DNA of 64,000 bases from Leptolyngbya sp. FACHB-261. GTDB lineage: Bacteria > Cyanobacteriota > Cyanobacteriia > FACHB-261. Shown one piece after another: positions 1 to 64,000 of the stretch. Position 1 is the first letter of the stretch, and each line of letters opens with the position of its first letter. The translations under genes were made by a program, and so were the position numbers. The notes under the pieces were generated by a model that had not been told where the DNA came from, did no database searches, and was given only the letters and a program-made list of their open reading frames with translations. The stretch covers positions 620,001-684,000 of the forward strand of contig NZ_JACJPL010000027.1 of the NCBI RefSeq assembly GCF_014696065.1, read 5' to 3'.

Positions 1-1
1 A

Positions 2-253
2 ACCCTAAGAGCGCTGCTTGAGCAATGTTTAATGACCCGCGTGCCTGCACTCGACGATCTGCCAGGCTTGGTCATTACTAGCCCCTCCCCCTGGGTAACT
101 ACCCAACTCATGGAATACGCGGTGTACCTGTCAATTTTTCTAGAAGCGCTTGCAGGCACAACTAACGTCGCTGTTGCGGATGAAGAAGGACTACACCGCT
201 TCAACAGCACCGAGGTTTATGTTTGGTGGCAGGCAACGTCTAGAGCAGCCTAG
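2..253 (+). CDS. C-terminal fragment of a hypothetical protein
   Basis: The reading frame is open from the first base of the window to a TAG at 251-253, so this is the 3' end of a gene that starts upstream. An internal ATG at 32 exists, but the frame stays open before it (residues TLRALLEQCL), so I treat the gene as truncated by the window edge. The visible 83 residues contain an alternation of hydrophobic and acidic stretches and end in WWQATSRAA. I do not recognise the family. It converges on alaS with a long hairpin between them. Confidence 0.5.
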   Translation, partial: TLRALLEQCLMTRVPALDDLPGLVITSPSPWVTTQLMEYAVYLSIFLEALAGTTNVAVADEEGLHRFNSTEVYVWWQATSRAA

Positions 254-287
254 GTCTTAGAGCTTAGACCTAAAAGCTGAGAGCTAA

Positions 288-335
288 ATACCTTGAGCCC
301 GATGCTGAGCAAGTTCAGCATCGGGCTCAAGGTAT
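288..335. terminator. bidirectional hairpin terminator between convergent genes
   Basis: A perfect 21-bp inverted repeat (left arm 288-308, right arm 315-335, 6-nt loop) built around TTGAGCCCGATGCTGA. It lies between the end of the partial + strand gene and the end of alaS on the minus strand. There is no clear T-run on either side, so termination would rely on the unusually long stem. Being symmetrical, it could act in both directions. Confidence 0.65.
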
Positions 336-396
336 ATCAGGTTCAAACTATTCAGGGGTCTCAGGTTCCCCTTTGGTCAGGACCTAGGCCAGCTAA

Positions 397-3078
397 TTAG
401 CTGAGGTCTTGAGACAACTGCGTCCAGGCTGCTTCCAGCGCTTCTTTTAGCTTGCTAGGCTCGCGACCACCGGCTTGAGCTAAGTTGGGTCGCCCACCAC
501 CCCCACCACCGCACAGCCTGGCAATACCGCCAATAAACTTGCCGGCTTGGAGACCCTTTTTGATTACAGAAGGACTGAAGGCAGCAACTAAGCTGACCTT
601 ATCAGCTTCAGGGACTGAGCCGAGGATCACAGCGCCTTCGCCCAGCTTTTGCAGCAGACGTTCGGCAGCAGTTTTTAGAGCTTCCGGGTCACTATCGCCC
701 AAATTTGCGACCAGCACCTTGAAGTCTCCTACGGCTTGGGCCTGCTCCAGCAGAGTCTCAGAACGGGCGATGGCTAGCTCACTCTTGAGCGCTTCCAGTT
801 GCTTTTGCGCACCCTTGAGTTCTTCTTGAAGACTCGTGATCCGGGCAGGGATTTCTTCAGGTTTGACTTTGAATCGGTCACTGAGATCGCGCACCACACT
901 ATCGCGCAGGGTCAGGTATTCCAAGACAGCTGAGCCTGCAATTGCCTCAATCCGGCGAATACCGGAGGCGACCCCCGTTTCTGCCACGATTTTGAATAGG
1001 CCAATCTCGGCAGTGTTGTTGACATGGGTGCCGCCACACAGCTCCATCGAAACCCCTGGCACGTCGATTACCCGGACCTGTTCGCCGTACTTCTCACCAA
1101 ACATCGCTACCGCGCCTTTGGCTTTGGCCTCGGTAAGAGCCATGGTGCTGCTTTGCAGGCTGTGGGTCTCAGAGATCCACAGGTTGACCTGCTCCTCGAT
1201 TTGCTGAATTTCAGCAGGGGTGAGAGGACGATTAAAGGTGTAGTCGAAGCGCAGTCGGTCAAAGGCCACCAGCGAACCGGCCTGCCCAATATTGGCGTCA
1301 ATCAGTTGCTTGAGCGCTGCCTGCAATAGATGAGTGGCAGTGTGATGGGCTTGAGCGCGCCGCCGACAGGCCAAGTCAATCTGGGCAGTGACCGGATCAC
1401 CGACCTTCAATTCACCCCGCTCCACGCGCCCGAAATGCACAAATAGACTACCGTCTTTCTTCACATCCTCAACGCGCACAACCACCGCGTCACCCAGAAG
1501 ATAACCACGGTCACCGATCTGCCCCCCCGACTCGGCATAAAAAGGTGTTTGGTCCAGGACCACCTGCACCTCAGTGCCCACACAGGCAGACTGCACAGGT
1601 TCACCTCCAACCAAGAGCACTTGCACGGCTGCCGGGGTCGAGTTGTCCTTGTAACCCGTAAACTCAGTCGCCTGTAAGCTTGCAGCTAAACTATCGAGGC
1701 TGCCTTGAACAGTCAGGTCAACTGTTTCGTGGGCATCACGGGAGCGCTCACGGGCCTGCTCTAACTCTCGCTCGTAGCCAGCCACATCAATGCTGAGCCC
1801 TTCCTCTTCAGCAATCTCCTGCGTTAGCTCCACAGGAAAACCATAGGTGTCAAAGAGCGTAAAGGCATCCAGTCCTGTGATCTGCTTAGAAGTTTGGGTT
1901 TCGGGCCGCTCCAAAATCTCCGCCAGCAACTTCTCGCCGCGCTCCAGAGTCTTGAGGAAGCGTTCTTCTTCGCGCTGAAGTTCGGCCTTAATCGCTGTTT
2001 CTTTAGCACGCACCTGCGGATAAGCAGTTTCAGAAAGCGCAATCGCGGTCTCCGCCACCTCTGGCGTAAACACCCGTTCGATTCCCAGGAGCCTGCCGTG
2101 GCGCACCACCCGACGAATCAGACGACGTAGCACATAGCCTCGTCCAACATTCTCAGCTCGGATTTCATCGGCAATCATATGGACCACGGACCGCACATGG
2201 TCGCCAATCACTTTAAGTGAAGTCTTAGTGCGTTCATCGCCCTGGTGGTAGTCTACGCCAGCAATCTGAGCAGCCGTCTGGATGATCGGGAAGATCAGAT
2301 CAGTTTCGTAGTTGTTGGCAACCCCTTGAAGCACCTGAGCTAGCCGTTCCAAGCCCAGGCCCGTATCAATGTTTTGCTTCTTAAGCGGTGTCAGGCTACC
2401 TTCGCTATCGCGGTTCAGCTCCATGAACACCAGGTTGTAGATCTCCAGGAAGCGGCTATCGTCTTCAAGGTTGATCGAGTCGTCGCCCGCTTCTGGTTTG
2501 AAGTCGTAATAGATTTCTGAGCAAGGACCACAAGGCCCCGTGTCCCCTGATTTCCAGAAGTTGTCCGAAGCACCAATGTGCTGGATGCGGTGTTCGGGAA
2601 TGCCGACAACATCGCGCCAGATCTCGGCGGCCTCGGTGTCGCTGTCAACTCCGGGCAAGTCGCTCTTAAACACGCTGACCACTAAGCGCTCAGGGGGCAA
2701 GCCAAAGCCTTCCTCGGGATCTGTTAGCAGTTGCCAAGCCCAAGGAATGGCCTGCCGCTTAAAGTAGTCACCAAACGAGAAGTTGCCGAGCATCTCAAAG
2801 AAAGTGTGGTGCCGCGCCGTTCGCCCCACATTTTCAATGTCGTTCGTGCGCACACACTTCTGAGATGTGGTTGCTCGAGGCACAGCCGGTTCCTGCTGTC
2901 CCAGGAAAATCGGCTTGAAGGGCAGCATGCCAGCGATGGTCAGCAAAACGGTTGGATCCTCGGGCACCAACGAGGCACTCGGCAACACCGCATGTCCTCG
3001 TCTGGCATAGAAATCCAAAAATTTCTGACGGATTTGAGAACCGCTAAGGGATAGAGGGCCAGAAGCAGAGTTGGTCAT
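397..3078 (-). CDS. alaS: alanyl-tRNA synthetase
   Basis: Class II aminoacyl-tRNA synthetase that charges tRNA-Ala. The 893-residue length is normal for the family. The N-terminal catalytic core starts [14 protein letters not shown] and carries the class II motifs. The editing domain shows the zinc site HHTATH near residue 578 and CGGTH near residue 678. The C-terminal DHHA1-type domain ends in a glycine-rich stretch ([17 protein letters not shown]). It starts at an ATG at 3078. The intergenic space upstream gives it its own promoter. No T-box leader was seen, as expected in cyanobacteria. An Ala(CGC) tRNA with the G3-U70 identity pair lies elsewhere in this window. Confidence 0.97.
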
Positions 3079-3465
3079 GGGGCAAGCAGTGAGTGCGATA
3101 ACGTCAGTGTTTTCTAGGAACGCCTTCTTTCAATTATGGTGTACAGCGACAGTTGCCGCCGACCAGCCAGGTTCACCAAAAGCTGCCGACTCACAGCTTG
3201 CAGCTTGCAACACAGCTCAAGGGGTCTCAGAGTTCAAGCCGTGTTAGTCAAACGAGTTGAAGTTGAGGGTAATACCCTCGGCTTACTTTTGGGTTGACTT
3301 CTCCACAAGGGTCCAGATACCCTCATCTGCATCCAGAAGCTTGACGCTCGGGTTCTAATGTACCGATGGCCTTATCTATTCTGTGGGGCCATTATGTTAG
3401 TGTTCGCGGTGCTTGCTCCCCCTGCCTTGTATCTACCATCCTCTAGGATTGCCGGTTAAGTCTGA
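3079..3465. other. intergenic region between divergent alaS and GGDEF genes
   Basis: This 387-bp gap separates the alaS start from the diguanylate cyclase start and must hold both promoters. Two GGGT...ACCC dyads occur: GAGGGTAATACCCTC at 3265-3279 and AGGGT-N6-ACCCT at 3308-3323, spaced about four helical turns apart. A tiny ORF at 3358-3459 immediately precedes the GGDEF gene. I could not define a convincing -35/-10 pair. Confidence 0.4.
3358..3459 (+). CDS. possible 33-aa single-span membrane leader peptide
   Basis: ATG at 3358, TAA at 3457-3459, six bases before the GGDEF gene start. The peptide begins MYRWPYLFCGAIMLVFAVLA and is one hydrophobic span followed by a short polar tail. No strong ribosome binding site precedes it. 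It could be a coupled leader or chance; only conservation would settle this. Confidence 0.25.
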   Translation: MYRWPYLFCGAIMLVFAVLAPPALYLPSSRIAG

Positions 3466-4452
3466 ATGCACGCCCTGATTCTTGCGGTGGGGAACCATGA
3501 TTTCACTTCAACGGTGCTCGCCCAGTTGTGTGAGTTGACGAACTGTGCGCTCCAGACTGCTGACAATTCATGTGAAGCCCTGCAACTGATCCAAGCTCAA
3601 CAGCCAGATGTTGTTATTGTGCAGGGGCAACTTGCAGATGGACCAGGAGTAGAACTGTGCCATCGCATTAAGGCTCAGCCTAAGCTTGCCTGGATCTATT
3701 GCCTGTTGTTACAAACTGAGACACCCGTAATTAAGGACAATGCCCTTGATGAGGCTAGAGTCGCCAGTTTTTTAGAGCAGGGAGCAGACGTGGTCCAAAA
3801 CCAGGGTCTTACAGCTCGCCTCCTGCTAGCCCAGGTCCGCGTCGGCTTGCGCATCGTCTACAACCATCGCAGTTTGATGCGTACCAACGATCTACTGACC
3901 TCGATTGCTTTATCCGATCCGCTCACGGAACTGAACAACCGCCGAGCTCTAGATGGCGATTTACCCCGCCAGATCCAAAATGCGCGTAGCCGAGGCTTGC
4001 CTTTAAGCCTAATCATGCTTGATGTTGATTTGTTTAAGTCAATCAACGATCGTTACGGGCATTTGGCAGGTGATCGTGCCCTCCAATTATTAGCTAATCG
4101 TCTACAAAATAATCTGCGTTTTCATGACACGCTGTTTCGCTATGGCGGCGAGGAGTTTGTGATTATTCTGAGTAACACCGAGATAGAGGAAGCAGTGTTA
4201 GTTGGCAAGCGTCTGTGCCATCTGGTCAGTGCGCAACCGTTCGCTATCGATTCACAGATCAATCTGCGAATCACGATTAGTATTGGCACGGCTTATTTGC
4301 AAGAAAACGATAATGCCCAAGGTCTAGATTTGCTAAACCGAGCCGATCAAAATCTACTGCGGGCCAAGGCACAGGGGCGCAATCGCGTTGTCAGTTGTCT
4401 GCAAGCAGCAACTCCACCTGCGCCAACCTCTAATGTCAGCCTCAACTCTTAA
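3466..4452 (+). CDS. response-regulator-like diguanylate cyclase (GGDEF)
   Basis: 328 residues. The N-terminal ~125 residues look like a receiver-type domain (PDVVIVQGQLADGPG around the usual phospho-acceptor position), but the canonical phosphorylatable Asp in a LxLDxxMP context is not present, so it may be a pseudo-receiver. The C-terminal half is a GGDEF domain with the signature RYGGEEF, an active form of GG[D/E]EF. An RFHD inhibitory site (RxxD) sits five residues upstream, the usual place for c-di-GMP feedback control. It probably makes c-di-GMP in the cytoplasm. It converges with the peptidase gene, leaving only 16 bp between them. Confidence 0.9.
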   Translation: MHALILAVGNHDFTSTVLAQLCELTNCALQTADNSCEALQLIQAQQPDVVIVQGQLADGPGVELCHRIKAQPKLAWIYCLLLQTETPVIKDNALDEARVASFLEQGADVVQNQGLTARLLLAQVRVGLRIVYNHRSLMRTNDLLTSIALSDPLTELNNRRALDGDLPRQIQNARSRGLPLSLIMLDVDLFKSINDRYGHLAGDRALQLLANRLQNNLRFHDTLFRYGGEEFVIILSNTEIEEAVLVGKRLCHLVSAQPFAIDSQINLRITISIGTAYLQENDNAQGLDLLNRADQNLLRAKAQGRNRVVSCLQAATPPAPTSNVSLNS

Positions 4453-4468
4453 ACTTGACTTTTAAGAT

Positions 4469-5176
4469 TTACACATTCACCACTTTATCCACCGTTTGAT
4501 CCCGGTGTTGATCAATAGCAGCACAGCAATCTTCGACGCTGGCACGCTGGCGCATCTGCGCCAAGAGAGCTTTATAGGCACTGCTATGCTCAGTCATTAG
4601 CGTCCGGGCTCTTAGTGTTGCCCAACGTTCGTGCATCTCGGGGTTCAGGCGCTCACTACTGCCTTTGCGCAACTGTGACAGAGCTAAACGCAGTTGTAAG
4701 CGGTCGTCTGCGCCCCCCTGCGCATTGCCAAAAACCTGCTGTTCTGCAACTACACCCGCCATCCAAATTGCACAATAGCGCTCCAGCAATTGGGCCGAGA
4801 GTGTGCCAGCAGATAGCTGCGCTTCTAAGGCCGTACGGTCGAAAACCACACCTCCTGACCCACCCAGGCCACGGCGAAAAGTCTCCCAGGGGCTCAAGGT
4901 GTAATCAAGGATCGGCACTCCCGACAGATAAGCCACTAGAAAGTGACCCGCTTCATGGATTAAGACCCGCTCCCGCTGCTGGGGTGTTAACCAGTTCTGC
5001 AATAGATTGCCGCCGCGGCCTGCTAATACTAGCCGATCGGTCGCAAACAAGGCCATGCCCACCGCTACTGCCGCCGCAGGTACCACTGGACTGAGGTTCA
5101 GCAATGGCCCCAGCAAGGTTGAGAGAGTCAAGGTAAACACCGTGATCGCAATCAGGTTCAGGCTAGGGCTGCTCAT
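4469..5176 (-). CDS. stand-alone FtsH-like (M41-type) membrane metalloprotease domain
   Basis: The start chosen is the ATG at 5176 (MSSPSLNLIAI); the frame is open further upstream, but that would overlap the preceding VanY gene. Two hydrophobic spans (about residues 7-25 and 31-50) lead into a cytoplasmic region with the zinc motif HEAGH at residues 74-78. A later GGADDRLQL segment resembles the FtsH third-ligand region. There is no AAA ATPase domain, unlike true FtsH, and the whole protein is only 235 residues. It is the last gene of an operon with bcp and a D,D-carboxypeptidase. Such ATPase-less M41 relatives are seen in cyanobacteria and plastids; substrate unknown. Confidence 0.8.
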   Translation of the reverse strand: MSSPSLNLIAITVFTLTLSTLLGPLLNLSPVVPAAAVAVGMALFATDRLVLAGRGGNLLQNWLTPQQRERVLIHEAGHFLVAYLSGVPILDYTLSPWETFRRGLGGSGGVVFDRTALEAQLSAGTLSAQLLERYCAIWMAGVVAEQQVFGNAQGGADDRLQLRLALSQLRKGSSERLNPEMHERWATLRARTLMTEHSSAYKALLAQMRQRASVEDCCAAIDQHRDQTVDKVVNV

Positions 5177-5222
5177 AGGCTGGTCATGATTTGGGGATGG
5201 GGCAGAGGCGAGTAATACGAGG

Positions 5223-6074
5223 CTAGTAAAACGTTTGCAGGCTATCGCTGTCGCCCACGAAACGCCAGTGCCAGGGCTCGTAGGCCACACCTTGAGGGTT
5301 ATCTTTCGGAAATGACAACTCAAAGCTGTAGCGCGCCGCATTCACTTGCAACCAGTGGTAAGCAGGCGTCTGCTCAAAGCTCTCGCTCAGGTCACTGCCT
5401 GCAGCGCCGTCACCAATGTCCACAGCGTAACCAGTATGGTGCTCGCTGTAACCCGGAGGGGCACTCACTTTGGCACGTTCGGCAGGGCGTTGGTCACGGT
5501 CGCGAGCCATCTCAAAAAACAGGCGCTTCTGGTCTTCAATACTACGAAACGCAGAAATAGGGACTAATTCAACGCCATCCGCTCTGGCTGCAGCTTGCAT
5601 AGTTTTGAAGCGAGCTGCAGCCGTCGCCCGCATCATTAGCTCACGACCATCCCGACCAGAACCAATCGATTCCAGGCTAGTGAGGGGTGCTTCCTCAAAC
5701 GGTCGATGCCCCAGCAGGGTCTTGGGCGCTTCCGCGGAGAAATCGGTGGAGGCCACAGCGCTAGCGGCAGCTGAGCTCGGCGTGGAAGCAGGAATAGACA
5801 CTGACGCACCCGGTGCAACGCGGCGAGGGCCGACGACTACCCACACCCCAAACGCGGCTAAGCCGGTCAACACACCAGCGCTAATCGTCCAACCCAACCA
5901 GCGGATGGGCATCCCTTGTCGAACTGGTGCCGGGGGAGTTTTAGGCGGCTGCCGTTGGGCAACAGGAATATCATCGACCACAGCCGATTCAGTCACGTTG
6001 GGGTTCGCCCCTGTGCTCCGCCACCCCAGAAACCCGGAGCGGGGCTGGCGTGTAGGGTTTCTGGGAGGCATCAT
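5223..6074 (-). CDS. membrane-anchored D-alanyl-D-alanine carboxypeptidase, M15B/VanY family
   Basis: 283 residues. A Pro-rich cytoplasmic N-terminus is followed by one membrane span (about residues 58-80), an Ala/Ser-rich linker, then the peptidase domain. The M15B signature is clear: SAFRSIEDQKRLFF, SEHHTGYAVDIGD (zinc-binding His and Asp) and EPWHWRFVGD (catalytic/zinc His region). It should trim the terminal D-Ala of peptidoglycan stem peptides outside the plasma membrane. It lies 20 bp downstream of bcp and 46 bp upstream of the M41-like gene, so the three are probably co-transcribed. Confidence 0.9.
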   Translation of the reverse strand: MMPPRNPTRQPRSGFLGWRSTGANPNVTESAVVDDIPVAQRQPPKTPPAPVRQGMPIRWLGWTISAGVLTGLAAFGVWVVVGPRRVAPGASVSIPASTPSSAAASAVASTDFSAEAPKTLLGHRPFEEAPLTSLESIGSGRDGRELMMRATAAARFKTMQAAARADGVELVPISAFRSIEDQKRLFFEMARDRDQRPAERAKVSAPPGYSEHHTGYAVDIGDGAAGSDLSESFEQTPAYHWLQVNAARYSFELSFPKDNPQGVAYEPWHWRFVGDSDSLQTFY

Positions 6075-6094
6075 CGGGGTTACTCCTCTATCGG

Positions 6095-6544
6095 CTAACG
6101 AGCGCCTAGGTCAGCCAGGATATCTGTAGCATGGGTCTCGGTGTTGACAGTGCCCGCACCGTAAACCTTTTCGATCGTGCCTGCCTCGTCGATCACATAG
6201 GTGACTCTTTGAGCGTAGCCACTGTTGCCTTCAACATCGTAGGCCTTGATCATCTCGCCTGCGGGATCCGCTAGCAACGGGAAAGGCAGATTGTACTTAC
6301 CCGTGAACTCTTGATGGGAGTCGAGGTCATCTTTGCTGACCCCATAGACCACAATGCCCTTGTCCAGATAGTCCTGGTAGGCCTCCCGAAAACTGCACGC
6401 CTGCTTGGTGCACCCAGGCGTGTCGTCCTTTGGGTAAAAATATAGGACAACCTTCTGGCCCGCTAACCCGGATAGGGAAACCGAGTTACCTCGGGTGTCT
6501 TTCAAGCTGAAATCTGGCGCTTGCTCGCCAACAACCAATGCCAT
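6095..6544 (-). CDS. bcp: thioredoxin-dependent peroxiredoxin, BCP/PrxQ type
   Basis: 149 residues, full length for PrxQ. The active-site stretch YFYPKDDTPGCTKQACSFRE holds the peroxidatic Cys (TPGCT) and the resolving Cys five residues later, the classic PrxQ arrangement. It reduces hydrogen peroxide and organic peroxides using thioredoxin. It is the first gene of a three-gene minus-strand operon with two envelope peptidases. Confidence 0.95.
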   Translation of the reverse strand: MALVVGEQAPDFSLKDTRGNSVSLSGLAGQKVVLYFYPKDDTPGCTKQACSFREAYQDYLDKGIVVYGVSKDDLDSHQEFTGKYNLPFPLLADPAGEMIKAYDVEGNSGYAQRVTYVIDEAGTIEKVYGAGTVNTETHATDILADLGAR

Positions 6545-6729
6545 GACAGGTTCCTCTGCATAAGGTCTCGACAGTAGCCAGGATTAGTATACTGAGGATG
6601 CTCACATCAGCAGGTCAGAGGTGAGAGGTCAGAAGCACTGACTGCCTCTGTTCCAGTTACCAGTTCCAGCTACAATTTCCGGCACAAGTTCCGTCACAAG
6701 TCTGCAACCCTGAAGGCGAGGCATTGGTT

Positions 6730-7059
6730 ATGGCTGATCCCATCTCTCCCATTACCCTTCCTCCGGTTCAGGACGCCCAACAGGAAGCAGATTGGTTGGC
6801 AGAAGCCTTGCATCACTGGTTAGACGAAGAGTTTATTCCAGAACCAGTCAACGAGCAGATCGCTCGACGCGCAGCCCAAGTCTTTGCCCGACAGCGAATG
6901 GAAGGCGAAACAGACGTTGGCGAGCTCGTCGTGGCCATTGTCACAGAGATGCAGGCGTTCGACTTCTCAAAGAGCTTTTATAGTGAATTCGCCGTCGCTA
7001 ACGCCGTCAGCGACCTATTACTAAGCAGCCTGGGGATTAACACCTGCTGCGGCTACTAG
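6730..7059 (+). CDS. conserved hypothetical protein, acidic, about 109 aa
   Basis: I place the start at the ATG at 6730, eight bases after a GAGG motif. A TTG at 6724 is too close to that motif. The protein is acidic and probably all-helical (QEADWLAEALHHWLDEEF, then ARRAAQVFARQRMEGE) and ends with an unusual NTCCGY tail carrying two adjacent cysteines. No membrane span or signal peptide. I do not assign a function. It stands alone between bcp and rpsN. Confidence 0.7.
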   Translation: MADPISPITLPPVQDAQQEADWLAEALHHWLDEEFIPEPVNEQIARRAAQVFARQRMEGETDVGELVVAIVTEMQAFDFSKSFYSEFAVANAVSDLLLSSLGINTCCGY

Positions 7060-7184
7060 CTCAGAAATACACTGAGGCTCAGCAAGCCACAAAGGTGGAA
7101 ATTCCCAGGCGCTAACTTGAATGCCAGGCCTACTTTGGTAACGTTCGGTAGGAACAGCAAGGTTTTAAAGCCCTGCCGGGGGTC

Positions 7185-7487
7185 TTACCAGCTCGACTTG
7201 GTTACACCTGGCAGCATACCTGCGTGAGCCATTTCCCGAAAAACGTGGCGAGACAGACCAAAATCCCGATAGACACCCCGTGGCCGCCCAGTCAAAGCAC
7301 AGCGGTTGCGCAGACGGTTGGGGAAGCTGTTGCGGGGCAGTTGTTGAATTTGCCGTTGAACGTTGAGCTTTTCCTGCTGAGAGGTGGCGTCAGAGAACTG
7401 CTCTAGGAGGCTAGCGCGCTTGTCGGCATACTTATCAACTAGCTTCTGACGACGCTTTTCGCGCTCGATCATGCTCTTCTTGGCCAT
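7185..7487 (-). CDS. rpsN: 30S ribosomal protein S14
   Basis: The frame is open upstream to 7613, but the protein starts at the ATG at 7487 ([16 protein letters not shown]), giving exactly 100 residues, the standard length of the zinc-free S14 class. The conserved core [14 protein letters not shown], then [16 protein letters not shown], is intact. No CxxC zinc ribbon pair is seen. It is encoded alone rather than in the main ribosomal operon, as is usual in cyanobacteria. Confidence 0.97.
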
Positions 7488-7641
7488 GAGTCCCCTTGCG
7501 TGAGTCCTTAAAAAAATTTGACAGCACCTCCCATAATAGCGAAGCCTGACCCGATACCAGGTTTGAATCGCCGCTAAATTTGGTGAGGGTTGCAAAAGTT
7601 GCACAATCGCCATGCTAGACTAGGGAGCCGGAAAAGACCAC

Positions 7642-7723
7642 GCGGATGTGGTGGAATTGGTAGACACGCTATCTTGAGGGGGTAGTAGGCTTGCCTGTGC
7701 GAGTTCGAGTCTCGCCATCCGCA
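7642..7723 (+). tRNA. tRNA-Leu (anticodon GAG)
   Basis: The acceptor stem GCGGATG pairs with CATCCGC at 7716-7722, followed by discriminator A. The D-arm reads TGGTGGAATTGGTAGACACG, as in leucine tRNAs. The anticodon stem CTATC/GGTAG closes a TTGAGGG loop with anticodon GAG. A long variable arm and a T-arm with GTTCGAGTC follow, so this is a class II tRNA of 82 nt. The CCA end is not encoded (TAC follows). Confidence 0.95.
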
Positions 7724-7881
7724 TACCAGAAAGCTCAGGTTGTTCAAGTCTTTGTATCTCTTCTTAACTAGAGTGTTAAAGCCTGTTACAACTCTCCTGA
7801 AAATCCTAGAAGCCGCTCAGGCTGCGGAAAAAGCCGTGGTAGGATGCCCTCTGTAACGAAGGGCCATAGGAGACAAGAGCG

Positions 7882-9102
7882 TTGACTCTACGGGTTGCTG
7901 TAGTTGGGTCGGGTCCGGCAGGGTCTTCCGCCGCCGAGATTCTGGTCAAAGCCGGTATTGAAACTTATTTATTCGAGCGCAAGCTGGACAACGCCAAGCC
8001 CTGTGGCGGTGCGATTCCCCTGTGCATGGTCGAAGAGTTTGATCTACCACCTGAGATCATCGACCGCCGTGTGCGCAAGATGAAGATGATTTCCCCCTCC
8101 AACCTTGAGGTGGACATCAACATCGAAAAGGAAAATGAGTACATCGGCATGTGCCGCCGCGAAATTCTCGATGGCTTTCTGCGTGACCGGGCTGCTAAGT
8201 TGGGTGCCCAGATTATCAACGGTGTAGTCTACAAGCTCAACATCCGCGATAACGGCAACAAGCCCTACGTCCTGGACTACACCGACCTATCAGAGGGTGG
8301 CCCTGAAGGGGTGCAAAAGAGCCTTGAAGTCGACATGGTAATCGGGGCAGACGGCGCTAATTCCCGCATTGCTAAAGACATTGAAGCTGGGGACTACAAC
8401 TACGCAATCGCCTTCCAGGAGCGCATCCGCATCCCGGACGACAAAATGAAGTTCTACGAAGACCGAGCGGAAATGTACTTAGGCGACGACGTTTCGCCCG
8501 ACTTTTACGCCTGGGTATTCCCCAAGTACGACCACGTCGCCGTGGGCACTGGCACGATGAGGCCCAACAAAGCTCGCATCAAAGACCTACAGGCCGGGAT
8601 CCGCGCTCGGGCTGCTGAGAAGTTACGGGGCGGCAAGATTATCAAAGTTGAAGCACACCCAATCCCCGAACACCCTCGTCCGGTGCGGGTACGGGGTCGT
8701 GTTGCACTCGTAGGCGATGCAGCAGGCACCGTGACCAAGTCCTCCGGTGAGGGCATCTACTTTGCTGCCAAGTCAGGGCGCATGTGCGCAGAAGCCATTG
8801 TGGAGTTTTCCGAAGGAGGCCAGCGCGTTCCCACTGAGGCTAACCTCAAGGTCTATTTGCAGCGTTGGGACAAGAAGTATGGCCTGACCTACAAGGTGTT
8901 GGACATCTTGCAAACGGTCTTCTACCGTTCGGACGCCACCCGTGAAGCCTTCGTAGAGATGTGTGCTGACCGCGATGTGCAAAAGATGACCTTTGACAGC
9001 TACCTCTACAAAACTGTGGTACCTGCGAATCCACTAGTGCAGTTAAAGGTAACTGCCAAGACACTAGGCTCCCTACTACGGGGCAGCGCTCTGGCTCCTT
9101 AG
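7882..9102 (+). CDS. chlP: geranylgeranyl reductase
   Basis: 406 residues. Reduces the geranylgeranyl chain (three double bonds) to phytyl for chlorophyll, tocopherol and phylloquinone synthesis, using NADPH. The N-terminal FAD-binding motif VVGSGPAGSSAAEILVKAG is followed by PCGGAIPLCM, and the second FAD motif is VALVGDAAGTVTKSSGEGIY. The start codon is TTG at 7882, supported by AGGAGA at 7868-7873 eight bases upstream; no ATG gives a full-length N-terminus. A strong terminator follows at 9138-9168. A tocopherol cyclase, which uses a product of this pathway, is also in the window. Confidence 0.97.
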   Translation: MTLRVAVVGSGPAGSSAAEILVKAGIETYLFERKLDNAKPCGGAIPLCMVEEFDLPPEIIDRRVRKMKMISPSNLEVDINIEKENEYIGMCRREILDGFLRDRAAKLGAQIINGVVYKLNIRDNGNKPYVLDYTDLSEGGPEGVQKSLEVDMVIGADGANSRIAKDIEAGDYNYAIAFQERIRIPDDKMKFYEDRAEMYLGDDVSPDFYAWVFPKYDHVAVGTGTMRPNKARIKDLQAGIRARAAEKLRGGKIIKVEAHPIPEHPRPVRVRGRVALVGDAAGTVTKSSGEGIYFAAKSGRMCAEAIVEFSEGGQRVPTEANLKVYLQRWDKKYGLTYKVLDILQTVFYRSDATREAFVEMCADRDVQKMTFDSYLYKTVVPANPLVQLKVTAKTLGSLLRGSALAP

Positions 9103-9137
9103 GCTCTGGCTTTCTAGCCTGAGTTGATTTCTGAACC

Positions 9138-9168
9138 AGCCCTTCTCCGAGGCGAGAGGGGCTTTTTT
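9138..9168 (+). terminator. Rho-independent terminator of chlP
   Basis: Ten-bp stem (AGCCCTTCTC with GAGAGGGGCT, one G-T pair), six-base loop, then a run of T through 9168. It sits 36 bp after the chlP stop and ahead of the GntR gene, so it insulates the two. Confidence 0.9.
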
Positions 9169-9231
9169 GATACAAAGCTTACTAAGACCCTCTGTACAAT
9201 AGGTAGGTGGGGCTACCGGTCTTAGGCTTCC

Positions 9232-9984
9232 GTGCTTGATCGCCAAAATACCCACTATCCGCTACACCGCCAAGTTACCGATATCTTGAGAAGCTGGATT
9301 CAGGAACGACGTTTTGCCCCCGGCGACCGTCTACCCAGTGAATTCCAGCTCATCCGTGATTTTGGCGTGAGCCGGATTACGGTGCGCCGTGCCATTGGCA
9401 ACCTGGTCCGTGAAGGGTTGCTGCGTGCCGAGCAGGGGCGAGGTGTCTTTGTGCAAGAAACACGTAAGGTTCGGCGCTCTCTAGCAGCTCACTTACGCTT
9501 TTTTGAAGACGAGATGCGCAGCCGCGGCATTGCGCCAGGGATCAAATCAATCTCCTATGAACGGATAGCCAGCAGCCCTTGGGTCGCTAGCAGCCTGCAA
9601 CTATCACCAGGTGCGACGGTCTACTGCCAGACCAAAATTATTCTGGCGGACGGTCTGCCCATCGCCATTGATGTCACCTATCTGCCAGAACTGGTGGGGG
9701 GACAACTGGCCGAAGAGTTGCAAACCCAATTTGTCTATCCCACCTTAGAAAACCATCGCATCTCGGTAGAGCGAGTCCACCTGGTTTTAGAATGCACCCC
9801 TGCCGATCCGCAGACAGCGCGACATTTAGAAGTTGAAGTGGGTGCTTCTCTCTTGGTCGCTCGCTACACGGCCTACACCGTTGATGACTATCCGTTAATC
9901 TGTGGCGAAACTCTATCGAGGGCCGACCGCTACAGCTACTCGATTGATCTATTACGCACCCAATTGGGACAGGACGAAGGCTAA
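9232..9984 (+). CDS. GntR/HutC-family transcriptional regulator
   Basis: 250 residues starting at a GTG. Residues ~5-70 form the GntR winged helix (YPLHRQVTDILRSWI, LPSEFQLIRDFGVSRITVRR, then GLLRAEQGRGVFV). The C-terminal ~160 residues match a UTRA ligand-binding domain (two-lobed chorismate-lyase fold; QTKIILADGLPIAIDVTYL). It probably represses transport or catabolic genes until a small effector binds. No obvious target lies next to it; tatA follows, 108 bp after its stop. Confidence 0.88.
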   Translation: MLDRQNTHYPLHRQVTDILRSWIQERRFAPGDRLPSEFQLIRDFGVSRITVRRAIGNLVREGLLRAEQGRGVFVQETRKVRRSLAAHLRFFEDEMRSRGIAPGIKSISYERIASSPWVASSLQLSPGATVYCQTKIILADGLPIAIDVTYLPELVGGQLAEELQTQFVYPTLENHRISVERVHLVLECTPADPQTARHLEVEVGASLLVARYTAYTVDDYPLICGETLSRADRYSYSIDLLRTQLGQDEG

Positions 9985-10092
9985 TCGTCACGGTGCGAGT
10001 CAGCCTTCTGTGGCACACTGAACCAGTAGGAGGAGTTCACGCATCTTCTATATTTACAGCTCCTTGATTGACCTACTTCTGAGGACACCTTG

Positions 10093-10260
10093 ATGTTTGG
10101 CTTAGGTTGGCCTGAGGTTGCGATTGTCTCAGTCGTAGCGATTCTAGTATTCGGTCCCAAGAAAATTCCTGAACTGGGAAGTGCGCTGGGACGAACCCTG
10201 CGCGGCTTCAAGGATGAACTCAAAAAGCCAGGGACCCACGAAGATTCCACCTCTGACTGA
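10093..10260 (+). CDS. tatA: Sec-independent (twin-arginine) translocase subunit TatA
   Basis: ATG at 10093, TGA at 10258-10260, 55 residues. A short N-terminal span (MFGLGWPEVAIVSVVAILVF) is followed by the hallmark FGPKKIPELGSALGRTLRGF amphipathic helix and an acidic, charged tail. This is the TatA/E/B family pattern; length fits TatA. It forms the pore for export of folded proteins across plasma or thylakoid membranes. A Tat-type aldo/keto reductase occurs at 58 kb. Confidence 0.93.
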   Translation: MFGLGWPEVAIVSVVAILVFGPKKIPELGSALGRTLRGFKDELKKPGTHEDSTSD

Positions 10261-10281
10261 TCTAGCAGTGGAGTGAAGGGC

Positions 10282-11382
10282 TCAGCTGCTGTTGGCGATC
10301 GGGAGCCAGACCCTAAACGTGCTGCCGCAGCCCAGTTCGCTCTGGACTTCGATCTCCCCGCCTTGCAAGTCCACCAACCGCCGGCTGATCGCTAAACCCA
10401 GCCCTGTACCGCCCGAATCACGGGAGCGGGAGCGGTCGGCGCGCCAGAAGCGTTCAAATACATGGGGCAGATCTTCCGGAGCGATGCCGGTTCCGGTATC
10501 GATGATCCAAATCTGTAGGCATGCATCACCGAGGTCAACCCCAATTGCGATCTCTCCAGTGTTGGTGTAGCGCAAAGCATTGCTTAAAAGATTGACCAGC
10601 ATTGCTCAAGGCGGTCGGGATCGACGAGGGCTGAAGGCAGATTGACTGGCACCTTTAAGTAGAGTTCTGGCCCTCCCTCCGGAATTTGATTCCGGAAGCG
10701 GGCGATCAAATTGTCGAGCAAAGGGCGCAACTCGAGCGGTTGTAAATTGATCTTGAGATAGCCAGCCTCCGCTTGGGAAAGCTCCTGTAGGTCATTAACT
10801 AGACGGCGTAGGCGGGCTGACTCGCGAGCCAGACGCTCGTAGACGACAGGGGAAGGCTCAATCACCCCATCTGCTAGTCCCTCCAAAGAGCCCTCTAAAA
10901 CCGTTAGCGGTGTGCGTAGCTCGTGGGTTAGGTCACTGATCAGTTCACGGCGTCGCTGTTCAACCCCCTCAAGGCTGGCAGCCATGTGATTGAAGCTCTG
11001 GCTGAGATGATCTAACTCTGGAACGCCATTGCGAGGGGCACGAGCTTGGAAGGAGCCCTCGGCAAACTGCTGAGTGACCTGCTCTAGATCAGTCAACGGG
11101 CGGACGATGCGACTGGCAACCAGATAACTCAGCCCCCGCCGCCGTTCCACCAACCACAAGCGACCAAGCAGCGCCGCGAGTCCAAGCGATTTCAAAGCCC
11201 TGCACCAACTTGGCTCTAACAACGCTCACGTTGCCACCTTCACTCGCGATCATCTCCTCTAGGTAGAGGATGAAAAAGTGGGGTGAGGAGTAGCGCCCTA
11301 CGGCCAGCAGCGTCAACATTCCCACACTCATCACAATCAGGTGGGAGCAAAACAGGCGAAATTGCAGGCTCCAGCGATCCAT
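10282..11382 (-). pseudogene. sensor histidine kinase broken by two compensating frameshifts
   Basis: Three overlapping minus-strand pieces make one complete kinase. 11382 to about 11135 encodes the N-terminal span, sensor loop and start of the second span (MDRWSLQFRLFCSHLIVM). The middle piece to about 10602 gives HAMP (SRIVRPLTDLEQV) and the H-box SDLTHELRTPL. The last piece gives the ATPase domain (LVNLLSNALRYT, TGTGIAPEDLPHVFERFWRA, GGTGLGLAIS). The first shift lies in a G5 run at 11133-11137 (one extra G), the second near 10600-10604 (one base short); together they restore the original frame. Either a recent pseudogene or sequence errors. If intact it would be a ~365-residue BaeS-like kinase. 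Its stop lies 22 bp from the tatA stop. Confidence 0.85.
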
Positions 11383-11712
11383 AGCGAACGGGAGTTAATG
11401 GGTAGTCTTAAGGAGGTTTGACCCTGACCTAATCCTACGTTGCTGATCCAGACCCCTGAAAAGTTCAAGAGAATCTAGCGGAGGGTGGAGGACTTCACGG
11501 ACAGCAATCGCCCATTCACTGAATCTTTACGGACCTCATCCAACTTCCCCTCTAAGATCACTTAAGGAAGCTAAGGCCAGAATAACCATGTACTTGCGAT
11601 TCTGAGGTCACTAGATGGCAAAACGCGAAATCTCTAGTCCCAATGCCATCAGTAGCCCGGTTTCTAAGCTAGGGGTTGCTTTGCAGGTTTACCACAACAT
11701 TAGGTAATCAGC
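11383..11712. other. intergenic region between divergent kinase and polysaccharide genes
   Basis: This 330-bp gap holds the promoters of the broken kinase (minus) and of the polysaccharide cluster (plus). An ORF of 30 residues at 11615-11707 (MAKREISSPNAISSPVSK) ends six bases before the first glycosyltransferase, but it lacks a convincing ribosome binding site. Nothing else is recognisable. Confidence 0.35.
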
Positions 11713-12726
11713 GTGGTTGATTTCACAGTAGCTATTCCTACATACAACGGGGAGTCCCGACTACCTGAGGTTTTGGACCGTTTGCGCACTCAGGTCGGCG
11801 TCGAGCATCTCGATTGGGAGGTGATTGTTGTCGATAACAACAGCACTGACCGCACGGCAACAATTGTCCAAGATTACCAGGCAAACTGGCCTCAAGCTTG
11901 TCCTCTTCGATACTATCTAGAGACTCAGCAGGGCGCTGCTTTTGCACGGCAACGGGCAGCTGAAGAAGCTCAGGGAATATTTATTGGCTTCTTAGATGAT
12001 GACAATCTGCCAGCTCCTAACTGGGTTGCGGCGGCTCACGCCTTTGGCCAAGACCGTCCCAGTGTGGGGGCCTACGGGAGCCAGATTCATGGCGCTTTTG
12101 AGGTTGAGCCACCTGCCGATTTCAAGCGCATTGCCCCATTCTTAGCAATCATTGAACGGGGACCTAACCCGCGTCGCTATGAACCTGAGAAGAAGATGCT
12201 ACCGCCTGGAGCGGGTTTAGTGGTTCGCAAGCAGGCTTGGCTGAAGTCTGTACCTAAGAGCCTAGTCCTCAATAACAAGGGCAAAGAAGCTGGCCTCGCT
12301 AGTGAAGATTTAGAGGCATTGCTCCATGTCCAAAACGCAGGCTGGGAGATTTGGTACAACCCGACGATGGAGGTCTACCACAAAATTCCCCCTTGGCGTT
12401 TGGAACGAGAATACTTAATCGTGTTGCTGCGTTGTGTTGGATTGAGCCGACACCGCATTCGCATGTTGAGCATTCAACCTTGGCAGCGCCCTCTAGCACT
12501 TCCTGCCTACTTCGCCAATGATTTGCGTAAGCTGATTTTCTATTTTATTAAGCACCGAAAAACTCTCAAGAGTGATGCTATTGCTGCGTCAGAATTTGAG
12601 CTACTGTTGAGCAGTTTGATTAGTCCATTTTATTTGTGGAGCAAGCTGCTTAAATCTCGATTTAGCTTTGAACGTCTGCCAGCGCCTGTAGAATCAAGCG
12701 TTGCTACAACTCAATCTAGCCAATAA
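11713..12726 (+). CDS. GT2 glycosyltransferase, HpsE-like (copy 1)
   Basis: 337 residues, GTG start. GT-A fold: the N-terminus VDFTVAIPTYNGESRLPEVL and DWEVIVVDNNSTDRT bind the nucleotide-sugar, and FIGFLDDDNLPAPNW holds the metal-binding acidic motif. The family is that of HpsE, used in hormogonium/extracellular polysaccharide synthesis in filamentous cyanobacteria. It is the first gene of a 17-kb + strand polysaccharide region and is followed, 10 bp on, by a clear paralogue with the same layout. Confidence 0.85.
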   Translation: MVDFTVAIPTYNGESRLPEVLDRLRTQVGVEHLDWEVIVVDNNSTDRTATIVQDYQANWPQACPLRYYLETQQGAAFARQRAAEEAQGIFIGFLDDDNLPAPNWVAAAHAFGQDRPSVGAYGSQIHGAFEVEPPADFKRIAPFLAIIERGPNPRRYEPEKKMLPPGAGLVVRKQAWLKSVPKSLVLNNKGKEAGLASEDLEALLHVQNAGWEIWYNPTMEVYHKIPPWRLEREYLIVLLRCVGLSRHRIRMLSIQPWQRPLALPAYFANDLRKLIFYFIKHRKTLKSDAIAASEFELLLSSLISPFYLWSKLLKSRFSFERLPAPVESSVATTQSSQ

Positions 12727-12736
12727 GCCAGAAAAC

Positions 12737-13711
12737 ATGAGCTTGGACTTTACTGTAGCCATCCCTACCTATAATGGGGCAAGCCGCTTGCCTGCTATCC
12801 TTGATCGATTAAAGACACAGGTACAGGTAGACCAAATTGCTTGGGAAATCATCATTGTTGACAACAACAGCAAAGACGATACGGCTAAAGTTGTCCAAGA
12901 ATACCAAGCCAACTGGCCTGAAGCTTTTCCCTTAAAGTATTACTTTGAAGCTGAGCAGGGAGCGGCCTTTGCTCGGGTGCGAGCAGTACAAGAGGCCCAG
13001 GCCGAGCTTATCGGCTTTATTGATGACGACAATCTACCGGCTCCAGATTGGGTGAGTGCTGCCTATAGCTTTGGTCAGGAGCATCCCAAAGCGGGGGCCT
13101 ACGGTGGTCAGATTCACGGCGATTATGAAGTGGCACCGCCAGAAAATTTCAGAAGAATTCAATCTTTTCTGGCGATCCGCGAGCGGGGCTCTAAACCTCA
13201 CTTGTATGACCCTGAGAACTTAAGTTTGCCACCTGCGGCTGCAGTGGTAGTGCGTAAATCCGTCTGGTACAACCATGTACCTAGCCGCCCCAAATTGAGC
13301 GGTAAGGTGCGTGGCTCCATGGTGCAGGGTGACGACTACGAACCGCTGCTCTATATGTACCGAGCAGGTTGGGAAATTTGGTACAACCCAGCAATGCACA
13401 CGCATCATCAAATTCCTCACTGGAGGCTAGAGCGAGACTACTTGATGTCGCTAGTACGTGGCTCTAGCTTATGCATTTGTGATTTACGTATGATCAATGC
13501 AAAAAGCTGGCAAAAGCCAATTGTATTCACTAAGATTCTGCTGGGAAGTACCCGTCGCACCCTGCTCCATGTTCTGAAATATCGGGGCAAAATTAAAACT
13601 GATCTCATCGCTGCTTGTGAGATGGAATTTTTTCTGGGTAGTTTACTTAGCCCTTTCTATTTTCTAAATAAAACCTTGAAGAGTAAGACCACTGCCCTGC
13701 GCGATCCTTAG
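12737..13711 (+). CDS. GT2 glycosyltransferase, HpsE-like (copy 2)
   Basis: The start is the ATG at 12737 (MSLDFTVAIPTYNGASRL), aligned with the N-terminus of the preceding gene; the open frame back to 12701 is overlap. Same motifs as copy 1: IIIVDNNSKDDT, GFIDDDNLPAPDW, GGQIHGDYEV, AGWEIWYNPAM. Clearly a tandem duplicate that has diverged, especially in the acceptor-side region (residues ~190-220). The pair may add successive sugars to one polymer. Confidence 0.85.
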   Translation: MSLDFTVAIPTYNGASRLPAILDRLKTQVQVDQIAWEIIIVDNNSKDDTAKVVQEYQANWPEAFPLKYYFEAEQGAAFARVRAVQEAQAELIGFIDDDNLPAPDWVSAAYSFGQEHPKAGAYGGQIHGDYEVAPPENFRRIQSFLAIRERGSKPHLYDPENLSLPPAAAVVVRKSVWYNHVPSRPKLSGKVRGSMVQGDDYEPLLYMYRAGWEIWYNPAMHTHHQIPHWRLERDYLMSLVRGSSLCICDLRMINAKSWQKPIVFTKILLGSTRRTLLHVLKYRGKIKTDLIAACEMEFFLGSLLSPFYFLNKTLKSKTTALRDP

Positions 13712-13836
13712 AGTTTTTCAATGCCAAAACCACAGTCTCAAAACCACAGTCTGTAGACGACAGAGTTTGGTTAAGTTTCTATCCCTCATTTCAGTAGTTT
13801 GACTCACCTCATTCCTCAAGTTCACGAGAGCAAGTT

Positions 13837-15492
13837 ATGAAAAAGCCTGTCATTGCCATTGGCATGGATGCAGCCGATCCAGCCCTGCTAGAAGCTTGGA
13901 TGTCACAGGGGCACCTGAAGAATTTGAGCCGGCTGCGGGCTCAAGGAGCCTATACTCGTCTCAGCAATTTTCACTACTATCGGGCCGAGACGCCCTGGAC
14001 AACCTTTCTGACTGGTCGTCCTCCTGAGGAGACAGGCTTTTGGGGTCCTGTGAAATTGCGAGAGGGAACTTACGATGTCCGTGAGACCGGCGCTTACGAC
14101 TTCAAGGAGCATCCACCCTTCTATGCACTGGGCGAAGACTACCGAGTTGCGGTGTTTGATACGCCCCAGTCCACGCTCTCGGATCAGGTGAATGGCATGC
14201 AGGCTCTGGCTTGGGGCGCGCACTCTCCTTTGACGCCCAGCCATTCCCGGCCCGAGCCATTGCTATCTGAACTCATCCGCCAGCATGGCAAGCACCCGGT
14301 TCTGAATCGGGATCACGCGGACTGTCGCAACCTCAAAGCGCTACTCCGGCTGCAAAAGTCTCTAGAAACTGGCATCGCTCGTCGCGCGACTATTTGCCAG
14401 GATCTCTTGGAGAGAGATGATTGGGATCTGTTCTTAACCGTGTTTGGCGAAACCCACTCGGCAGGCCACTACATGTGGCACTTGAGCCAGCCCCACCCGC
14501 TCTACAAGCTGGGCGACGAGACTGCGCCTGACGCCTTGCTTGCTACCTTTGAAGCAATTGACCGGGCAATCGGCGATATTCTAACCAAAGCTCCGGCAGA
14601 TGCGACCGTGGCTGTGTTTGCTGCTCATGGCATGGGCTCCAATGTCATGGACCTGCCCAGTATGGTCTTCTTGCCCGAGCTGCTCTACCGCTGGAACTTC
14701 GGTAAGCCCGGCTTGGCGCCGGGCCGGTTGAACTCCCGTCCCAAACCACCGATCACCAGCTTCAAAAAACGTGGCTGGGTCGGCGAAGTCTGGAGTTTAA
14801 AGCACGACTCCAATCCGCTCCGTGGTTTCCTACGCCGAGAAGCGCCAACCAAAATTTATGACCGCCTTGAGAAATTCTTAGGCGCACCGCAAGCAGACGA
14901 CCTGGTCTCCCCCTACGAGCAGTCTGCCAACTCAGATTCTCTATACTGGCAACCTGCCAATTGGTATCGGTCCCTTTGGCCGAAGATGAAGGCCTTTGGA
15001 TTGCCCAGCTACTCAGAAGGTTATGTTCGTATCAATCTAGAGGGACGAGAGCCTGAGGGCCAAGTTCCGCTGGCTGAATACAACGCTGTATGTGACGAGA
15101 TTAGTCAGCACCTGTACCAGCTCAAAGATGCCAGAACTGGCAAGCCAATGGTACGGGAGATTGTGCGGACCCGAGCCACAGGTGCTGAACGCGATCCCAA
15201 GCTGCCGAGTGCGGACTTGGTTGTGCTGTGGCAAGAGGAAAATGCCACCGACGTCGTTGATAGTCCTGATTTCGGTCGTATTGGCCCTGTCCCCTTCTCT
15301 CGCACCGGTAGCCACCGCTCTGAGGGCTTCTTCATGGCTCAAGGACCGGGCATCGAGTCTGGTGCGACGCTGCCCCCTGGGCATTCGCTGGATCTTGCAC
15401 CCACGATCCTAGAGCTCATGGGCGCACCGATTCCGTCCCATTTTGAGGGCAAGCCTCTGCTGCAACGCTCAGTTCCTAGCCCAGTCGCTTGA
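13837..15492 (+). CDS. alkaline-phosphatase-superfamily phosphohydrolase/phosphodiesterase
   Basis: 551 residues, type I phosphodiesterase/nucleotide pyrophosphatase fold. Metal-ligand and nucleophile signatures: IGMDAADPALL (first Asp), ETPWTTFLTG (Thr nucleophile region), GETHSAGHYMW, AAHGMGSN, and a C-terminal GSHRSEGFFM with HSLDLAPTILELMG. No signal peptide, so probably cytoplasmic. Members of this family are common in polysaccharide loci, where they may cleave or transfer phospho-linked groups. Here it follows the HpsE-like pair by 125 bp. Confidence 0.85.
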   Translation: MKKPVIAIGMDAADPALLEAWMSQGHLKNLSRLRAQGAYTRLSNFHYYRAETPWTTFLTGRPPEETGFWGPVKLREGTYDVRETGAYDFKEHPPFYALGEDYRVAVFDTPQSTLSDQVNGMQALAWGAHSPLTPSHSRPEPLLSELIRQHGKHPVLNRDHADCRNLKALLRLQKSLETGIARRATICQDLLERDDWDLFLTVFGETHSAGHYMWHLSQPHPLYKLGDETAPDALLATFEAIDRAIGDILTKAPADATVAVFAAHGMGSNVMDLPSMVFLPELLYRWNFGKPGLAPGRLNSRPKPPITSFKKRGWVGEVWSLKHDSNPLRGFLRREAPTKIYDRLEKFLGAPQADDLVSPYEQSANSDSLYWQPANWYRSLWPKMKAFGLPSYSEGYVRINLEGREPEGQVPLAEYNAVCDEISQHLYQLKDARTGKPMVREIVRTRATGAERDPKLPSADLVVLWQEENATDVVDSPDFGRIGPVPFSRTGSHRSEGFFMAQGPGIESGATLPPGHSLDLAPTILELMGAPIPSHFEGKPLLQRSVPSPVA

Positions 15493-15592
15493 CTTTAGGT
15501 CTTGAGCTTGTGCTAGTTCTGGTCCGGAGCCAGCTGACCACAGCTTAAGGAGCTGGCTCCGAACGCGAATTCCATCACTCAGGGTTACTGGC

Positions 15593-17305
15593 ATGCGTTG
15601 GGCTGAGAGTATAAGGCTCAAGAGTAGACAGAGATGGCAGATTGAGCAACCGTCTCAAGCATTCGGGCAGTGGTTCTGGATAGGATTGACCTCTCTGGTT
15701 GTCGTTGCTCTTAGCATTGCGGCAGTGTTCTGGATTGGCGACCATCCCTACGGAACCAACTGGGACGAGGCAAATTACATCAACCGGGCTTATCGAGATG
15801 TCAGCATCTTTAAGCGTGATGGCATTGTCGGTCTGCTTCAGGCATTGGTTCAAGAGGATGTCAGTCGTCCGTCAGCCTTCCGACTGCTCGTTCTGCCGCT
15901 AACACTGGTGCTGGGGCCAAGTCCTACACTGGTGCGCTTGGTGTCTCTAGCTTGTCTCTGGCTCAGTCTGCTGTTTGTCTACGGAGCAGCCAGGCGACTG
16001 GCAGGTGCAACAGCCGGTGCATTTGCAGCAACCTTTTTAGCACTTTGCCCAATTATGCTTGCAGCTAGCATGCGGTTCTATGTGGACTTTCCGCTCCACT
16101 TAGCGATTGCCGCCATGCTGTACTTTCTATTCTCGGACTGGAATCAGGAGCAACCCCGCTCTCGTAACTGGATCGGCTTGGGATTAGCTCTTGGTTTGGG
16201 GGCACTGGCCAAACCTCCTTTTGTGTTTATCGCGGTACCAAGTCTTCTACTCGCCTTTGCCTTGAGCTGGTTTAAGGTGGTGCTTGGCCCCAAACCGCTA
16301 GCCTTAGTCAAAGCAGCAGGTTTAGGTATCCTGATCATGCTGCCTTGGTGGGCTTTTAACTTCCGGGCAGCTCTCTCTAAGTCATTTCGTTCGGGTGGCT
16401 TTTCAAGGCATTCCTTAGGACCTAAAGGATCGCTGGTTACTCTCATAGAGTGGCTCAACGTTGTTGCCCAATCGATGCTGGGGCCAGCCCTAGCGCTCCT
16501 CACCCTAGCGATTCTGGGAACTTTGCTGGTGCAATTGCTCCTCAAGCAAGACCCGCTCAATCGCACTCAGGCAACAGCGATTGCCGTTTGTTTGGCCGGA
16601 GCTTTACCCATGCTGCTGCTAGCGGCAGTAGGTACCAACCAAAACCCACGTTTGGTTTCTCCCTGCCTGGTCCCTTTTGCGGTGACAATTGGGGTTATTG
16701 CCACTGCAACTGGCTGGACTTCCATGAAGTGGCGAGCAGCACTGGCCACGGCAATTATCGGTTGTCAGTTAGCAGTGATGATTTCCCCCTCCGGTGGCAG
16801 CCCACGTTATCAGGAGGGCGATGCAGCTGCGCAAAGTCTACTGTGGGGTAACCCCACCACCACGGTGCAGCGGTCTGAGCAATGGGATTGGTCCAAGCTC
16901 AAAACACTGTGTGACACGCATCAACTGCAAAAGGCGAGAATCGCCTATTTAGGTAGTGGCGACAATCTTAGCCCCACGCAAATTATCTACGCTTGGGCAG
17001 TACAAAATCAGAGCGTAAGTGTAACCGAGCTTTGGCGGTATGAGCAGGGGGAGCTCAATTGGGACAAGATCATGAAGGAAATCGACTCGAAAAATGTTGT
17101 CATTACTGTTCCAGCTTTTACTCAACCGTCTGCTGACCAGAACAACTTAACTACTTATCAACGCTTCGGTCTGATGGACAATCAACATAATGTCGAGCTG
17201 GTGGAGCGATTGCGCAATGACTCCAGCTGGAGTGGACCCGTGCAAATCGAAATGGGGCGCTTTGAACCAACGCCAATTTTCGTGTTTTTACGCAAAACAC
17301 CTTAA
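15593..17305 (+). CDS. GT39-type membrane glycosyltransferase (PMT/ArnT-like), single type
   Basis: 570 residues with about 10-12 hydrophobic spans. The first extracytoplasmic loop carries the catalytic acidic motif in TNWDEANYINRAYRD, as in GT-C enzymes that take sugars from polyprenyl phosphates. Spans occupy residues ~25-400; the C-terminal ~140 residues are soluble. It is not obviously paralogous to the other GT39 genes here. The GT2 at 17321 follows after 15 bp, suggesting one transcript. Confidence 0.8.
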   Translation: MRWAESIRLKSRQRWQIEQPSQAFGQWFWIGLTSLVVVALSIAAVFWIGDHPYGTNWDEANYINRAYRDVSIFKRDGIVGLLQALVQEDVSRPSAFRLLVLPLTLVLGPSPTLVRLVSLACLWLSLLFVYGAARRLAGATAGAFAATFLALCPIMLAASMRFYVDFPLHLAIAAMLYFLFSDWNQEQPRSRNWIGLGLALGLGALAKPPFVFIAVPSLLLAFALSWFKVVLGPKPLALVKAAGLGILIMLPWWAFNFRAALSKSFRSGGFSRHSLGPKGSLVTLIEWLNVVAQSMLGPALALLTLAILGTLLVQLLLKQDPLNRTQATAIAVCLAGALPMLLLAAVGTNQNPRLVSPCLVPFAVTIGVIATATGWTSMKWRAALATAIIGCQLAVMISPSGGSPRYQEGDAAAQSLLWGNPTTTVQRSEQWDWSKLKTLCDTHQLQKARIAYLGSGDNLSPTQIIYAWAVQNQSVSVTELWRYEQGELNWDKIMKEIDSKNVVITVPAFTQPSADQNNLTTYQRFGLMDNQHNVELVERLRNDSSWSGPVQIEMGRFEPTPIFVFLRKTP

Positions 17306-17320
17306 TCACTGTGGAATAAC

Positions 17321-18244
17321 ATGCCACTGATCTCTGTTGTCATTCCCGTCTATAACGGCGAAAAAACGATTCAAGAAACGGTTGACTCGGTTCTGAAGCA
17401 AACATTCACGGATTTTGAGCTGCTAATCATTAACGATGGTTCGCAGGACTCGACTCTAGAAATTCTCAGCAACATTCAGGATCCACGCCTCAAGATTCTG
17501 TCCTACCCCAATGCTGGCTTAGCGGCCAGCCGCAATCGAGGTACAGCTCAAGCAACTGGCGAGTTTATTGCCTTCCTAGACGCAGATGATCTTTGGACCA
17601 CCGACAAACTAGAGGCACAACTTCAAGCACTGCAAGCCAATCCTCAGGCAGCAGTGGCCTACAGCTGGACTGATTACATCAACGATGCCAGCCAATTTAT
17701 TCAGGCAGGCACCCACATGACGCGCAATGGCAGTGTGTTGGGTCAGCTTTTGGTCACTAATTTTGTCGAGAACGGTTCCAATCCATTAATTCGGAAGCAG
17801 GCATTGCTGGAAGTGGGCGACTTCGATGAGTCACTTACGGCAGCTGAAGATTGGGACATGTGGTTGCGCTTAGCGAAACACTATGAATTTGTGGGGGTGC
17901 GCAAAGTCCAGATTTTGTACAGACGGACCAATTCGATGTCGTCTAATGTGGTCAGGCAGGAGCGCGAGTGCCTAAAGATATTGAATCGAGCTTTTGATCA
18001 GGCCCCCGAAGCCATTCAACAGTTGCGCAAGTATAGCTATGCCAATCTCTACAAATACTTGACCTTCAAGGCGTTAGATGGCCCGCCGGGATTGCAGCGC
18101 GGTTATGCAGCAGCACGGTGTCTCTGGCACTCTATTCAGAACAACCCAGCCTTACTGCAACAAAGACGGATGGTGCTGTCGGTGATGTTCAAAATCCTCA
18201 AAAAGGCTCTCACTCCACCCTTGTCAATCCAAGCGAAACCATGA
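17321..18244 (+). CDS. GT2 glycosyltransferase
   Basis: 307 residues: PLISVVIPVYNGEKTIQET, then LLIINDGSQDST and FIAFLDADDLW (DxD metal site), GT-A fold, no membrane span. The acceptor half contains AAEDWDMWLRLAKHYEFVGV, typical of polysaccharide chain glycosyltransferases. The TGA stop overlaps the ATG of the following GT39 gene (ATGA at 18241-18244), implying translational coupling. Confidence 0.88.
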   Translation: MPLISVVIPVYNGEKTIQETVDSVLKQTFTDFELLIINDGSQDSTLEILSNIQDPRLKILSYPNAGLAASRNRGTAQATGEFIAFLDADDLWTTDKLEAQLQALQANPQAAVAYSWTDYINDASQFIQAGTHMTRNGSVLGQLLVTNFVENGSNPLIRKQALLEVGDFDESLTAAEDWDMWLRLAKHYEFVGVRKVQILYRRTNSMSSNVVRQERECLKILNRAFDQAPEAIQQLRKYSYANLYKYLTFKALDGPPGLQRGYAAARCLWHSIQNNPALLQQRRMVLSVMFKILKKALTPPLSIQAKP

Positions 18245-19806
18245 GAGTTCAGAAGCTGCGCTTTAACAGGCTACAAGTCTTTGTCCTCTCACTCTTAGTG
18301 CTAGGAGTCTTCTGGCGTTGCTTCAATCTCGACCACAAAGTTTATTGGGGTGATGAGACCTTTACCTCGTTTCGCATCGCTGGCTATACCGAGACAGAAA
18401 TTATTCAACAAGCTTTTAATGGCCAAGTTATCACAGTTGATGAGCTTCAAAAGTATCAGCAAGTCACCCCAGAGAAAGATTTAGGCGACACGCTCAGGTC
18501 TTTAAGCCTAAAAGACTCCCAACTGCCACCTCTATATTTTGTCCTGGTTCGCTTTTGGGTGCAATTATTTGGCAATTCAGTAACTGTTACCCGTAGCCTT
18601 TCGGTCGTTTTTAGCCTACTCGTATTCCCCGCGTTTTATTGGCTGTGTCGAGAGCTCTTTGCGTCCCCTAAAGTTGCCTGGATCACACTGGCACTTGCCG
18701 CTGTTTCACCCTTCCAGGTGCTATACGGTCAAGAGGCAAGACCCTATAGCCTGCTAATGGTCACAACCTTGTTGTCGAGTGCAGCCCTGTTACGAGCATT
18801 GAGGCTCAAAACTACCTTGAGTTGGGGCTTATATGCCATCACAATGGCACTAGGGTTTTACACGTTCTTACTCTCCGCTTTAGTTGCAATAGGGCATGGC
18901 ATTTATGTGCTTATTTGCGAAGGCTTGCGTCTGAGCAAAACCACAATTGCCTATCTGCTCGCCTCCCTGACCAGTGGAGTTCTGTTTGCGCCTTGGCTCT
19001 GGGTGGTGATCTCAAGCTTGTCCACAATTAATCAGACAACCAGTTGGAAGTCTCGCGAAATGACGCTGTTGCCCCTACTGAGTATGTGGGCACGCAATAT
19101 CAGTTATGACTTCTTCGATGTGCAACTCGGCTATAACGATCCAGTTCCCTATCTGATTCCGCCGCTCGTCATCCTGGTTATCTATTCCTTCTATTTTGTC
19201 TGGCGGCGTGCTCCCAAGCAGGCTCTATTTATCACAACCCTAACTGCTTCAACTGCTCTACCTCCTGTATGGTCTGATCTAATGACAGGTGGGGTTATGT
19301 CAACAGCAGCTCGATACTTTATTCCCAGTTATCTAGGCATTAAATTAGCTGTTGCTTATCTTCTAGCAACTCAACTCACAAACTCCTCAAAACAGCCTAA
19401 TGCTCAACAACGGTGGCGTTTAGCACTGGCTACGCTAAGTTTAATAGGTGTCATTTCCTGTGCTGTTATGTCTGAGGCTGAAACCTGGTGGAATCGCTAT
19501 CAAAGCTATTACATTCCTCAGGTGGCTCGGGAAATTAACAAGGCGGAGCAGCCGCTAGTAGTTGCTGATGGGTTAAGCAATCAGGGCAATATCATGGCCC
19601 TTGGTTATCGGCTGGATCCAAAAGTTCGGTTGCAATTGGTTGTCGCGCCGGAAATTCCCAAGATCCCAGACGGTTTCAGCGATGTCTTTCTCTTCAAACC
19701 GAATCAGCAATTTCGAGAGCAAATAGAACGTGAAAATCGGCGTCATGGAGAACTTGTTTTTGCAGCTAAAACCACTAGGCTCTGGCGCTTAGACAAACAG
19801 TCGTAA
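18241..19806 (+). CDS. GT39-type membrane glycosyltransferase (pair A, copy 1)
   Basis: Start placed at the ATG at 18241, overlapping the previous stop; an upstream start at 18118 would run far into the GT2 gene. 521 residues, about 10 spans. Catalytic acidic motif in the first loop: NLDHKVYWGDETFTSFRI. A second signature is SPFQVLYGQEARPYSL. The gene at 21630 is a clear paralogue with the same landmarks (NIDHKVYWKDEAYTS; SPFQVLYAQEARQYS). Expected to transfer sugar from a polyprenyl-phosphate donor outside the plasma membrane. Confidence 0.85.
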   Translation: MRVQKLRFNRLQVFVLSLLVLGVFWRCFNLDHKVYWGDETFTSFRIAGYTETEIIQQAFNGQVITVDELQKYQQVTPEKDLGDTLRSLSLKDSQLPPLYFVLVRFWVQLFGNSVTVTRSLSVVFSLLVFPAFYWLCRELFASPKVAWITLALAAVSPFQVLYGQEARPYSLLMVTTLLSSAALLRALRLKTTLSWGLYAITMALGFYTFLLSALVAIGHGIYVLICEGLRLSKTTIAYLLASLTSGVLFAPWLWVVISSLSTINQTTSWKSREMTLLPLLSMWARNISYDFFDVQLGYNDPVPYLIPPLVILVIYSFYFVWRRAPKQALFITTLTASTALPPVWSDLMTGGVMSTAARYFIPSYLGIKLAVAYLLATQLTNSSKQPNAQQRWRLALATLSLIGVISCAVMSEAETWWNRYQSYYIPQVAREINKAEQPLVVADGLSNQGNIMALGYRLDPKVRLQLVVAPEIPKIPDGFSDVFLFKPNQQFREQIERENRRHGELVFAAKTTRLWRLDKQS

Positions 19807-19852
19807 GGTCCACCAAGAATCGAGATGGAAAGTGTCAAGATGGACGTAACTT

Positions 19853-20572
19853 GTGCTGAACCTTAAAACTAGCCTCTTCTTGCTAACTTTAGGTTGCCTG
19901 GCTGCTACTGGTTTAGCGTTGTACCTGCTTGGCGGTATTAATCCCGATCAATTGCAAACCTGGCTTAGGCAAGCAGGAATTTGGGCGCCAATTTTGTATA
20001 TTGTGCTCTACGTGATAGCCACAGTCTTGGTGTTGCCCTCCACGGCACTCAATCTCACCGGTGGGGCTCTGTTTGGTCCCTGGCTGGGCACGGTTTGGAC
20101 GAGCTTAGGTGCAATTATTGCCGCCGTGGTTGCCTTCGCTTTTACACGCACAGTGGGACGACAGGCAGTGTCTAAGCGCTTATCTGGACGCTGGCAGGCA
20201 ATGGATGCAGAGGTGCGGCAGGGAGGGCTGTTCTACATGTTCGCGATTCGGCTAGTGCCGATCATGCCCTACGGCTTGGTGAACTTTGCGGCTGGGCTCA
20301 CCTCAGTCAGTTTCAAAGACTACCTGTTAGGCACGACGATTGGCACGGTGCCCAGCGTTCTGCCCTTTGTACTGTTGGGCAGTTCCAGCCTGGAAGTATT
20401 CAAAACCGGAGATGTGTTTCCGCTGGTGGCAGCCCTGGCTATGACTGGCATATTAGTAGCGGGCTCTACCTGGTATCGACGACGACGGATGTTCCCAACC
20501 CAGGCTCAAGAGCAACTGGACCGCGCCAGATTGTCAGACTTACCAACGCCCGACCCAGGTCGTGAACCATGA
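19853..20572 (+). CDS. TVP38/TMEM64 (DedA-superfamily) membrane protein
   Basis: 239 residues, GTG start. Re-entrant-helix signature [20 protein letters not shown], then [20 protein letters not shown], the two conserved segments of the VTT/SNARE-associated domain. Five to six spans, basic C-terminal tail. DedA-superfamily proteins are linked to lipid-carrier flipping or recycling; within a polysaccharide operon a role in undecaprenyl-phosphate handling is a reasonable inference. The stop overlaps the next start (ATGA at 20569-20572). Confidence 0.85.
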
Positions 20573-21573
20573 AGCCGCAATACTCCTTTATTGTGCCGAT
20601 TTATAACGAGCAGGAGAACATTCCAGAGCTGTATCGCCGCATCAGTGCAGTGATGGATCGGATGGACGGCCCAACCGAGTTACTTCTGATCAACGACGGC
20701 AGCCGGGATGCCTCACTGTCTATGCTGCGCGAGCTACGGGAGAAAGACGAGCGAGTCTGCTATCTCAGTTTTGCCCGTAACTTCGGTCATCAAATTGCAG
20801 TGACAGCAGGACTGAATTTCTCTCGGGGCCAAGTCATTGCAATCCTGGACGCTGATTTACAGGACCCACCGGAGTTGATTCCAGACATGGTGGAAAAGTG
20901 GCGCCAGGGCTATCAGGTCATCTATGCTCAGCGCATCCAACGCCGTCAAGAGAGCTGGTTCAAGCGGTTCACAGCCTACGCCTTCTATCGAATTCTCAAG
21001 CGTCTAGCAGATGTGGATATCCCCACAGACACCGGGGATTTCTGCTTAATGGATCGGCAGGTGGTGGATGCGCTTAACGTGATGCCAGAGCGAAATCGCT
21101 ATATTCGCGGACTTCGCTCATGGATTGGTTTCCGTCAAACTGCGATTCGTTTTGAGCGTGACCCGCGATTTGCAGGCGAGGTCAAATATACCTTTCGCAA
21201 ATCGTTCGCCTTGGCCGTTAATGGTTTGGTGTCTTTCTCCAAGGTCCCCCTGCGTCTCTCAACCTATGTAGGTCTCTTGTCTGCTACTGCCGCTATTTTA
21301 ATGGCCCTGCTGGTGCTCTACTGGCGGTTATTTCAACCTGGCTCTCCCATCAATGGCTTTGCCACCATTGCCATTGCAATTCTCTTTTTGGGAGCCGTGC
21401 AATTGGTCAGTATTGGCATTTTAGGCGAATATATTGGGCGAATTTATGAAGAAGTTAAAGGCCGACCTCTGTATACTTTGGCCGAAGTGGGAGGTTTCAC
21501 TCCAGCTCCGGGCAATACAGACAATGGCAACCATTTAAGAACGACGCCTTACGTTGATTCGCAGCCTCATTAA
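20569..21573 (+). CDS. polyprenyl-phosphate glycosyltransferase, GtrB/DPM1-like GT2
   Basis: 334 residues. N-terminal GT-A domain: [44 protein letters not shown]-type motif ([19 protein letters not shown]) and [14 protein letters not shown]. Two C-terminal spans (about residues 233-255 and 265-290) end with [18 protein letters not shown], the classic GtrB signature. It should load a hexose onto undecaprenyl phosphate at the inner face, supplying the GT39 enzymes encoded on both sides. Confidence 0.92.
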
Positions 21574-21629
21574 GCTTGTTAAATTGCTACGCCAGTCAAA
21601 CAAAATCAGTACAAATGTAGGTTCTAGAG

Positions 21630-23234
21630 ATGCTCAGGCTCCCATCTATACAAGGCAAGTCAAAGGCTTGGGGATTTCATTCGACCTGGCTACAGTATTT
21701 CATTATCGTTGTGCTGGTGCTGGGCGTATTTTTCCGGTTTGTCAATATTGACCATAAGGTTTACTGGAAAGACGAAGCTTACACTTCACTACGCATTTCT
21801 GGCTACACCAAAGCTCAGTTTATCCAGCAGATGTTTGACGGGCGCGAACTCGGTCTGGAGGAACTCCGGAAGTACCAACGCCCTAACCCTGAGCTAGGGC
21901 TGGACGCCACAATCAAATCCCTAGCGACTGATGCGCCCCAGCACTCGCCGCTCTACTTCTCGCTCGCTCGCTTTGGTATGCAGTGGTTCGGTGATTCCAT
22001 TGCTATCCCTAGGGGTTTGTCAGCCCTGTTTAGCCTGTTGGTATTTCCTTGCCTCTACTGGTTATGTGTAGAGCTGTTTGAGTCTTCGACCATCGGTTGG
22101 GTTGCAATGGCTTTAATGGCGGTTTCGCCATTTCAGGTGTTGTATGCCCAAGAAGCTCGTCAGTACAGCTTGTGGGCTGCGGTGACGCTGCTGTCGAGTA
22201 CGCTTTTACTGCGGGCATTACGTCTTAAAACTAAGACCAGTTGGGCACTGTACGCAGTCAGTGTAGCTTTGGGGCTCTACACCTATCTATTTGCGGCTCT
22301 AGTAACAGCAGCGCATGGCTTATATGTGCTGATCCAGGAGCGCTTTCGTCTTAGCAAAACGGTGCTGGCTTACGCACTGGCAACCATTGTCAGTGGGTTA
22401 AGCTTCATTCCCTGGGTGTTGGTGATTCTGGACAATTCGTCTCGCATCCGGAGCAACACAGCCTGGCTCAAAAGCGATTTACCTCTGCTTTCCCTGCTGA
22501 AGCTTTGGGCACGCAATATTAGCTACGCCTTTTTTGATATTCAGTTTGGCTATGACGACCCATTCGTCTATATGATCCCACCGATTCTGTTATTGGTGGG
22601 CTATGCATTCTATTTTCTCTGCCGCAAAGCTCCAACTCACATTTGGCTCTTTGTTTTGCTTCTGGCTGTCGTGCCTGCCCTGCCTCTGGCACTACCCGAC
22701 TTGCTGTCTGGAGGCTTGCGTTCGATCACCGGGCGCTATCTAATCCCATCCTATTTGGGCATTCAACTGGCAGTAGCCTACTTACTAGGACGGCAAGTTA
22801 GCTCGCCCTCACTCAAGCCACAGCAACAAAAACTTTGGCAGTTGGTGTTGGCTCTGGTGATCTCTGGCGGTGTCATTTCCTGTGCGATTAGCTCCCAGGC
22901 GGAAACCTGGTGGACCAAGTCTGCCAGCTATTATGATCCAGCAGTTGCTCACATGATCAACAAAGCCGAGCGTCCCCTAGTCATTAGCAGCGACAACACC
23001 AACGTCAATGTTCTGTCACTCAGCTATCTTCTAGATCCAAAGGTACGGCTCATTCTAGTTAGGGAACCAAATTTGCCGACAACGATTCCGAGCGGCTTTA
23101 GCAATGTTTTTCTCTACAATATTTCTCCCGAGCTTCGTCGGGAATTTGAGCAAGAGCCTACTTACCAAAGCTATAAAGTCGAGCGCCGTTACTCATCCAA
23201 GCCCACACAACTTTGGGAGCTGGTGAAGCAATAG
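21630..23234 (+). CDS. GT39-type membrane glycosyltransferase (pair A, copy 2)
   Basis: 534 residues, about 10 spans. First-loop catalytic acids in NIDHKVYWKDEAYTSLRI; later SPFQVLYAQEARQYSLWA and LLKLWARNISYAFFDIQFGY match the 18241 gene nearly position for position. The two copies flank the TVP38 and GtrB genes, so the block probably arose by duplication around them. The protein ends with an ~80-residue soluble tail. Substrate unknown. Confidence 0.85.
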   Translation: MLRLPSIQGKSKAWGFHSTWLQYFIIVVLVLGVFFRFVNIDHKVYWKDEAYTSLRISGYTKAQFIQQMFDGRELGLEELRKYQRPNPELGLDATIKSLATDAPQHSPLYFSLARFGMQWFGDSIAIPRGLSALFSLLVFPCLYWLCVELFESSTIGWVAMALMAVSPFQVLYAQEARQYSLWAAVTLLSSTLLLRALRLKTKTSWALYAVSVALGLYTYLFAALVTAAHGLYVLIQERFRLSKTVLAYALATIVSGLSFIPWVLVILDNSSRIRSNTAWLKSDLPLLSLLKLWARNISYAFFDIQFGYDDPFVYMIPPILLLVGYAFYFLCRKAPTHIWLFVLLLAVVPALPLALPDLLSGGLRSITGRYLIPSYLGIQLAVAYLLGRQVSSPSLKPQQQKLWQLVLALVISGGVISCAISSQAETWWTKSASYYDPAVAHMINKAERPLVISSDNTNVNVLSLSYLLDPKVRLILVREPNLPTTIPSGFSNVFLYNISPELRREFEQEPTYQSYKVERRYSSKPTQLWELVKQ

Positions 23235-23332
23235 ACGCTGCGGTTGTTTCTCAATGTCTGAGAAGTATCGGGACTAGATTCTGCCCGGTTGGCTAATTTT
23301 TTTGGAGCTACAGTGTTGGGGGAAGGCATTCA

Positions 23333-25483
23333 ATGAAGCTATCTGTGGGTTCCTGGGCACAAAGCAGCGATTCTGAACGCAGTGTCGACCGCAAGCTGAT
23401 TGTCGGAATTTTCTTACTCTCATTTGCGCTAAACGTGATTGCCATTCAGGTGCCCATTAACCCCGATGAGGGCACTTGGGTTGGCAACGGCATTCTCTTC
23501 ATCAAACGGCTATTTGAAGGGGATTTTGCCAAAACCTTTCTACTGCAACACCCTGGTGTCACCAACATGTGGCTCCATGGCAGCAGCATCGGTGTGTATT
23601 GCTGGTTACAGCAGTGGTTTGCAGCTGTACCTGTAGATCAGTCGCCATCACTTTTAGCTTGTGGTCAGATCGACAATGGCACTCACGCTTTCCCCTTAAG
23701 CTTCTACACGGCAGTCCGCATAGCGCAAGCAATTGTAACCTCGGGTTGTTTGGTTGCCCTATACCTGTTAGCGCGAGGGCTATTAGGACGGCCTGTGGCC
23801 TTAATAGGTACAGGGTTGCTGGTGCTAGAGCCCCTGTTTCTTAGCTATCAGAGATTGACTGTCACTGACGCTTTGCAGATCGACCTCAGCACGGTGGCAC
23901 TATTCCTGCTACTGCTCTACTTGCGGGGCAATCGCAGTGGTGGAACTGATCGTCGTCTGTTGCTCGGATCAGGCGTACTGATGGGCTTAGCCGCAATCAG
24001 CAAAGTACCGGCCCTATTCGCCCTACCCGCCGTCGTGGCCTGGGTCGTGCTGATCGAACTAGGAGCTTGGCGCCAAAGCTTTGCCCAGCGAGGCTGGCTG
24101 CATCAGGCTATTGATTTAGCTCTCTGGGGAGCCGCGCTGCTAGTAGCCATCTTGGTAGCTTGGCCAGCAGCCTGGGCTGATCCTCTCTGGACCCTGCAAC
24201 GCATGTATGGTGGCCTACGAGCAGAGTCAGGCCGAGGCTCTCTGTTCTTTTTAGGACAGCTGACCCAATCCCCAGGGCCGCTATTTTACCCGCTGGTGCT
24301 GGCTTACCGGCTTTCACCCGTGACCCAAATTGGGCTGTTGGCCTGCTTGGTTACAGTGCTCGTACCTCGCTGGCGACGTCGTTTGAGCCATGTTCCTGAA
24401 CTGGCCGCCTTAGGGTTACTAGCTCTGTTCATTCTGCTTGTAATCTCAGCGACGGCCAGCAAAATCGACCGCTACGTGCTGCCTGCCTTCCCCCCCCTGG
24501 CTTGCCTGGCGGCAGTGGGATGGCAGCAGATCGCATTGGGTTTAACGTCTCTCTGGCAGCGTCGCAATCGCGAGGGCACCAGTCGTGGCTCAGTCTTCCA
24601 GGGTCCTCTGGCTGTGTTGGCCCTGCTACTGGTGCAGTTGGCCGTGCTGGTGCCCCATTACCCTTACTATTTGACTTACTTCAATCCACTACTGGGCGGT
24701 ATTCGAACTGCGCAAAACTTGCTGATGGTGGGTCAGGGTGAGGGCTTAGATGTAGCAGCAAATTGGCTCAACCAGCAGCCTCAGGCAAAAGAAATGACGG
24801 TTGCCAGCTGGTACCTACCCTCGTTCGCGCCTTTTTTCCACGGCACCAGTGTCTCGGTCGACAAGCAAGATAGCACTGACGCCCCGGCTTGGACTCAGGC
24901 CCAGCGGGTGGTGCTCTATGTCAACCAGTTTCAGCGGCAATTGCCTAGTCCCAAAATGCTCGGTTATTTTGCAGCCCAATCACCCCTACACACAGTCCGG
25001 CTGCATGGTGTGGACTACGCTCAAATTTATCCAGGGCCTGTGCCTCTGTCTGATGAACTTGCCAAACTGTCGATTCCCTCAACTGCCAAGTTTGGCAATG
25101 CAGTTAGCCTCTTAGGCTATGAGGTGAGCAACCCTCAGGTTCAAGCAGGCCAAAAGTGGGGGATCAGCCTTTACTGGCAAGTTCTGGATACGCTGCCTTC
25201 GGAGGCTAACCTTTCATTGGGTTTACGGACAGGCTCAGACCAGGTCATTCAGGAAGACAAGACTGGTTTAGTGGGTGGTTACTTACCCACACAGCAGTTG
25301 TCCAAGGGCACGGTCGTGCGCGATGTTCATTGGCTAATCGTGCCACCGGAAACAGCCATCGGCCCTTACCAAATTGCCGTGGAGTGGGTTTCGCCTAAAC
25401 AACCTCTAAAAGTGGAAGGTGCGATCCATCCCCACTCAGAAACGCGGGCATTGGTTGGCACGGTAGAGGTCATCCGGAGTTGA
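23333..25483 (+). CDS. large GT39-type glycosyltransferase (pair B, copy 1)
   Basis: 716 residues. Membrane part ~residues 20-460; catalytic acids in VPINPDEGTWVGNGI, then HPGVTNMWLHGSS. The C-terminal ~250 residues are soluble and end in a beta-sandwich-like module (LLGYEVSNPQVQAGQKW, then SLYWQVLD), a carbohydrate-binding-style extension seen in some cyanobacterial GT39 proteins. The next gene is a diverged duplicate with the same domain order. Confidence 0.82.
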   Translation: MKLSVGSWAQSSDSERSVDRKLIVGIFLLSFALNVIAIQVPINPDEGTWVGNGILFIKRLFEGDFAKTFLLQHPGVTNMWLHGSSIGVYCWLQQWFAAVPVDQSPSLLACGQIDNGTHAFPLSFYTAVRIAQAIVTSGCLVALYLLARGLLGRPVALIGTGLLVLEPLFLSYQRLTVTDALQIDLSTVALFLLLLYLRGNRSGGTDRRLLLGSGVLMGLAAISKVPALFALPAVVAWVVLIELGAWRQSFAQRGWLHQAIDLALWGAALLVAILVAWPAAWADPLWTLQRMYGGLRAESGRGSLFFLGQLTQSPGPLFYPLVLAYRLSPVTQIGLLACLVTVLVPRWRRRLSHVPELAALGLLALFILLVISATASKIDRYVLPAFPPLACLAAVGWQQIALGLTSLWQRRNREGTSRGSVFQGPLAVLALLLVQLAVLVPHYPYYLTYFNPLLGGIRTAQNLLMVGQGEGLDVAANWLNQQPQAKEMTVASWYLPSFAPFFHGTSVSVDKQDSTDAPAWTQAQRVVLYVNQFQRQLPSPKMLGYFAAQSPLHTVRLHGVDYAQIYPGPVPLSDELAKLSIPSTAKFGNAVSLLGYEVSNPQVQAGQKWGISLYWQVLDTLPSEANLSLGLRTGSDQVIQEDKTGLVGGYLPTQQLSKGTVVRDVHWLIVPPETAIGPYQIAVEWVSPKQPLKVEGAIHPHSETRALVGTVEVIRS

Positions 25484-25568
25484 TGTCTGCATGGATCGGC
25501 TCTAAGTGGCCTTGAAAAAGAGCCAAGGGATTGAAGCGAATGAGTCAAGCGCAAGGAATAGACAGTTG

Positions 25569-27728
25569 ATGAAGCGATCGATGACCTCCCCGAGGCAGCA
25601 GACCAGACCCGAAATATGGCTGCTAGTAGGGATTTTTCTTGGCTCGCTGCTTCTGCGCGTCCTTGCCAGCCAGGTGCCCATCAATGTAGATGAAGTGAAG
25701 TGGATGCACCGGGGTTTGGGCTTTCTGGGGGAACTGGTCGACCGCAACTTAGCAGGCACCTACTTTCAGCATCATCCTGGCGTCACCACTATGTGGCTCA
25801 ACGGCATTAGCCTGATGGCGCATTGCCTATTGCGCGAGTGGTTCCCGACCGCGCTTCAACTCGACCAAACGGGCTCGCTGCAAGCCTGCGCTCAGTTGCT
25901 AAAAGCCGCTCCAGCTTTGCCGGTGGAATCCTATGTGCTGGTTCGAGTTGCCCAAGCGGTCATTACCTCGGCCTGCATGGTCTTCCTATACGTACTAGCG
26001 CGGCAGCTCCTAGGACAGACAGTGGCATTGCTGGCCTTGGTACTGCTAAATCTGGAACCATTTTTCCTGTCCTACCAGCGGCTGCTGACCACCGATGCCT
26101 TCCAAACCGATTTCACGATCCTGGCGCTGTTGCTGCTGCTACTCTATTTGCGAGGCAATGGCGATCGCCGACCGCTGGTGGGATCCGGCGTTTTTATGGG
26201 ACTGGCAGCGGCCACCAAAACACCATCCCTGGCAGTCCTACCAGCCATCACCGCGTGGCTAGTCCTGATTGAAGTCGGTGCTTGGCGCCGCAGCTTTCCT
26301 CAACGCGGCTGGCTGCGGCAAGCATTGGACTTGGCCCTATGGGGGGTCGTCATTGTGGCAACCGTTTTTGTAATTTGGCCAGCCTTGTGGGTGGCACCGA
26401 TACAAACGGTGACCCAATTGCTCAGCGATTTGCAGTCTGAAACCGAGCGGGGCTATCTCTTTTTCTGGGGACAAGTCACAGAATCGCCAGGTCCCCTGTT
26501 CTATCCGGTACTGCTGGCCTATCGGCTCTCACCCGTACTAGAGCTTGGGCTTGTCTTCTGCCTGATCGCCTTGTTGACACCCCGCTTACGACGGTCGCTA
26601 TCCCAGGTTCCAGAGTACCTGGCGCTAGCGCTGGTGCCTTGCTTTATTCTGCTCGTGTTCTCAGCCATTGATAGCAAAATCGACCGTTACGTGATGCCCA
26701 TGCTGCCCTTCCTGGCATTGCTCTCAGCGGTAGGCTGGCAGCAAGCGAGCCAGTGGCTTACCCCTTGGACGAAGCCGCTCTGGGAAGGTCGCGGCTCTCT
26801 GCTGGCAAAAGGTTTTCATAGCCAAACTAGCTCGCTAGTCCTGGTGCTGCTATTGGCGCAACTGGCGGTCGTATTGCCGCATTATCCCTACTACCTGACC
26901 TACTACAATCCTTTGTTGGGCGGTGCGCCCGTGGCTCAGCGGTTGTTGATGCTGGGGAACGGGGAGGGCTTAGATTTGGCCGCAAGCTGGCTGAATCAGC
27001 AGCCAAATGCCAAAACCATTACCGCTGCCAGTTGGTACTTGCCCTCATTTGCCCCTTATTTCCAAGGCAAGTCGGTTGAGATTAACAAGCTTGTAACCGC
27101 TGGAAAAAACAACTTCGTCAATCAGCCCCGCTGGTGGGAGAAGGTGCAGCGGATTGTCTTATACATCAACCAACACCAGCGACAACTGCCTGATCCCAAA
27201 ATTTTGGCTTACTTCGCAGCGCAGCAACCCCTGCACACCGTGCAGTTACACGGAGTTGACTACGCTCAAATTTATTCGGGTCCAGCTGTTTTGCCGGAAG
27301 AAGAGGCAAGCCTAGCGAATACTCAAGCAGTCACTTTCGGCGAGCAGGTTCGCCTGCTCGGCCATAAAGTAGAGAGCCCTCAAGTACGCAACGGTAGTGA
27401 TTTAGTTGTCACGCTTTATTGGCAATTCCTAGAGCCTGTGCCAGCGGACACTGCAATCGTACTGAGTTTGCAAGATACTAAGGGAGTTCCTAGAGACCGT
27501 TCGACTGCGCCTCCCCTAGCGGGTCTTCTACCTCTGGAACAAATCGCTCCAGGCACAGTCTTACGGGATAGCCAACGGCTAAGCGTACCTTCAGACACAC
27601 CCATCGGACGTTATCGCCTTCAAGTCGGTTGGACGGTAGCTGGTCGTGATTTAACCATTCAGAACGGCTCGGACCAGACCCAGCGTGATCAGGCAATCCT
27701 AGGTGAAATTGAGGTAACACCGTCCTAG
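25569..27728 (+). CDS. large GT39-type glycosyltransferase (pair B, copy 2)
   Basis: I favour the ATG at 25569 (MKRSMTSPRQ), eight bases after AAGGAA, over a GTG at 25506. About 719 residues. Catalytic acids in VPINVDEVKWMHRG, then HPGVTTMWLNGIS; LASQVPIN, SAIDSKIDRYVMP and LPHYPYYLTYYNPLLGG parallel the preceding gene. The same soluble C-terminal module is present (LLGHKVESPQVRNG, LYWQFLEPVP). A tandem duplicate of the 23333 gene. Confidence 0.82.
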   Translation: MKRSMTSPRQQTRPEIWLLVGIFLGSLLLRVLASQVPINVDEVKWMHRGLGFLGELVDRNLAGTYFQHHPGVTTMWLNGISLMAHCLLREWFPTALQLDQTGSLQACAQLLKAAPALPVESYVLVRVAQAVITSACMVFLYVLARQLLGQTVALLALVLLNLEPFFLSYQRLLTTDAFQTDFTILALLLLLLYLRGNGDRRPLVGSGVFMGLAAATKTPSLAVLPAITAWLVLIEVGAWRRSFPQRGWLRQALDLALWGVVIVATVFVIWPALWVAPIQTVTQLLSDLQSETERGYLFFWGQVTESPGPLFYPVLLAYRLSPVLELGLVFCLIALLTPRLRRSLSQVPEYLALALVPCFILLVFSAIDSKIDRYVMPMLPFLALLSAVGWQQASQWLTPWTKPLWEGRGSLLAKGFHSQTSSLVLVLLLAQLAVVLPHYPYYLTYYNPLLGGAPVAQRLLMLGNGEGLDLAASWLNQQPNAKTITAASWYLPSFAPYFQGKSVEINKLVTAGKNNFVNQPRWWEKVQRIVLYINQHQRQLPDPKILAYFAAQQPLHTVQLHGVDYAQIYSGPAVLPEEEASLANTQAVTFGEQVRLLGHKVESPQVRNGSDLVVTLYWQFLEPVPADTAIVLSLQDTKGVPRDRSTAPPLAGLLPLEQIAPGTVLRDSQRLSVPSDTPIGRYRLQVGWTVAGRDLTIQNGSDQTQRDQAILGEIEVTPS

Positions 27729-27924
27729 CTTCAAGACAAAAACAACTGAATTATTCCAATTACTAAGGCTAGAGCCCTGCCCCTGGCTCGATGACTCGCT
27801 GCGATGAGCTGCAGTTATGTCCAAGCGCTGATTGTGAAACCGGTTCAATGGTTGATTATTGATCAGACTTCACACGCTTGAGGTTGACGCTGCGATCAGA
27901 ACACTCAGTTACAGAAGGGCGCAG

Positions 27925-28947
27925 ATGGAAACGCTAGTATCAGTCATTATTCCTTGCTTTAATGCGCAGAAATGGCTGGCAGAGGCAATTGATAGTTGTC
28001 TCGCGCAGTCCTACGCTAGGGTCGAGGTCATTGTCATCGATGATGGTTCGACCGATCGCTGCCCAGAGATCCTCAAGGGCTATGGCAAGCGCATTATCTG
28101 GGAGACCGGACCGCGTAGAGGTGGTAACTATGCTCGCAATCGAGGCTTCTCCCTGGCCAAGGGCGACTATATTCAGTACCTGGACGCCGACGATTTTCTG
28201 CTGCCGCAGAAAATCGAGCACCAAGTGCGCTTTCTAGAAACGACTGATGCCGATGCTGTGTATGGTGATTGGCGACACCTGCATCACCGCGGCAACAGCA
28301 AACCAGAGCTGGGACCAGTTGAAGTTTCTGGTGCTCAGGACGATATTTTAGAGTCACTTCTCCGCGATTGGTGGGCATCTTTGAATGCCTATCTCTTCCG
28401 CAGAAGCGTCATTGAACAAAGTGGCGGTTGGGATGAAGCCTTGAAAGTCGGCCAGGACCGGGACTTCTTCATCTCTTTAGCACTGAAAGGGGTGAGCTAC
28501 GCTTATCAGCCCGGCTGTTATGCCATTTATCGCAGGTACGGCAATGTCACGGTCTCTACTGCCAACAAAGTGCTTTGGCTGGAAAATCATTGGCGGGTGC
28601 TAGCGAAAGCAGAAGCACAATTGAGCCAACAGGATAAACTTTCAGTTCGCTATCGACGGGCAATGGCGGAGTCCTATTTCTCGATGGTGCGCTATTGTCA
28701 CGATCACATCACACATGAACATCGTCTGCGTTTGCTCAAGAAAGTGGTTGACCTAGACCCTGAATTTCGGGCTGAAGATAATCGCTCCCTCCCTTATAAT
28801 CTGATCGAGAGTGCACTAGGCTTTTTAGCTGCACAAAGGCTACACAGCTACCGTAGACAAATCGTTCTACAGCTTCGGCAATTACAAGAAAAACCGGCTA
28901 GGGCACCTGCAATTCGTAGATCGCAACCGGTTCATCCTTACCCCTAA
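27925..28947 (+). CDS. GT2 glycosyltransferase
   Basis: The start is the ATG at 27925 (METLVSVIIPCFNAQKWL), preceded by GAAGGG; the frame is open from 27859 but without a good start. 340 residues, GT-A fold: VIVIDDGSTDRC, YIQYLDADDFLLPQKIE, then a helical C-terminal half. The last 50 bp overlap tail-to-tail with the cyclase gene on the other strand, so the two 3' ends share sequence. It is the last gene of the polysaccharide cluster. Confidence 0.88.
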   Translation: METLVSVIIPCFNAQKWLAEAIDSCLAQSYARVEVIVIDDGSTDRCPEILKGYGKRIIWETGPRRGGNYARNRGFSLAKGDYIQYLDADDFLLPQKIEHQVRFLETTDADAVYGDWRHLHHRGNSKPELGPVEVSGAQDDILESLLRDWWASLNAYLFRRSVIEQSGGWDEALKVGQDRDFFISLALKGVSYAYQPGCYAIYRRYGNVTVSTANKVLWLENHWRVLAKAEAQLSQQDKLSVRYRRAMAESYFSMVRYCHDHITHEHRLRLLKKVVDLDPEFRAEDNRSLPYNLIESALGFLAAQRLHSYRRQIVLQLRQLQEKPARAPAIRRSQPVHPYP

Positions 28948-30415
28948 TCTTCACGCATTGGCTAACTAGCCGCAGTTGAAAGGCATCCGGATGACGCAGT
29001 GCCGCAACCACAGGTTCAGTCACAAGAATTTGACAGTGATAGTCCTTAGTCAGGCGCTCGACTCGTGAAGCCAGATTCACTGGGTCACCAATCACGGTGG
29101 ATTCAATCCGCGAAGTAAAGCCGACTGTGCCCATCACAACTTCACCACGGTGAATGCCAATACCAATATCAATTTGTGGCAAACCCTGGTGAAGCCGCTC
29201 AGCGTTGAATTGAGTCAGGGTACGACGCAGGGCCAGAGCTGCCTGCAAAACTCCATCAGTGGCTTCATCATCAAATAGAGCCATGATGGCATCGCCAATG
29301 TATTTGTCAATGAATCCATTGGCTTCGTTGATCACTTGGCCCATGCAAGCGAGATAGGCATTGAGAAATTGAAAGATTTCACTGGGGGTCAATTTCTCAG
29401 AGAGGCTGGTGTAGCCTCGAATATCTGTGAATAAAATCGAAATTTGACGTGTAACTGCGACACCAACCTGAATTTGCTCAATTCCCTCTGGCGCAATCAC
29501 GGAAAGAAATTTCTCGGGCACGAACCGCTCAAAAGATTCCAGAGTTTTTTGCAACTTGCTGAAGGAAGCCTGAAGCGCTGCTGACATTTCGTTGAAGGAT
29601 GTAGCTAGAGCGCCAATTTCATCAGCCCGTTGCAAATTGGCGCGATGGTGCAGATCGCCGCTGGCAATTTTGGCCGCGCTGCTTTGCAAATGGCGAACCG
29701 GCTCACTGAGATGTCGAGCTAGCAGATAGGCACTGAGCAAACCAAACATCAAACCAAATGCCCCGACGAGCAGTGCCTTTTGTACTGCCAGCGCCACAGC
29801 TCGATCTACCTGTCGCAGTGAGATGCCCACACGCAACGTCCCGAGCTTTCCACCAGTAGCAAGGTGAATAGCGGAGGCAACTTCGATGACCCGTTCGCCG
29901 CGTTGAGCCCGTTGGTGATTGGGTGGAAAGATAATATCGCGCAGGATAAACGTTTCGGCAGTGTGAGGTTTTTCCAAAGCCGCAAGCGCAGCCTCCGTTA
30001 CCCCAATTGGCACCAGGTTAGGAACGTACTGCTCCTGAAACTCACTGGGCGAGGCAGCAACAATTTGGTTGTCTAACTTCGCATCGGACACCAGTATGTA
30101 AACGAAGTCCGGATTGTCGCGTAGTAGCAAGTCGAGATTGACGCGAATCGCACTCCAGTTTTGCTCATTGAGATCGCCACTCGATGTCTGCGACAGCAGC
30201 AGGGCAAAGGACTGAGCCTGGGCCCGCTTTTGCTCCTGATAGAAGTCGCGCTCATTGGTCGCCCAGAGCCACACCACAGCAGAGACAATCGTGACGATGA
30301 CCAGGGTGGTGCTGGTCATAATCTGAGTGCGGATGGAGCTAAATTGCCAAGGTTTTAGGGGCCAAGGTTTTAGAAGCCAGCGTCTTAGGGGCTGGGGCTT
30401 TGCTGTCTGTTTCAT
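28898..30415 (-). CDS. membrane class III adenylyl cyclase with HAMP domain
   Basis: 505 residues. N-terminal span (about 31-52), an extracytoplasmic sensor of ~165 residues, a second span (~215-235), HAMP (ARHLSEPVRHLQSSAAKIAS), a short helix, then the cyclase domain. Catalytic features: ILFTDIRGYTSLSE and YIGDAIMALF (metal Asp residues), IDKYIGD (purine-specifying Lys), and STVIGDPVNLASRVERL (Thr specificity residue plus Asn/Arg). Lys with Thr indicates class IIIb adenylyl cyclase. Its ATG overlaps the stop of the preceding lipoprotein gene (30412-30415), so it is the translationally coupled last gene of the polyamine-type operon. Confidence 0.9.
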   Translation of the reverse strand: MKQTAKPQPLRRWLLKPWPLKPWQFSSIRTQIMTSTTLVIVTIVSAVVWLWATNERDFYQEQKRAQAQSFALLLSQTSSGDLNEQNWSAIRVNLDLLLRDNPDFVYILVSDAKLDNQIVAASPSEFQEQYVPNLVPIGVTEAALAALEKPHTAETFILRDIIFPPNHQRAQRGERVIEVASAIHLATGGKLGTLRVGISLRQVDRAVALAVQKALLVGAFGLMFGLLSAYLLARHLSEPVRHLQSSAAKIASGDLHHRANLQRADEIGALATSFNEMSAALQASFSKLQKTLESFERFVPEKFLSVIAPEGIEQIQVGVAVTRQISILFTDIRGYTSLSEKLTPSEIFQFLNAYLACMGQVINEANGFIDKYIGDAIMALFDDEATDGVLQAALALRRTLTQFNAERLHQGLPQIDIGIGIHRGEVVMGTVGFTSRIESTVIGDPVNLASRVERLTKDYHCQILVTEPVVAALRHPDAFQLRLVSQCVKIRGKDEPVAIYELQVP

Positions 30416-31473
30416 CGCCCAGGCACCTCTAGTTCTTCAACAAAAGTCATCCAGCCCTTAACCCCGTTCTGGCTAACACAGTGGTGGGGTAGAGCGAGGG
30501 TTACGGGCCCCCCCAAGCGAGCCGGGATTGGCTGCCGGTCATCGCCCCAGTGAGTCGCAAGCAGCAGGTCACAACGGTTCACCGCATCAGCGCTGAGTGT
30601 GACGGGCTGGGTGAGGTCGCGATCAACCGCTGCTTTTCCCCGAACCACCACGTGTTGACTGGCTTGCAAGCTCACGCCTGCCGCAGCTAGCAGATCGCGC
30701 AAGCGCACACCTTGGAGTTTGACCTTGCCAACCGGCCAGCCCAGGCGATACTCAACCGCTTCTTCAAGGCTGGTTTGGGGCAGTTTGGCTAAGGCACTGG
30801 CCTCAAAGCGGTACTCCTGCTGGTTCGCTTTAAGCCGCAGTTGGATAGGCTCGGTCCCGACAATAACGTGCGTGACATAGTAGGACCAGAATTTATCGCT
30901 GTAGACCTGCTCCAACTGCGGATATTGACGGTAGGGAAACACCAGAAAGACGGGGCCACCCTGGTTGCGTTGGATAAACTGGCCGTTGCGCTTAAGAGCA
31001 AGCGTAATCGGATAGCGCTGCAAATCATCCAGATTGACGGTGGAGCGAAAGGCATCGAAGGTCACAAAGGTCACCTCTTGTACGCCAGGTTTCACCCCCA
31101 CTTGCTTGAGCAGATCTGCCACACCAATGCCCTGAAAGTCCAGCACAGCGTTTAGCTCTGTGGGATTCAAGGGCGATTGAGTCAGTACGCGACTGGTCGC
31201 CAGCGATTGTAGTTGTTGCCACGTGAGCGTGACTGGCGTTTGCCTCAACGTCTGTCCTGTAACCAACAAGCGCCAGGACTGAGTTTGGGTCTGTGGGTTA
31301 TGGAGATGGGCTGCCGCCAAAGTGGCATTGCGCATCAGAGCTTCTTGCTGCCAAGTCGCTAATTGAACTTCAGTCGGCTGTTGCCTGCACCCCTGTAGAC
31401 TCCCTGCCAAGGCCAAAATGCCAGCAGCAAGCAAAGGGACTCTGAGCCTAAGACAACTTGATGCAGTTAGCAT
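30412..31473 (-). CDS. lipoprotein with two sulfite-oxidase-like domains
   Basis: The start is the ATG at 31473 (MLTASSCLRLRVPLLAAG), giving a lipoprotein signal with lipobox SLQGC; the longer frame would overlap the upstream gene. About 353 residues. Two repeats of an oxidoreductase molybdopterin-binding-like fold: first GIGVADLLKQVGVKPG with GGPVFLVFPYRQYPQ and DKFWSYYVTHV, second GVRLRDLLAAAGVSL with GGPVTLALPHHCVSQNGVKGW. A canonical molybdenum-ligating Cys is not evident, so it may not be a true molybdoenzyme. It should sit at the outer face of the membrane. Coupled to the cyclase. Confidence 0.72.
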   Translation of the reverse strand: MLTASSCLRLRVPLLAAGILALAGSLQGCRQQPTEVQLATWQQEALMRNATLAAAHLHNPQTQTQSWRLLVTGQTLRQTPVTLTWQQLQSLATSRVLTQSPLNPTELNAVLDFQGIGVADLLKQVGVKPGVQEVTFVTFDAFRSTVNLDDLQRYPITLALKRNGQFIQRNQGGPVFLVFPYRQYPQLEQVYSDKFWSYYVTHVIVGTEPIQLRLKANQQEYRFEASALAKLPQTSLEEAVEYRLGWPVGKVKLQGVRLRDLLAAAGVSLQASQHVVVRGKAAVDRDLTQPVTLSADAVNRCDLLLATHWGDDRQPIPARLGGPVTLALPHHCVSQNGVKGWMTFVEELEVPGR

Positions 31474-31522
31474 GCTTGTAGCCAACACATTATGAGAATA
31501 GCCTTGTGCTCCCTCTAGGGCT

Positions 31523-31930
31523 CTAACCACTGATCGCCAAGTAATGCCAGGAGTCACTGTTGCCATTTCCACTGATGTTTAGCGTCAGTAATTGAGCCAG
31601 TTTCTCCGCTTTATTTCGATTATTTTGTTGGTAATCGCAAACATGAATATCAACTGAGATTTTGCCCTTCTCTGGCCAGAAGTGAAGAGCAATATGCGAC
31701 TCCTCTAATAGAACGACGGCTGAAATTCCTTGAGGTTCGAAGGTGAACGCTAGTTCGCCCACTGCTTTTAGCCCAACGTTTTGAACCGAGTCTTTCAAGA
31801 AACTCAAAAACTCAGTTTCTGTCCATTCAAAGATTTCTGGTGCAGCAGTAAGGACTGCCGAGAGGTGATGGGACTTCAGACCAGAACTAGAATTAAGGCT
31901 CGGGTTAGACACCATAAACTCTGCGTCCAT
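31523..31930 (-). CDS. speD: S-adenosylmethionine decarboxylase proenzyme
   Basis: 135 residues, prokaryotic short type. The pyruvoyl-forming region is intact: LLEESHIALHFWPE, with the Ser of ESH expected to become the pyruvoyl group, the catalytic His (LHFW), and the Cys in DIHVCDY. It supplies decarboxylated AdoMet, the aminopropyl donor. Starts at 31930 or 31915 are both possible; either overlaps the 3' end of the DUF4178 gene. The partner SpeE-like enzyme is two genes upstream in the same operon. Confidence 0.9.
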   Translation of the reverse strand: MDAEFMVSNPSLNSSSGLKSHHLSAVLTAAPEIFEWTETEFLSFLKDSVQNVGLKAVGELAFTFEPQGISAVVLLEESHIALHFWPEKGKISVDIHVCDYQQNNRNKAEKLAQLLTLNISGNGNSDSWHYLAISG

Positions 31931-32498
31931 CTCCCGGCAAAATAGTGAGCAGAGTAGGGGAAATCCGTTCGCCCGCAGTCACCTCAACCTTGCCATCCCA
32001 GACTTCGACCGAGAGCACTTTATTGCCAGGCCCGTTGTAGTCGAAATACTGGCAGCGCTGGGCCTTGCGATTAAGGGTTTTGCTGGAGGGGGTCATCTTA
32101 GCAGAGCCTGCTTCTCTACAGGTATAAGCTTCACCGCCAAAAGTTAGTTTCTGTGGGGGTGTACTGCTAATTTCCAAATCCGAGATCGGTTCTAACCAGC
32201 AGACTTCAAGCTGGTCATCTTCTTCGACTGAGAGCCAACAAACTTGCTCACCCTCTTGCAGTAGATATTCCAGCCATTGATAGCCATTGCTGTCATAGGT
32301 GAGCCGTCCTTCGACGACCCAATCACCGCCCAAATATTGCACAAAGTCGCCTAGTTGCAGATCGAAAATGGAGCGTTCTACTGATGCAACTAGAGGAGCG
32401 CTGCTCGGTTTCAGAGCCTGACTTTGCCGCTGCTGAACCAGTAATACAATGCCCAGGCAAACCAGTAGACCAATACCCAGCCAGATTAATACCAGCAC
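31905..32498 (-). CDS. DUF4178 protein with N-terminal membrane anchor
   Basis: 197 residues. One span at residues 3-24 (LIWLGIGLLVCLGIVLLVQQ), then a beta-rich domain with the DUF4178 hallmarks: LQLGDFVQYLGGDWVVEGRL, YQWLEYLLQEGEQVCWLSVE and a second half ending PGNKVLSVEVWDGKVEVTAGE. Function unknown. DUF4178 genes recur beside SpeE-like, AdoMet decarboxylase and DUF350 genes in diverse bacteria, which fits this operon exactly. It starts 15 bp after the SpeE-like stop and overlaps the decarboxylase start. Confidence 0.85.
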   Translation of the reverse strand: MLVLIWLGIGLLVCLGIVLLVQQRQSQALKPSSAPLVASVERSIFDLQLGDFVQYLGGDWVVEGRLTYDSNGYQWLEYLLQEGEQVCWLSVEEDDQLEVCWLEPISDLEISSTPPQKLTFGGEAYTCREAGSAKMTPSSKTLNRKAQRCQYFDYNGPGNKVLSVEVWDGKVEVTAGERISPTLLTILPGDGRRVYGV

Positions 32499-32513
32499 AG
32501 TAGAACCCTCTCG

Positions 32514-34094
32514 TTACTGATAAGCTGCCCAACGCGGGTCATCTTGATAACGCACAATTATTGGATAAGCAAGTCGATTAACCTCAACTGGACCGATTTC
32601 GATATCGCCAGGCAGTTGGAATAACTGAGCTAGCATCGGCTGACGCAAGAAACGCGTTGCCACCGGCAGTTGCAGCGTGGTTGGCGTGATTGGGGTACGG
32701 GAGGCCAGCACAAAGCCCCAAGGTCCAAAACTGGGCACATCAATTACATAAGGCTGCACGGCCAGACCTACAGCCTGGAGCGTAGCCGCAATGCAAGCAA
32801 AGGCACGGGGCGCAAAGAACGGACTCGAAGCCTGAGTTACTAACACACCACCAGCCGCCAAGCGAGGCAGCAGACGTTGATAAAAGCCCTCGGCATAAAG
32901 TTTGGCAATTGTCTCCCGGTCTGGATCCGGGAAATCGGCAATGATCACGTCGAAGCGTTCATCTAGAGCGGGAGCCGCTACAAAGGCATCCGCCTGTTGA
33001 ACCTCCACCCGAGGGTCTACTAGGGCACCAGCATTGACCCGGGTTAGAAAGGGATGGCGACGGGCCAAGTTCACGACCGCCTGGTCGAGGTCAATCAGCA
33101 GCACCCGTTCGACCTCCGGCCACTTCAGCACCTCGCGTAGCGCCAAGCCGTCCCCCGCCCCCAGTAGCAAGACCCGCCGTCGGGTTGAACTGGCACTCAT
33201 GGCTGGATGCACTAATGCCTCGTGATAGCGGTACTCATCCAGAGTTGAAAACTGTAAGTCGCCATCCAGAAACAACCGTACATCCGCACCCTGCCGAGTT
33301 AGAACAATGCGCTGATAGGGTGACTGAATGCGGGCAATAATCGGCGCGTTGTATTGGGTATTTTCCAGACGGTCGCCCAACGAAGTTGCCACCGGTGCAA
33401 AGGCACACAAGCCCAAGCCCAGCACCAGACCCCAGTAGCTCCAAGCGCGAACTTTGGGCTCAGACTGAGCAAAAGCTCGTCCTAAGGCAAAGACCATGAA
33501 GGCAGGCAAGGCCCCAATTACTGCGGCTGAAGGAAACAAGCCCAGAACCGGTAATAGCAACACCGGAAAGGCCAAAGACCCCAACAGTGCCCCCAGGTAA
33601 TCGAGCGCTAGTACCCCGGATAGAGCATCGCGCACGCCCTCATCCTGCTCCAGTAGCCGGGTCAGGAGAGGCACCTCCAAGCCAGCCAGGGTACCCAGCA
33701 GTCCAGTCACCAACACCAAACCCAGCCACAGGGGACCACTGACCACAAACAAGGCGAACAGGCCCAAGGGCAAGAAGACAATGAGTGGGGCGATCAGCAG
33801 CTCAATTTGCACAAAGGCCAATAACAACTGCTGCTGTTGTTGGGCTGGTTCGCCTTGGTCACCAATAAAGCGGCTGAAGTAAGCGCCAATCCCCATCGCC
33901 GCTAAAAAGCCTCCCACCGCTACCCCATAAGCGAGGGCCTGATTGCCGACAAGATAGCTGGCTAGCGTCCCTAGCAGTAACTCAGCAGCCAAAGCGCAAC
34001 CGGAACAGATCGCGGTGGCCGTCAGCAATAGCAGGCGTTGACTGCGGCTCAAGGGTTGGAATGAACTGACCTCAGTCAGTAGGTCTAGGGTCAT
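32514..34094 (-). CDS. membrane-fused SpeE-like aminopropyltransferase
   Basis: 526 residues. The N-terminal ~220 residues form about seven spans (ATAICSGCALAAELLLGTLA onward). The C-terminal domain is a spermidine-synthase-like Rossmann enzyme: LLLGAGDGLALREVL (AdoMet site), LLIDLDQAVVNLARR, and VIIADFPDPDRETIAKLYAE, a variant of the DSxDP catalytic loop that lacks the usual following Gly-Pro. YNAPIIARIQSPYQRIVLTR and LDGDLQFSTLDEYRYHEAL are typical. Substrate could be a polyamine or a peptide amine at the membrane. The ATG overlaps the stop of the small gene upstream (TAATG). Confidence 0.88.
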   Translation of the reverse strand: MTLDLLTEVSSFQPLSRSQRLLLLTATAICSGCALAAELLLGTLASYLVGNQALAYGVAVGGFLAAMGIGAYFSRFIGDQGEPAQQQQQLLLAFVQIELLIAPLIVFLPLGLFALFVVSGPLWLGLVLVTGLLGTLAGLEVPLLTRLLEQDEGVRDALSGVLALDYLGALLGSLAFPVLLLPVLGLFPSAAVIGALPAFMVFALGRAFAQSEPKVRAWSYWGLVLGLGLCAFAPVATSLGDRLENTQYNAPIIARIQSPYQRIVLTRQGADVRLFLDGDLQFSTLDEYRYHEALVHPAMSASSTRRRVLLLGAGDGLALREVLKWPEVERVLLIDLDQAVVNLARRHPFLTRVNAGALVDPRVEVQQADAFVAAPALDERFDVIIADFPDPDRETIAKLYAEGFYQRLLPRLAAGGVLVTQASSPFFAPRAFACIAATLQAVGLAVQPYVIDVPSFGPWGFVLASRTPITPTTLQLPVATRFLRQPMLAQLFQLPGDIEIGPVEVNRLAYPIIVRYQDDPRWAAYQ

Positions 34095-34324
34095 TATTTG
34101 CCAGCCCCCGGTCCACCGCCACGAAAACTGCTGTAAGCCGTACGGGAGGGCAAGGGTTGCCAGGTTTGGTTGCGATAGTACCCGGATAACTCAGTGCCGT
34201 GGCGTGACCAATAGAGCGGTTGTTGTTCCTGGCGCAGATTAAGGGCTGAGGGTTGAAAGTAGCCAGCCAGGATAGTGAGCAGCGCAAGGATTAGGGCAGC
34301 AATTGCCAGAAATTGAGTGAGCAT
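34094..34324 (-). CDS. small membrane protein of the polyamine-type operon
   Basis: 76 residues: one N-terminal span (FLAIAALILALLTILAGYF), then a polar tail rich in Gln, Tyr, Trp and Arg ending SSFRGGGPGAGK. The stop overlaps the SpeE-like start, so the two are translationally coupled. I know no named family. The Gly-rich C-terminus with a terminal lysine is notable as a possible modification target of the neighbouring aminopropyltransferase, but that is speculation. Confidence 0.7.
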   Translation of the reverse strand: MLTQFLAIAALILALLTILAGYFQPSALNLRQEQQPLYWSRHGTELSGYYRNQTWQPLPSRTAYSSFRGGGPGAGK

Positions 34325-34405
34325 CGCTCGATCTTTCTCGCAGTAGGATCTTTCTCGAAGCAGGTAGCCGCGTGAACAGCCGGGTTAGTTGTAGAGTCTT
34401 CCCGC

Positions 34406-35398
34406 TTAGGTCCAGCGAACCTGACTAACCTCAACATTTCTCAGCGTGCGAGCCCCCTCACTCACCCGCAAGCAGGTGGAGTCCACAGAGGCATCGGGTG
34501 TGACCTCGACCGCAAACCGATAGGAACTGCGTGGTTCTAGCATCAGCAAGGTTTCAAACTGAGCCGTTGCCTTCTCGACGGTGCCTTTGTCATTGCGGTG
34601 AAAGCGCAACCGCACCCAGTCAGTTTGCTGATGCACCGGATCGCCATTACGATTGCTTACGACCAGCGCCACTTGCAATCGTTGAGGAGCCGTGTCATCA
34701 GCAGCAATTGCAACTACAACCTTCACCAAATTGTTAGGGCCACCTACCACTGCCCGTTCACCAATGTCGCTGAAAGGCATCGTCTTGGCAATAACGCCCT
34801 TACCTGAACCGAGGACACTCAGGTAAGCTAATGCCGCTAGACTGCCAGAGCCCAACAATCCAGCCCATAAGTAACGGCCATCAACAACGCCGTTGCGCAC
34901 TGTGATCTCAAACGGCACGGGCTGGTCGAGTTCCTGTCCTGCCGTATCGCCATATTCAAGGACATCAACCACAATGCTGACAGTTTCTGATTGAGCGCTG
35001 CGTACATCCAGCCCGCCCCATAGGTCGTCTTCTTGCCAGCTACCCGACTCGCCCTCCTCCTGCCAGGTGCCTGACTCACTCCAAGCTTGCTTGAGGCCAC
35101 TAGCCAGAACCTTGCCCTGAGAATCTTGTAACTGAATTTCGTAAGTTACCCACTGGTTGCTCGGCAAAACGGCCTTTACCTCAATGCGCAACGCTCCCAG
35201 AGTTGCCCTTTGAAGGACCAGAGGTTGCAGCCTAGCGGGTTCGCCCTCGCTCACCTGCACCTGCGTTGACACCAGGGTTTTGGCAAAGGAACCAGAAATT
35301 AGCAAGGCTAGAAGCACCAGCACAGTCACCACCAGCGCAATATGGGGCCACAGGTCAATAAAGCGCCCGGTGCGCTGAGTTTGGACGTCGATGCTCAT
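34406..35398 (-). CDS. two-span membrane protein heading the polyamine-type operon
   Basis: 330 residues. First span ~residues 18-40 (IALVVTVLVLLALLISG), an extracytoplasmic beta-rich domain with an acidic repeat-like stretch (WSESGTWQEEGESGSWQEDD), a second span ~178-197, then a cytoplasmic beta-rich domain of ~130 residues (KVVVAIAADDTAPQRLQVAL). I do not recognise the family. It is the first minus-strand gene, 144 bp from the divergent DUF350 gene, suggesting a shared control region. Confidence 0.72.
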   Translation of the reverse strand: MSIDVQTQRTGRFIDLWPHIALVVTVLVLLALLISGSFAKTLVSTQVQVSEGEPARLQPLVLQRATLGALRIEVKAVLPSNQWVTYEIQLQDSQGKVLASGLKQAWSESGTWQEEGESGSWQEDDLWGGLDVRSAQSETVSIVVDVLEYGDTAGQELDQPVPFEITVRNGVVDGRYLWAGLLGSGSLAALAYLSVLGSGKGVIAKTMPFSDIGERAVVGGPNNLVKVVVAIAADDTAPQRLQVALVVSNRNGDPVHQQTDWVRLRFHRNDKGTVEKATAQFETLLMLEPRSSYRFAVEVTPDASVDSTCLRVSEGARTLRNVEVSQVRWT

Positions 35399-35542
35399 GG
35401 CCCTTCTCGCAGCTAGCGACTCAGATTCCTATCAATCTAGCCAGCCTATATTAGCTGTTTAGCCTCTTGTTTTCAGACTTGACAAAGTGCCTGGTTAACG
35501 CCTAATCATGGCTTGACTACAGAAGAATTGGAAGCCAACACC

Positions 35543-35755
35543 ATGATTTTGCCAACGTTACAAAAAGTTTCTGAGACGATCGGCTGGACCGTGATTGGCA
35601 TTCTGTTGCTGTATGGTGGGGTGCGCCTGTTTGACCTCATTGACCCCATCGATTACCGTGAAGAGATCCGCAAAGGTAATCTTGCCGCTGGCATCATCAT
35701 GGCTGCCCTGATCACAGGTTTAGCCGCCATTGTAATTGCGGTAATTTTGAGTTGA
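35543..35755 (+). CDS. DUF350 small membrane protein
   Basis: I choose the ATG at 35543 (MILPTLQKVSETIGW), with GGAAG eight bases upstream; a TTG at 35513 is possible. 70 residues: span, a short charged loop (FDLIDPIDYREEIRKGNLAA) and a second span. This is one DUF350 unit, with the conserved Asp and the Glu-rich turn before GN. DUF350 proteins are repeatedly found with SpeE-like/DUF4178 genes, so it belongs functionally to the divergent operon. Confidence 0.82.
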   Translation: MILPTLQKVSETIGWTVIGILLLYGGVRLFDLIDPIDYREEIRKGNLAAGIIMAALITGLAAIVIAVILS

Positions 35756-36044
35756 GACAGTTGAGTTGAGGCAGTCTCTAAGGAAGTAGCCACCCTCAAA
35801 AAACACTCTACTCAAAAAAATCCCATGCCAAAGTAATCAAAGGCAAACTCCATTAAGTTTGCTGCGGTTCTTTGAATTTCTATTCTTTGAATTTCTTTGA
35901 ATTCAATAGGCTGAAAATTGGGCTAACAGGATCGAGGATTGAGCCAGCCAACAGTCAAACCAGTCAATAGTTAGCTGCTCAGTTTAATTCCTGCTCTCAC
36001 TGTCGCCCAATCTAAATGGCCCGATTCAAGTTCGATGCACCCAA
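35756..36044. other. intergenic AT-rich stretch with short direct repeats
   Basis: Between the DUF350 gene and the VOC gene. It contains three near-tandem copies of TTCTTTGAATTT-like sequence at about 35868-35903. No gene or clear terminator is seen. Confidence 0.35.
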
Positions 36045-36476
36045 CTACGCCGAAGCTTGCGCCGCTTCAGCGTGCTCAACGGTAAAGGTAACTTCCTGTC
36101 CAAAGGTCAGTTCCAGGGTATGGCCATCTGGGTCGGCGACGAAGGCCCAGTAGCCAATCGGTGCGCCGGCATCGGCAGGTCCATCGCGCAGGCAACCCTC
36201 CTGACGAGCTTGTTCACAGAGCCGATCCACTGCTTCCCGGCTTTCGCAGGCCACACCTAGATGGGCAGGCGGTAGGATTTGATGTTCAACTTCAGGTTTT
36301 TGCAGCAGCACAATCACGAAGGGACGGGTCTGGTCGGTAATCCAGGCCACTTCATCACCGGTTTCCTCTTTGCGTCGGTGAACGACCTGCATCCGCGCAT
36401 ATCTTGCATAGAAATCAATGGTGGCATCGAGATTGGTGACCGGTATCGCCACATGGGTCAGGCCCAGATCAGACAT
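36045..36476 (-). CDS. VOC-family (glyoxalase/bleomycin-resistance-like) protein
   Basis: 143 residues, two beta-alpha-beta-beta-beta repeats. Metal-ligand-like residues at THVAIP (His near 8), PAHLGVACES and HTLELTFG (Glu). The phrase YWAFVADPDGHTLEL is the family signature. Could act on a small aldehyde or dioxygenase-type substrate; specificity cannot be read. It is monocistronic, with a short leader. Confidence 0.85.
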   Translation of the reverse strand: MSDLGLTHVAIPVTNLDATIDFYARYARMQVVHRRKEETGDEVAWITDQTRPFVIVLLQKPEVEHQILPPAHLGVACESREAVDRLCEQARQEGCLRDGPADAGAPIGYWAFVADPDGHTLELTFGQEVTFTVEHAEAAQASA

Positions 36477-36683
36477 TACAAAGGCTCCTTTTAAAGGGGT
36501 TTGTTGCTCCTACAACCCACTGTGCCTGCTCTGCTTTTGCGCGTGGTCTGTCAGGAGACGCAACTTTTAGGTCTTTCCCGCTGCCACTGGGAACTGAGTA
36601 CGCTAGGGACAGAAATCAATGCACGACCCAACTCCCACCTCAATCCACATCCCCTCAACCCACCAGTTTAGGAGCCAATCACT

Positions 36684-37048
36684 GTGGTCAAAGCAGCAGA
36701 CCCCCTTGAAGAAGCGCTCGCTCAGCTCAAGCGAGAATTGCAAACTCAATTGAGCGAAGCAGAATTAGCCCAGGTTGAACTGGAGCCAGGACGATCAAAA
36801 AAGAATTTAAAGATCTAGAAGACTTTGAAGATTTTGCCAATGACTGTATGTTTTTCGAATCATACCCAGACCAGAGCATTGCCTTGCTTTGTCCTGGTGG
36901 GGCAATAGTGCAAGTGTTGAAGGCAGAACAAGCTGAAGTGTTTCGACTGCGTTTAAGTGAGTTAATTGATAAGCTCAGGCAGGGCAATCAACTCAAAAGC
37001 CTACTCAAAGCAGTAAATGAACTAGCCTACGAATTTGCCAGTATCTAG
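36684..37048 (+). CDS. hypothetical protein needing a -1 frameshift (about 121 aa)
   Basis: GTG start at 36684 with AGGAG nine bases upstream. The first frame (LEEALAQLKRELQTQLSEAE) stops at 36816-36818. The -1 frame continues from the slippery heptamer at 36797-36803 as KEFKDLEDFEDFANDC and on to FRLRLSELIDKLRQGN, ending at 37048. The two halves are both strongly helical and amphipathic, as expected for one protein. The switch falls exactly on A AAA AAG in the correct phase, so it may be programmed; a deleted A in the run is the simpler alternative. Family not recognised. Confidence 0.6.
36797..36803 (+). promoter_or_regulatory. candidate -1 ribosomal slippery heptamer A AAA AAG
   Basis: In the zero frame the codons read TCA AAA AAG, i.e. 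the same heptamer as in E. coli dnaX. A GGAG at 36782-36785 lies 11 bases upstream, close to the spacing at which an internal Shine-Dalgarno stimulates -1 shifting. I see no strong downstream hairpin. Slippage would open the frame that continues to 37048. Confidence 0.4.
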
Positions 37049-37262
37049 CACTCTTTGAGATTGTGAAACCAAGCTCTAAAGTCAAGCTCTAAAGTCTAGA
37101 CAGAGCCAACTAGAATTCAGGGTCTTCAGGATTGATCATGAAGTTTGCAATTCTAAAGTACGCGCTTCCAAAGCAATTGCAAATACATACTGAAAGACAT
37201 CTAAAATTGTGAGCTGGTTGCTACACTACGCTTGATTCCAGCGTTACCTACTGCCAATCGAC

Positions 37263-38219
37263 ATGAAAGCAATCCGGGTGCGAGAGTTTGGCGGACCAGA
37301 GGTTCTGCAATTAGAAGACGTTCCCGATCTGCAACCGGGTCCAGGTCAAGTTGTTGTGCGAGTTCATGCCATTGGGGTCAACCCGGTTGATACCTACATT
37401 CGTTCTGGTATTAACTACAGCACCAAGCTTCCTTACACGCCTGGTACAGATGCAGCAGGTGTGATCGAAGCGGTAGGTGCAGTGAGCCGCCTGAGTACGG
37501 GCGACCGAGTTTACACAGCCAAAACTCTCAGCGGCGCTTATGCAGAACTCACTCTCTGCGACCAAGCTCAGGTCCACCGATTACCCAGTCAGCTTTCCTT
37601 CGCCCAGGGGGCAGCCATCAATGTCCCTTACGCCACTGCTTATCGGGCTCTGTTTCAACGCGCCAAAGCTGTTCCAGGCGAGGTGGTGTTGGTGCATGGA
37701 GCTAGTGGTGGCGTTGGCATTGCAGCGGTACAGCTTGCCCGCGCTGCGGGTCTCACCGTTATTGGCACAGGTGGCAGTGAGCAGGGACGGCGATTAGTGA
37801 CCGAGCAGGGAGCCCAACAGGTCTTGGATCACCACGACCCAACCTACCTGGAGCAGGTGTTGGCCTTGACGGAGCAGCGGGGCGTAGATGTCATTCTGGA
37901 AATGCTGGCCAATGTCAACCTGGACAAGGACTTGGGATTGCTGGCTCCCGGCGGCAGGGTTGTGGTGATTGGCAACCGAGGTCGCATCGAAATCGACCCA
38001 AGAGCAGCCATGAGTCGCGATGCCAGCATCTTGGGCATGAGCTTGTTCAATGCATCTGAGCGGGAGTTTGCCAGTCTCTATGCCGCTCTAGCAGTTGGCT
38101 TAGAAAACGGTACGCTGCGCCCGATTGTTAGACAAGAAATTCCTTTGGCAGAAGCGCCTCGCGCCCATCAAGCGGTCCTAGAAGCTGGCGCATACGGCAA
38201 GATAGTTTTGATTCCCTAA
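37263..38219 (+). CDS. NADPH:quinone oxidoreductase, zinc-free MDR family
   Basis: 318 residues. MKAIRVREFGGPEVLQLEDV is the typical opening; nucleotide binding at VLVHGASGGVGIAAVQLARA followed by IGTGGSEQGRRLV. No zinc-ligand Cys/His set, so it is a quinone-oxidoreductase/enoyl-reductase type enzyme. It should reduce quinones or alkenals with NADPH in the cytoplasm. Single gene followed closely by an AlkA-like gene. Confidence 0.92.
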   Translation: MKAIRVREFGGPEVLQLEDVPDLQPGPGQVVVRVHAIGVNPVDTYIRSGINYSTKLPYTPGTDAAGVIEAVGAVSRLSTGDRVYTAKTLSGAYAELTLCDQAQVHRLPSQLSFAQGAAINVPYATAYRALFQRAKAVPGEVVLVHGASGGVGIAAVQLARAAGLTVIGTGGSEQGRRLVTEQGAQQVLDHHDPTYLEQVLALTEQRGVDVILEMLANVNLDKDLGLLAPGGRVVVIGNRGRIEIDPRAAMSRDASILGMSLFNASEREFASLYAALAVGLENGTLRPIVRQEIPLAEAPRAHQAVLEAGAYGKIVLIP

Positions 38220-38261
38220 ACTAGGCCAGTTACTAAGTAATGCGGTTGGACAAAACTTAAG

Positions 38262-38906
38262 TTGAGTGAATTTGTGCAGTACGCAGTTGCCGTTGATTTC
38301 CTCAAACAAGCTGACCCAATTTTGGGACAGGTGATTGAACAAGTTGGACCTTGCCAGTTGGTTCATGAATCTGATCAGGAGCATGATTTGCTAGCCTCAT
38401 TGGCCCGCTCGATTCTCTATCAGCAACTCTCTGGCAAAGCGGCAGCAGCGATCCATCGTCGCTTTTTGCTGCTGTATCCTAACCAGCCTTTTCCTTCGGC
38501 AACTGATCTGTTGAATACTCCAGACGAGGATCTACGCACTGCTGGCGTTTCTCGGCCTAAAATTCGCTATTTGAAAGATCTGGCCGAGAAGATTTTGGCA
38601 GGCCTGCCCACGCTCGCCGAATTAGAAACTTTGGATGACGAGGCAATCATTCAAACCCTGACGCAGGTTAAGGGAATTGGCCGTTGGACGGTACAAATGA
38701 TGTTGATCTTTCGGCTACACCGGCCTGATGTATTGCCGGTTGATGATCTTGGGGTGCGGTCTGGAATTCGCAAGCTATACGGCTTGCCAGAATTGCCAGA
38801 CCGCAAAACCGTAGAACGGCTTGGGCAGCGCTGGCAACCCTATCGCAGCATCGCTTCCTGGTATGTGTGGCGAAGCCTAGAGCTAACCCCTCAAAGCGCT
38901 TCTTGA
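38262..38906 (+). CDS. DNA-3-methyladenine glycosylase II-like (HhH-GPD) protein
   Basis: 214 residues from a TTG at 38262; a GTG at 38274 is an alternative. The helix-hairpin-helix reads TQVKGIGRWTVQMMLIF and the catalytic Asp is in LPVDDLGVRSGI. SLARSILYQQLSGKAAAAIH is the conserved entry helix. The enzyme removes alkylated purines from DNA as the first step of base excision repair. It lacks the N-terminal Ada/AlkA beta domain, as is usual for this short group. Converges with the next gene. Confidence 0.9.
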   Translation: MSEFVQYAVAVDFLKQADPILGQVIEQVGPCQLVHESDQEHDLLASLARSILYQQLSGKAAAAIHRRFLLLYPNQPFPSATDLLNTPDEDLRTAGVSRPKIRYLKDLAEKILAGLPTLAELETLDDEAIIQTLTQVKGIGRWTVQMMLIFRLHRPDVLPVDDLGVRSGIRKLYGLPELPDRKTVERLGQRWQPYRSIASWYVWRSLELTPQSAS

Positions 38907-39013
38907 AGGGCTAGCTCTGCTTCATGGTTAAGCCTTTGGTCGGAAGAGCTGGGGGATCGGTCCAGCCCCTACCGTTGGTTTGAGCCTAAGGCTTAGAGGG
39001 TTCTAGGAGGGCA

Positions 39014-39541
39014 CTAGAACTGTAGGCCAACACCGGTTTGCAGACTCGCTGCGGTACCACCACTCTCGTAGGCATTAAAGGCAACTACGCCATTGCCAAA
39101 CCAGACCAGGTTGCGGTTGAGGCTGACTTCCACACCGGGTTGGAGTGCGAAAGCGGTTTGGTTGCCTAGAGGCGAGGAGCGGTCAGAATCGCCCGTCACC
39201 ACAGAAGCACCTGCGCCCAGGTAGACGTTTGTGCGTTGTCCTAGCGCTAAGTCATAGGAAACGGTGGGCACGACTACCGGGCTGCCGTTGCTGAGGAGCA
39301 CGGAGGTACGTAGTGAGACAGGGGCTTGACTAAAGCGATAGCGGCCTGTGATGTTGCCACCGATGTTAGCGGCTTCGCCATTGCCACCACCACTGGTTAC
39401 ACCGCCTGTAAAGCCACCGCCAATGTAACTGCCAGGAGTGCTGGCGGTGGGTGCTGGCTGGGCAGAGGCAGCCTGAGTCGTTAGCGTGGTTAGACCCAAG
39501 GCGAGAACTGACAAGCAAGCAGCAAGTTTGAATGAGCGCAT
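39014..39541 (-). CDS. exported, probable outer-membrane beta-barrel protein
   Basis: Start chosen at the ATG at 39541 (MRSFKLAACLSVLALG), nine bases after GGAG; two other in-frame starts lie just upstream. A signal peptide ends near TQAASAQP. The mature ~145 residues alternate hydrophobic and polar residues, are Gly/Ser/Thr-rich, and end in aromatic Phe (QTGVGLQF), a hallmark of outer-membrane barrels. NIGGNITGRYRFSQAPVSL and NVYLGAGASVV look like strands. Exact family unknown; perhaps a six- to eight-strand barrel. Confidence 0.7.
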   Translation of the reverse strand: MRSFKLAACLSVLALGLTTLTTQAASAQPAPTASTPGSYIGGGFTGGVTSGGGNGEAANIGGNITGRYRFSQAPVSLRTSVLLSNGSPVVVPTVSYDLALGQRTNVYLGAGASVVTGDSDRSSPLGNQTAFALQPGVEVSLNRNLVWFGNGVVAFNAYESGGTAASLQTGVGLQF

Positions 39542-40032
39542 GATGTTCATCTCCACATTTAATTTCGTTTCTTACCCAAGAATTTGGCTCTTGCAAGTCT
39601 CGGGAATTTTCTATCTCTATATCTCTAAGTCGTTAGCTTCCCCCGTAAGTTCCCGTTATTGAATATTTTTTCAGAAATTCAGAGAACTTGTTTGACAGGC
39701 GAATCAGGTATACCTTTCTGTTACTTTCGGCAGAAAGAAAACCGTAGCCTTAGAACACAGAGCTAAGGCTTAGGGAGTAGAGATAGCGAGCAGAAATCTT
39801 TGATCTGCTACTTCTTGAATGTAGCGACTTAATTTCGGAGGTTAGCATCAAGTAAGGACAGTTCCAAGACTGACCATTGGCGCAGACAGCATCAAAAAGC
39901 GCGGCACACAATCACTCCTCTGAAACAGCCTTTAACAAAAAACGCCTTCCCTAAACCTCTATACGAAAGAGAGGAGAAAGGGAAGGCGAGTTGAGGGGCA
40001 GTTAACTCTAAGGAGGGGCCGAAGAGGGACAG
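39542..40032. other. intergenic region upstream of the barrel protein
   Basis: About 490 bp holding the barrel gene promoter (minus strand) and, at the right edge, the terminator of the rpaB-like gene. The middle is AT-rich with TTGACA at 39692-39697 on the plus strand but no matching -10 box at good spacing. No ORF worth calling. Confidence 0.4.
39937..39988 (-). terminator. Rho-independent terminator of the rpaB-like gene
   Basis: Arms CGCCTTCCCT (39943-39952) and AGGGAAGGCG (39979-39988) pair perfectly. On the minus strand the stem is followed directly by six T (the A run at 39937-39942). It is 45 bp after the stop of the regulator gene. Confidence 0.9.
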
Positions 40033-40770
40033 TTAAGCGCTGACTGCCTGATCGTAATCGGCTAAGCGCTGGGACAGGTAGCCCAGACCTCGGGCAGTGA
40101 TGATGAACTCTGGGTTCTTGGGATTCTCCTCGATCTTGGCGCGCAGGCGGGAGACATGCACATCGACAACCCTGGTATCTGCCTGACACCTGGGCGTGTA
40201 ACCCCAGACTTCGTGCAGGATGTCAGCGCGCGAAACAGGTTTGCCCGCACGACTGAGCAACAGCTCTAACAATCCGAACTCCATGTCCGTCAAGCGGATA
40301 CGCTCATCTCCTCTGTGAACCTGCCGCTTGTCGTTATCAATGCGCAGTTTGCCGACCTGAATTACGCCTGAACCCAGCAGACTGGTGGAATTGTCCCGTT
40401 TAACACGGCGCAGGATACAGCCGATGCGGGCCTCGAGCTCTTTAGGCGAAAAGGGCTTGGCAATATAGTCGTCAGCCCCCAACTCCAACCCCATAATGCG
40501 GTCGGCTATGCTGCCCAAAGCCGTGAGCATAATGATGGGAATGTCGGATTCCTTGCGCAATTCGCGACAAACGCCATAACCGTCCAGCCCAGGCATCATG
40601 ACATCGAGAACAACCAGATCAGGAGATTCACGACGGAAGCTGGTTAAAGCTTCTTGGCCATCAGCGGCAGTGGCGACAGTGTAACCTGCCATCGAAAGAC
40701 GTACTTTTAAGATGTGACGAATGTTGTCTTCGTCATCGACGACTAATATCTTTCTCTTGAGATTCTCCAA
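40033..40770 (-). CDS. rpaB: RpaB-type OmpR-family response regulator
   Basis: I choose the TTG at 40770, which gives MENLKRKILVVDDE, matching the usual RpaB N-terminus; a GTG at 40782 is also open. About 245 residues. Receiver: Asp pair in VVDDED, phospho-acceptor Asp56 in LVVLDVMMPGLDG, MLTALG and KPFSPKELEARI. C-terminal winged helix: IRLTDMEFGLLELLLSRAG, then DTRVVDVHVSRLRAKI. RpaB controls photosystem and high-light genes from the NblS kinase. The TPRCQADTR segment differs from the consensus as I remember it, so a paralogue is possible. A palindromic element lies ~105 bp upstream. Confidence 0.88.
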   Translation of the reverse strand: MENLKRKILVVDDEDNIRHILKVRLSMAGYTVATAADGQEALTSFRRESPDLVVLDVMMPGLDGYGVCRELRKESDIPIIMLTALGSIADRIMGLELGADDYIAKPFSPKELEARIGCILRRVKRDNSTSLLGSGVIQVGKLRIDNDKRQVHRGDERIRLTDMEFGLLELLLSRAGKPVSRADILHEVWGYTPRCQADTRVVDVHVSRLRAKIEENPKNPEFIITARGLGYLSQRLADYDQAVSA

Positions 40771-41232
40771 GTTTCCCCGCACTCCTTGCTGAATCTTAGA
40801 AAGTGCTCCAGGGTAAGCTCTTGATGAGCTTACCTACAGACTTAAAATTAGAGAAGTTGATCAACAATTAATAATTGTTATCAAAATGATAACATACGTT
40901 TTCAAAGAAACAAGTCAAAGCTGAAGAGACTTGAAAAACACCACCTACAACAACTCAGCATCCTTGTCAAGAATCACTCCTCAGGTCATTTTAGTCCCTG
41001 AAGTGACACGGAATTGAGAAGTTGAAGACGGGCCAAGGAGATAGCCTGGCAAGCTCCTGAGGCGGGCTGGTACTGCTCCACGAGCCTGGCTTTGTGCCAA
41101 CCTACAGCCCTCACCCTCCATCGAGCTGCTAACTCATCTCTCAAGTTCCATGAGCCATCACTTCGAGCTCTATTAATTTTGCTCTCGCATTTTATGGATC
41201 TTGCTCAATGAACGTTATTATCCTTACCGACT
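40771..41232. other. intergenic regulatory region between rpaB-like and CopG-like genes
   Basis: Long gap between two divergent regulator genes. It contains strong dyads at 40865-40894 and a degenerate copy just beyond at 41233-41251. I looked for HLR1 direct repeats (TTACA-type hexamers) used by RpaB and did not find a clear pair. No ORF. Confidence 0.5.
40865..40894. promoter_or_regulatory. overlapping palindromic operators upstream of rpaB-like gene
   Basis: Two perfect dyads sit back to back: CAATTA-A-TAATTG at 40865-40877 and TGTTATCA-AAA-TGATAACA at 40876-40894. A second, imperfect TGTTATCA-N3-TGATgACg lies immediately ahead of the CopG-like gene at 41233. Shared spacing and sequence suggest one dimeric repressor binding both. 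Confidence 0.55.
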
Positions 41233-41251
41233 TGTTATCAAGCTGATGACG
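41233..41251. promoter_or_regulatory. degenerate copy of the TGTTATCA operator
   Basis: TGTTATCA-AGC-TGATGACG, 14 of 16 arm positions identical to the perfect dyad at 40876-40894, same 3-bp spacer. It ends five bases before the ATG of the CopG-like gene, where binding would block translation start or the promoter, consistent with autorepression. Confidence 0.5.
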
Positions 41252-41256
41252 ATGGC

Positions 41257-41463
41257 ATGGCAAACCCGTTTATTGGAGTGCGAATTCCTCCAGAACTTCA
41301 TCAAGCTATTATTGAACGCATGCAAGCAACTGGGCAGTCACGCTCCGAAATTGTGATTGCTGCGTTGGAAAAGTATCTAGAAATTCATCCTTGTCCCGAC
41401 CGATTAACCTTGATCGAGAAGCGCCTCTCTGACTTAGAAGAAATCACAAAACAGGTGAAGTAA
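41257..41463 (+). CDS. CopG/ribbon-helix-helix-like DNA-binding protein
   Basis: 68 residues. FIGVRIPPELHQAIIERMQA and GQSRSEIVIAALEKYLEI match the RHH pattern (short strand, helix, SRSE turn, second helix). A heptad-like tail (LIEKRLSDLEEITKQVK) could be a coiled coil. No partner toxin gene is adjacent, so it is probably a stand-alone transcription factor rather than an antitoxin. The operator-like dyad lies directly upstream. Confidence 0.78.
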   Translation: MANPFIGVRIPPELHQAIIERMQATGQSRSEIVIAALEKYLEIHPCPDRLTLIEKRLSDLEEITKQVK

Positions 41464-41478
41464 AAACAACAAATGCAA

Positions 41479-42791
<1,313 letters not shown>

Positions 42792-42842
42792 AGCGATGGC
42801 TGGCAAGGGCTGTACACTCTGGAACTGGGTAGAGGAGAGGGC

Positions 42843-44513
42843 ATGGCACAGACACTAATTTCAGGGCGTTGGCAGAGGAGTGAACCAGTGCCATTGACGC
42901 GCAGTGGTTATTTCTGGGCAGCTTTGGCCTTGCAATTGGCCTTTGGGGTGCGCATGGTTTGGGTTTTGCTGAGCCAGCCCTACACGGCCATTGATGATGC
43001 GCGGGAGCATATTTTTTGGATGCGCCGCTTTCTGGAACCAGAGCGCTTTCCTCACGACCTGATTGCCGATTACTACGCCAGCCAAGCCACGCCTGGTTTT
43101 TTAGCTATCTACCGTTGGCTCAGCCCGCTCATCAATCCACTGACCTGGAACAAGATTCTGCCGACGCTGCTGGCCCTGGCAGCGGTAGTAGGGATGTTCA
43201 CGCTGGCAGAGCAACTCTTCAAAAGCCGTCCAGTGGCCTTTGCGGCCTCGGCCCTGTTCACACTGCAGATGAGCTATACCGACGATGTCTTTGCTGGGGT
43301 AGCCCGTTCGTTTTTCTATCCGCTGTTTTTGTGGTTTCTGTGGGCCTTGCTCAAAGCCAAAAGCCGACAAGTATTCCTAAGCGTGCTGCTGCAAGCCCTG
43401 TTCTATCCCACAGCGGCTCTGCTGTCTTTGGGCGTTTTGGGTCTGGAGAGGCTTCCCGGCCTCAGTCTCAGCATGTCTGGATCCAGCACCGCTAACAACA
43501 AGAGCTGGCGCGTTTTAGGCTTGTGCTTGGTAGCAGTTGGGGGCATCTTGTTGCCGGAGGTCTTGGGCAGCAGCCCCTTTGGTCCGGCGATTACCAAAGC
43601 CGCTGCTATGCAGAGTCCCGCCTTTGGGCCAGGGGGACGCAACGAGTTTTTCGTGGCGAACCCGATTTATCAATATCTGATTAGCAAGCGTAGTGGCTTT
43701 GGGCTGATGGCGCTCTATCCGCTGGTATTGGTATTGCCTGCCTGTCTATGGCTATTTAGGCAGCGCCCTCGGCTTAACGCAGTCGGTGTACGGCTGTTAA
43801 CCTGCGTTGCTCTGGCTTCGTTCGGCTGGTTTTTGCTAGCCTACGCGCTGCTCTTTAAGCTGTACCTGCCCAACCGATTTGTGCGGTTTTCGTTGCCGTT
43901 GCTGCTTTGTTTACTGGGAGGTGCTGCCCTGGTAGCTTTCTGTGATTGGCTGGGCGCAAGGCTCAAGCTAGTTCGCGGCGCGGTCGTGGTAGGACTGGTG
44001 GTGCCTCTACTTCTACTCCAGGTACCGCTCACCCCCGTGCAGTTAGAACGAGGGAACCATCCTGAGATCTATGGCTTTTTGCAGCGTCAGCCATCTGATA
44101 CGCTCCTAGCGGCTTTTCCGCGAGATGCAGACAGCCTGCCCATGTTTACGGGCTTAAGCGTATTGGCCTCCAGCATTCATGCCCTGGCTTGGCACCCGGC
44201 CTACGGCCAGAAAATGCAAATGCGCTTGAATGACACCCTTGATGCCTTCTATACGGACTCGCCGACCCTATTGCGCAATTTTATAGACAAGTACGGCATT
44301 GACTTTTTTGTTGTTTATCAGCACAGCTACCAGGCCAAGCGTCCCGGCATTCTTGCCGAGCCCTTCCGCAGCCAGGCTTATCGCCTACAAGCACAACATC
44401 CCCAGCCACTCTTGAAAAAGCTGGCTCAGCAGCAACCGACCTTGGCCGATGGGGACTTGGCCTTAGTTTCTGCAGCGACCATTCGTGGGGCTGCGCCCAA
44501 AACTAAATCTTAA
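42843..44513 (+). CDS. GT-C-like multi-membrane-pass protein
   Basis: 556 residues, about 11 spans. After the first span a loop reads TAIDDAREHIFWMRRFLEP, with a DD-like acidic pair where GT-C enzymes bind metal or lipid sugar. RSFFYPLFLWFLWALLKA and YLPNRFVRFSLPLLLCLLGG are spans. The C-terminal ~130 residues are soluble (DKYGIDFFVVYQHSYQAK). It may be a polyprenyl-phosphate-dependent glycosyltransferase, but no named family was recognised. It starts 51 bp after the tocopherol cyclase stop. Confidence 0.65.
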   Translation: MAQTLISGRWQRSEPVPLTRSGYFWAALALQLAFGVRMVWVLLSQPYTAIDDAREHIFWMRRFLEPERFPHDLIADYYASQATPGFLAIYRWLSPLINPLTWNKILPTLLALAAVVGMFTLAEQLFKSRPVAFAASALFTLQMSYTDDVFAGVARSFFYPLFLWFLWALLKAKSRQVFLSVLLQALFYPTAALLSLGVLGLERLPGLSLSMSGSSTANNKSWRVLGLCLVAVGGILLPEVLGSSPFGPAITKAAAMQSPAFGPGGRNEFFVANPIYQYLISKRSGFGLMALYPLVLVLPACLWLFRQRPRLNAVGVRLLTCVALASFGWFLLAYALLFKLYLPNRFVRFSLPLLLCLLGGAALVAFCDWLGARLKLVRGAVVVGLVVPLLLLQVPLTPVQLERGNHPEIYGFLQRQPSDTLLAAFPRDADSLPMFTGLSVLASSIHALAWHPAYGQKMQMRLNDTLDAFYTDSPTLLRNFIDKYGIDFFVVYQHSYQAKRPGILAEPFRSQAYRLQAQHPQPLLKKLAQQQPTLADGDLALVSAATIRGAAPKTKS

Positions 44514-44610
44514 AAATTAAAAATTAGCGTCTCTCAACCTTCAAAACTGGAATGAAATTGGAACCTACGCTCTAGGATAGAGGCGATTCTTTGGTAGTGC
44601 AGGAAAAACC

Positions 44611-45783
44611 GTGTTCAGTTCGACAGTGCTTGAGGTTGCAATTGGCCTGTTCTTTTTCTATTTAGTCGTTAGCCTGTTTACCTCACAAATTGCCGAGGGC
44701 ATCTCAAGCCTGTTCGATTATCGTGCTCAAGACTTACGGCGAGGCATTCAACAGCTTCTCGACCGCAATGCAGGCACGTCTAGACTCACGGCTCAACTCT
44801 ACCAACACCCCCTGATTCGAAGCCTGTTTACCCCTAAAGGCGTTTTGACCAGGGCATTGGCGCGGTTTAATGTGCTGCGTCAACCAGCTAGTACTGGCGA
44901 CCTACGCCCACCCTCTTATATTCCAGCCAAAGATTTCGCTGTTGCCCTGCTCGATCAGCTCAAACTGCTAAATCAACAGCGAGAAACGCTTTCAACCGAG
45001 GCCCAAAATATTGCTGTGGCCCTCAATGAGTTCGTCCGAATTAACAAATTAGATCCTAATAATCCGCTGAGAAGAGCGCTTGAAGATATGCTGAGCACGG
45101 TGGATCAAAAAAGTGCCGCCGCTGCCAGTCCTTCGGCCACAGTATTAGCCCAAACCCCCAGCACTAACCCTACCAATTCTGATGCAGAGCAAGTCAATCC
45201 TCTGCTCACCCTGCTCAAAGACAATCCCTATTTACAAGCTGAATTTGACAAGCTGATGGCAGGCCGAGGCACAAGTGCGCCGATAGTTTTGGCCAACTTC
45301 CAGGCTGAAATTGAACAGTGGTACGACGCCTTCATGCAGCGCTTGTCCGGCCGTTATAAACGCAATATGCGCTGGTTGACGTTTCTGATTGGCCTGGTTC
45401 TCAGTGTGCTGTTCAACCTTGATAGCTTAGCGATCACCTTCCAACTCTGGCGGCAACCCACTCTGCGAGCCGAAGTGATCGCCCGAGCCCAGCAAGAGGT
45501 TAATTTGCCTACCACTACGCCTGAAACCGCAGAAGCTCAGCTTCAAGAGTTGCAAGCCCTGGACCTGCCGCTAGGTTGGCCCAATGAAGGCTCTGTCAGC
45601 CCAGACCCACGGGTGCCCACAGCACCGCGGGGTTGGCTTTACAAATTTCTGGGTTGGCTGATTACTGGCTTCGCTGCCTCTCAGGGGGCGCCTTTCTGGT
45701 TTGAGTTACTGGGCCGCGTGGTCAATGTGCGCAATACCGGTCGCAAACCCGATAGCCCCTCTACCGATCGCGCCGACCGCTAA
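44611..45783 (+). CDS. hypothetical membrane protein
   Basis: 390 residues, GTG start. N-terminal span with LEVAIGLFFFYLVVSLFTSQIAEG, a long hydrophilic helical middle containing AQDLRRGIQQLLDRNAG and a Ser/Thr/Pro linker, a second span (WLTFLIGLVLSVLFNLD) and a last amphipathic span (WLITGFAASQGAPFWFELLG). No enzymatic motif. Similar proteins occur scattered in cyanobacteria and other bacteria without assigned function, to my knowledge. Not clearly in an operon with murE, which follows 113 bp later. Confidence 0.7.
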   Translation: MFSSTVLEVAIGLFFFYLVVSLFTSQIAEGISSLFDYRAQDLRRGIQQLLDRNAGTSRLTAQLYQHPLIRSLFTPKGVLTRALARFNVLRQPASTGDLRPPSYIPAKDFAVALLDQLKLLNQQRETLSTEAQNIAVALNEFVRINKLDPNNPLRRALEDMLSTVDQKSAAAASPSATVLAQTPSTNPTNSDAEQVNPLLTLLKDNPYLQAEFDKLMAGRGTSAPIVLANFQAEIEQWYDAFMQRLSGRYKRNMRWLTFLIGLVLSVLFNLDSLAITFQLWRQPTLRAEVIARAQQEVNLPTTTPETAEAQLQELQALDLPLGWPNEGSVSPDPRVPTAPRGWLYKFLGWLITGFAASQGAPFWFELLGRVVNVRNTGRKPDSPSTDRADR

Positions 45784-45896
45784 GCCCAACGCGAGGTCCT
45801 AAAATCCAGTCTGATTGGGACAACAGTCTGAGCAAGCATCCGGCACAATTGGGACAACTCAAAAGACAAGTCAACAAGGTGTGTGGAGCTGCCCAG

Positions 45897-47378
45897 ATGA
45901 ATCTACGCCAACTGCTGGACGCTGCTGGAGTGAAGGCTGCAGTGAATCTGCCCCTGACAGCTGACATTACCGGCCTCAGCAGCGATTCCCGCGCTTGTAA
46001 GCCTGGAGACCTGTTCATCGGTCTGCCTGGCACCCAAGTTGATGGTGGAAGCTTCTGGCCCAAAGCCTTGGCGAACGGTGCTGTTGCGGCATTGGTGTCG
46101 CCCCAGGTTAGCCCAGACGCCAAGGCTCCGGTCTTGCAGGTCGATGACTTGGTGAGCGTTTGCGCTCGTTTGGCAGCAGCTTTCTATGGCTATCCCGCCC
46201 AACAGCTCAAGCTGGCAGGGGTCACCGGCACCAACGGCAAGACTACGACCACCCATCTGATCGAGGCGCTGCTGCAAGCCACTGGCCAACCGACGGCTCT
46301 GCTAGGAACTCTGTATGCCCGTTGGCCCGGAGTTGAAGCGCATGCAGCCGCTCACACCACGCCCTTTGCCATTGAGCTACAGGCACAACTGGCAGAAGCC
46401 CTAGCTGCAGGTAGTCGCTATGCCGTTCTGGAAGTTAGTTCTCACGCCTTGGCTCAGGGGCGAGTGCGCGAGTGCCCTTTCGAGGTGGCTGTGTTCACCA
46501 ATCTCACGCAAGACCACCTGGACTACCACCGCGATCTGGAAGACTATTTCCAAGCCAAAGCATTGCTATTCGGGCCTGATTACCTCAAAGGTCGCGCCAT
46601 CGTAAACCTGGACGATCCCTATGGGGCTAAACTGCTAGCCCAAATTCCAGCCGAGCGCTGCTGGACTTACAGTACTCACAACCGCCAAGCTGACCTCTGG
46701 ACTGAGCAACTGACCTATAGCTCAGCTGGAGTCACCGGCACCCTACACACCCCAATGGGCTCTACTACCCTGCACTCCCCCTTGGTCGGTGAGTTCAATG
46801 TCGCCAATGTCTTGGCCGCAGTGGGAGCCGCTCTGCACTTGGGCGTTAGCTTAGAAACGATTGCCCAAACCCTGCCAAACTTCGGGGGTGTGCCAGGACG
46901 GGTAGAACGGGTACAGGTTGAGGGTCAGGACATCAGCGTGATTGTCGATTACGCCCACACGCCTGACAGCTTAGAGAATGTGCTGCGCTCGACTCGGCCG
47001 TTCATTGCTGGTGAGTTGATCTGTGTCTTTGGCTGTGGCGGTGACCGGGACCGAACCAAGCGCCCCCGCATGGGCGAGATTGCAGCTCGGCTGAGCGACC
47101 GCGTTTATGTCACATCTGACAATCCTCGCACCGAAGACCCTCAAGGCATTTTGCAAGACATCCTGGCAGGCATTCCAGCGTCTGTAGACCCCGTGGTGGA
47201 GGTCGATCGGCGTCAAGCGATTGCGCAGGCCATTCAATCGGCTCGGCCAGGAGATGGGGTGCTCATTGCTGGTAAAGGCCACGAGGACTATCAAATTTTG
47301 GGCACTACCAAAATTCATTTCGATGATCGCGAAGAAGCTCGTGCCGTGCTGCTGGAGCGGCAAGCAGCTCAGACATAG
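45897..47378 (+). CDS. murE: UDP-N-acetylmuramoyl-tripeptide synthetase
   Basis: Start at the ATG at 45897 (MNLRQLLDAAGVKAAV); the frame is open from 45849, but the family starts here. 493 residues. ATP site GVTGTNGKTTTTHLIEALL, second motif FTNLTQDHLDYHRD, and DNPRTEDPQGI, the meso-diaminopimelate specificity signature. Adds the third residue (meso-DAP) to the peptidoglycan precursor in the cytoplasm. lysC, the entry enzyme to DAP/lysine, lies 1.2 kb away. Confidence 0.96.
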   Translation: MNLRQLLDAAGVKAAVNLPLTADITGLSSDSRACKPGDLFIGLPGTQVDGGSFWPKALANGAVAALVSPQVSPDAKAPVLQVDDLVSVCARLAAAFYGYPAQQLKLAGVTGTNGKTTTTHLIEALLQATGQPTALLGTLYARWPGVEAHAAAHTTPFAIELQAQLAEALAAGSRYAVLEVSSHALAQGRVRECPFEVAVFTNLTQDHLDYHRDLEDYFQAKALLFGPDYLKGRAIVNLDDPYGAKLLAQIPAERCWTYSTHNRQADLWTEQLTYSSAGVTGTLHTPMGSTTLHSPLVGEFNVANVLAAVGAALHLGVSLETIAQTLPNFGGVPGRVERVQVEGQDISVIVDYAHTPDSLENVLRSTRPFIAGELICVFGCGGDRDRTKRPRMGEIAARLSDRVYVTSDNPRTEDPQGILQDILAGIPASVDPVVEVDRRQAIAQAIQSARPGDGVLIAGKGHEDYQILGTTKIHFDDREEARAVLLERQAAQT

Positions 47379-47429
47379 AGCACAAAGATCAAGCCTATAA
47401 GGCTCAGCTAAGTCTTAGCTAAATACCAG

Positions 47430-48227
47430 CTAGTCAAGTTCATCAGGATTAATACCTTGAGCCCGCAGATATTCTGCCAAACGCTCGGCGCGTTGGCGCT
47501 CTTGCTCGACTCGCTGGCGCTCCTGACCTACTTGCTCTACAGCCCAGAGCAGCAAGTTGCCAGCCTCGTCCCACCAGCGCAACCAGTAGCCGGTTCGCTC
47601 CTCCTTCTGGCCTTGCCAAACTCCCAAAAACAGCTCCATTTCTGCAAGCCAATAACGGCCTTCAGCATCAGCGGTTTGTGGTTCGTAGCGTCCGGCTTGC
47701 AGCCGATAAACCTCCAGCAAACCAGTGGCCGGGTCAAAGATGGCATAGGTTGGGACTTGCAGAATTTGCTCGTAGAAGAACCACTTGCCCAGTGGAAAAG
47801 TTCGCTTGACAGAGTACTCTCCCCCCTCCGTTTCTGACAGAAATTCCATGACCACTTTAGGGCTCTCTCCCTCCAGGTTGGGAGTGTAGCTGCGTCGGTC
47901 TTTGTGGGCCGTGAGGGGCAGCACAGAGGCAACATAAACCCAATCGGGTGCCTTGATTACTAAGTTGCCATTGACTGTAGAGCACAGGCCAAAATTAGAG
48001 GCGATTAGCATTTCTGGCTTGATGTATCCTGCCAGTTCCAAAGCTTCTCGCAATGCCCCTGCGATCAAAGGTTGACCGGTATTCTCCACAGGTTCTTCTT
48101 CTAAGGGAAAATCTTCTGGCAGTTTCTCCCAGGTGATGGTGAGTGCGGCCTGTTGTGCAAGCGGCTGTCCGACTGAATGACCCGGAGTCACGACCATGCT
48201 CTGACGCCCTATCGCGAGATAACTCAC
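47430..48227 (-). CDS. Uma2-family (DUF820) putative restriction-type endonuclease
   Basis: 265 residues. PD-(D/E)xK-like core with NLVIKAPDWVYVASV and SPKVVMEFLSETEGGEYSVKR, then IFDPATGLLEVYRLQAGRYE. The last ~35 residues are a charged helix (RQRVEQERQRAERLAEYL), a common tail in this family. Uma2 genes are present in large numbers in cyanobacteria; their role is unresolved. Stop lies 51 bp from the murE stop (convergent). Confidence 0.85.
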   Translation of the reverse strand: MSYLAIGRQSMVVTPGHSVGQPLAQQAALTITWEKLPEDFPLEEEPVENTGQPLIAGALREALELAGYIKPEMLIASNFGLCSTVNGNLVIKAPDWVYVASVLPLTAHKDRRSYTPNLEGESPKVVMEFLSETEGGEYSVKRTFPLGKWFFYEQILQVPTYAIFDPATGLLEVYRLQAGRYEPQTADAEGRYWLAEMELFLGVWQGQKEERTGYWLRWWDEAGNLLLWAVEQVGQERQRVEQERQRAERLAEYLRAQGINPDELD

Positions 48228-48623
48228 TGACTTAGTAATGGTATAACTCAGGGTCTTTCAGTTCAGACGCAACAAAGCTCAGTTCTGCATGATAAGTGCT
48301 GCATTCTTAAGCAAGGCATGTGAACGCAGAGACAAAGCAGTTAATTACAGTGAAACTTTGCTTTACTGCCGTATTGAAGATCCACCGCAGCTATTCCTGA
48401 GCAATCTGCAAGCAGCAGCAACCAATACTCAAGGCTACAGTTCTGAGACCAGGGTGAAACTGCAATTCAGCCAAGGTTTTTAATAGTCAAGCTTTCATAC
48501 TTAGGCGTTTATTCTTAACATACGCAGTAAGCTCAAACCCGGCAGAGCTAGCTCATCTAACTCTGCCGGGTTATGCCGATCCAACTACCAAACACTAAAG
48601 TGTCAAAATCAGGTAGCTAGAAA
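48228..48623. other. intergenic region between Uma2 and lysC
   Basis: Holds the Uma2 promoter (minus) and the lysC terminator. A hairpin with arms CCCGGCAGAG/CTCTGCCGGG spans 48538-48570. An ORF of 64 residues at 48289-48483 has no motif and is not called. Confidence 0.5.
48538..48570 (-). terminator. hairpin terminator of lysC
   Basis: Perfect 10-bp stem (CCCGGCAGAG with CTCTGCCGGG) around a 13-base loop, 54 bp after the lysC stop. On the minus strand it is followed by a short TTT run. Confidence 0.75.
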
Positions 48624-50447
48624 TTAGGGTTTAGCCACACTGACCGGCACGCTGCCTGCCAGTTCAAACGCTGTGTGAATCGCTCGTAGCGCCCGTGGCC
48701 CCTCATCCTCCGCCACAACACAGCTAACTTTGATTTCTGAGGTAGCAATCATCTCGATGTTGATTTGCTCTTGGGCCAAAGCAGCGAACATTCGAGCTGC
48801 CACACCCGGTTGCCCCACCATGCCGGTGCCGACGATGCTGACCTTGGCAATGCCTTTATCCAGGACCACAGAGCCGCAACCGAGTTCCCGAGCGACCTCT
48901 TCTAGAGCCGTTCGGGCTGCTTCGGCATCTACCTGAGACACTGTGAAGGCGATGTCATTGGTCATCACACCATTCACAACCTTGCCCCGCTGCGACTGGA
49001 TGATCATGTCCACGCTGACCCCCTGCTTCGCCAGGGTTTGGAACAGATGGGCAGCCATACCAGGGCGGTCAGGAACTTGCCGAATCGCTAAGCGTGCCTG
49101 ATTCACATCCAAAGCTACGCCACGCACAGGTGCAGGACTTACTAGCGCAATTGGCGTGCTGGCATCCAGGCGGGCTGCAGAATTGTCCACATCAAAGCCC
49201 AGGCAAAGGCTAGTGATTGCCTTTTGCCCATCGTCCACCGAGACAATACAACTGACCTTGACTTCGGAGGTTGAAATCAGTTGCAGGTTGATGCCTGCTG
49301 CGGCCAGGGTTGTAAACATCTGCGCGGCCACACCCGGACGCCCGATCATGCCAGCGCCTGCGATGCTCACCTTGGCCACGTGGGTGTCAACCGTGACCTC
49401 AGAGCAGCCCAGTTCTTGGCCCACGCGCCGTGCTACGGCTTCTGCCTCGGCCAGTAGGCCAGTCCGCACCGTGAAGGCAATGTCGTTATGACCAGGCGGT
49501 TCGCCCGATTCATCTTCCTGAATTGACTGGATAATCAGGTCGACATCTAGCCCTGTCCTGGCTAGCTCACCAAAGAAATGGGCAGCGATGCCGGGACGGT
49601 CAGGCACATGCAGCAAAGCGATTTTGGCCTGGTCAGTATCGATGCTGATGCCATCAACCGGACGGGCAATTTCCAGCCCTTCTAAGGGACGGGGCGGACG
49701 AGGTGGCGACAGCACCAGCGTGCCTGCATCTTCAGTCCAGCTAGAGCGCACCGCTAGTTTCACGCCGTAGTTTCGGGCAATCTCAACCGCACGCGGATGG
49801 AGGACTTTAGCCCCCAAGCTGGCAAGCTCCAGCATTTCATCACAGGTAATCTCATCTAGCAGACGTGCGTTTTCGACGATGCGTGGGTCGGTGGTAAGAA
49901 TGCCAGGCACATCAGTGTAGATCTCACACAGGTCAGCCTTCAACGCCGCCGCTAAAGCCACCGCTGAAGTGTCAGAACCGCCGCGCCCTAGTGTGGTCAC
50001 CTCTAGATCTTCGCTGTTGGAGATGCCCTGGAAGCCTGCTACGACGACGACTTTGCCCTGACCCAGATGGCGTTCTAGCCGCTCAGTCTCAATATGCAGA
50101 ATCCGGGCACGGGTGTGAGCCGATTCAGTGACAATGCCAACTTGCGCTCCGTTGAGAGAAATCGCAGCCTGGCCGTAATGTTGAAGCGCCATGCTCAGAA
50201 GAGCGATGCTGACCTGTTCGCCGGTCGAGAGCAACATGTCCATCTCACGACGGTTCGGCTGAGGCGTAATTTCGGTTGCTAGTTTAATCAAGCCGTCAGT
50301 GGTCTTACCCATGGCTGACACCACGACCACAACCGAATTTTTACCCTGTCCTGCCTGGACGGTTGTCATGATCCGGCGGGCGACCGCCTGAATCCGCTCT
50401 ACTGAACCAACTGAGCTACCGCCATACTTCTGAACAATTAGCGCCAT
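48624..50447 (-). CDS. lysC: aspartate kinase with four ACT domains
   Basis: 607 residues. Kinase domain starts MALIVQKYGGSSVGSVERI, with TLGRGGSDTSAVALAAAL. The C-terminal half is a duplicated ACT pair: GISIDTDQAKIALLHVPDRP / GAGMIGRPGVAAQMF, then GVALDVNQARLAIRQVPDRP / GTGMVGQPGVAARMF. This long form is normal in cyanobacteria; the extra ACT pair is thought to tune feedback inhibition by lysine and threonine. First step of Lys, Thr, Met and meso-DAP synthesis. Confidence 0.96.
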   Translation of the reverse strand: MALIVQKYGGSSVGSVERIQAVARRIMTTVQAGQGKNSVVVVVSAMGKTTDGLIKLATEITPQPNRREMDMLLSTGEQVSIALLSMALQHYGQAAISLNGAQVGIVTESAHTRARILHIETERLERHLGQGKVVVVAGFQGISNSEDLEVTTLGRGGSDTSAVALAAALKADLCEIYTDVPGILTTDPRIVENARLLDEITCDEMLELASLGAKVLHPRAVEIARNYGVKLAVRSSWTEDAGTLVLSPPRPPRPLEGLEIARPVDGISIDTDQAKIALLHVPDRPGIAAHFFGELARTGLDVDLIIQSIQEDESGEPPGHNDIAFTVRTGLLAEAEAVARRVGQELGCSEVTVDTHVAKVSIAGAGMIGRPGVAAQMFTTLAAAGINLQLISTSEVKVSCIVSVDDGQKAITSLCLGFDVDNSAARLDASTPIALVSPAPVRGVALDVNQARLAIRQVPDRPGMAAHLFQTLAKQGVSVDMIIQSQRGKVVNGVMTNDIAFTVSQVDAEAARTALEEVARELGCGSVVLDKGIAKVSIVGTGMVGQPGVAARMFAALAQEQINIEMIATSEIKVSCVVAEDEGPRALRAIHTAFELAGSVPVSVAKP

Positions 50448-50644
50448 AGTATAAAAACTGCTTGCAAGCTCACACTCACCGGAGGAAAGCCCCCTTAAGA
50501 GCCAGTCTCTTAACTTATCAGACTCCTAGAATCCCGCCTGATGGGGAATCCCTCTGCTTTAGCAAACTTAATATTCTCGGATACTGACAATTAATTACAA
50601 GCAATCCTGGCTAGCGCAGTTCTAGCCAGAAAATTGAATTGACA

Positions 50645-50684
50645 AGCCCTTGTAGAAAACCCCATCAGGGCCGCTGCAAGGGCT
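50645..50684. terminator. hairpin between lysC and FAS1 gene
   Basis: Arms AGCCCTTG (50645-50652) and CAAGGGCT (50677-50684) pair perfectly around a 24-base loop. It is downstream of the FAS1 gene on the minus strand. No T-run, so it may act as a weak terminator or mRNA stabiliser. Confidence 0.4.
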
Positions 50685-50743
50685 GCGCTTTAAGGACTTA
50701 CCGGAAAGAAGCGAAGAGGAGTTACCTGAATTAGCGGTTTGAA

Positions 50744-51736
50744 TTAACGGAGAGAGGCTAGACGCGAGCGGATATCGGCAGGGATCAGGACGCGACTAAC
50801 TGCGTGGATGACGCCATTGGAAGCCTGAATATCTGGCTGAACGACACTGCCATCGTTGATCAGAACCCGTTGTGGCGTGACTCGAACCGCCAGTCCACCG
50901 GCCAAACTTGTTACAGCTCCAGTTCTCAGTTCGCTAGAGGTGACCTGACCGGGGACTACGTGGTAGGCCAGAATCCGTAGTAGCAGTGGTCGGTTCCGGG
51001 GCTGTAGCAGGCGTTCGAGGGTGCCTTGGGGTAAGGCGGCGAATGCTGCGTCGGTAGGAGCAAAAATCGTATAGCTCCCTCCGCGAGACTGAAGAGCGTT
51101 GGCCAAGCCAGCTTCCTGCACAATGCGCGCTAGGGTTCGGAAAGAACCAGTACTAGACGCTTGTAGTAGCAGTTGGGTGAGGGTTTGGTCGTTAGTTGCT
51201 TGAGGGGTTGTGGGTTGAGTCGTGCCAGTACCTGGTTGAGTACCAGTACCCGGTTGAGTGCCAGCGCCCGGTCGGGTTGTGCCAGTGCCCGGTCGGGTCT
51301 GCATACCTGGGGTCGTACCAGTGCCGGGTTGAGTTGTGCCTGTGCCGGGTTGAGTTGTGCCAGTCCCTGGCTGGATTATTGTGCCCGGCTGAGTTGTGCC
51401 AGTGCCGGGTCGAGTTTGCGTCCCCGGCTGGGTCGTGCCAGCCCCCGGCTGGGTCAGTGTGCCCGGTTGGGTGCCAGTGCCGGGTTGAGTTGTGCCAGTA
51501 CCCGGTTGAGTCAGCGTGCCGGGAGTTGTGCCAGTGCCGGGTTGCGTCGGAGTAACAGGTTGCACGACGTCAGGGGGCAGTTCGCTGGGAGAAGAGGGCT
51601 GGTTAATGCCAGGAGGAGCTTGGCTAGGGGAGGTTGTTTGAGCCAGTACGGGCAAGCTAGCGAAGAGGCTCAGGCCAAGGGCACTAGAGAGGATAGATAA
51701 CTTCCGACCTAACTTTAGGGAACAGCTTGTTCGCAT
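50744..51736 (-). CDS. secreted fasciclin (FAS1)-domain protein with Pro-Gly-Thr repeat linker
   Basis: Start at the ATG at 51736 (MRTSCSLKLGRKLS). Signal peptide ends around LPVLAQTTS. Residues ~45-175 are a low-complexity linker of TQPGTGT-type units. The C-terminal FAS1 domain has the H1 and H2 motifs: YTIFAPTDAAFAALPQG and ILAYHVVPGQVTSSEL. Secreted adhesin-like proteins of this type may bind extracellular polysaccharide; role here is unknown. The linker repeats expand and contract easily. Confidence 0.88.
   Translation of the reverse strand: MRTSCSLKLGRKLSILSSALGLSLFASLPVLAQTTSPSQAPPGINQPSSPSELPPDVVQPVTPTQPGTGTTPGTLTQPGTGTTQPGTGTQPGTLTQPGAGTTQPGTQTRPGTGTTQPGTIIQPGTGTTQPGTGTTQPGTGTTPGMQTRPGTGTTRPGAGTQPGTGTQPGTGTTQPTTPQATNDQTLTQLLLQASSTGSFRTLARIVQEAGLANALQSRGGSYTIFAPTDAAFAALPQGTLERLLQPRNRPLLLRILAYHVVPGQVTSSELRTGAVTSLAGGLAVRVTPQRVLINDGSVVQPDIQASNGVIHAVSRVLIPADIRSRLASLR
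51190..51560. repeat. low-complexity repeat inside the FAS1 gene
   Basis: About 370 bp of imperfect 15- to 24-bp units encoding TQPGTGT / PGTGTTQ. Units are the same at protein level but differ at DNA level, indicating selection on the protein. Third-base variation argues against a recent expansion by slippage. Confidence 0.75.
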
Positions 51737-52302
51737 GATGCGTTCGTTTTTGTGAAGGAGTGTTAATGTCTCTAACCGTAGATACACTCCAAAAGCCTGT
51801 CCTCTATCAATAGAAGTACCTCTTGAGATAGAGGTGAATTAGGTGCTCTTATTTAGCTGCTCTTATTTAAGTGCCTGACACTTCTAAATATTGCAGCCAT
51901 CTCCTCAAAATCGAGTGGAATCCCTTAGAAGTTTTTTGTGCAAGCGAAGGCCAATTAAGAAACCTTCAACTTTGTCATTTCAAGGTTTTATCCCTTAAGC
52001 AACAAGACAATGTGCTTGCTTTATTATTCATGACTTATAACTTGTTAATACTTGCACGATCTAAGCCGAGTTTCTCGCGTTCTCTCTTTTCTAACTATAT
52101 TTTAGATTTCTATCTTTCGTTGAGAATTCTATTAGGGTTTCGTGGATGTAAGACTCTATATTCACTCAATCTGCCAATCTTTCAGGACTCTCCTACAAAA
52201 ATCTGTAAACCCTTCTAGCATTTGTACTTTTTTCAGCAGTTCCTAGTTCAGGGACTAGCCTAAGCTCCTAGAACTAGCGTTGAGCAACTTTAGGGGCCAA
52301 CA
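51737..52302. other. AT-rich intergenic region
   Basis: 566 bp, distinctly more AT-rich than its flanks. A 115-codon plus-strand ORF at 51871-52218 is open, but it is Leu/Ser-rich with unusual codon use and no ribosome binding site, so I do not call it. Promoters for the FAS1 gene (minus) and the histidine kinase (plus) must lie here. Confidence 0.45.
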
Positions 52303-52404
52303 ATGCGATGTGATGCTGAGTCTTTAGCTAACCTAATGTTGGAGCTAGAACTAGGCATTAGCCTGCAAGTGATTGAGCCAGTGAGTGCTGGAGAGCAAGC
52401 ATGA
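52303..52404 (+). CDS. 33-aa leader coupled to the multi-PAS kinase
   Basis: ATG at 52303 with AGGGG at 52292-52296; the TGA at 52402-52404 overlaps the kinase ATG (ATGA). Sequence begins MRCDAESLANLMLELELGIS and contains no membrane span. Good ribosome binding site and stop/start overlap suggest real translation that sets kinase expression. It might be a remnant of a longer upstream gene. No family recognised. Confidence 0.45.
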   Translation: MRCDAESLANLMLELELGISLQVIEPVSAGEQA

Positions 52405-55184
52405 AAGACCAGCCAGAGACAGACAGCAAACAGGTTGAGGAATTGACCAGGCTGCGTCAGCAGGTGGCTCATCTAGAGCAGGTTGAAGAAGCTCTGCGCC
52501 AAAGCGAAGCTAGGCAACAAGCACTCTTGAGCGTGATACCTGAGCTTATCTACCGCGTTCATCGCGACGGCACCATTCTAGACTTCACCCCTCCCAAGGA
52601 CTTCGGCTTACTGATTATTGAAGGAGACTGCATTGGCCGCCAGTTAGCGGAGGTTCTACCCGTAGAGATGGCTAGAGAACGGCTGCACCACATCGCGCAA
52701 GCCCTCACTACTGGCACGCCCCAGATATACGAGTACCAAATCAGCGTTGAGGGAAAACCCTGCTGGCGAGAGGTTCGTGTCGTTGGTTGTGATGAAGATG
52801 AAGCCCTGGTTATTGTGCGCGACTTCAGTAAGCGTCAGCAAATGGAGCTAGACCTGCGCGATGCCCTCCGGAAACTCAGCTTGTATATCGAAAACTCGCC
52901 ACTAGCCGTAATTGAGCGAGACCGTAACTGCCAAATCACCTGTTGGTCCCGGCAAGCTGAGGTGCTATTTGGTTGGCAGGCTGAGGAAGTTATTGGCAAA
53001 TTAGTGGGGGATTGGCCCTTTGTGTTTGTCAGTGATGTCGATAGGGTCAAGCGAACGATGGAAGCCCTAAGGAACTACGAACAGCAACACAATATTTCCT
53101 TAAACAGAAACTATACCAAGGATGGCTCGGTTATTGATTGCGAGTGGCACAACTCGGCCTTATTAGACGAGTCTGGTCAGCTCATCTCAACTCTATCTGT
53201 AGCCTTGGATGTTACTGAGCGCAAACGGTCAGAAGAGTCCATTAGACGCAGCGCTGCTGAGATCAATCAAGTTTTCAACATGCTCCCCAACTTTGTCTGG
53301 AAGTTCTGCCTGAATACCCCGAATAGTTACGAGTTTGTCTATGCCAGCGACATCGTGACCGAACTCAGCGGTATCGCCAAACAGGAGTTCCTGCAAAATC
53401 CTCAGATCTGGAACACTTATATTGATGCTGACCGCGAGTCACAAGAGGCAATCCAGACAGCTTGGCAAGCGATTCAGCAGGGGGAACCCTACCGAGTGGT
53501 TTATCTTTTCCACACCCTGCACAGGGGACCTCGCTGGTTTGAAACCACTGCGCGACCAGCTATTGAGGCAGGGAAACTCTACTACTACGGCAGCACTACT
53601 GATATCACCGAGCGTAAACAGGCTGAAGAAGCCTTGCAACTTAGTGAGGAGCGCTATCGCACCCTAGTCGCTGCCAGCGCCCAAGTGATTTGGCGAGCTA
53701 ACCCTGCGGGAGAGATATTCTCAGCCTCTACCACTTGGCAAGAGCTAACCGGGCAGAGTCAGCAAGAGCTTCAAGGCTATGGTTGGTTGAACGCTGTGCA
53801 TCCCGATGACCGGGAGCCAGTTCAGACTATTTGGGCACGGGCTTTAGAGCAGAAAAACGTTTGCGAAGTCGAGTACCGGATCCGAGATCAGGTTGGCAGC
53901 TATCGCGATCTCAAAGTCCGAGCCGTGCCCATGCTTTTGAAGGATGGGTCGGTGCGGGAATGGATTGGCACTTGCACTGACATTACTGAGCAGAAACAGG
54001 CCGAAGCAGCCCTCCGGATTAATGAAGAGCGCTTTCGCTTGGCAGTCGACAATTTCCCAGATGTGTTCGTCATCTACGATGCTGAGCGACGGTTGCAATT
54101 TGTCAACGCAGAAGGGGTTCGTCGCAGTGGCCATACTGAGGAATCCCTGTTGGGCCATACCGACGATGAACTTTTCCCCCCAGAGGTGACAGACAACTAC
54201 CTACCCACTCTTCAGCGAGCCATCGAAACCCGAACCGCTCAAACCGCTGAATGCACTATTGTCTTGCCGACTATTGGAACCCACACACTGATTGTCACCT
54301 ATGTGCCGCTGTTGAATGGGCAGGGTGAAATTCATCAAATTCTCGGCATCACCCGTGACATCACAGCAAGCAAGCAGGCTGAGGCCAATCGCTTAGCTCA
54401 AGAGCGGGCCAAACAACTCGAAGCCGAGATGTTAGAGCTGCAACGCTTACATCAGCTCAAGGATGATTTTTTGAGCACGGTCTCCCACGAGCTGCGTACC
54501 CCCATGTCCAATATTCGGATGGCCATCCGGATGTTTGAAATTGTCCTCAAACAAGCTGGTTTACTACCGAGCGAATCTGAGGTCCCAGCGCAGCCCGCCA
54601 ATCGTATTGCTCAATATCTTCAGCTGCTTAGTACTGAGTGTGAGCGAGAGATCAGCCTGATCAATGACCTTCTGGATTTGCAACGGTTGGATGCTGGCAT
54701 GCAAGCTTTTAATTTGGAGCGGGTGCAATTGCAGAGCTGGTTGCCAGAACAGTTACACTCCTTTCAGGAACGAGCGCACAATCGGCAGCAAACCCTACAC
54801 TTAGCTTTGCCGCCAGAGTTACCAGCTTTCAATTGTGATGCCTCTTGCTTGGAGCGTATCCTCTGCGAGCTGTTGAATAATGCCTGCAAGTACACACCGC
54901 CGGGAGAACACATTACAGTCTCCGTCTATGCGGGCTCAGATTTCATGCAGTTTCAGGTCTGTAATACAGGCGTAGAGATTCCTGAACGCGAGCTACCCTT
55001 TATTTTTGATCGCTTTTACCGCATTCCAGGTGCAGATTCCTGGCGACAAGGAGGAACTGGTCTCGGTTTAGCACTAGTACAAAAACTGGTTAGCTCAATG
55101 GGTGGCAGCATTCGGGCTGAAAGCCTTCCTGAGGAAACTTGCTTCACCGTAGCGTTGCCACTTGGTCATTCAGCTGCAAGTTGA
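52401..55184 (+). CDS. cytoplasmic multi-PAS sensor histidine kinase
   Basis: 927 residues. A short coiled coil, then five PAS/PAC units (approximate spans 28-150, 155-275, 285-405, 410-535, 540-660; e.g. IPELIYRVHRDGTILDF, LAVIERDRNCQITCW, FPDVFVIYDAERRLQF). HisKA H-box SHELRTPMSNIRMAIRM (His near residue 698), then the ATPase with LLNNACKYTPPGEH (N box) and RQGGTGLGLALVQKLV (G2). No membrane span. No response regulator gene is adjacent, so it is an orphan kinase. Coupled to the 33-codon leader. Confidence 0.93.
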   Translation: MKDQPETDSKQVEELTRLRQQVAHLEQVEEALRQSEARQQALLSVIPELIYRVHRDGTILDFTPPKDFGLLIIEGDCIGRQLAEVLPVEMARERLHHIAQALTTGTPQIYEYQISVEGKPCWREVRVVGCDEDEALVIVRDFSKRQQMELDLRDALRKLSLYIENSPLAVIERDRNCQITCWSRQAEVLFGWQAEEVIGKLVGDWPFVFVSDVDRVKRTMEALRNYEQQHNISLNRNYTKDGSVIDCEWHNSALLDESGQLISTLSVALDVTERKRSEESIRRSAAEINQVFNMLPNFVWKFCLNTPNSYEFVYASDIVTELSGIAKQEFLQNPQIWNTYIDADRESQEAIQTAWQAIQQGEPYRVVYLFHTLHRGPRWFETTARPAIEAGKLYYYGSTTDITERKQAEEALQLSEERYRTLVAASAQVIWRANPAGEIFSASTTWQELTGQSQQELQGYGWLNAVHPDDREPVQTIWARALEQKNVCEVEYRIRDQVGSYRDLKVRAVPMLLKDGSVREWIGTCTDITEQKQAEAALRINEERFRLAVDNFPDVFVIYDAERRLQFVNAEGVRRSGHTEESLLGHTDDELFPPEVTDNYLPTLQRAIETRTAQTAECTIVLPTIGTHTLIVTYVPLLNGQGEIHQILGITRDITASKQAEANRLAQERAKQLEAEMLELQRLHQLKDDFLSTVSHELRTPMSNIRMAIRMFEIVLKQAGLLPSESEVPAQPANRIAQYLQLLSTECEREISLINDLLDLQRLDAGMQAFNLERVQLQSWLPEQLHSFQERAHNRQQTLHLALPPELPAFNCDASCLERILCELLNNACKYTPPGEHITVSVYAGSDFMQFQVCNTGVEIPERELPFIFDRFYRIPGADSWRQGGTGLGLALVQKLVSSMGGSIRAESLPEETCFTVALPLGHSAAS

Positions 55185-55258
55185 CAGGTAAGGGCGTATT
55201 CCTGGCAAAGGCCAAACTCGCTGAAGGATTAGAGTGGCCTGCGCTCTATAGGCAATCA

Positions 55259-55984
55259 ATGAGCCACGATTCTGAATCACAAGCTGAATTCTTTTACCAA
55301 CAGGGGATCGCTCAGGGGCAAACGCAGGAATATGAGGCCGCTCTGGCTAGCTTTGAACAGGCCATCGCTCTAAAACCTGACTATCCAGAAGCCTGGTACG
55401 AACAAAGCCTGGCTTTATGGCACCTGAAACGCTTTGAAGCTTGCCTCGCTAAGCTAAACCAAGCCGTTATCCTAAAGCCCGATTATTGGCAGGCTTGGAA
55501 TATGCGGGGAATGATCCTGAAGTTTCCTTTGCTACGCGCCGAAGAAGCCCTGACTTGTTTTGAACGAGCGCTTGAGCTAGATGCCAGCGATCCGGCGGTG
55601 TGGCGAAACCGAAGCCAGGTGCTATCGGTACTAGGCCGTCACCCAGAAGCACTAGCTAGCTGCGACCAAGCCTTAGTATTACGCAACAGCGCACCGGAGT
55701 TATGGGATGACCACGGCAATGTGTTGTGCGATCTGGAACGCTATGAAGAAGCCATAGCCAGCTACGACCAAGCCCTAGAACTCCAGCCAGACAATGCTCA
55801 AGTCTGGAATAATCGAGGTTTGGCATTATTGAGTTTGAAGCGTTATGAAGAAGCACTCGCCAACTATGACCAAGGGCTTGAACTTGTACCAGACGATGAG
55901 GCTCTCCTAAGCAATCGGACCAGCGTTGTAAAGACTTTGCAGCGGCTAAAGCGAGTAGTTAGCGATGGCCAGTCCTTCTATTAG
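55259..55984 (+). CDS. tetratricopeptide-repeat protein
   Basis: Start at the ATG at 55259 (MSHDSESQAEFFYQQG); an upstream frame from 55139 overlaps the kinase. 241 residues with five to six TPRs, e.g. YEAALASFEQAIALKPDYPE, YEEAIASYDQALELQPDNAQ and YEEALANYDQGLELVPDDEA. No signal peptide. Probably a scaffold for protein interactions; possibly linked to the kinase 74 bp upstream. Confidence 0.9.
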   Translation: MSHDSESQAEFFYQQGIAQGQTQEYEAALASFEQAIALKPDYPEAWYEQSLALWHLKRFEACLAKLNQAVILKPDYWQAWNMRGMILKFPLLRAEEALTCFERALELDASDPAVWRNRSQVLSVLGRHPEALASCDQALVLRNSAPELWDDHGNVLCDLERYEEAIASYDQALELQPDNAQVWNNRGLALLSLKRYEEALANYDQGLELVPDDEALLSNRTSVVKTLQRLKRVVSDGQSFY

Positions 55985-56498
55985 CCTTGCTCTATTACTA
56001 GATCGCTCTTTATTACTCCAGGAAATTGCTTTAGAAAGGCAGCTAAAACGAGTGAGATCAAGCAGGTGGGCTTGGGACCGATTGGCTCCAAATGGTGGAT
56101 TCAGGATTGTCATATGCCTTTAGAGGTATTTTCGAAATACAATTTCTTGCCAGCTTCTCGCTAGCTTCTCGCCAGCTTCTCACTAGCGCTTCTAGCGCTC
56201 TGTAGCTAGCTTTAAATTTAGAAGAAAATTCATTGGCAATGCCTTTGCTGGCAGGCTTTGCAGGGTTTACACTAGCTTTAAATCGCCGCCTCTTGCAGCT
56301 AAATTTTGATGCTCTAAAACAAGAATTTAGAACCTTGGAATAAGCAGAATCATACAAGAAAACTATAAGAGCAAGCTGTGTCAGGCAGAGATTCGAGGGT
56401 TAGAAAGTTATCTCTAGAGTAGGAGAGGCCGTTTAGAGCTATACCCTATTCTTTAATAAGACCTTCGTTAGCTCCTTTTTAATCACGAGGAACCTTTT
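55985..56498. other. intergenic region before the GT4 gene
   Basis: 514 bp without a supported gene. It carries an 11-bp tandem repeat at 56149-56181 and nearby variants of CTAGC/CTTCTC. An antisense ORF at 56058-56357 is composed largely of the repeat translation and is rejected. A GTTAGC-rich stretch follows to 56498. Confidence 0.4.
56149..56181. repeat. 11-bp tandem repeat, three copies
   Basis: GCCAGCTTCTC, GCTAGCTTCTC and GCCAGCTTCTC in series, followed by a degenerate ACTAGCGCTTC. A simple slippage repeat in non-coding DNA. Confidence 0.7.
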
Positions 56499-57572
56499 AT
56501 GCGGATCGCTCAGATTGCTCCATTATGGGAAACTGTGCCGCCGCCCGCCTATGGGGGAAGTGAATTAGTAGTCAGTCTACTGACCGATGAGTTAGTCCGG
56601 CGGGGACATGAGGTAACTTTATTTGCATCTGGTGATTCCACTAGCCTAGCGAAGATAGAATCTGTTCACCCTCAAGCCTTACGACTTGATGCATCAATTA
56701 AAGAACACCCAATTTACGAGATGCTGCAACTGGGGCGCGTGTATGAGCAAGCCCAGGAGTTTGATATTATTCACTCTCACATCGGCTGTGCAGCTCTAGC
56801 CTGTTCCAATTTAGTCAAAACCCCAACTGTGCACACGCTCCACGGTGTGTTTACGCCCGATAACGAAAAACTGTTTGTACATGCTCGTAAGCAACCTTAT
56901 GTGAGCATCTCCAACGATCAGCGAGAGCCAAGATTAGGTTTGAACTACGTTGCAACCGTCTATAACGGCATTGACCTGGACGCTCATAAGTTCTATCCGC
57001 AGCCCGAAGAGCCGCCTTACCTTGCCTTCTTAGGCCGGATCTCGCCTGAGAAAGGAACTCACTTGGCCATTGAGATTGCTAAGCGCTCGGGTTGGCACTT
57101 GAAGCTAGCCGGTAAGGTTGACCGGGTGGATGTTGACTACTTTGAGCAAGAGATCAAACCCTTGATTGATGGGGAACAGATCGAATACCTAGGCGAAGCT
57201 AACCACGTTCAGAAGAACGCCCTAATGGGTGGTGCTGTCGCCACACTCTTTCCAATCACCTGGCGAGAGCCCTTCGGACTGGTGATGATCGAGTCGATGG
57301 CAGCCGGAACTCCTGTGATCGCGATGGAGTTGGGCTCCGCTTCTGAGGTTATTGCTCATGGCAAGACAGGCTTTTTGTGCCACAGCGTGGAGGGGTGCGT
57401 CGATGCACTTGCCAAAGTCCCTACGCTGAGCCGCTCTGCCTGCCGGGAACACGTCAAGCAACACTTCAGCGTGCAACGGATGGTCGATGGTTACGAAGCT
57501 GTCTATCGTCAGCTCATGGCAAAGCGCTTCGCTCAAAACGGGCACGCTCGCGGTGCGGCGATTGTTCGATAG
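56499..57572 (+). CDS. GT4 glycosyltransferase (PimA-like architecture)
   Basis: 357 residues. N-terminal Rossmann half: MRIAQIAPLWETVPPPAYGG, then LTDELVRRGHEVTLFASGDS. C-terminal half: FLGRISPEKGTHLAIEIAKR (nucleotide-sugar site), PITWREPFGLVMIESMAAGT (EX7E motif with the two Glu), GSASEVIAHGKTGFL. GT-B fold, retaining. No membrane span. Acceptor unknown; stands alone. Confidence 0.93.
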   Translation: MRIAQIAPLWETVPPPAYGGSELVVSLLTDELVRRGHEVTLFASGDSTSLAKIESVHPQALRLDASIKEHPIYEMLQLGRVYEQAQEFDIIHSHIGCAALACSNLVKTPTVHTLHGVFTPDNEKLFVHARKQPYVSISNDQREPRLGLNYVATVYNGIDLDAHKFYPQPEEPPYLAFLGRISPEKGTHLAIEIAKRSGWHLKLAGKVDRVDVDYFEQEIKPLIDGEQIEYLGEANHVQKNALMGGAVATLFPITWREPFGLVMIESMAAGTPVIAMELGSASEVIAHGKTGFLCHSVEGCVDALAKVPTLSRSACREHVKQHFSVQRMVDGYEAVYRQLMAKRFAQNGHARGAAIVR

Positions 57573-57738
57573 CCATTGCTCGCATTTACTTCCTAAAGGT
57601 AAAGGCTGCTTGGCTGATGGGTGAGTCTAGTGCTGGAGAGCTTCATCAGGAGACAGCGCTGAGACAGCTGAGACAATAGCAACCTGCTACAACAGCAAAA
57701 CAGGACCAATAACCGCCCTGCCCTGCCACCAGGCAGGG

Positions 57739-58884
57739 TTAGGTTTGTGTTTGGCTTTGAGGCGGAAAGCCATGCTGGAGTCTGCCTTCATCGGCATCAA
57801 ATTGCTTAGACGTTTTGAATAGCTCAAAGCGTCCGTCTGAGGCGTATCTAGCACAGCGATCGCGCAAAGCCTGCTTTTCGGTTTGAGTCATGGGTTGCAG
57901 GCCACGAGCAATGGCCAGGTTCTGCCGCAACACCTCTAGGGAATCAATGCCACTAACCACTGTTGCAACCGGCAGACTCAGCGCGTAGCGCAGAGCTTCT
58001 TGGGCCGTCACCACGCCTTGTTTTACGGCAGCTCCATTGCCGCTTAAGCTTTTCATGCCAATTGCGGCGATTTGTCGCTTGCTGAGTTCCGGCAGAACCT
58101 GCTTCTCGAAGCTCATAAAGCTGGCATCAAAGCAGTTGAGGGGCAGTTGTACGGTGTCAAACGGATAGTCGTAGGCGAGCATCTTGAGGTGGAGCGCCGG
58201 ATCCTTGTGGCCGGTGAAGCCGACGAAGCGCACTTTCCCTTCTTTTTTCGCCTGCTCCAAGGCTTCAATGGCACCATTGGGGCGAAAGATCATTTCTGGG
58301 TCGTTGTAGTAGACGACTTCGTGGATTTGCCACAGATCTACATAGTCAGTTTTAAGACGGCGCAGGGATTCCTCAAGCTGCTGCATGGCCACTCGACGGT
58401 CACGCCCGTGGGTGCAGACTTTGGTCATCAGGAACGCTTGGTCGCGCCGTCCCTGCAAGGCGTCGCCCATCCACTCTTCGCTGCGGTGGTTGTTGTATTC
58501 CCAGGCGTTGTCCATGAAGGTGATGCCGTTATCGATCGCTTCGTGCGTGATCCGGATCGCCTCCTCTTTGCTCTTGGCCTGTCCCAGAGTTGCGCCGCCC
58601 AAGCCGAGGGCAGACACCTGCACGCCAGTTTTGCCTAAGGGGCGACGGGGAATCTCTCCTGAGGCAGGGCGAGTTGGAGCTTGAGCCAGGGGAGTTTCAG
58701 CAGGAGTTTCAGTAGCAGGGCCAGAGGCTTCTGCGGCTTCAGCTTGGTCGTTGGATTGCAGGATGTGTTCTGCTAGTACGGCGCCTGCACCTGCACCAAT
58801 GAAGCCGATGCTTCTCAGAAGTTGGCGCCGATTCAGCTCCCAAGCTGAATTCTGCTTACTTGATTCATCCCGCTTGCTGGCCAT
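57739..58884 (-). CDS. aldo/keto reductase with twin-arginine signal
   Basis: Start at the ATG at 58884 (MASKRDESSKQNSAWE). About 381 residues. The N-terminus has NRRQLLRSIGFIGAGAGAVL, a Tat-type signal (RR then hydrophobic core), followed by an Ala/Pro/Thr linker. The catalytic domain is the AKR barrel: LGLGGATLGQAKSKEEAIRI, FMDNAWEYNNHRSEEWMGDA (Asp and Tyr), LMTKVCTHGRD (Lys), LWQIHEV (His). Probably a periplasmic or membrane-bound reductase; substrate unknown. tatA is encoded at 10.1 kb. Confidence 0.85.
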   Translation of the reverse strand: MASKRDESSKQNSAWELNRRQLLRSIGFIGAGAGAVLAEHILQSNDQAEAAEASGPATETPAETPLAQAPTRPASGEIPRRPLGKTGVQVSALGLGGATLGQAKSKEEAIRITHEAIDNGITFMDNAWEYNNHRSEEWMGDALQGRRDQAFLMTKVCTHGRDRRVAMQQLEESLRRLKTDYVDLWQIHEVVYYNDPEMIFRPNGAIEALEQAKKEGKVRFVGFTGHKDPALHLKMLAYDYPFDTVQLPLNCFDASFMSFEKQVLPELSKRQIAAIGMKSLSGNGAAVKQGVVTAQEALRYALSLPVATVVSGIDSLEVLRQNLAIARGLQPMTQTEKQALRDRCARYASDGRFELFKTSKQFDADEGRLQHGFPPQSQTQT

Positions 58885-59028
58885 AAACACCCCCAGATTG
58901 CGACTACTCCTTACAATCTGCTTTTGATGATCTCGAAACACCCTTCTCTGGGTGGGTTACCCAGTCGCCTGTGATGAATAAGGCTGCATTGTCTATCCAT
59001 GTCTCTATTTATTTGTCTGTTCAAGCTA

Positions 59029-59056
59029 ACAGCCACCCCAAAGCTGGAGTGGCTGT
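59029..59056. terminator. hairpin between AKR and Mn-catalase genes
   Basis: Arms ACAGCCACCCCA and TGGAGTGGCTGT (one mismatch) around a 4-base loop. Placed 121 bp after the Mn-catalase stop on the minus strand. A plausible terminator without a strong T-run. Confidence 0.5.
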
Positions 59057-59176
59057 GTAGGGTGGCTGTATTGAGCTGTATCTAGCTAAAGCTATGGAGC
59101 ACTTCAGGTCACTCCTACAGCTTTTCTAAGCAATACCTAGTCCCCTAGTGGAAGTCATTGAACTTGCAGTTCATGA

Positions 59177-59860
59177 TTACTTCTGTGGAGCTGGATCAGC
59201 AACGTACCTAAATTTGGGTTCAGAATTCCAAGGACCCCGTTGGTCTTGCCCATTCTGAGACAGGTTGTAGTAAATATCTACTGTGTCATCAGGTTTGATA
59301 TTGCCGAACATGGGATCAGTCAGCTTGCCCAAAGAATCCAAGGCTGACATGAACATTTGCGTATGCGAAATCTCACGGGTCAGCAAATGGACCAATGTTT
59401 TCTTGGTACCTTCATCAGGTGCCAGCTTAATCAGCTGTTCGTAAGTCTGACGGGCTCCGGCTTCTGCGCCGAGGTTGGCCCGCAAGTCACGCACCACATC
59501 ACCACCCTCGTTTACGTAGGCGGCAGTCCAAGCCGAACCTTGGCTATCTAGAAGGTGAGGACCAACACCCCGAACTGCAAATAAGGTGCTTTTGAAAGCT
59601 TCAGTTTGGTCTACGTTCTTGGTGTGCCCTTCGATCAGTTTGCCAACCAACTCTAGGTGGCTAAACTCTTCAATGGCAATGTCTTGGAGCATGTCACGGA
59701 TGCCCGCATTCTCGCAGTGAAATGACTGGACCCAATACTGCAATGCAGCGGTTAATTCCCCAGTAGCGCCACCAAACTGCTCAAGCAGCAGCTGGGCGAA
59801 ACGGGGATGAGCCTCAGCAACATTGACGGCATGAATTGGTTCTTTTTTGTGAAAAAACAT
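59177..59860 (-). CDS. manganese catalase
   Basis: Start at the ATG at 59860 (MFFHKKEPIHAVNVAE); nine further upstream codons are open but unlikely. 227 residues, the short cyanobacterial form. Ferritin-like four-helix bundle with the dimanganese ligands in TGELTAALQYW (Glu), IAIEEFSHLELV (Glu, His), LGAEAGARQTYEQ (Glu) and REISHTQMF (Glu, His). Breaks down hydrogen peroxide in the cytoplasm. A TGTTATCA half-site at 59879-59886, as in the rpaB-region operator, lies just upstream. Confidence 0.92.
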   Translation of the reverse strand: MFFHKKEPIHAVNVAEAHPRFAQLLLEQFGGATGELTAALQYWVQSFHCENAGIRDMLQDIAIEEFSHLELVGKLIEGHTKNVDQTEAFKSTLFAVRGVGPHLLDSQGSAWTAAYVNEGGDVVRDLRANLGAEAGARQTYEQLIKLAPDEGTKKTLVHLLTREISHTQMFMSALDSLGKLTDPMFGNIKPDDTVDIYYNLSQNGQDQRGPWNSEPKFRYVADPAPQK

Positions 59861-60226
59861 ACTCGTAGATCTCTGTTGTGTTATCAAAAGGGCCAGCGAA
59901 AACTTGCTGTTTAAGTGACTCTCTCTGGTAGCTTAGGTGAGGGCTGATACGAGAACCTTAGCCTTAAGGAAGAGTTGAACCAATAAGACCTCTATTCACA
60001 ATTAAATTAATTTACGAAGCATTTCTCAATATTTAAGCCGGTAGTGTATCGAGAATAAGTAATCTGCTCAGCTCAGACACAACACTCATTTGATAGACAA
60101 ACTGGTAGCTGTGAGGTCATACCAATTCTCTACATGAGAACTCCAACCAGGACCTCACCGCCTACGGCTCCTCCCCTGGGCAGGGGGAGGTTGGGAGGGG
60201 TCAAGTGTGTAGCGATAAGTCGAGCG
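59861..60226. other. intergenic region with a GC-rich palindromic repeat
   Basis: 366 bp. Contains the Mn-catalase promoter (minus strand) and the palindromic element at 60152-60202. No ORF beyond chance frames. Confidence 0.45.
60152..60202. repeat. GC-rich palindromic intergenic element
   Basis: A core CTCCCCTGGGCAGGGGGAG flanked by CACCGCCTACGGCTC and TTGGGAGGGGT. The core pairs as an imperfect hairpin. The sequence type resembles dispersed intergenic repeats seen in many bacteria, but dispersal cannot be judged from one window. Confidence 0.5.
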
Positions 60227-60325
60227 TCAGGCGTGAAAGTCAATCATAGGTTGGAGCAGCAACATAATCGCTCCCACACCTACGAAGGATAAGGTTACAA
60301 AAAGCAACATCTGATTCAGTTTCAT
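60227..60325 (-). CDS. 32-aa single-span membrane microprotein
   Basis: ATG at 60325, TGA at 60227-60229. AGGAG six bases upstream is an excellent ribosome binding site. The peptide is MKLNQMLLFVTLSFVGVGAI followed by MLLLQPMIDFHA: basic N-terminus, one span, acidic/His C-terminus. Size and topology resemble small photosynthetic or stress-related membrane subunits, but I match no known one. Confidence 0.6.
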   Translation of the reverse strand: MKLNQMLLFVTLSFVGVGAIMLLLQPMIDFHA

Positions 60326-60683
60326 AATGGTCTCCTGATTTGTCTAGATGCGTGATTTCCATTAATAATCTGCAATTATTTTTGGATCTTCTAACCCTTG
60401 CAGAGGTAGAGCCCTAAATTTTCTAACCCTCCAAAGGGTTGAGTTTTAAACAGAGCCAATTTAAATCAGGACTAGAAAACCCAAGCCTGAAGATCGTCCT
60501 TCTCTAGGAGGGTTTATTGAGTGAGCTTTTCTAAACAAACAGTCTCACTCCTATGGAAGTAGAGATATTACAAATGAGTAAAAGCAAATGAGTGCAAAGG
60601 AAATGACAAAACAGCCAGCGTCTGCTAGCTATTTTGTCATTTCACGTACTTGCAAAGAACTATATCAGCAGCTCTGAAGCGAA
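60326..60683. other. intergenic region with hairpin
   Basis: 358 bp upstream of the microprotein gene. It holds two near copies of TTCTAACCCT at about 60388-60428 and the strong hairpin at 60600-60643. No ORF is supported. Confidence 0.4.
60600..60643 (-). terminator. 16-bp hairpin downstream of the 85-aa gene
   Basis: Arms GAAATGACAAAACAGC (60600-60615) and GCTATTTTGTCATTTC (60628-60643) match at 15 of 16 positions around a 12-base loop. It lies 40 bp after the stop of the 85-residue gene on the minus strand. Probable terminator. Confidence 0.6.
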
Positions 60684-60941
60684 CTAGAGTTTGAAGTGAT
60701 AACGTTGGTCAATCCAAATTCTTGCTTCATCTTCGGAGCTAAACCGGTGGTGAGCTTGAGTCATTGGGTCGCAGATATGCCAGGTACCATTGCTTTCCTG
60801 CCAGACCTGCAATTCTTTCTTTTCAACGATCATTGCTTTAACCAATCTTTGCAAGGCTGTTTTCAAGACAGCTGATAGTAACTTTGAAGGATGAGAGGCT
60901 ACGGTTGTTCGGCCAAACAAAGCTGAAGAGGGAGAAGGCAT
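60684..60941 (-). CDS. 85-aa hypothetical protein
   Basis: Start ATG at 60941. The N-terminal half is basic and helical (LLSAVLKTALQRLVKAMIVE), the C-terminal half has alternating aromatic residues in WQESNGTWHICDPMTQ and ends DEARIWIDQRYHFKL. The second half looks like a small beta-sheet domain. No enzyme motif, no span. Family not recognised; the hairpin downstream supports it as a real gene. Confidence 0.6.
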   Translation of the reverse strand: MPSPSSALFGRTTVASHPSKLLSAVLKTALQRLVKAMIVEKKELQVWQESNGTWHICDPMTQAHHRFSSEDEARIWIDQRYHFKL

Positions 60942-61023
60942 GGCTAGAAAGGCTCCTGTCAGTAAATAGTTGTGAGACGATATCGAGAAGAAACAGAAAG
61001 AGAGAGTGTACTTACCAAGCGGC

Positions 61024-61170
61024 TTAGCTTTCGGTAATAATCCACTTACAAATCAATTTGCCATCAACTAAAAGCCATTTAGCTGTTAAGCTGCGTTTCT
61101 TGGGTTGCTGTATAGATAAATCTGGAGAATCAGTTCTAAGTTGAGTGTTTTGAAAAGTTAAAGGGCTCAT
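61024..61170 (-). CDS. 48-aa hypothetical protein
   Basis: ATG at 61170, TAA at 61024-61026, with GGAG seven bases upstream. The sequence is polar at first, then basic KKRSLTAKWLLVDGKLICKW, ending IITES. The C-terminal WLLVDGKLICKW motif resembles a small conserved cyanobacterial protein I have seen, without known function. It sits ahead of the 85-residue gene and could share its transcript. Confidence 0.55.
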   Translation of the reverse strand: MSPLTFQNTQLRTDSPDLSIQQPKKRSLTAKWLLVDGKLICKWIITES

Positions 61171-61511
61171 AATGCAACTCCAAGAAAGCGTTGTTGTTAA
61201 TCGGCCACAGAGCCATCACCTTAATAGTGAGTGAGTGAAAAGCATGTGCTCGTTGAGCGGTTGCTTCCAGAAGTTCTCTAGGTTTTGGTGTAGGCTCTCG
61301 GCGCGATGTGTTGAGGTGAAAGCGCTCCTTCGATTGCTCTCTTGTCTGTACAGAGGTAGAGGTTGAGCCAGATATGCATGGGGTTCTGGCTGAGAACTAT
61401 GAAGTTATGCTACATAAGCCTCTAGCTTCATCAGGCAAATCCCCGCGAATTTTCTGATGTCACTCTTTGCGAGTTTCTATAAGCATCTCTAACGAAACTT
61501 AGTTGCGGCAA
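61171..61511. other. intergenic region
   Basis: 341 bp between two small genes; contains simple sequence (GTGAGTGAGTG at about 61229) but no ORF, dyad or motif I can defend. Confidence 0.3.
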
Positions 61512-61701
61512 GGCAAAACTAGATGTCAGCGCGACGACAATTAGTTGTAGCGCGATGAAACTAAATGTCAGGCGGATGAAATCTAGTTTGAGGCTGACAG
61601 AACTAGATTTCAGCCTGATGAAACCTAGTTTGAGCGTGCTGAAACCAGATCTCAGCCTGATAAAACTAAACGTTGGCCTAACGAAACTAGAAAGCTAGGC
61701 T
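61512..61701. repeat. 21-bp tandem repeat, nine diverged units
   Basis: Nine head-to-tail units of 21 bp, with period exact over 61512-61679. Each starts near GATGAAACTAG and ends near CAGCCT. Units differ by several bases each, so the array is old. One reading frame stays open across it (see 61555). Confidence 0.85.
61555..61698 (+). CDS. possible heptapeptide-repeat protein from the 21-bp array
   Basis: ATG at 61555, TAG at 61696-61698, 47 residues: MKLNVRRMKSSLRLTELDFS then LMKPSLSVLKPDLSL. The same frame is open further upstream to about 61488. The translation is a seven-residue repeat with Leu or Met then Lys at fixed positions. Lack of stops in a diverged array favours coding, but there is no clear ribosome binding site. 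Confidence 0.3.
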   Translation: MKLNVRRMKSSLRLTELDFSLMKPSLSVLKPDLSLIKLNVGLTKLES

Positions 61702-61741
61702 GAGGCTCCTCAGTGTAAACCCGTAAAACTTGAGCAATCCC

Positions 61742-62181
61742 TCAGCGCTGCTCTTGTTCGCCTTCATCTTCAGATTGAAGTCGGGCTTCATCCTCAAGTT
61801 GAAGACTTCCGACTGCTGCCTCCCAGTCTTGAAGCAATCCCTCGTAGTATTCGCAGCGCAATCTGAGGCGCTCAATCCGTCGATTGGCCTCTTGAATGGC
61901 ATTCTGCAAGTTTGTTTCGGCTTCGAGGATCTGATCCTTGCAGTCTTCAATCAGCCCTCGCAGCGTTTTCCCAGGAGTCGGAGGGTCGAGTCGTTGGTGT
62001 TTAGCTTCGAGTTCAGCTCCGGACGGTACTGCCCCCGTACAAATTGCTCGACCAATTCGCTCTTGCTGAGATTGGCTGCTTTCGCTTGCTCCTCCAGACG
62101 CTCGATTGCCGTCTGAGTCATGGATAGGCCGATTACCTTCTTGTTTTCGCCGTGAACGCCGTGCTTGGCCTTTCTGCCCAT
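61742..62181 (-). CDS. ribbon-helix-helix-like protein needing a -1 frameshift (about 146 aa)
   Basis: ATG at 62181. The first frame gives MGRKAKHGVHGENKKVIGLS and QTAIERLEEQAKAANLSKSE, an RHH-like DNA-binding region, then stops at 61951. The -1 frame from the slippery site at 61966-61972 continues as TLRGLIEDCKDQILEAETNL, a long coiled coil ending in an acidic tail at 61742. Together they make a plausible dimeric regulator. The operator-like repeats at 62198-62281 lie directly upstream. Whether the shift is programmed or a deletion is unresolved. Confidence 0.6.
61966..61972 (-). promoter_or_regulatory. candidate -1 slippery heptamer G GGA AAA
   Basis: In the zero frame of the RHH gene the codons are CTG GGA AAA CGC, which fits X XXY YYZ. 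Slippage would read ACG next, the frame carrying the coiled coil. A weak CTGAT/ATCAG stem lies downstream. A missing A in the run would look the same. Confidence 0.35.
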
Positions 62182-62197
62182 CGTTCAATGTCATGAC

Positions 62198-62281
62198 ATT
62201 GCTCGAATAAAAGATAACAAAACCCAGGTTTGCATATTATTCGAGCAATATTATTTTGATCGAGAAGATTATTCGAGCAAT
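62198..62281. promoter_or_regulatory. three-copy operator between divergent genes
   Basis: TTATTCGAGCAAT occurs at 62237-62249 and 62269-62281, and its inverse ATTGCTCGAATAA at 62198-62210, all exact. The two direct copies are 32 bp apart (three helical turns). They occupy the space between the RHH gene (minus) and the gene at 62288 (plus), so they probably bind the RHH protein. Confidence 0.7.
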
Positions 62282-62287
62282 GGGCGC

Positions 62288-62491
62288 ATGACAGAACAAC
62301 TCAGCGAGAAATACCAACAGATCCTTAACCCTTGGGCAATCACCCGCCGCTCACCCAACAGCGTTTGCAGCACCGTCATCGCTCGCTTTCGCAGACGCAC
62401 AGACGCCGAAGGACATTTACAAGCCCTTCGGCGCACAGTCCCCAGCCTCGACTTTGAAGTCGTCTGGGACGCGATTGAAGATCGCCCTTGA
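62288..62491 (+). CDS. 67-aa hypothetical protein
   Basis: Start at the ATG at 62288 (MTEQLSEKYQQILNPWAITR), seven bases past the last operator copy; the frame is open further up through the operators. IARFRRRTDAEGHLQALRRT and LDFEVVWD resemble short cyanobacterial proteins with a ferredoxin-like alpha/beta pattern. No function known. Stop is 5 bp from the stop of the next, convergent gene. Confidence 0.65.
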   Translation: MTEQLSEKYQQILNPWAITRRSPNSVCSTVIARFRRRTDAEGHLQALRRTVPSLDFEVVWDAIEDRP

Positions 62492-62496
62492 GAAAC

Positions 62497-63900
62497 TCAG
62501 ACCAACTTGATCCGCTCTCCCAACTCCAGACCGTACCAATTCCGCACCGCTAACCACACCGCCGAAAGCAAACCTGCCAGACTCAAAGTCAGCCCCGTAT
62601 AAGGCACTAACAATCCCAGCACCGGTAACACAGCCCCCGCCAGCGTACAAACCACCGCCGCCAGAGACGCACTGCGGTTACGCGCTCCCAACCCCCAAGC
62701 CAAGCTCAGCAACACCAACGACAGCCCCGCCCAAGCCAGCTTGGCATCCACAACTCGGCTCAGATAAGTCAACGCCAGTAAACAAGCAAAAAACACCCCC
62801 GCTGCAATCGCCACATTGCGCAACGGCAACGGCAGCGACAAATACAACAGCAGCAACCACCACAAAAACACCGCCGGAGCCAGCAACAGCAAACGCGGCA
62901 ACACACCCGTATTCAAAATTGGTCCCGTCGCCGTAAACACACCAAAGGGATTGCTCACAGAAACATTGTCCTGAAAAACCCAGGTGAAGGCCTTGCCCTG
63001 CCCGCGTGAGTTAATGCCATTAGGCGCAATGCCACTGGCAAAGTCAGCATTAGGGAAATTGGCATTCGCCGTCAGACGAAAATTCGACAGCAATTGCCCC
63101 CCAGCGTTATAAACCCAACGGGGTGCCCCCTGCGCCTGATAGGTCACGCGGAAACTGGTCTCCGCACCAGGCTCTAACCGCATCGGAAAGCTATAGTTGC
63201 CCGGATTAGCCAGTTGAAGCCGAGTTCCCTCACGTTCTACTCGCAAATTTTGCAGCAGCGAATAGCCACTGGGCGGTGCAACTTCAAAGAACAAGTCTTG
63301 GGCTTTTGCCAAAGAATTACGCACTCGGTAGTCAGCTGCAAAATCAATGCGGTAATTGTTGCGTCGGTCTTGAAGGTTCTGAGCTTGATCGATCGTGACC
63401 TGAATTTCAGACCCCTCCAGAGCCAGAAAGCGGGGAACCTCGCGCTTTTCTTCCCTTTGCACCAATCGATTGTCAATCTGAACCGTGTAGGTGTAAGGCT
63501 CTTGAATCAGGTAGCGCACCTGGGGCGCCGTTTGCTCCATCCGGTCCCCAGCTACTGTGGCTGCTACTTGGGCCACCCGCGCCTGCTCCCAATTGTGGTA
63601 GCGGTTGCCCAATGTAGAACAGAGAAAGAAACCCGAAATCAGCAAGATCAGTACCAGAAAACCATGCTGAAATGCCCGCAACAGAGCCGAATAGCGAACG
63701 GCCCACTCGCCTGTAAAAATAGCCTGTTCTGGTTCAGTACGATGTAGGGCAAGGCTCAACAGAGCCACCACTAAACCTAGGGCCAGGGCTAACATCGTCA
63801 GAGTCAGAAAGGAACTGAGCACCTGCGAACCCAAACGCATCAAAGTCTGTGGATGGGTGAGATCGGGCAAGCCGGGAATGCCCTGAGAAGTTGGGAACAT
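62497..63900 (-). CDS. large membrane protein, CreD-like topology
   Basis: 467 residues. Two N-terminal spans (about 31-55 and 72-95), a ~230-residue extracytoplasmic beta-rich domain (NRLVQREEKREVPRFLALEG, LEPGAETSFRVTYQAQGAPR), then five to six C-terminal spans. The layout recalls CreD-type inner membrane proteins, but I do not see family motifs strong enough to name it. The upstream 100 bp to the window end hold its promoter. Confidence 0.65.
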   Translation of the reverse strand: MFPTSQGIPGLPDLTHPQTLMRLGSQVLSSFLTLTMLALALGLVVALLSLALHRTEPEQAIFTGEWAVRYSALLRAFQHGFLVLILLISGFFLCSTLGNRYHNWEQARVAQVAATVAGDRMEQTAPQVRYLIQEPYTYTVQIDNRLVQREEKREVPRFLALEGSEIQVTIDQAQNLQDRRNNYRIDFAADYRVRNSLAKAQDLFFEVAPPSGYSLLQNLRVEREGTRLQLANPGNYSFPMRLEPGAETSFRVTYQAQGAPRWVYNAGGQLLSNFRLTANANFPNADFASGIAPNGINSRGQGKAFTWVFQDNVSVSNPFGVFTATGPILNTGVLPRLLLLAPAVFLWWLLLLYLSLPLPLRNVAIAAGVFFACLLALTYLSRVVDAKLAWAGLSLVLLSLAWGLGARNRSASLAAVVCTLAGAVLPVLGLLVPYTGLTLSLAGLLSAVWLAVRNWYGLELGERIKLV

Positions 63901-64000
63901 AAGGAGTTAATCACTGAAGAAGTTCGTAGCACATCTTCCTCAGACGTACAGGCTCGATCTGGAGTTTCTGACAAACATTCGCAGTCCTTAACTACTCATA
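63901..64000. other. upstream region of the last gene, cut by window end
   Basis: About 100 bp ahead of the membrane protein gene. CTCCTTAT (63900-63907) reads as a Shine-Dalgarno-like ATAAGGAG on the minus strand directly before its ATG. Nothing else seen. Confidence 0.4.

Follow-up and report, generated by a model that had tools for sequence, protein, structure and literature searches.

A PruR-like lipoprotein and a transmembrane adenylyl cyclase are encoded as a conserved gene pair in cyanobacteria and Myxococcota

The periplasmic protein PruR of Agrobacterium first binds a reduced pterin and, once loaded, contacts DcpA through the periplasmic part of the latter; the gene of this target regulator lies next to that of PruR (PMC13259868). 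PruR is a single soluble domain of ~170 aa with the sulfite oxidase (SUOX) fold, and the PruR-DcpA and PruR-DTB pairs of Proteobacteria are two-gene units, in which this secreted protein, devoid of a molybdenum-ligating cysteine, is encoded directly upstream of a transmembrane signaling enzyme with a GGDEF/EAL or histidine kinase output. Proteobacterial PruR-DcpA loci on plasmids (L152:3296-3667, L154:3285-3641 and L155:2690-3742) adjoin pterin-related genes, annotated as 6-carboxytetrahydropterin synthase and folE2. Here we describe a cyanobacterial locus in which a PruR-like lipoprotein is encoded together with a transmembrane adenylyl cyclase. This pair appears to be the real finding of the locus and to be undescribed in the literature searched: no description of it was found in the open literature, a scope outside which most subscription journals and preprints lie, and the passages available from reviews on pterins and cAMP do not mention it.

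The locus lies in a 64,000-nucleotide stretch of the genome of Leptolyngbya sp. FACHB-261 (hereafter, the window). Calling ORFs in the window recovered seven minus-strand ORFs and a divergent DUF350 ORF at the positions reported in a preliminary description made from the sequence, together with the overlaps reported there, i.e., between the genes of SpeE and a 76-aa protein at 34094, AdoMet decarboxylase (AdoMetDC) and DUF4178 at 31905-31930, and the cyclase and the lipoprotein at 30412-30415. The gene identities proposed there were likewise recovered, using Pfam and NCBIfam matches (Spermine_synth, AdoMet_dc, DUF4178, DUF350, Oxidored_molyb in two stretches, HAMP and Guanylate_cyc) and a hydropathy scan for the SpeE spans (Table 1). 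The 3' end of the cyclase gene converges with a plus-strand glycosyltransferase-like ORF (27859-28947), the two overlapping by 50 bp (28898-28947). Promoter and terminator scans performed no better than on shuffled sequences. The best reading of the locus is that of two adjacent, unrelated modules: module A, devoted to aminopropyl transfer, and module B, comprising the lipoprotein and the adenylyl cyclase.

Table 1. Features of the locus, in window coordinates
Feature	Position	Strand	Evidence
Module B, transmembrane class IIIb adenylyl cyclase, 505 aa	28898..30415	-	ORF, Pfam, invariant catalytic residues, model
Cyclase catalytic domain	28931..29452	-	PF00211 4.9e-21
Cyclase periplasmic sensor region (putative)	29801..30253	-	AF2 secondary structure
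Module B, two-domain PruR-like lipoprotein	30412..31488	-	ORF opens 31572, likely start 31473-31488
Lipoprotein domain 2, diverged second fold copy	30415..30837	-	hhalign: PruR 95.4%, E 1.8e-8; domain 1, E 7e-9
Lipoprotein domain 1, PruR-type	30838..31287	-	hhalign to PruR 99.4%, E 5e-22
Module A, AdoMet decarboxylase (SpeD)	31523..31930	-	PF02675 3.1e-18
Module A, DUF4178 protein, N-terminal membrane span	31905..32498	-	PF13785 2.3e-37, hydropathy
Module A, 7-TM SpeE-like aminopropyltransferase	32514..34094	-	NF002956 547 bits (cut-off 472), hydropathy spans
Module A, membrane-anchored protein of 76 aa, no family	34094..34324	-	beside SpeE at most loci of the module
Module A, 330-aa membrane protein, no family	34406..35398	-	conserved at module A head
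Module A, divergent DUF350 membrane protein	35513..35755	+	PF03994 6.4e-12

In module A we recognise the known membrane SpeE / AdoMetDC / DUF350 / DUF4178 cluster in a cyanobacterial form. Its SpeE-like protein scores above the cut-off of the polyamine aminopropyltransferase family NF002956 and carries seven N-terminal spans. AdoMetDC was reportedly linked to membrane SpeE by Li et al. in 2019, and such fusions are said not to make spermidine; module A probably aminopropylates an acceptor other than putrescine. SpeE and SpeD are, respectively, the sole Spermine_synth protein and the sole AdoMet decarboxylase found in the window genome, and they may therefore also serve the ordinary synthesis of spermidine. 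The association of 7-TM SpeE with DUF350 and DUF4178 has already been published (PMC11237479), in a paper that lists Li et al. as its ref 89, and the preliminary description was thus right to treat the co-occurrence of these genes with AdoMetDC as known. Module A shares with the published cluster the 7-TM SpeE fusion, DUF4178, DUF350 and AdoMetDC, all carried at one locus, yet no PspA or CesT/Tir-type gene was recognised beside it, and it has two extra conserved membrane proteins, of 330 and 76 aa. Neither of these matches a family, no homologue of either scores above a curated cut-off, and both accompany SpeE-7TM across cyanobacteria. Homologous loci elsewhere comprise the 330-aa protein, the 76-aa protein, SpeE and DUF4178, with speD or a divergent DUF350 in some, the latter occupying the same divergent position at three loci (L134, L135 and L136). 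Unlike the window copy, one of the homologues of the 76-aa protein, at L134:8860-9099, shows a lipobox-like cysteine, and in one genome (G067, L074:7416-12445) the SpeE-7TM and 330-aa frames are broken, with ~1.3 kb of extra sequence between the SpeE parts.

According to the preliminary description, the two modules form a single system: module A would aminopropylate a target, either a peptide or a membrane component, and the product would be sensed by the lipoprotein and cyclase. The layout of the window is in line with such a system: the seven genes are packed on the same strand, and the lipoprotein start lies 35-49 nt past the speD stop, making co-transcription of the lipoprotein with module A possible in this strain. 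In order to follow the distribution of the modules, we used the lipoprotein and SpeE-7TM as queries against 293 genomes of the phylum (lipoprotein threshold, E 1e-5) and against 59 relatives (lipoprotein threshold, E 1e-30); the searched genomes include none from the window organism's genus, family or order. In the first set, a full-length lipoprotein was present in 15 genomes, and a close full-length or nearly full-length SpeE-7TM in nine genomes of the same class, the window's included; the window's genome alone had both. Among the 59 relatives, nine had SpeE-7TM and two had the lipoprotein, both being present only in the window's genome. When the two sets are counted once, module A occurs in 14 other genomes and module B in 15 others, and the overlap is empty. 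A GTDB-wide scan yielded 40 loci with the lipoprotein, plus one with a remnant of it, some of these genomes being shared with the phylum set, and in none of the 40 further loci was module A found near the lipoprotein (flanking DNA of up to 10 kb). The juxtaposition of A and B is therefore particular to the window genome, as far as sampled. The preliminary description had itself named adjacency confined to this strain as an outcome that would speak against its model; read as bearing on the coupling to the polyamine genes, this is what the neighborhood search returned, no second genome having both modules. Moreover, other genes precede the lipoprotein elsewhere, often divergently, and the lipoprotein fold points to pterin binding. 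On the basis of distribution, we reject the idea that module B is coupled to the SpeE operon, and regard the integrated system as very improbable. What stands of the earlier proposal is the notion of sensing outside the cell and reporting through cAMP, which the look of the lipoprotein-cyclase pair fits, while an aminopropylated product as the sensed molecule does not agree with the fold.

The pairing of the lipoprotein with the cyclase, by contrast, extends well beyond the window genome. Cyclase orthologues (E below 1e-110, 56-67% identity) were detected in exactly those 15 of the 293 genomes that carry a full-length lipoprotein. Across the GTDB loci, which come from cyanobacteria and Myxococcota, the cyclase comes after the lipoprotein in 38 of 40, in the same orientation and no more than 425 bp downstream, most commonly with the 4-nt overlap seen in the window. 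One of the remaining two has a 1.3 kb gap, and in the other, from Kastovskya, both genes are present and unlinked (G063, contigs 35 and 37). No cyclase was found in the two genomes that hold only a lipoprotein remnant (G065 and L130). Four pair loci, each with the genes together, derive from Myxococcota assemblies (L121, L122, L123 and L126), which suggests that the system is old or has moved from one phylum to another. Upstream of the lipoprotein, most Nostocales loci have a divergently oriented gene encoding ~995 aa, several non-Nostocales loci have a same-strand thioredoxin-like gene directly adjacent (e.g., L035:8413-8991 and L097:9333-9944), and other loci have other genes; given this variability, the pair usually stands outside any larger conserved operon. 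The partnership of lipoprotein and cyclase is well supported by genomics. It could be argued that the two are linked by descent only, sharing an operon and acting separately, yet the pair is kept across two phyla and even where the genes are unlinked (G063), and no cyclase was found where the lipoprotein has decayed (G065 and L130), making this explanation extremely unlikely.

The lipoprotein ORF opens with a GTG at 31572, inside speD. We rejected this codon as the start, as it lies too far upstream, the signal peptide and lipobox being located later and placing the start at ~31473-31488. The lipobox cysteine (Cys62, at 31387-31389) is kept in 37 of 37 sequences. As the preliminary description had proposed, the mature part holds two sulfite-oxidase-like domains, recovered as two Pfam stretches, by profile and in the structural model. 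Both domains were aligned by hhalign to a PruR comparison profile built from eight PruR proteins of plasmid records (Table 1). When the profile of the 37 sequences was compared with the PDB, PruR ranked first (7kos, E 1.6e-18; then 7rkb, 7kom and 7kp2), whereas no sulfite oxidase scored better than E 5.6e-4. The AF2 model (mean pLDDT 85, and >90 over most of both domains) likewise had PruR as its top Foldseek matches, with an E of 7e-10 and a target TM of 0.78-0.85. Judged from its sequence and model, the lipoprotein is a lipid-anchored tandem of two PruR-type SUOX-fold domains without a molybdenum ligand.

The Oxidored_molyb match and the fold likeness to sulfite dehydrogenases could also be taken to indicate a molybdenum or tungsten oxidoreductase, the catalysis of which is reported by the cyclase. 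However, domain 1 has no conserved cysteine among the 37 sequences, i.e., no molybdenum-ligating cysteine, as opposed to the ECIGN cysteine of the genuine enzyme of this genome, and the profile match to sulfite oxidases is far weaker than that to PruR. We hence rejected the lipoprotein as a molybdenum enzyme, and consider such catalysis scarcely credible. While sharing the SUOX fold with the molybdoenzymes sulfite oxidase, SorA and YedY, the lipoprotein differs from them in lacking both the cysteine ligand and the Mo-co_dimer domain, and in having two copies of the fold. The genuine sulfite-oxidase-type molybdoenzyme of the window genome is encoded separately (L037:10195-13304, G000:C25); it shows a weak Mo-co_dimer match and adjoins a response regulator and a 4HB_MCP-HAMP histidine kinase.

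PruR contacts its pterin via N/D102, Y/F104 and W160 (PMC13259868). Counting along the Agrobacterium PruR sequence, these positions fall on D/N173, Y/F175 and W229 of domain 1, and all three are kept in 37/37 sequences. A D-x-Y together with a Trp is also found in true Moco enzymes of the SUOX fold, and these residues thus mark a pterin-binding type of fold or pocket and no specific ligand. In domain 2 the invariant residues are K313, C334, W342, C365 and W374, such that the invariant cysteines of the whole protein are the lipid-anchor Cys62 and the domain 2 pair, C334 and C365.

The cyclase is arranged as a first membrane span, a periplasmic alpha/beta domain (~residues 55-205), a second span, a HAMP domain (231-283) and the cyclase domain (322-495), the two spans being detected by hydropathy. 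In class III cyclases, D331 and D375 correspond to the metal-binding residues, K371 and T440 to the substrate pair (class IIIb, ATP), and N447 and R451 to the transition-state residues. All six are invariant in 35 homologues, K371 and T440 bearing out the earlier assignment to class IIIb, and the sequence thus predicts an active, homodimeric adenylyl cyclase. The catalytic domain of the model matches Cya2, CyaC and other cyclases. Compared with Spirulina CyaC and Synechocystis Cya2, with which it shares the catalytic fold and residues, the module B cyclase is distinct in being a HAMP receptor with two TM spans and a lipoprotein partner of its own. In the model, the element order of its periplasmic region resembles that of single-Cache/PDC sensors, a label that we infer from this order alone. 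Two other assignments were rejected. A DcpA-type sensor had no profile similarity, the hhalign comparison with the DcpA-type domains of seven DcpA/DTB proteins from plasmid records giving a probability of 0.2% and an E of 0.3, and W87 does not form part of a WX7E motif, as the residue following W-x7 is D, N, H or other, with no conserved acid.

Taken together, these results lead us to read module B, with a probability of roughly 0.6, as a two-gene extracytoplasmic receptor, in which a PruR-like, probably pterin-liganded lipoprotein gates a transmembrane adenylyl cyclase. The lipid-anchored periplasmic lipoprotein would bind a pterin, either free or glycosylated, chiefly through domain 1; the pterin-bound form would act upon the periplasmic alpha/beta domain of the partner cyclase; and the signal would run through the second span and HAMP to the class IIIb cyclase dimer, changing cAMP. 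Contact between the two proteins and the direction of the signal are suggested by analogy with PruR-DcpA and PruR-DTB, with which module B shares the two-gene organization and a homologous pterin-binding-type domain with its contact residues kept. Module B differs from these systems in several respects: its lipoprotein fuses two domains on a lipid anchor, its output is a class IIIb adenylyl cyclase (HAMP and Guanylate_cyc), it occurs in cyanobacteria and Myxococcota rather than Proteobacteria, and the periplasmic domain of its receptor is not DcpA-type, so that contact with the lipoprotein would have to differ from that between PruR and DcpA.

The nature of the ligand bears on a further reading, namely that the lipoprotein is a cyclase co-receptor for something other than a pterin, e.g., a carbohydrate or oxyanion, or a redox cue acting via C334 and C365. 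The two invariant cysteines and K313 of domain 2, the thioredoxin-like gene upstream in several non-Nostocales loci and the departure of the cyclase receptor domain from DcpA would all suit such a role. Nevertheless, the full conservation of the three PruR contact positions in domain 1, and the standing of PruR as nearest relative by both profile and fold, lead us to consider it rather unlikely. Returning to the pterin-liganded receptor, we infer, with less support, that the ligand is a pterin and the cue its redox state or abundance. Cyanopterin is reported to be a tetrahydro form that Synechocystis produces in amounts comparable to chlorophyll a, and cyanopterin and cAMP have each been linked to UV-A phototaxis in that organism (PMC3546692). 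This abundance and the shared link to phototaxis make pterin glycosides plausible ligands, though neither is evidence for this pair itself. Counting against a pterin sensor, the pair is found in ~5% of the sampled cyanobacteria although pterins are common.

More tentatively, and at somewhat less than even odds, module B may represent a third PruR-type branch, lying outside Proteobacteria and placing an adenylyl cyclase under a lipid-anchored tandem pterin receptor, such that extracellular or periplasmic reduced pterins, in cyanobacteria possibly pterin glycosides, set cAMP levels. Cyanobacteria produce very large amounts of pterin glycosides, and cAMP controls their motility. A conserved pair joining a pterin-binding-type receptor to an adenylyl cyclase makes the purpose of these pterins testable with two genes. 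If the proposal is true, cAMP would join c-di-GMP and histidine kinases among the outputs of periplasmic PruR-type signaling, which would then be known from two phyla besides Proteobacteria.
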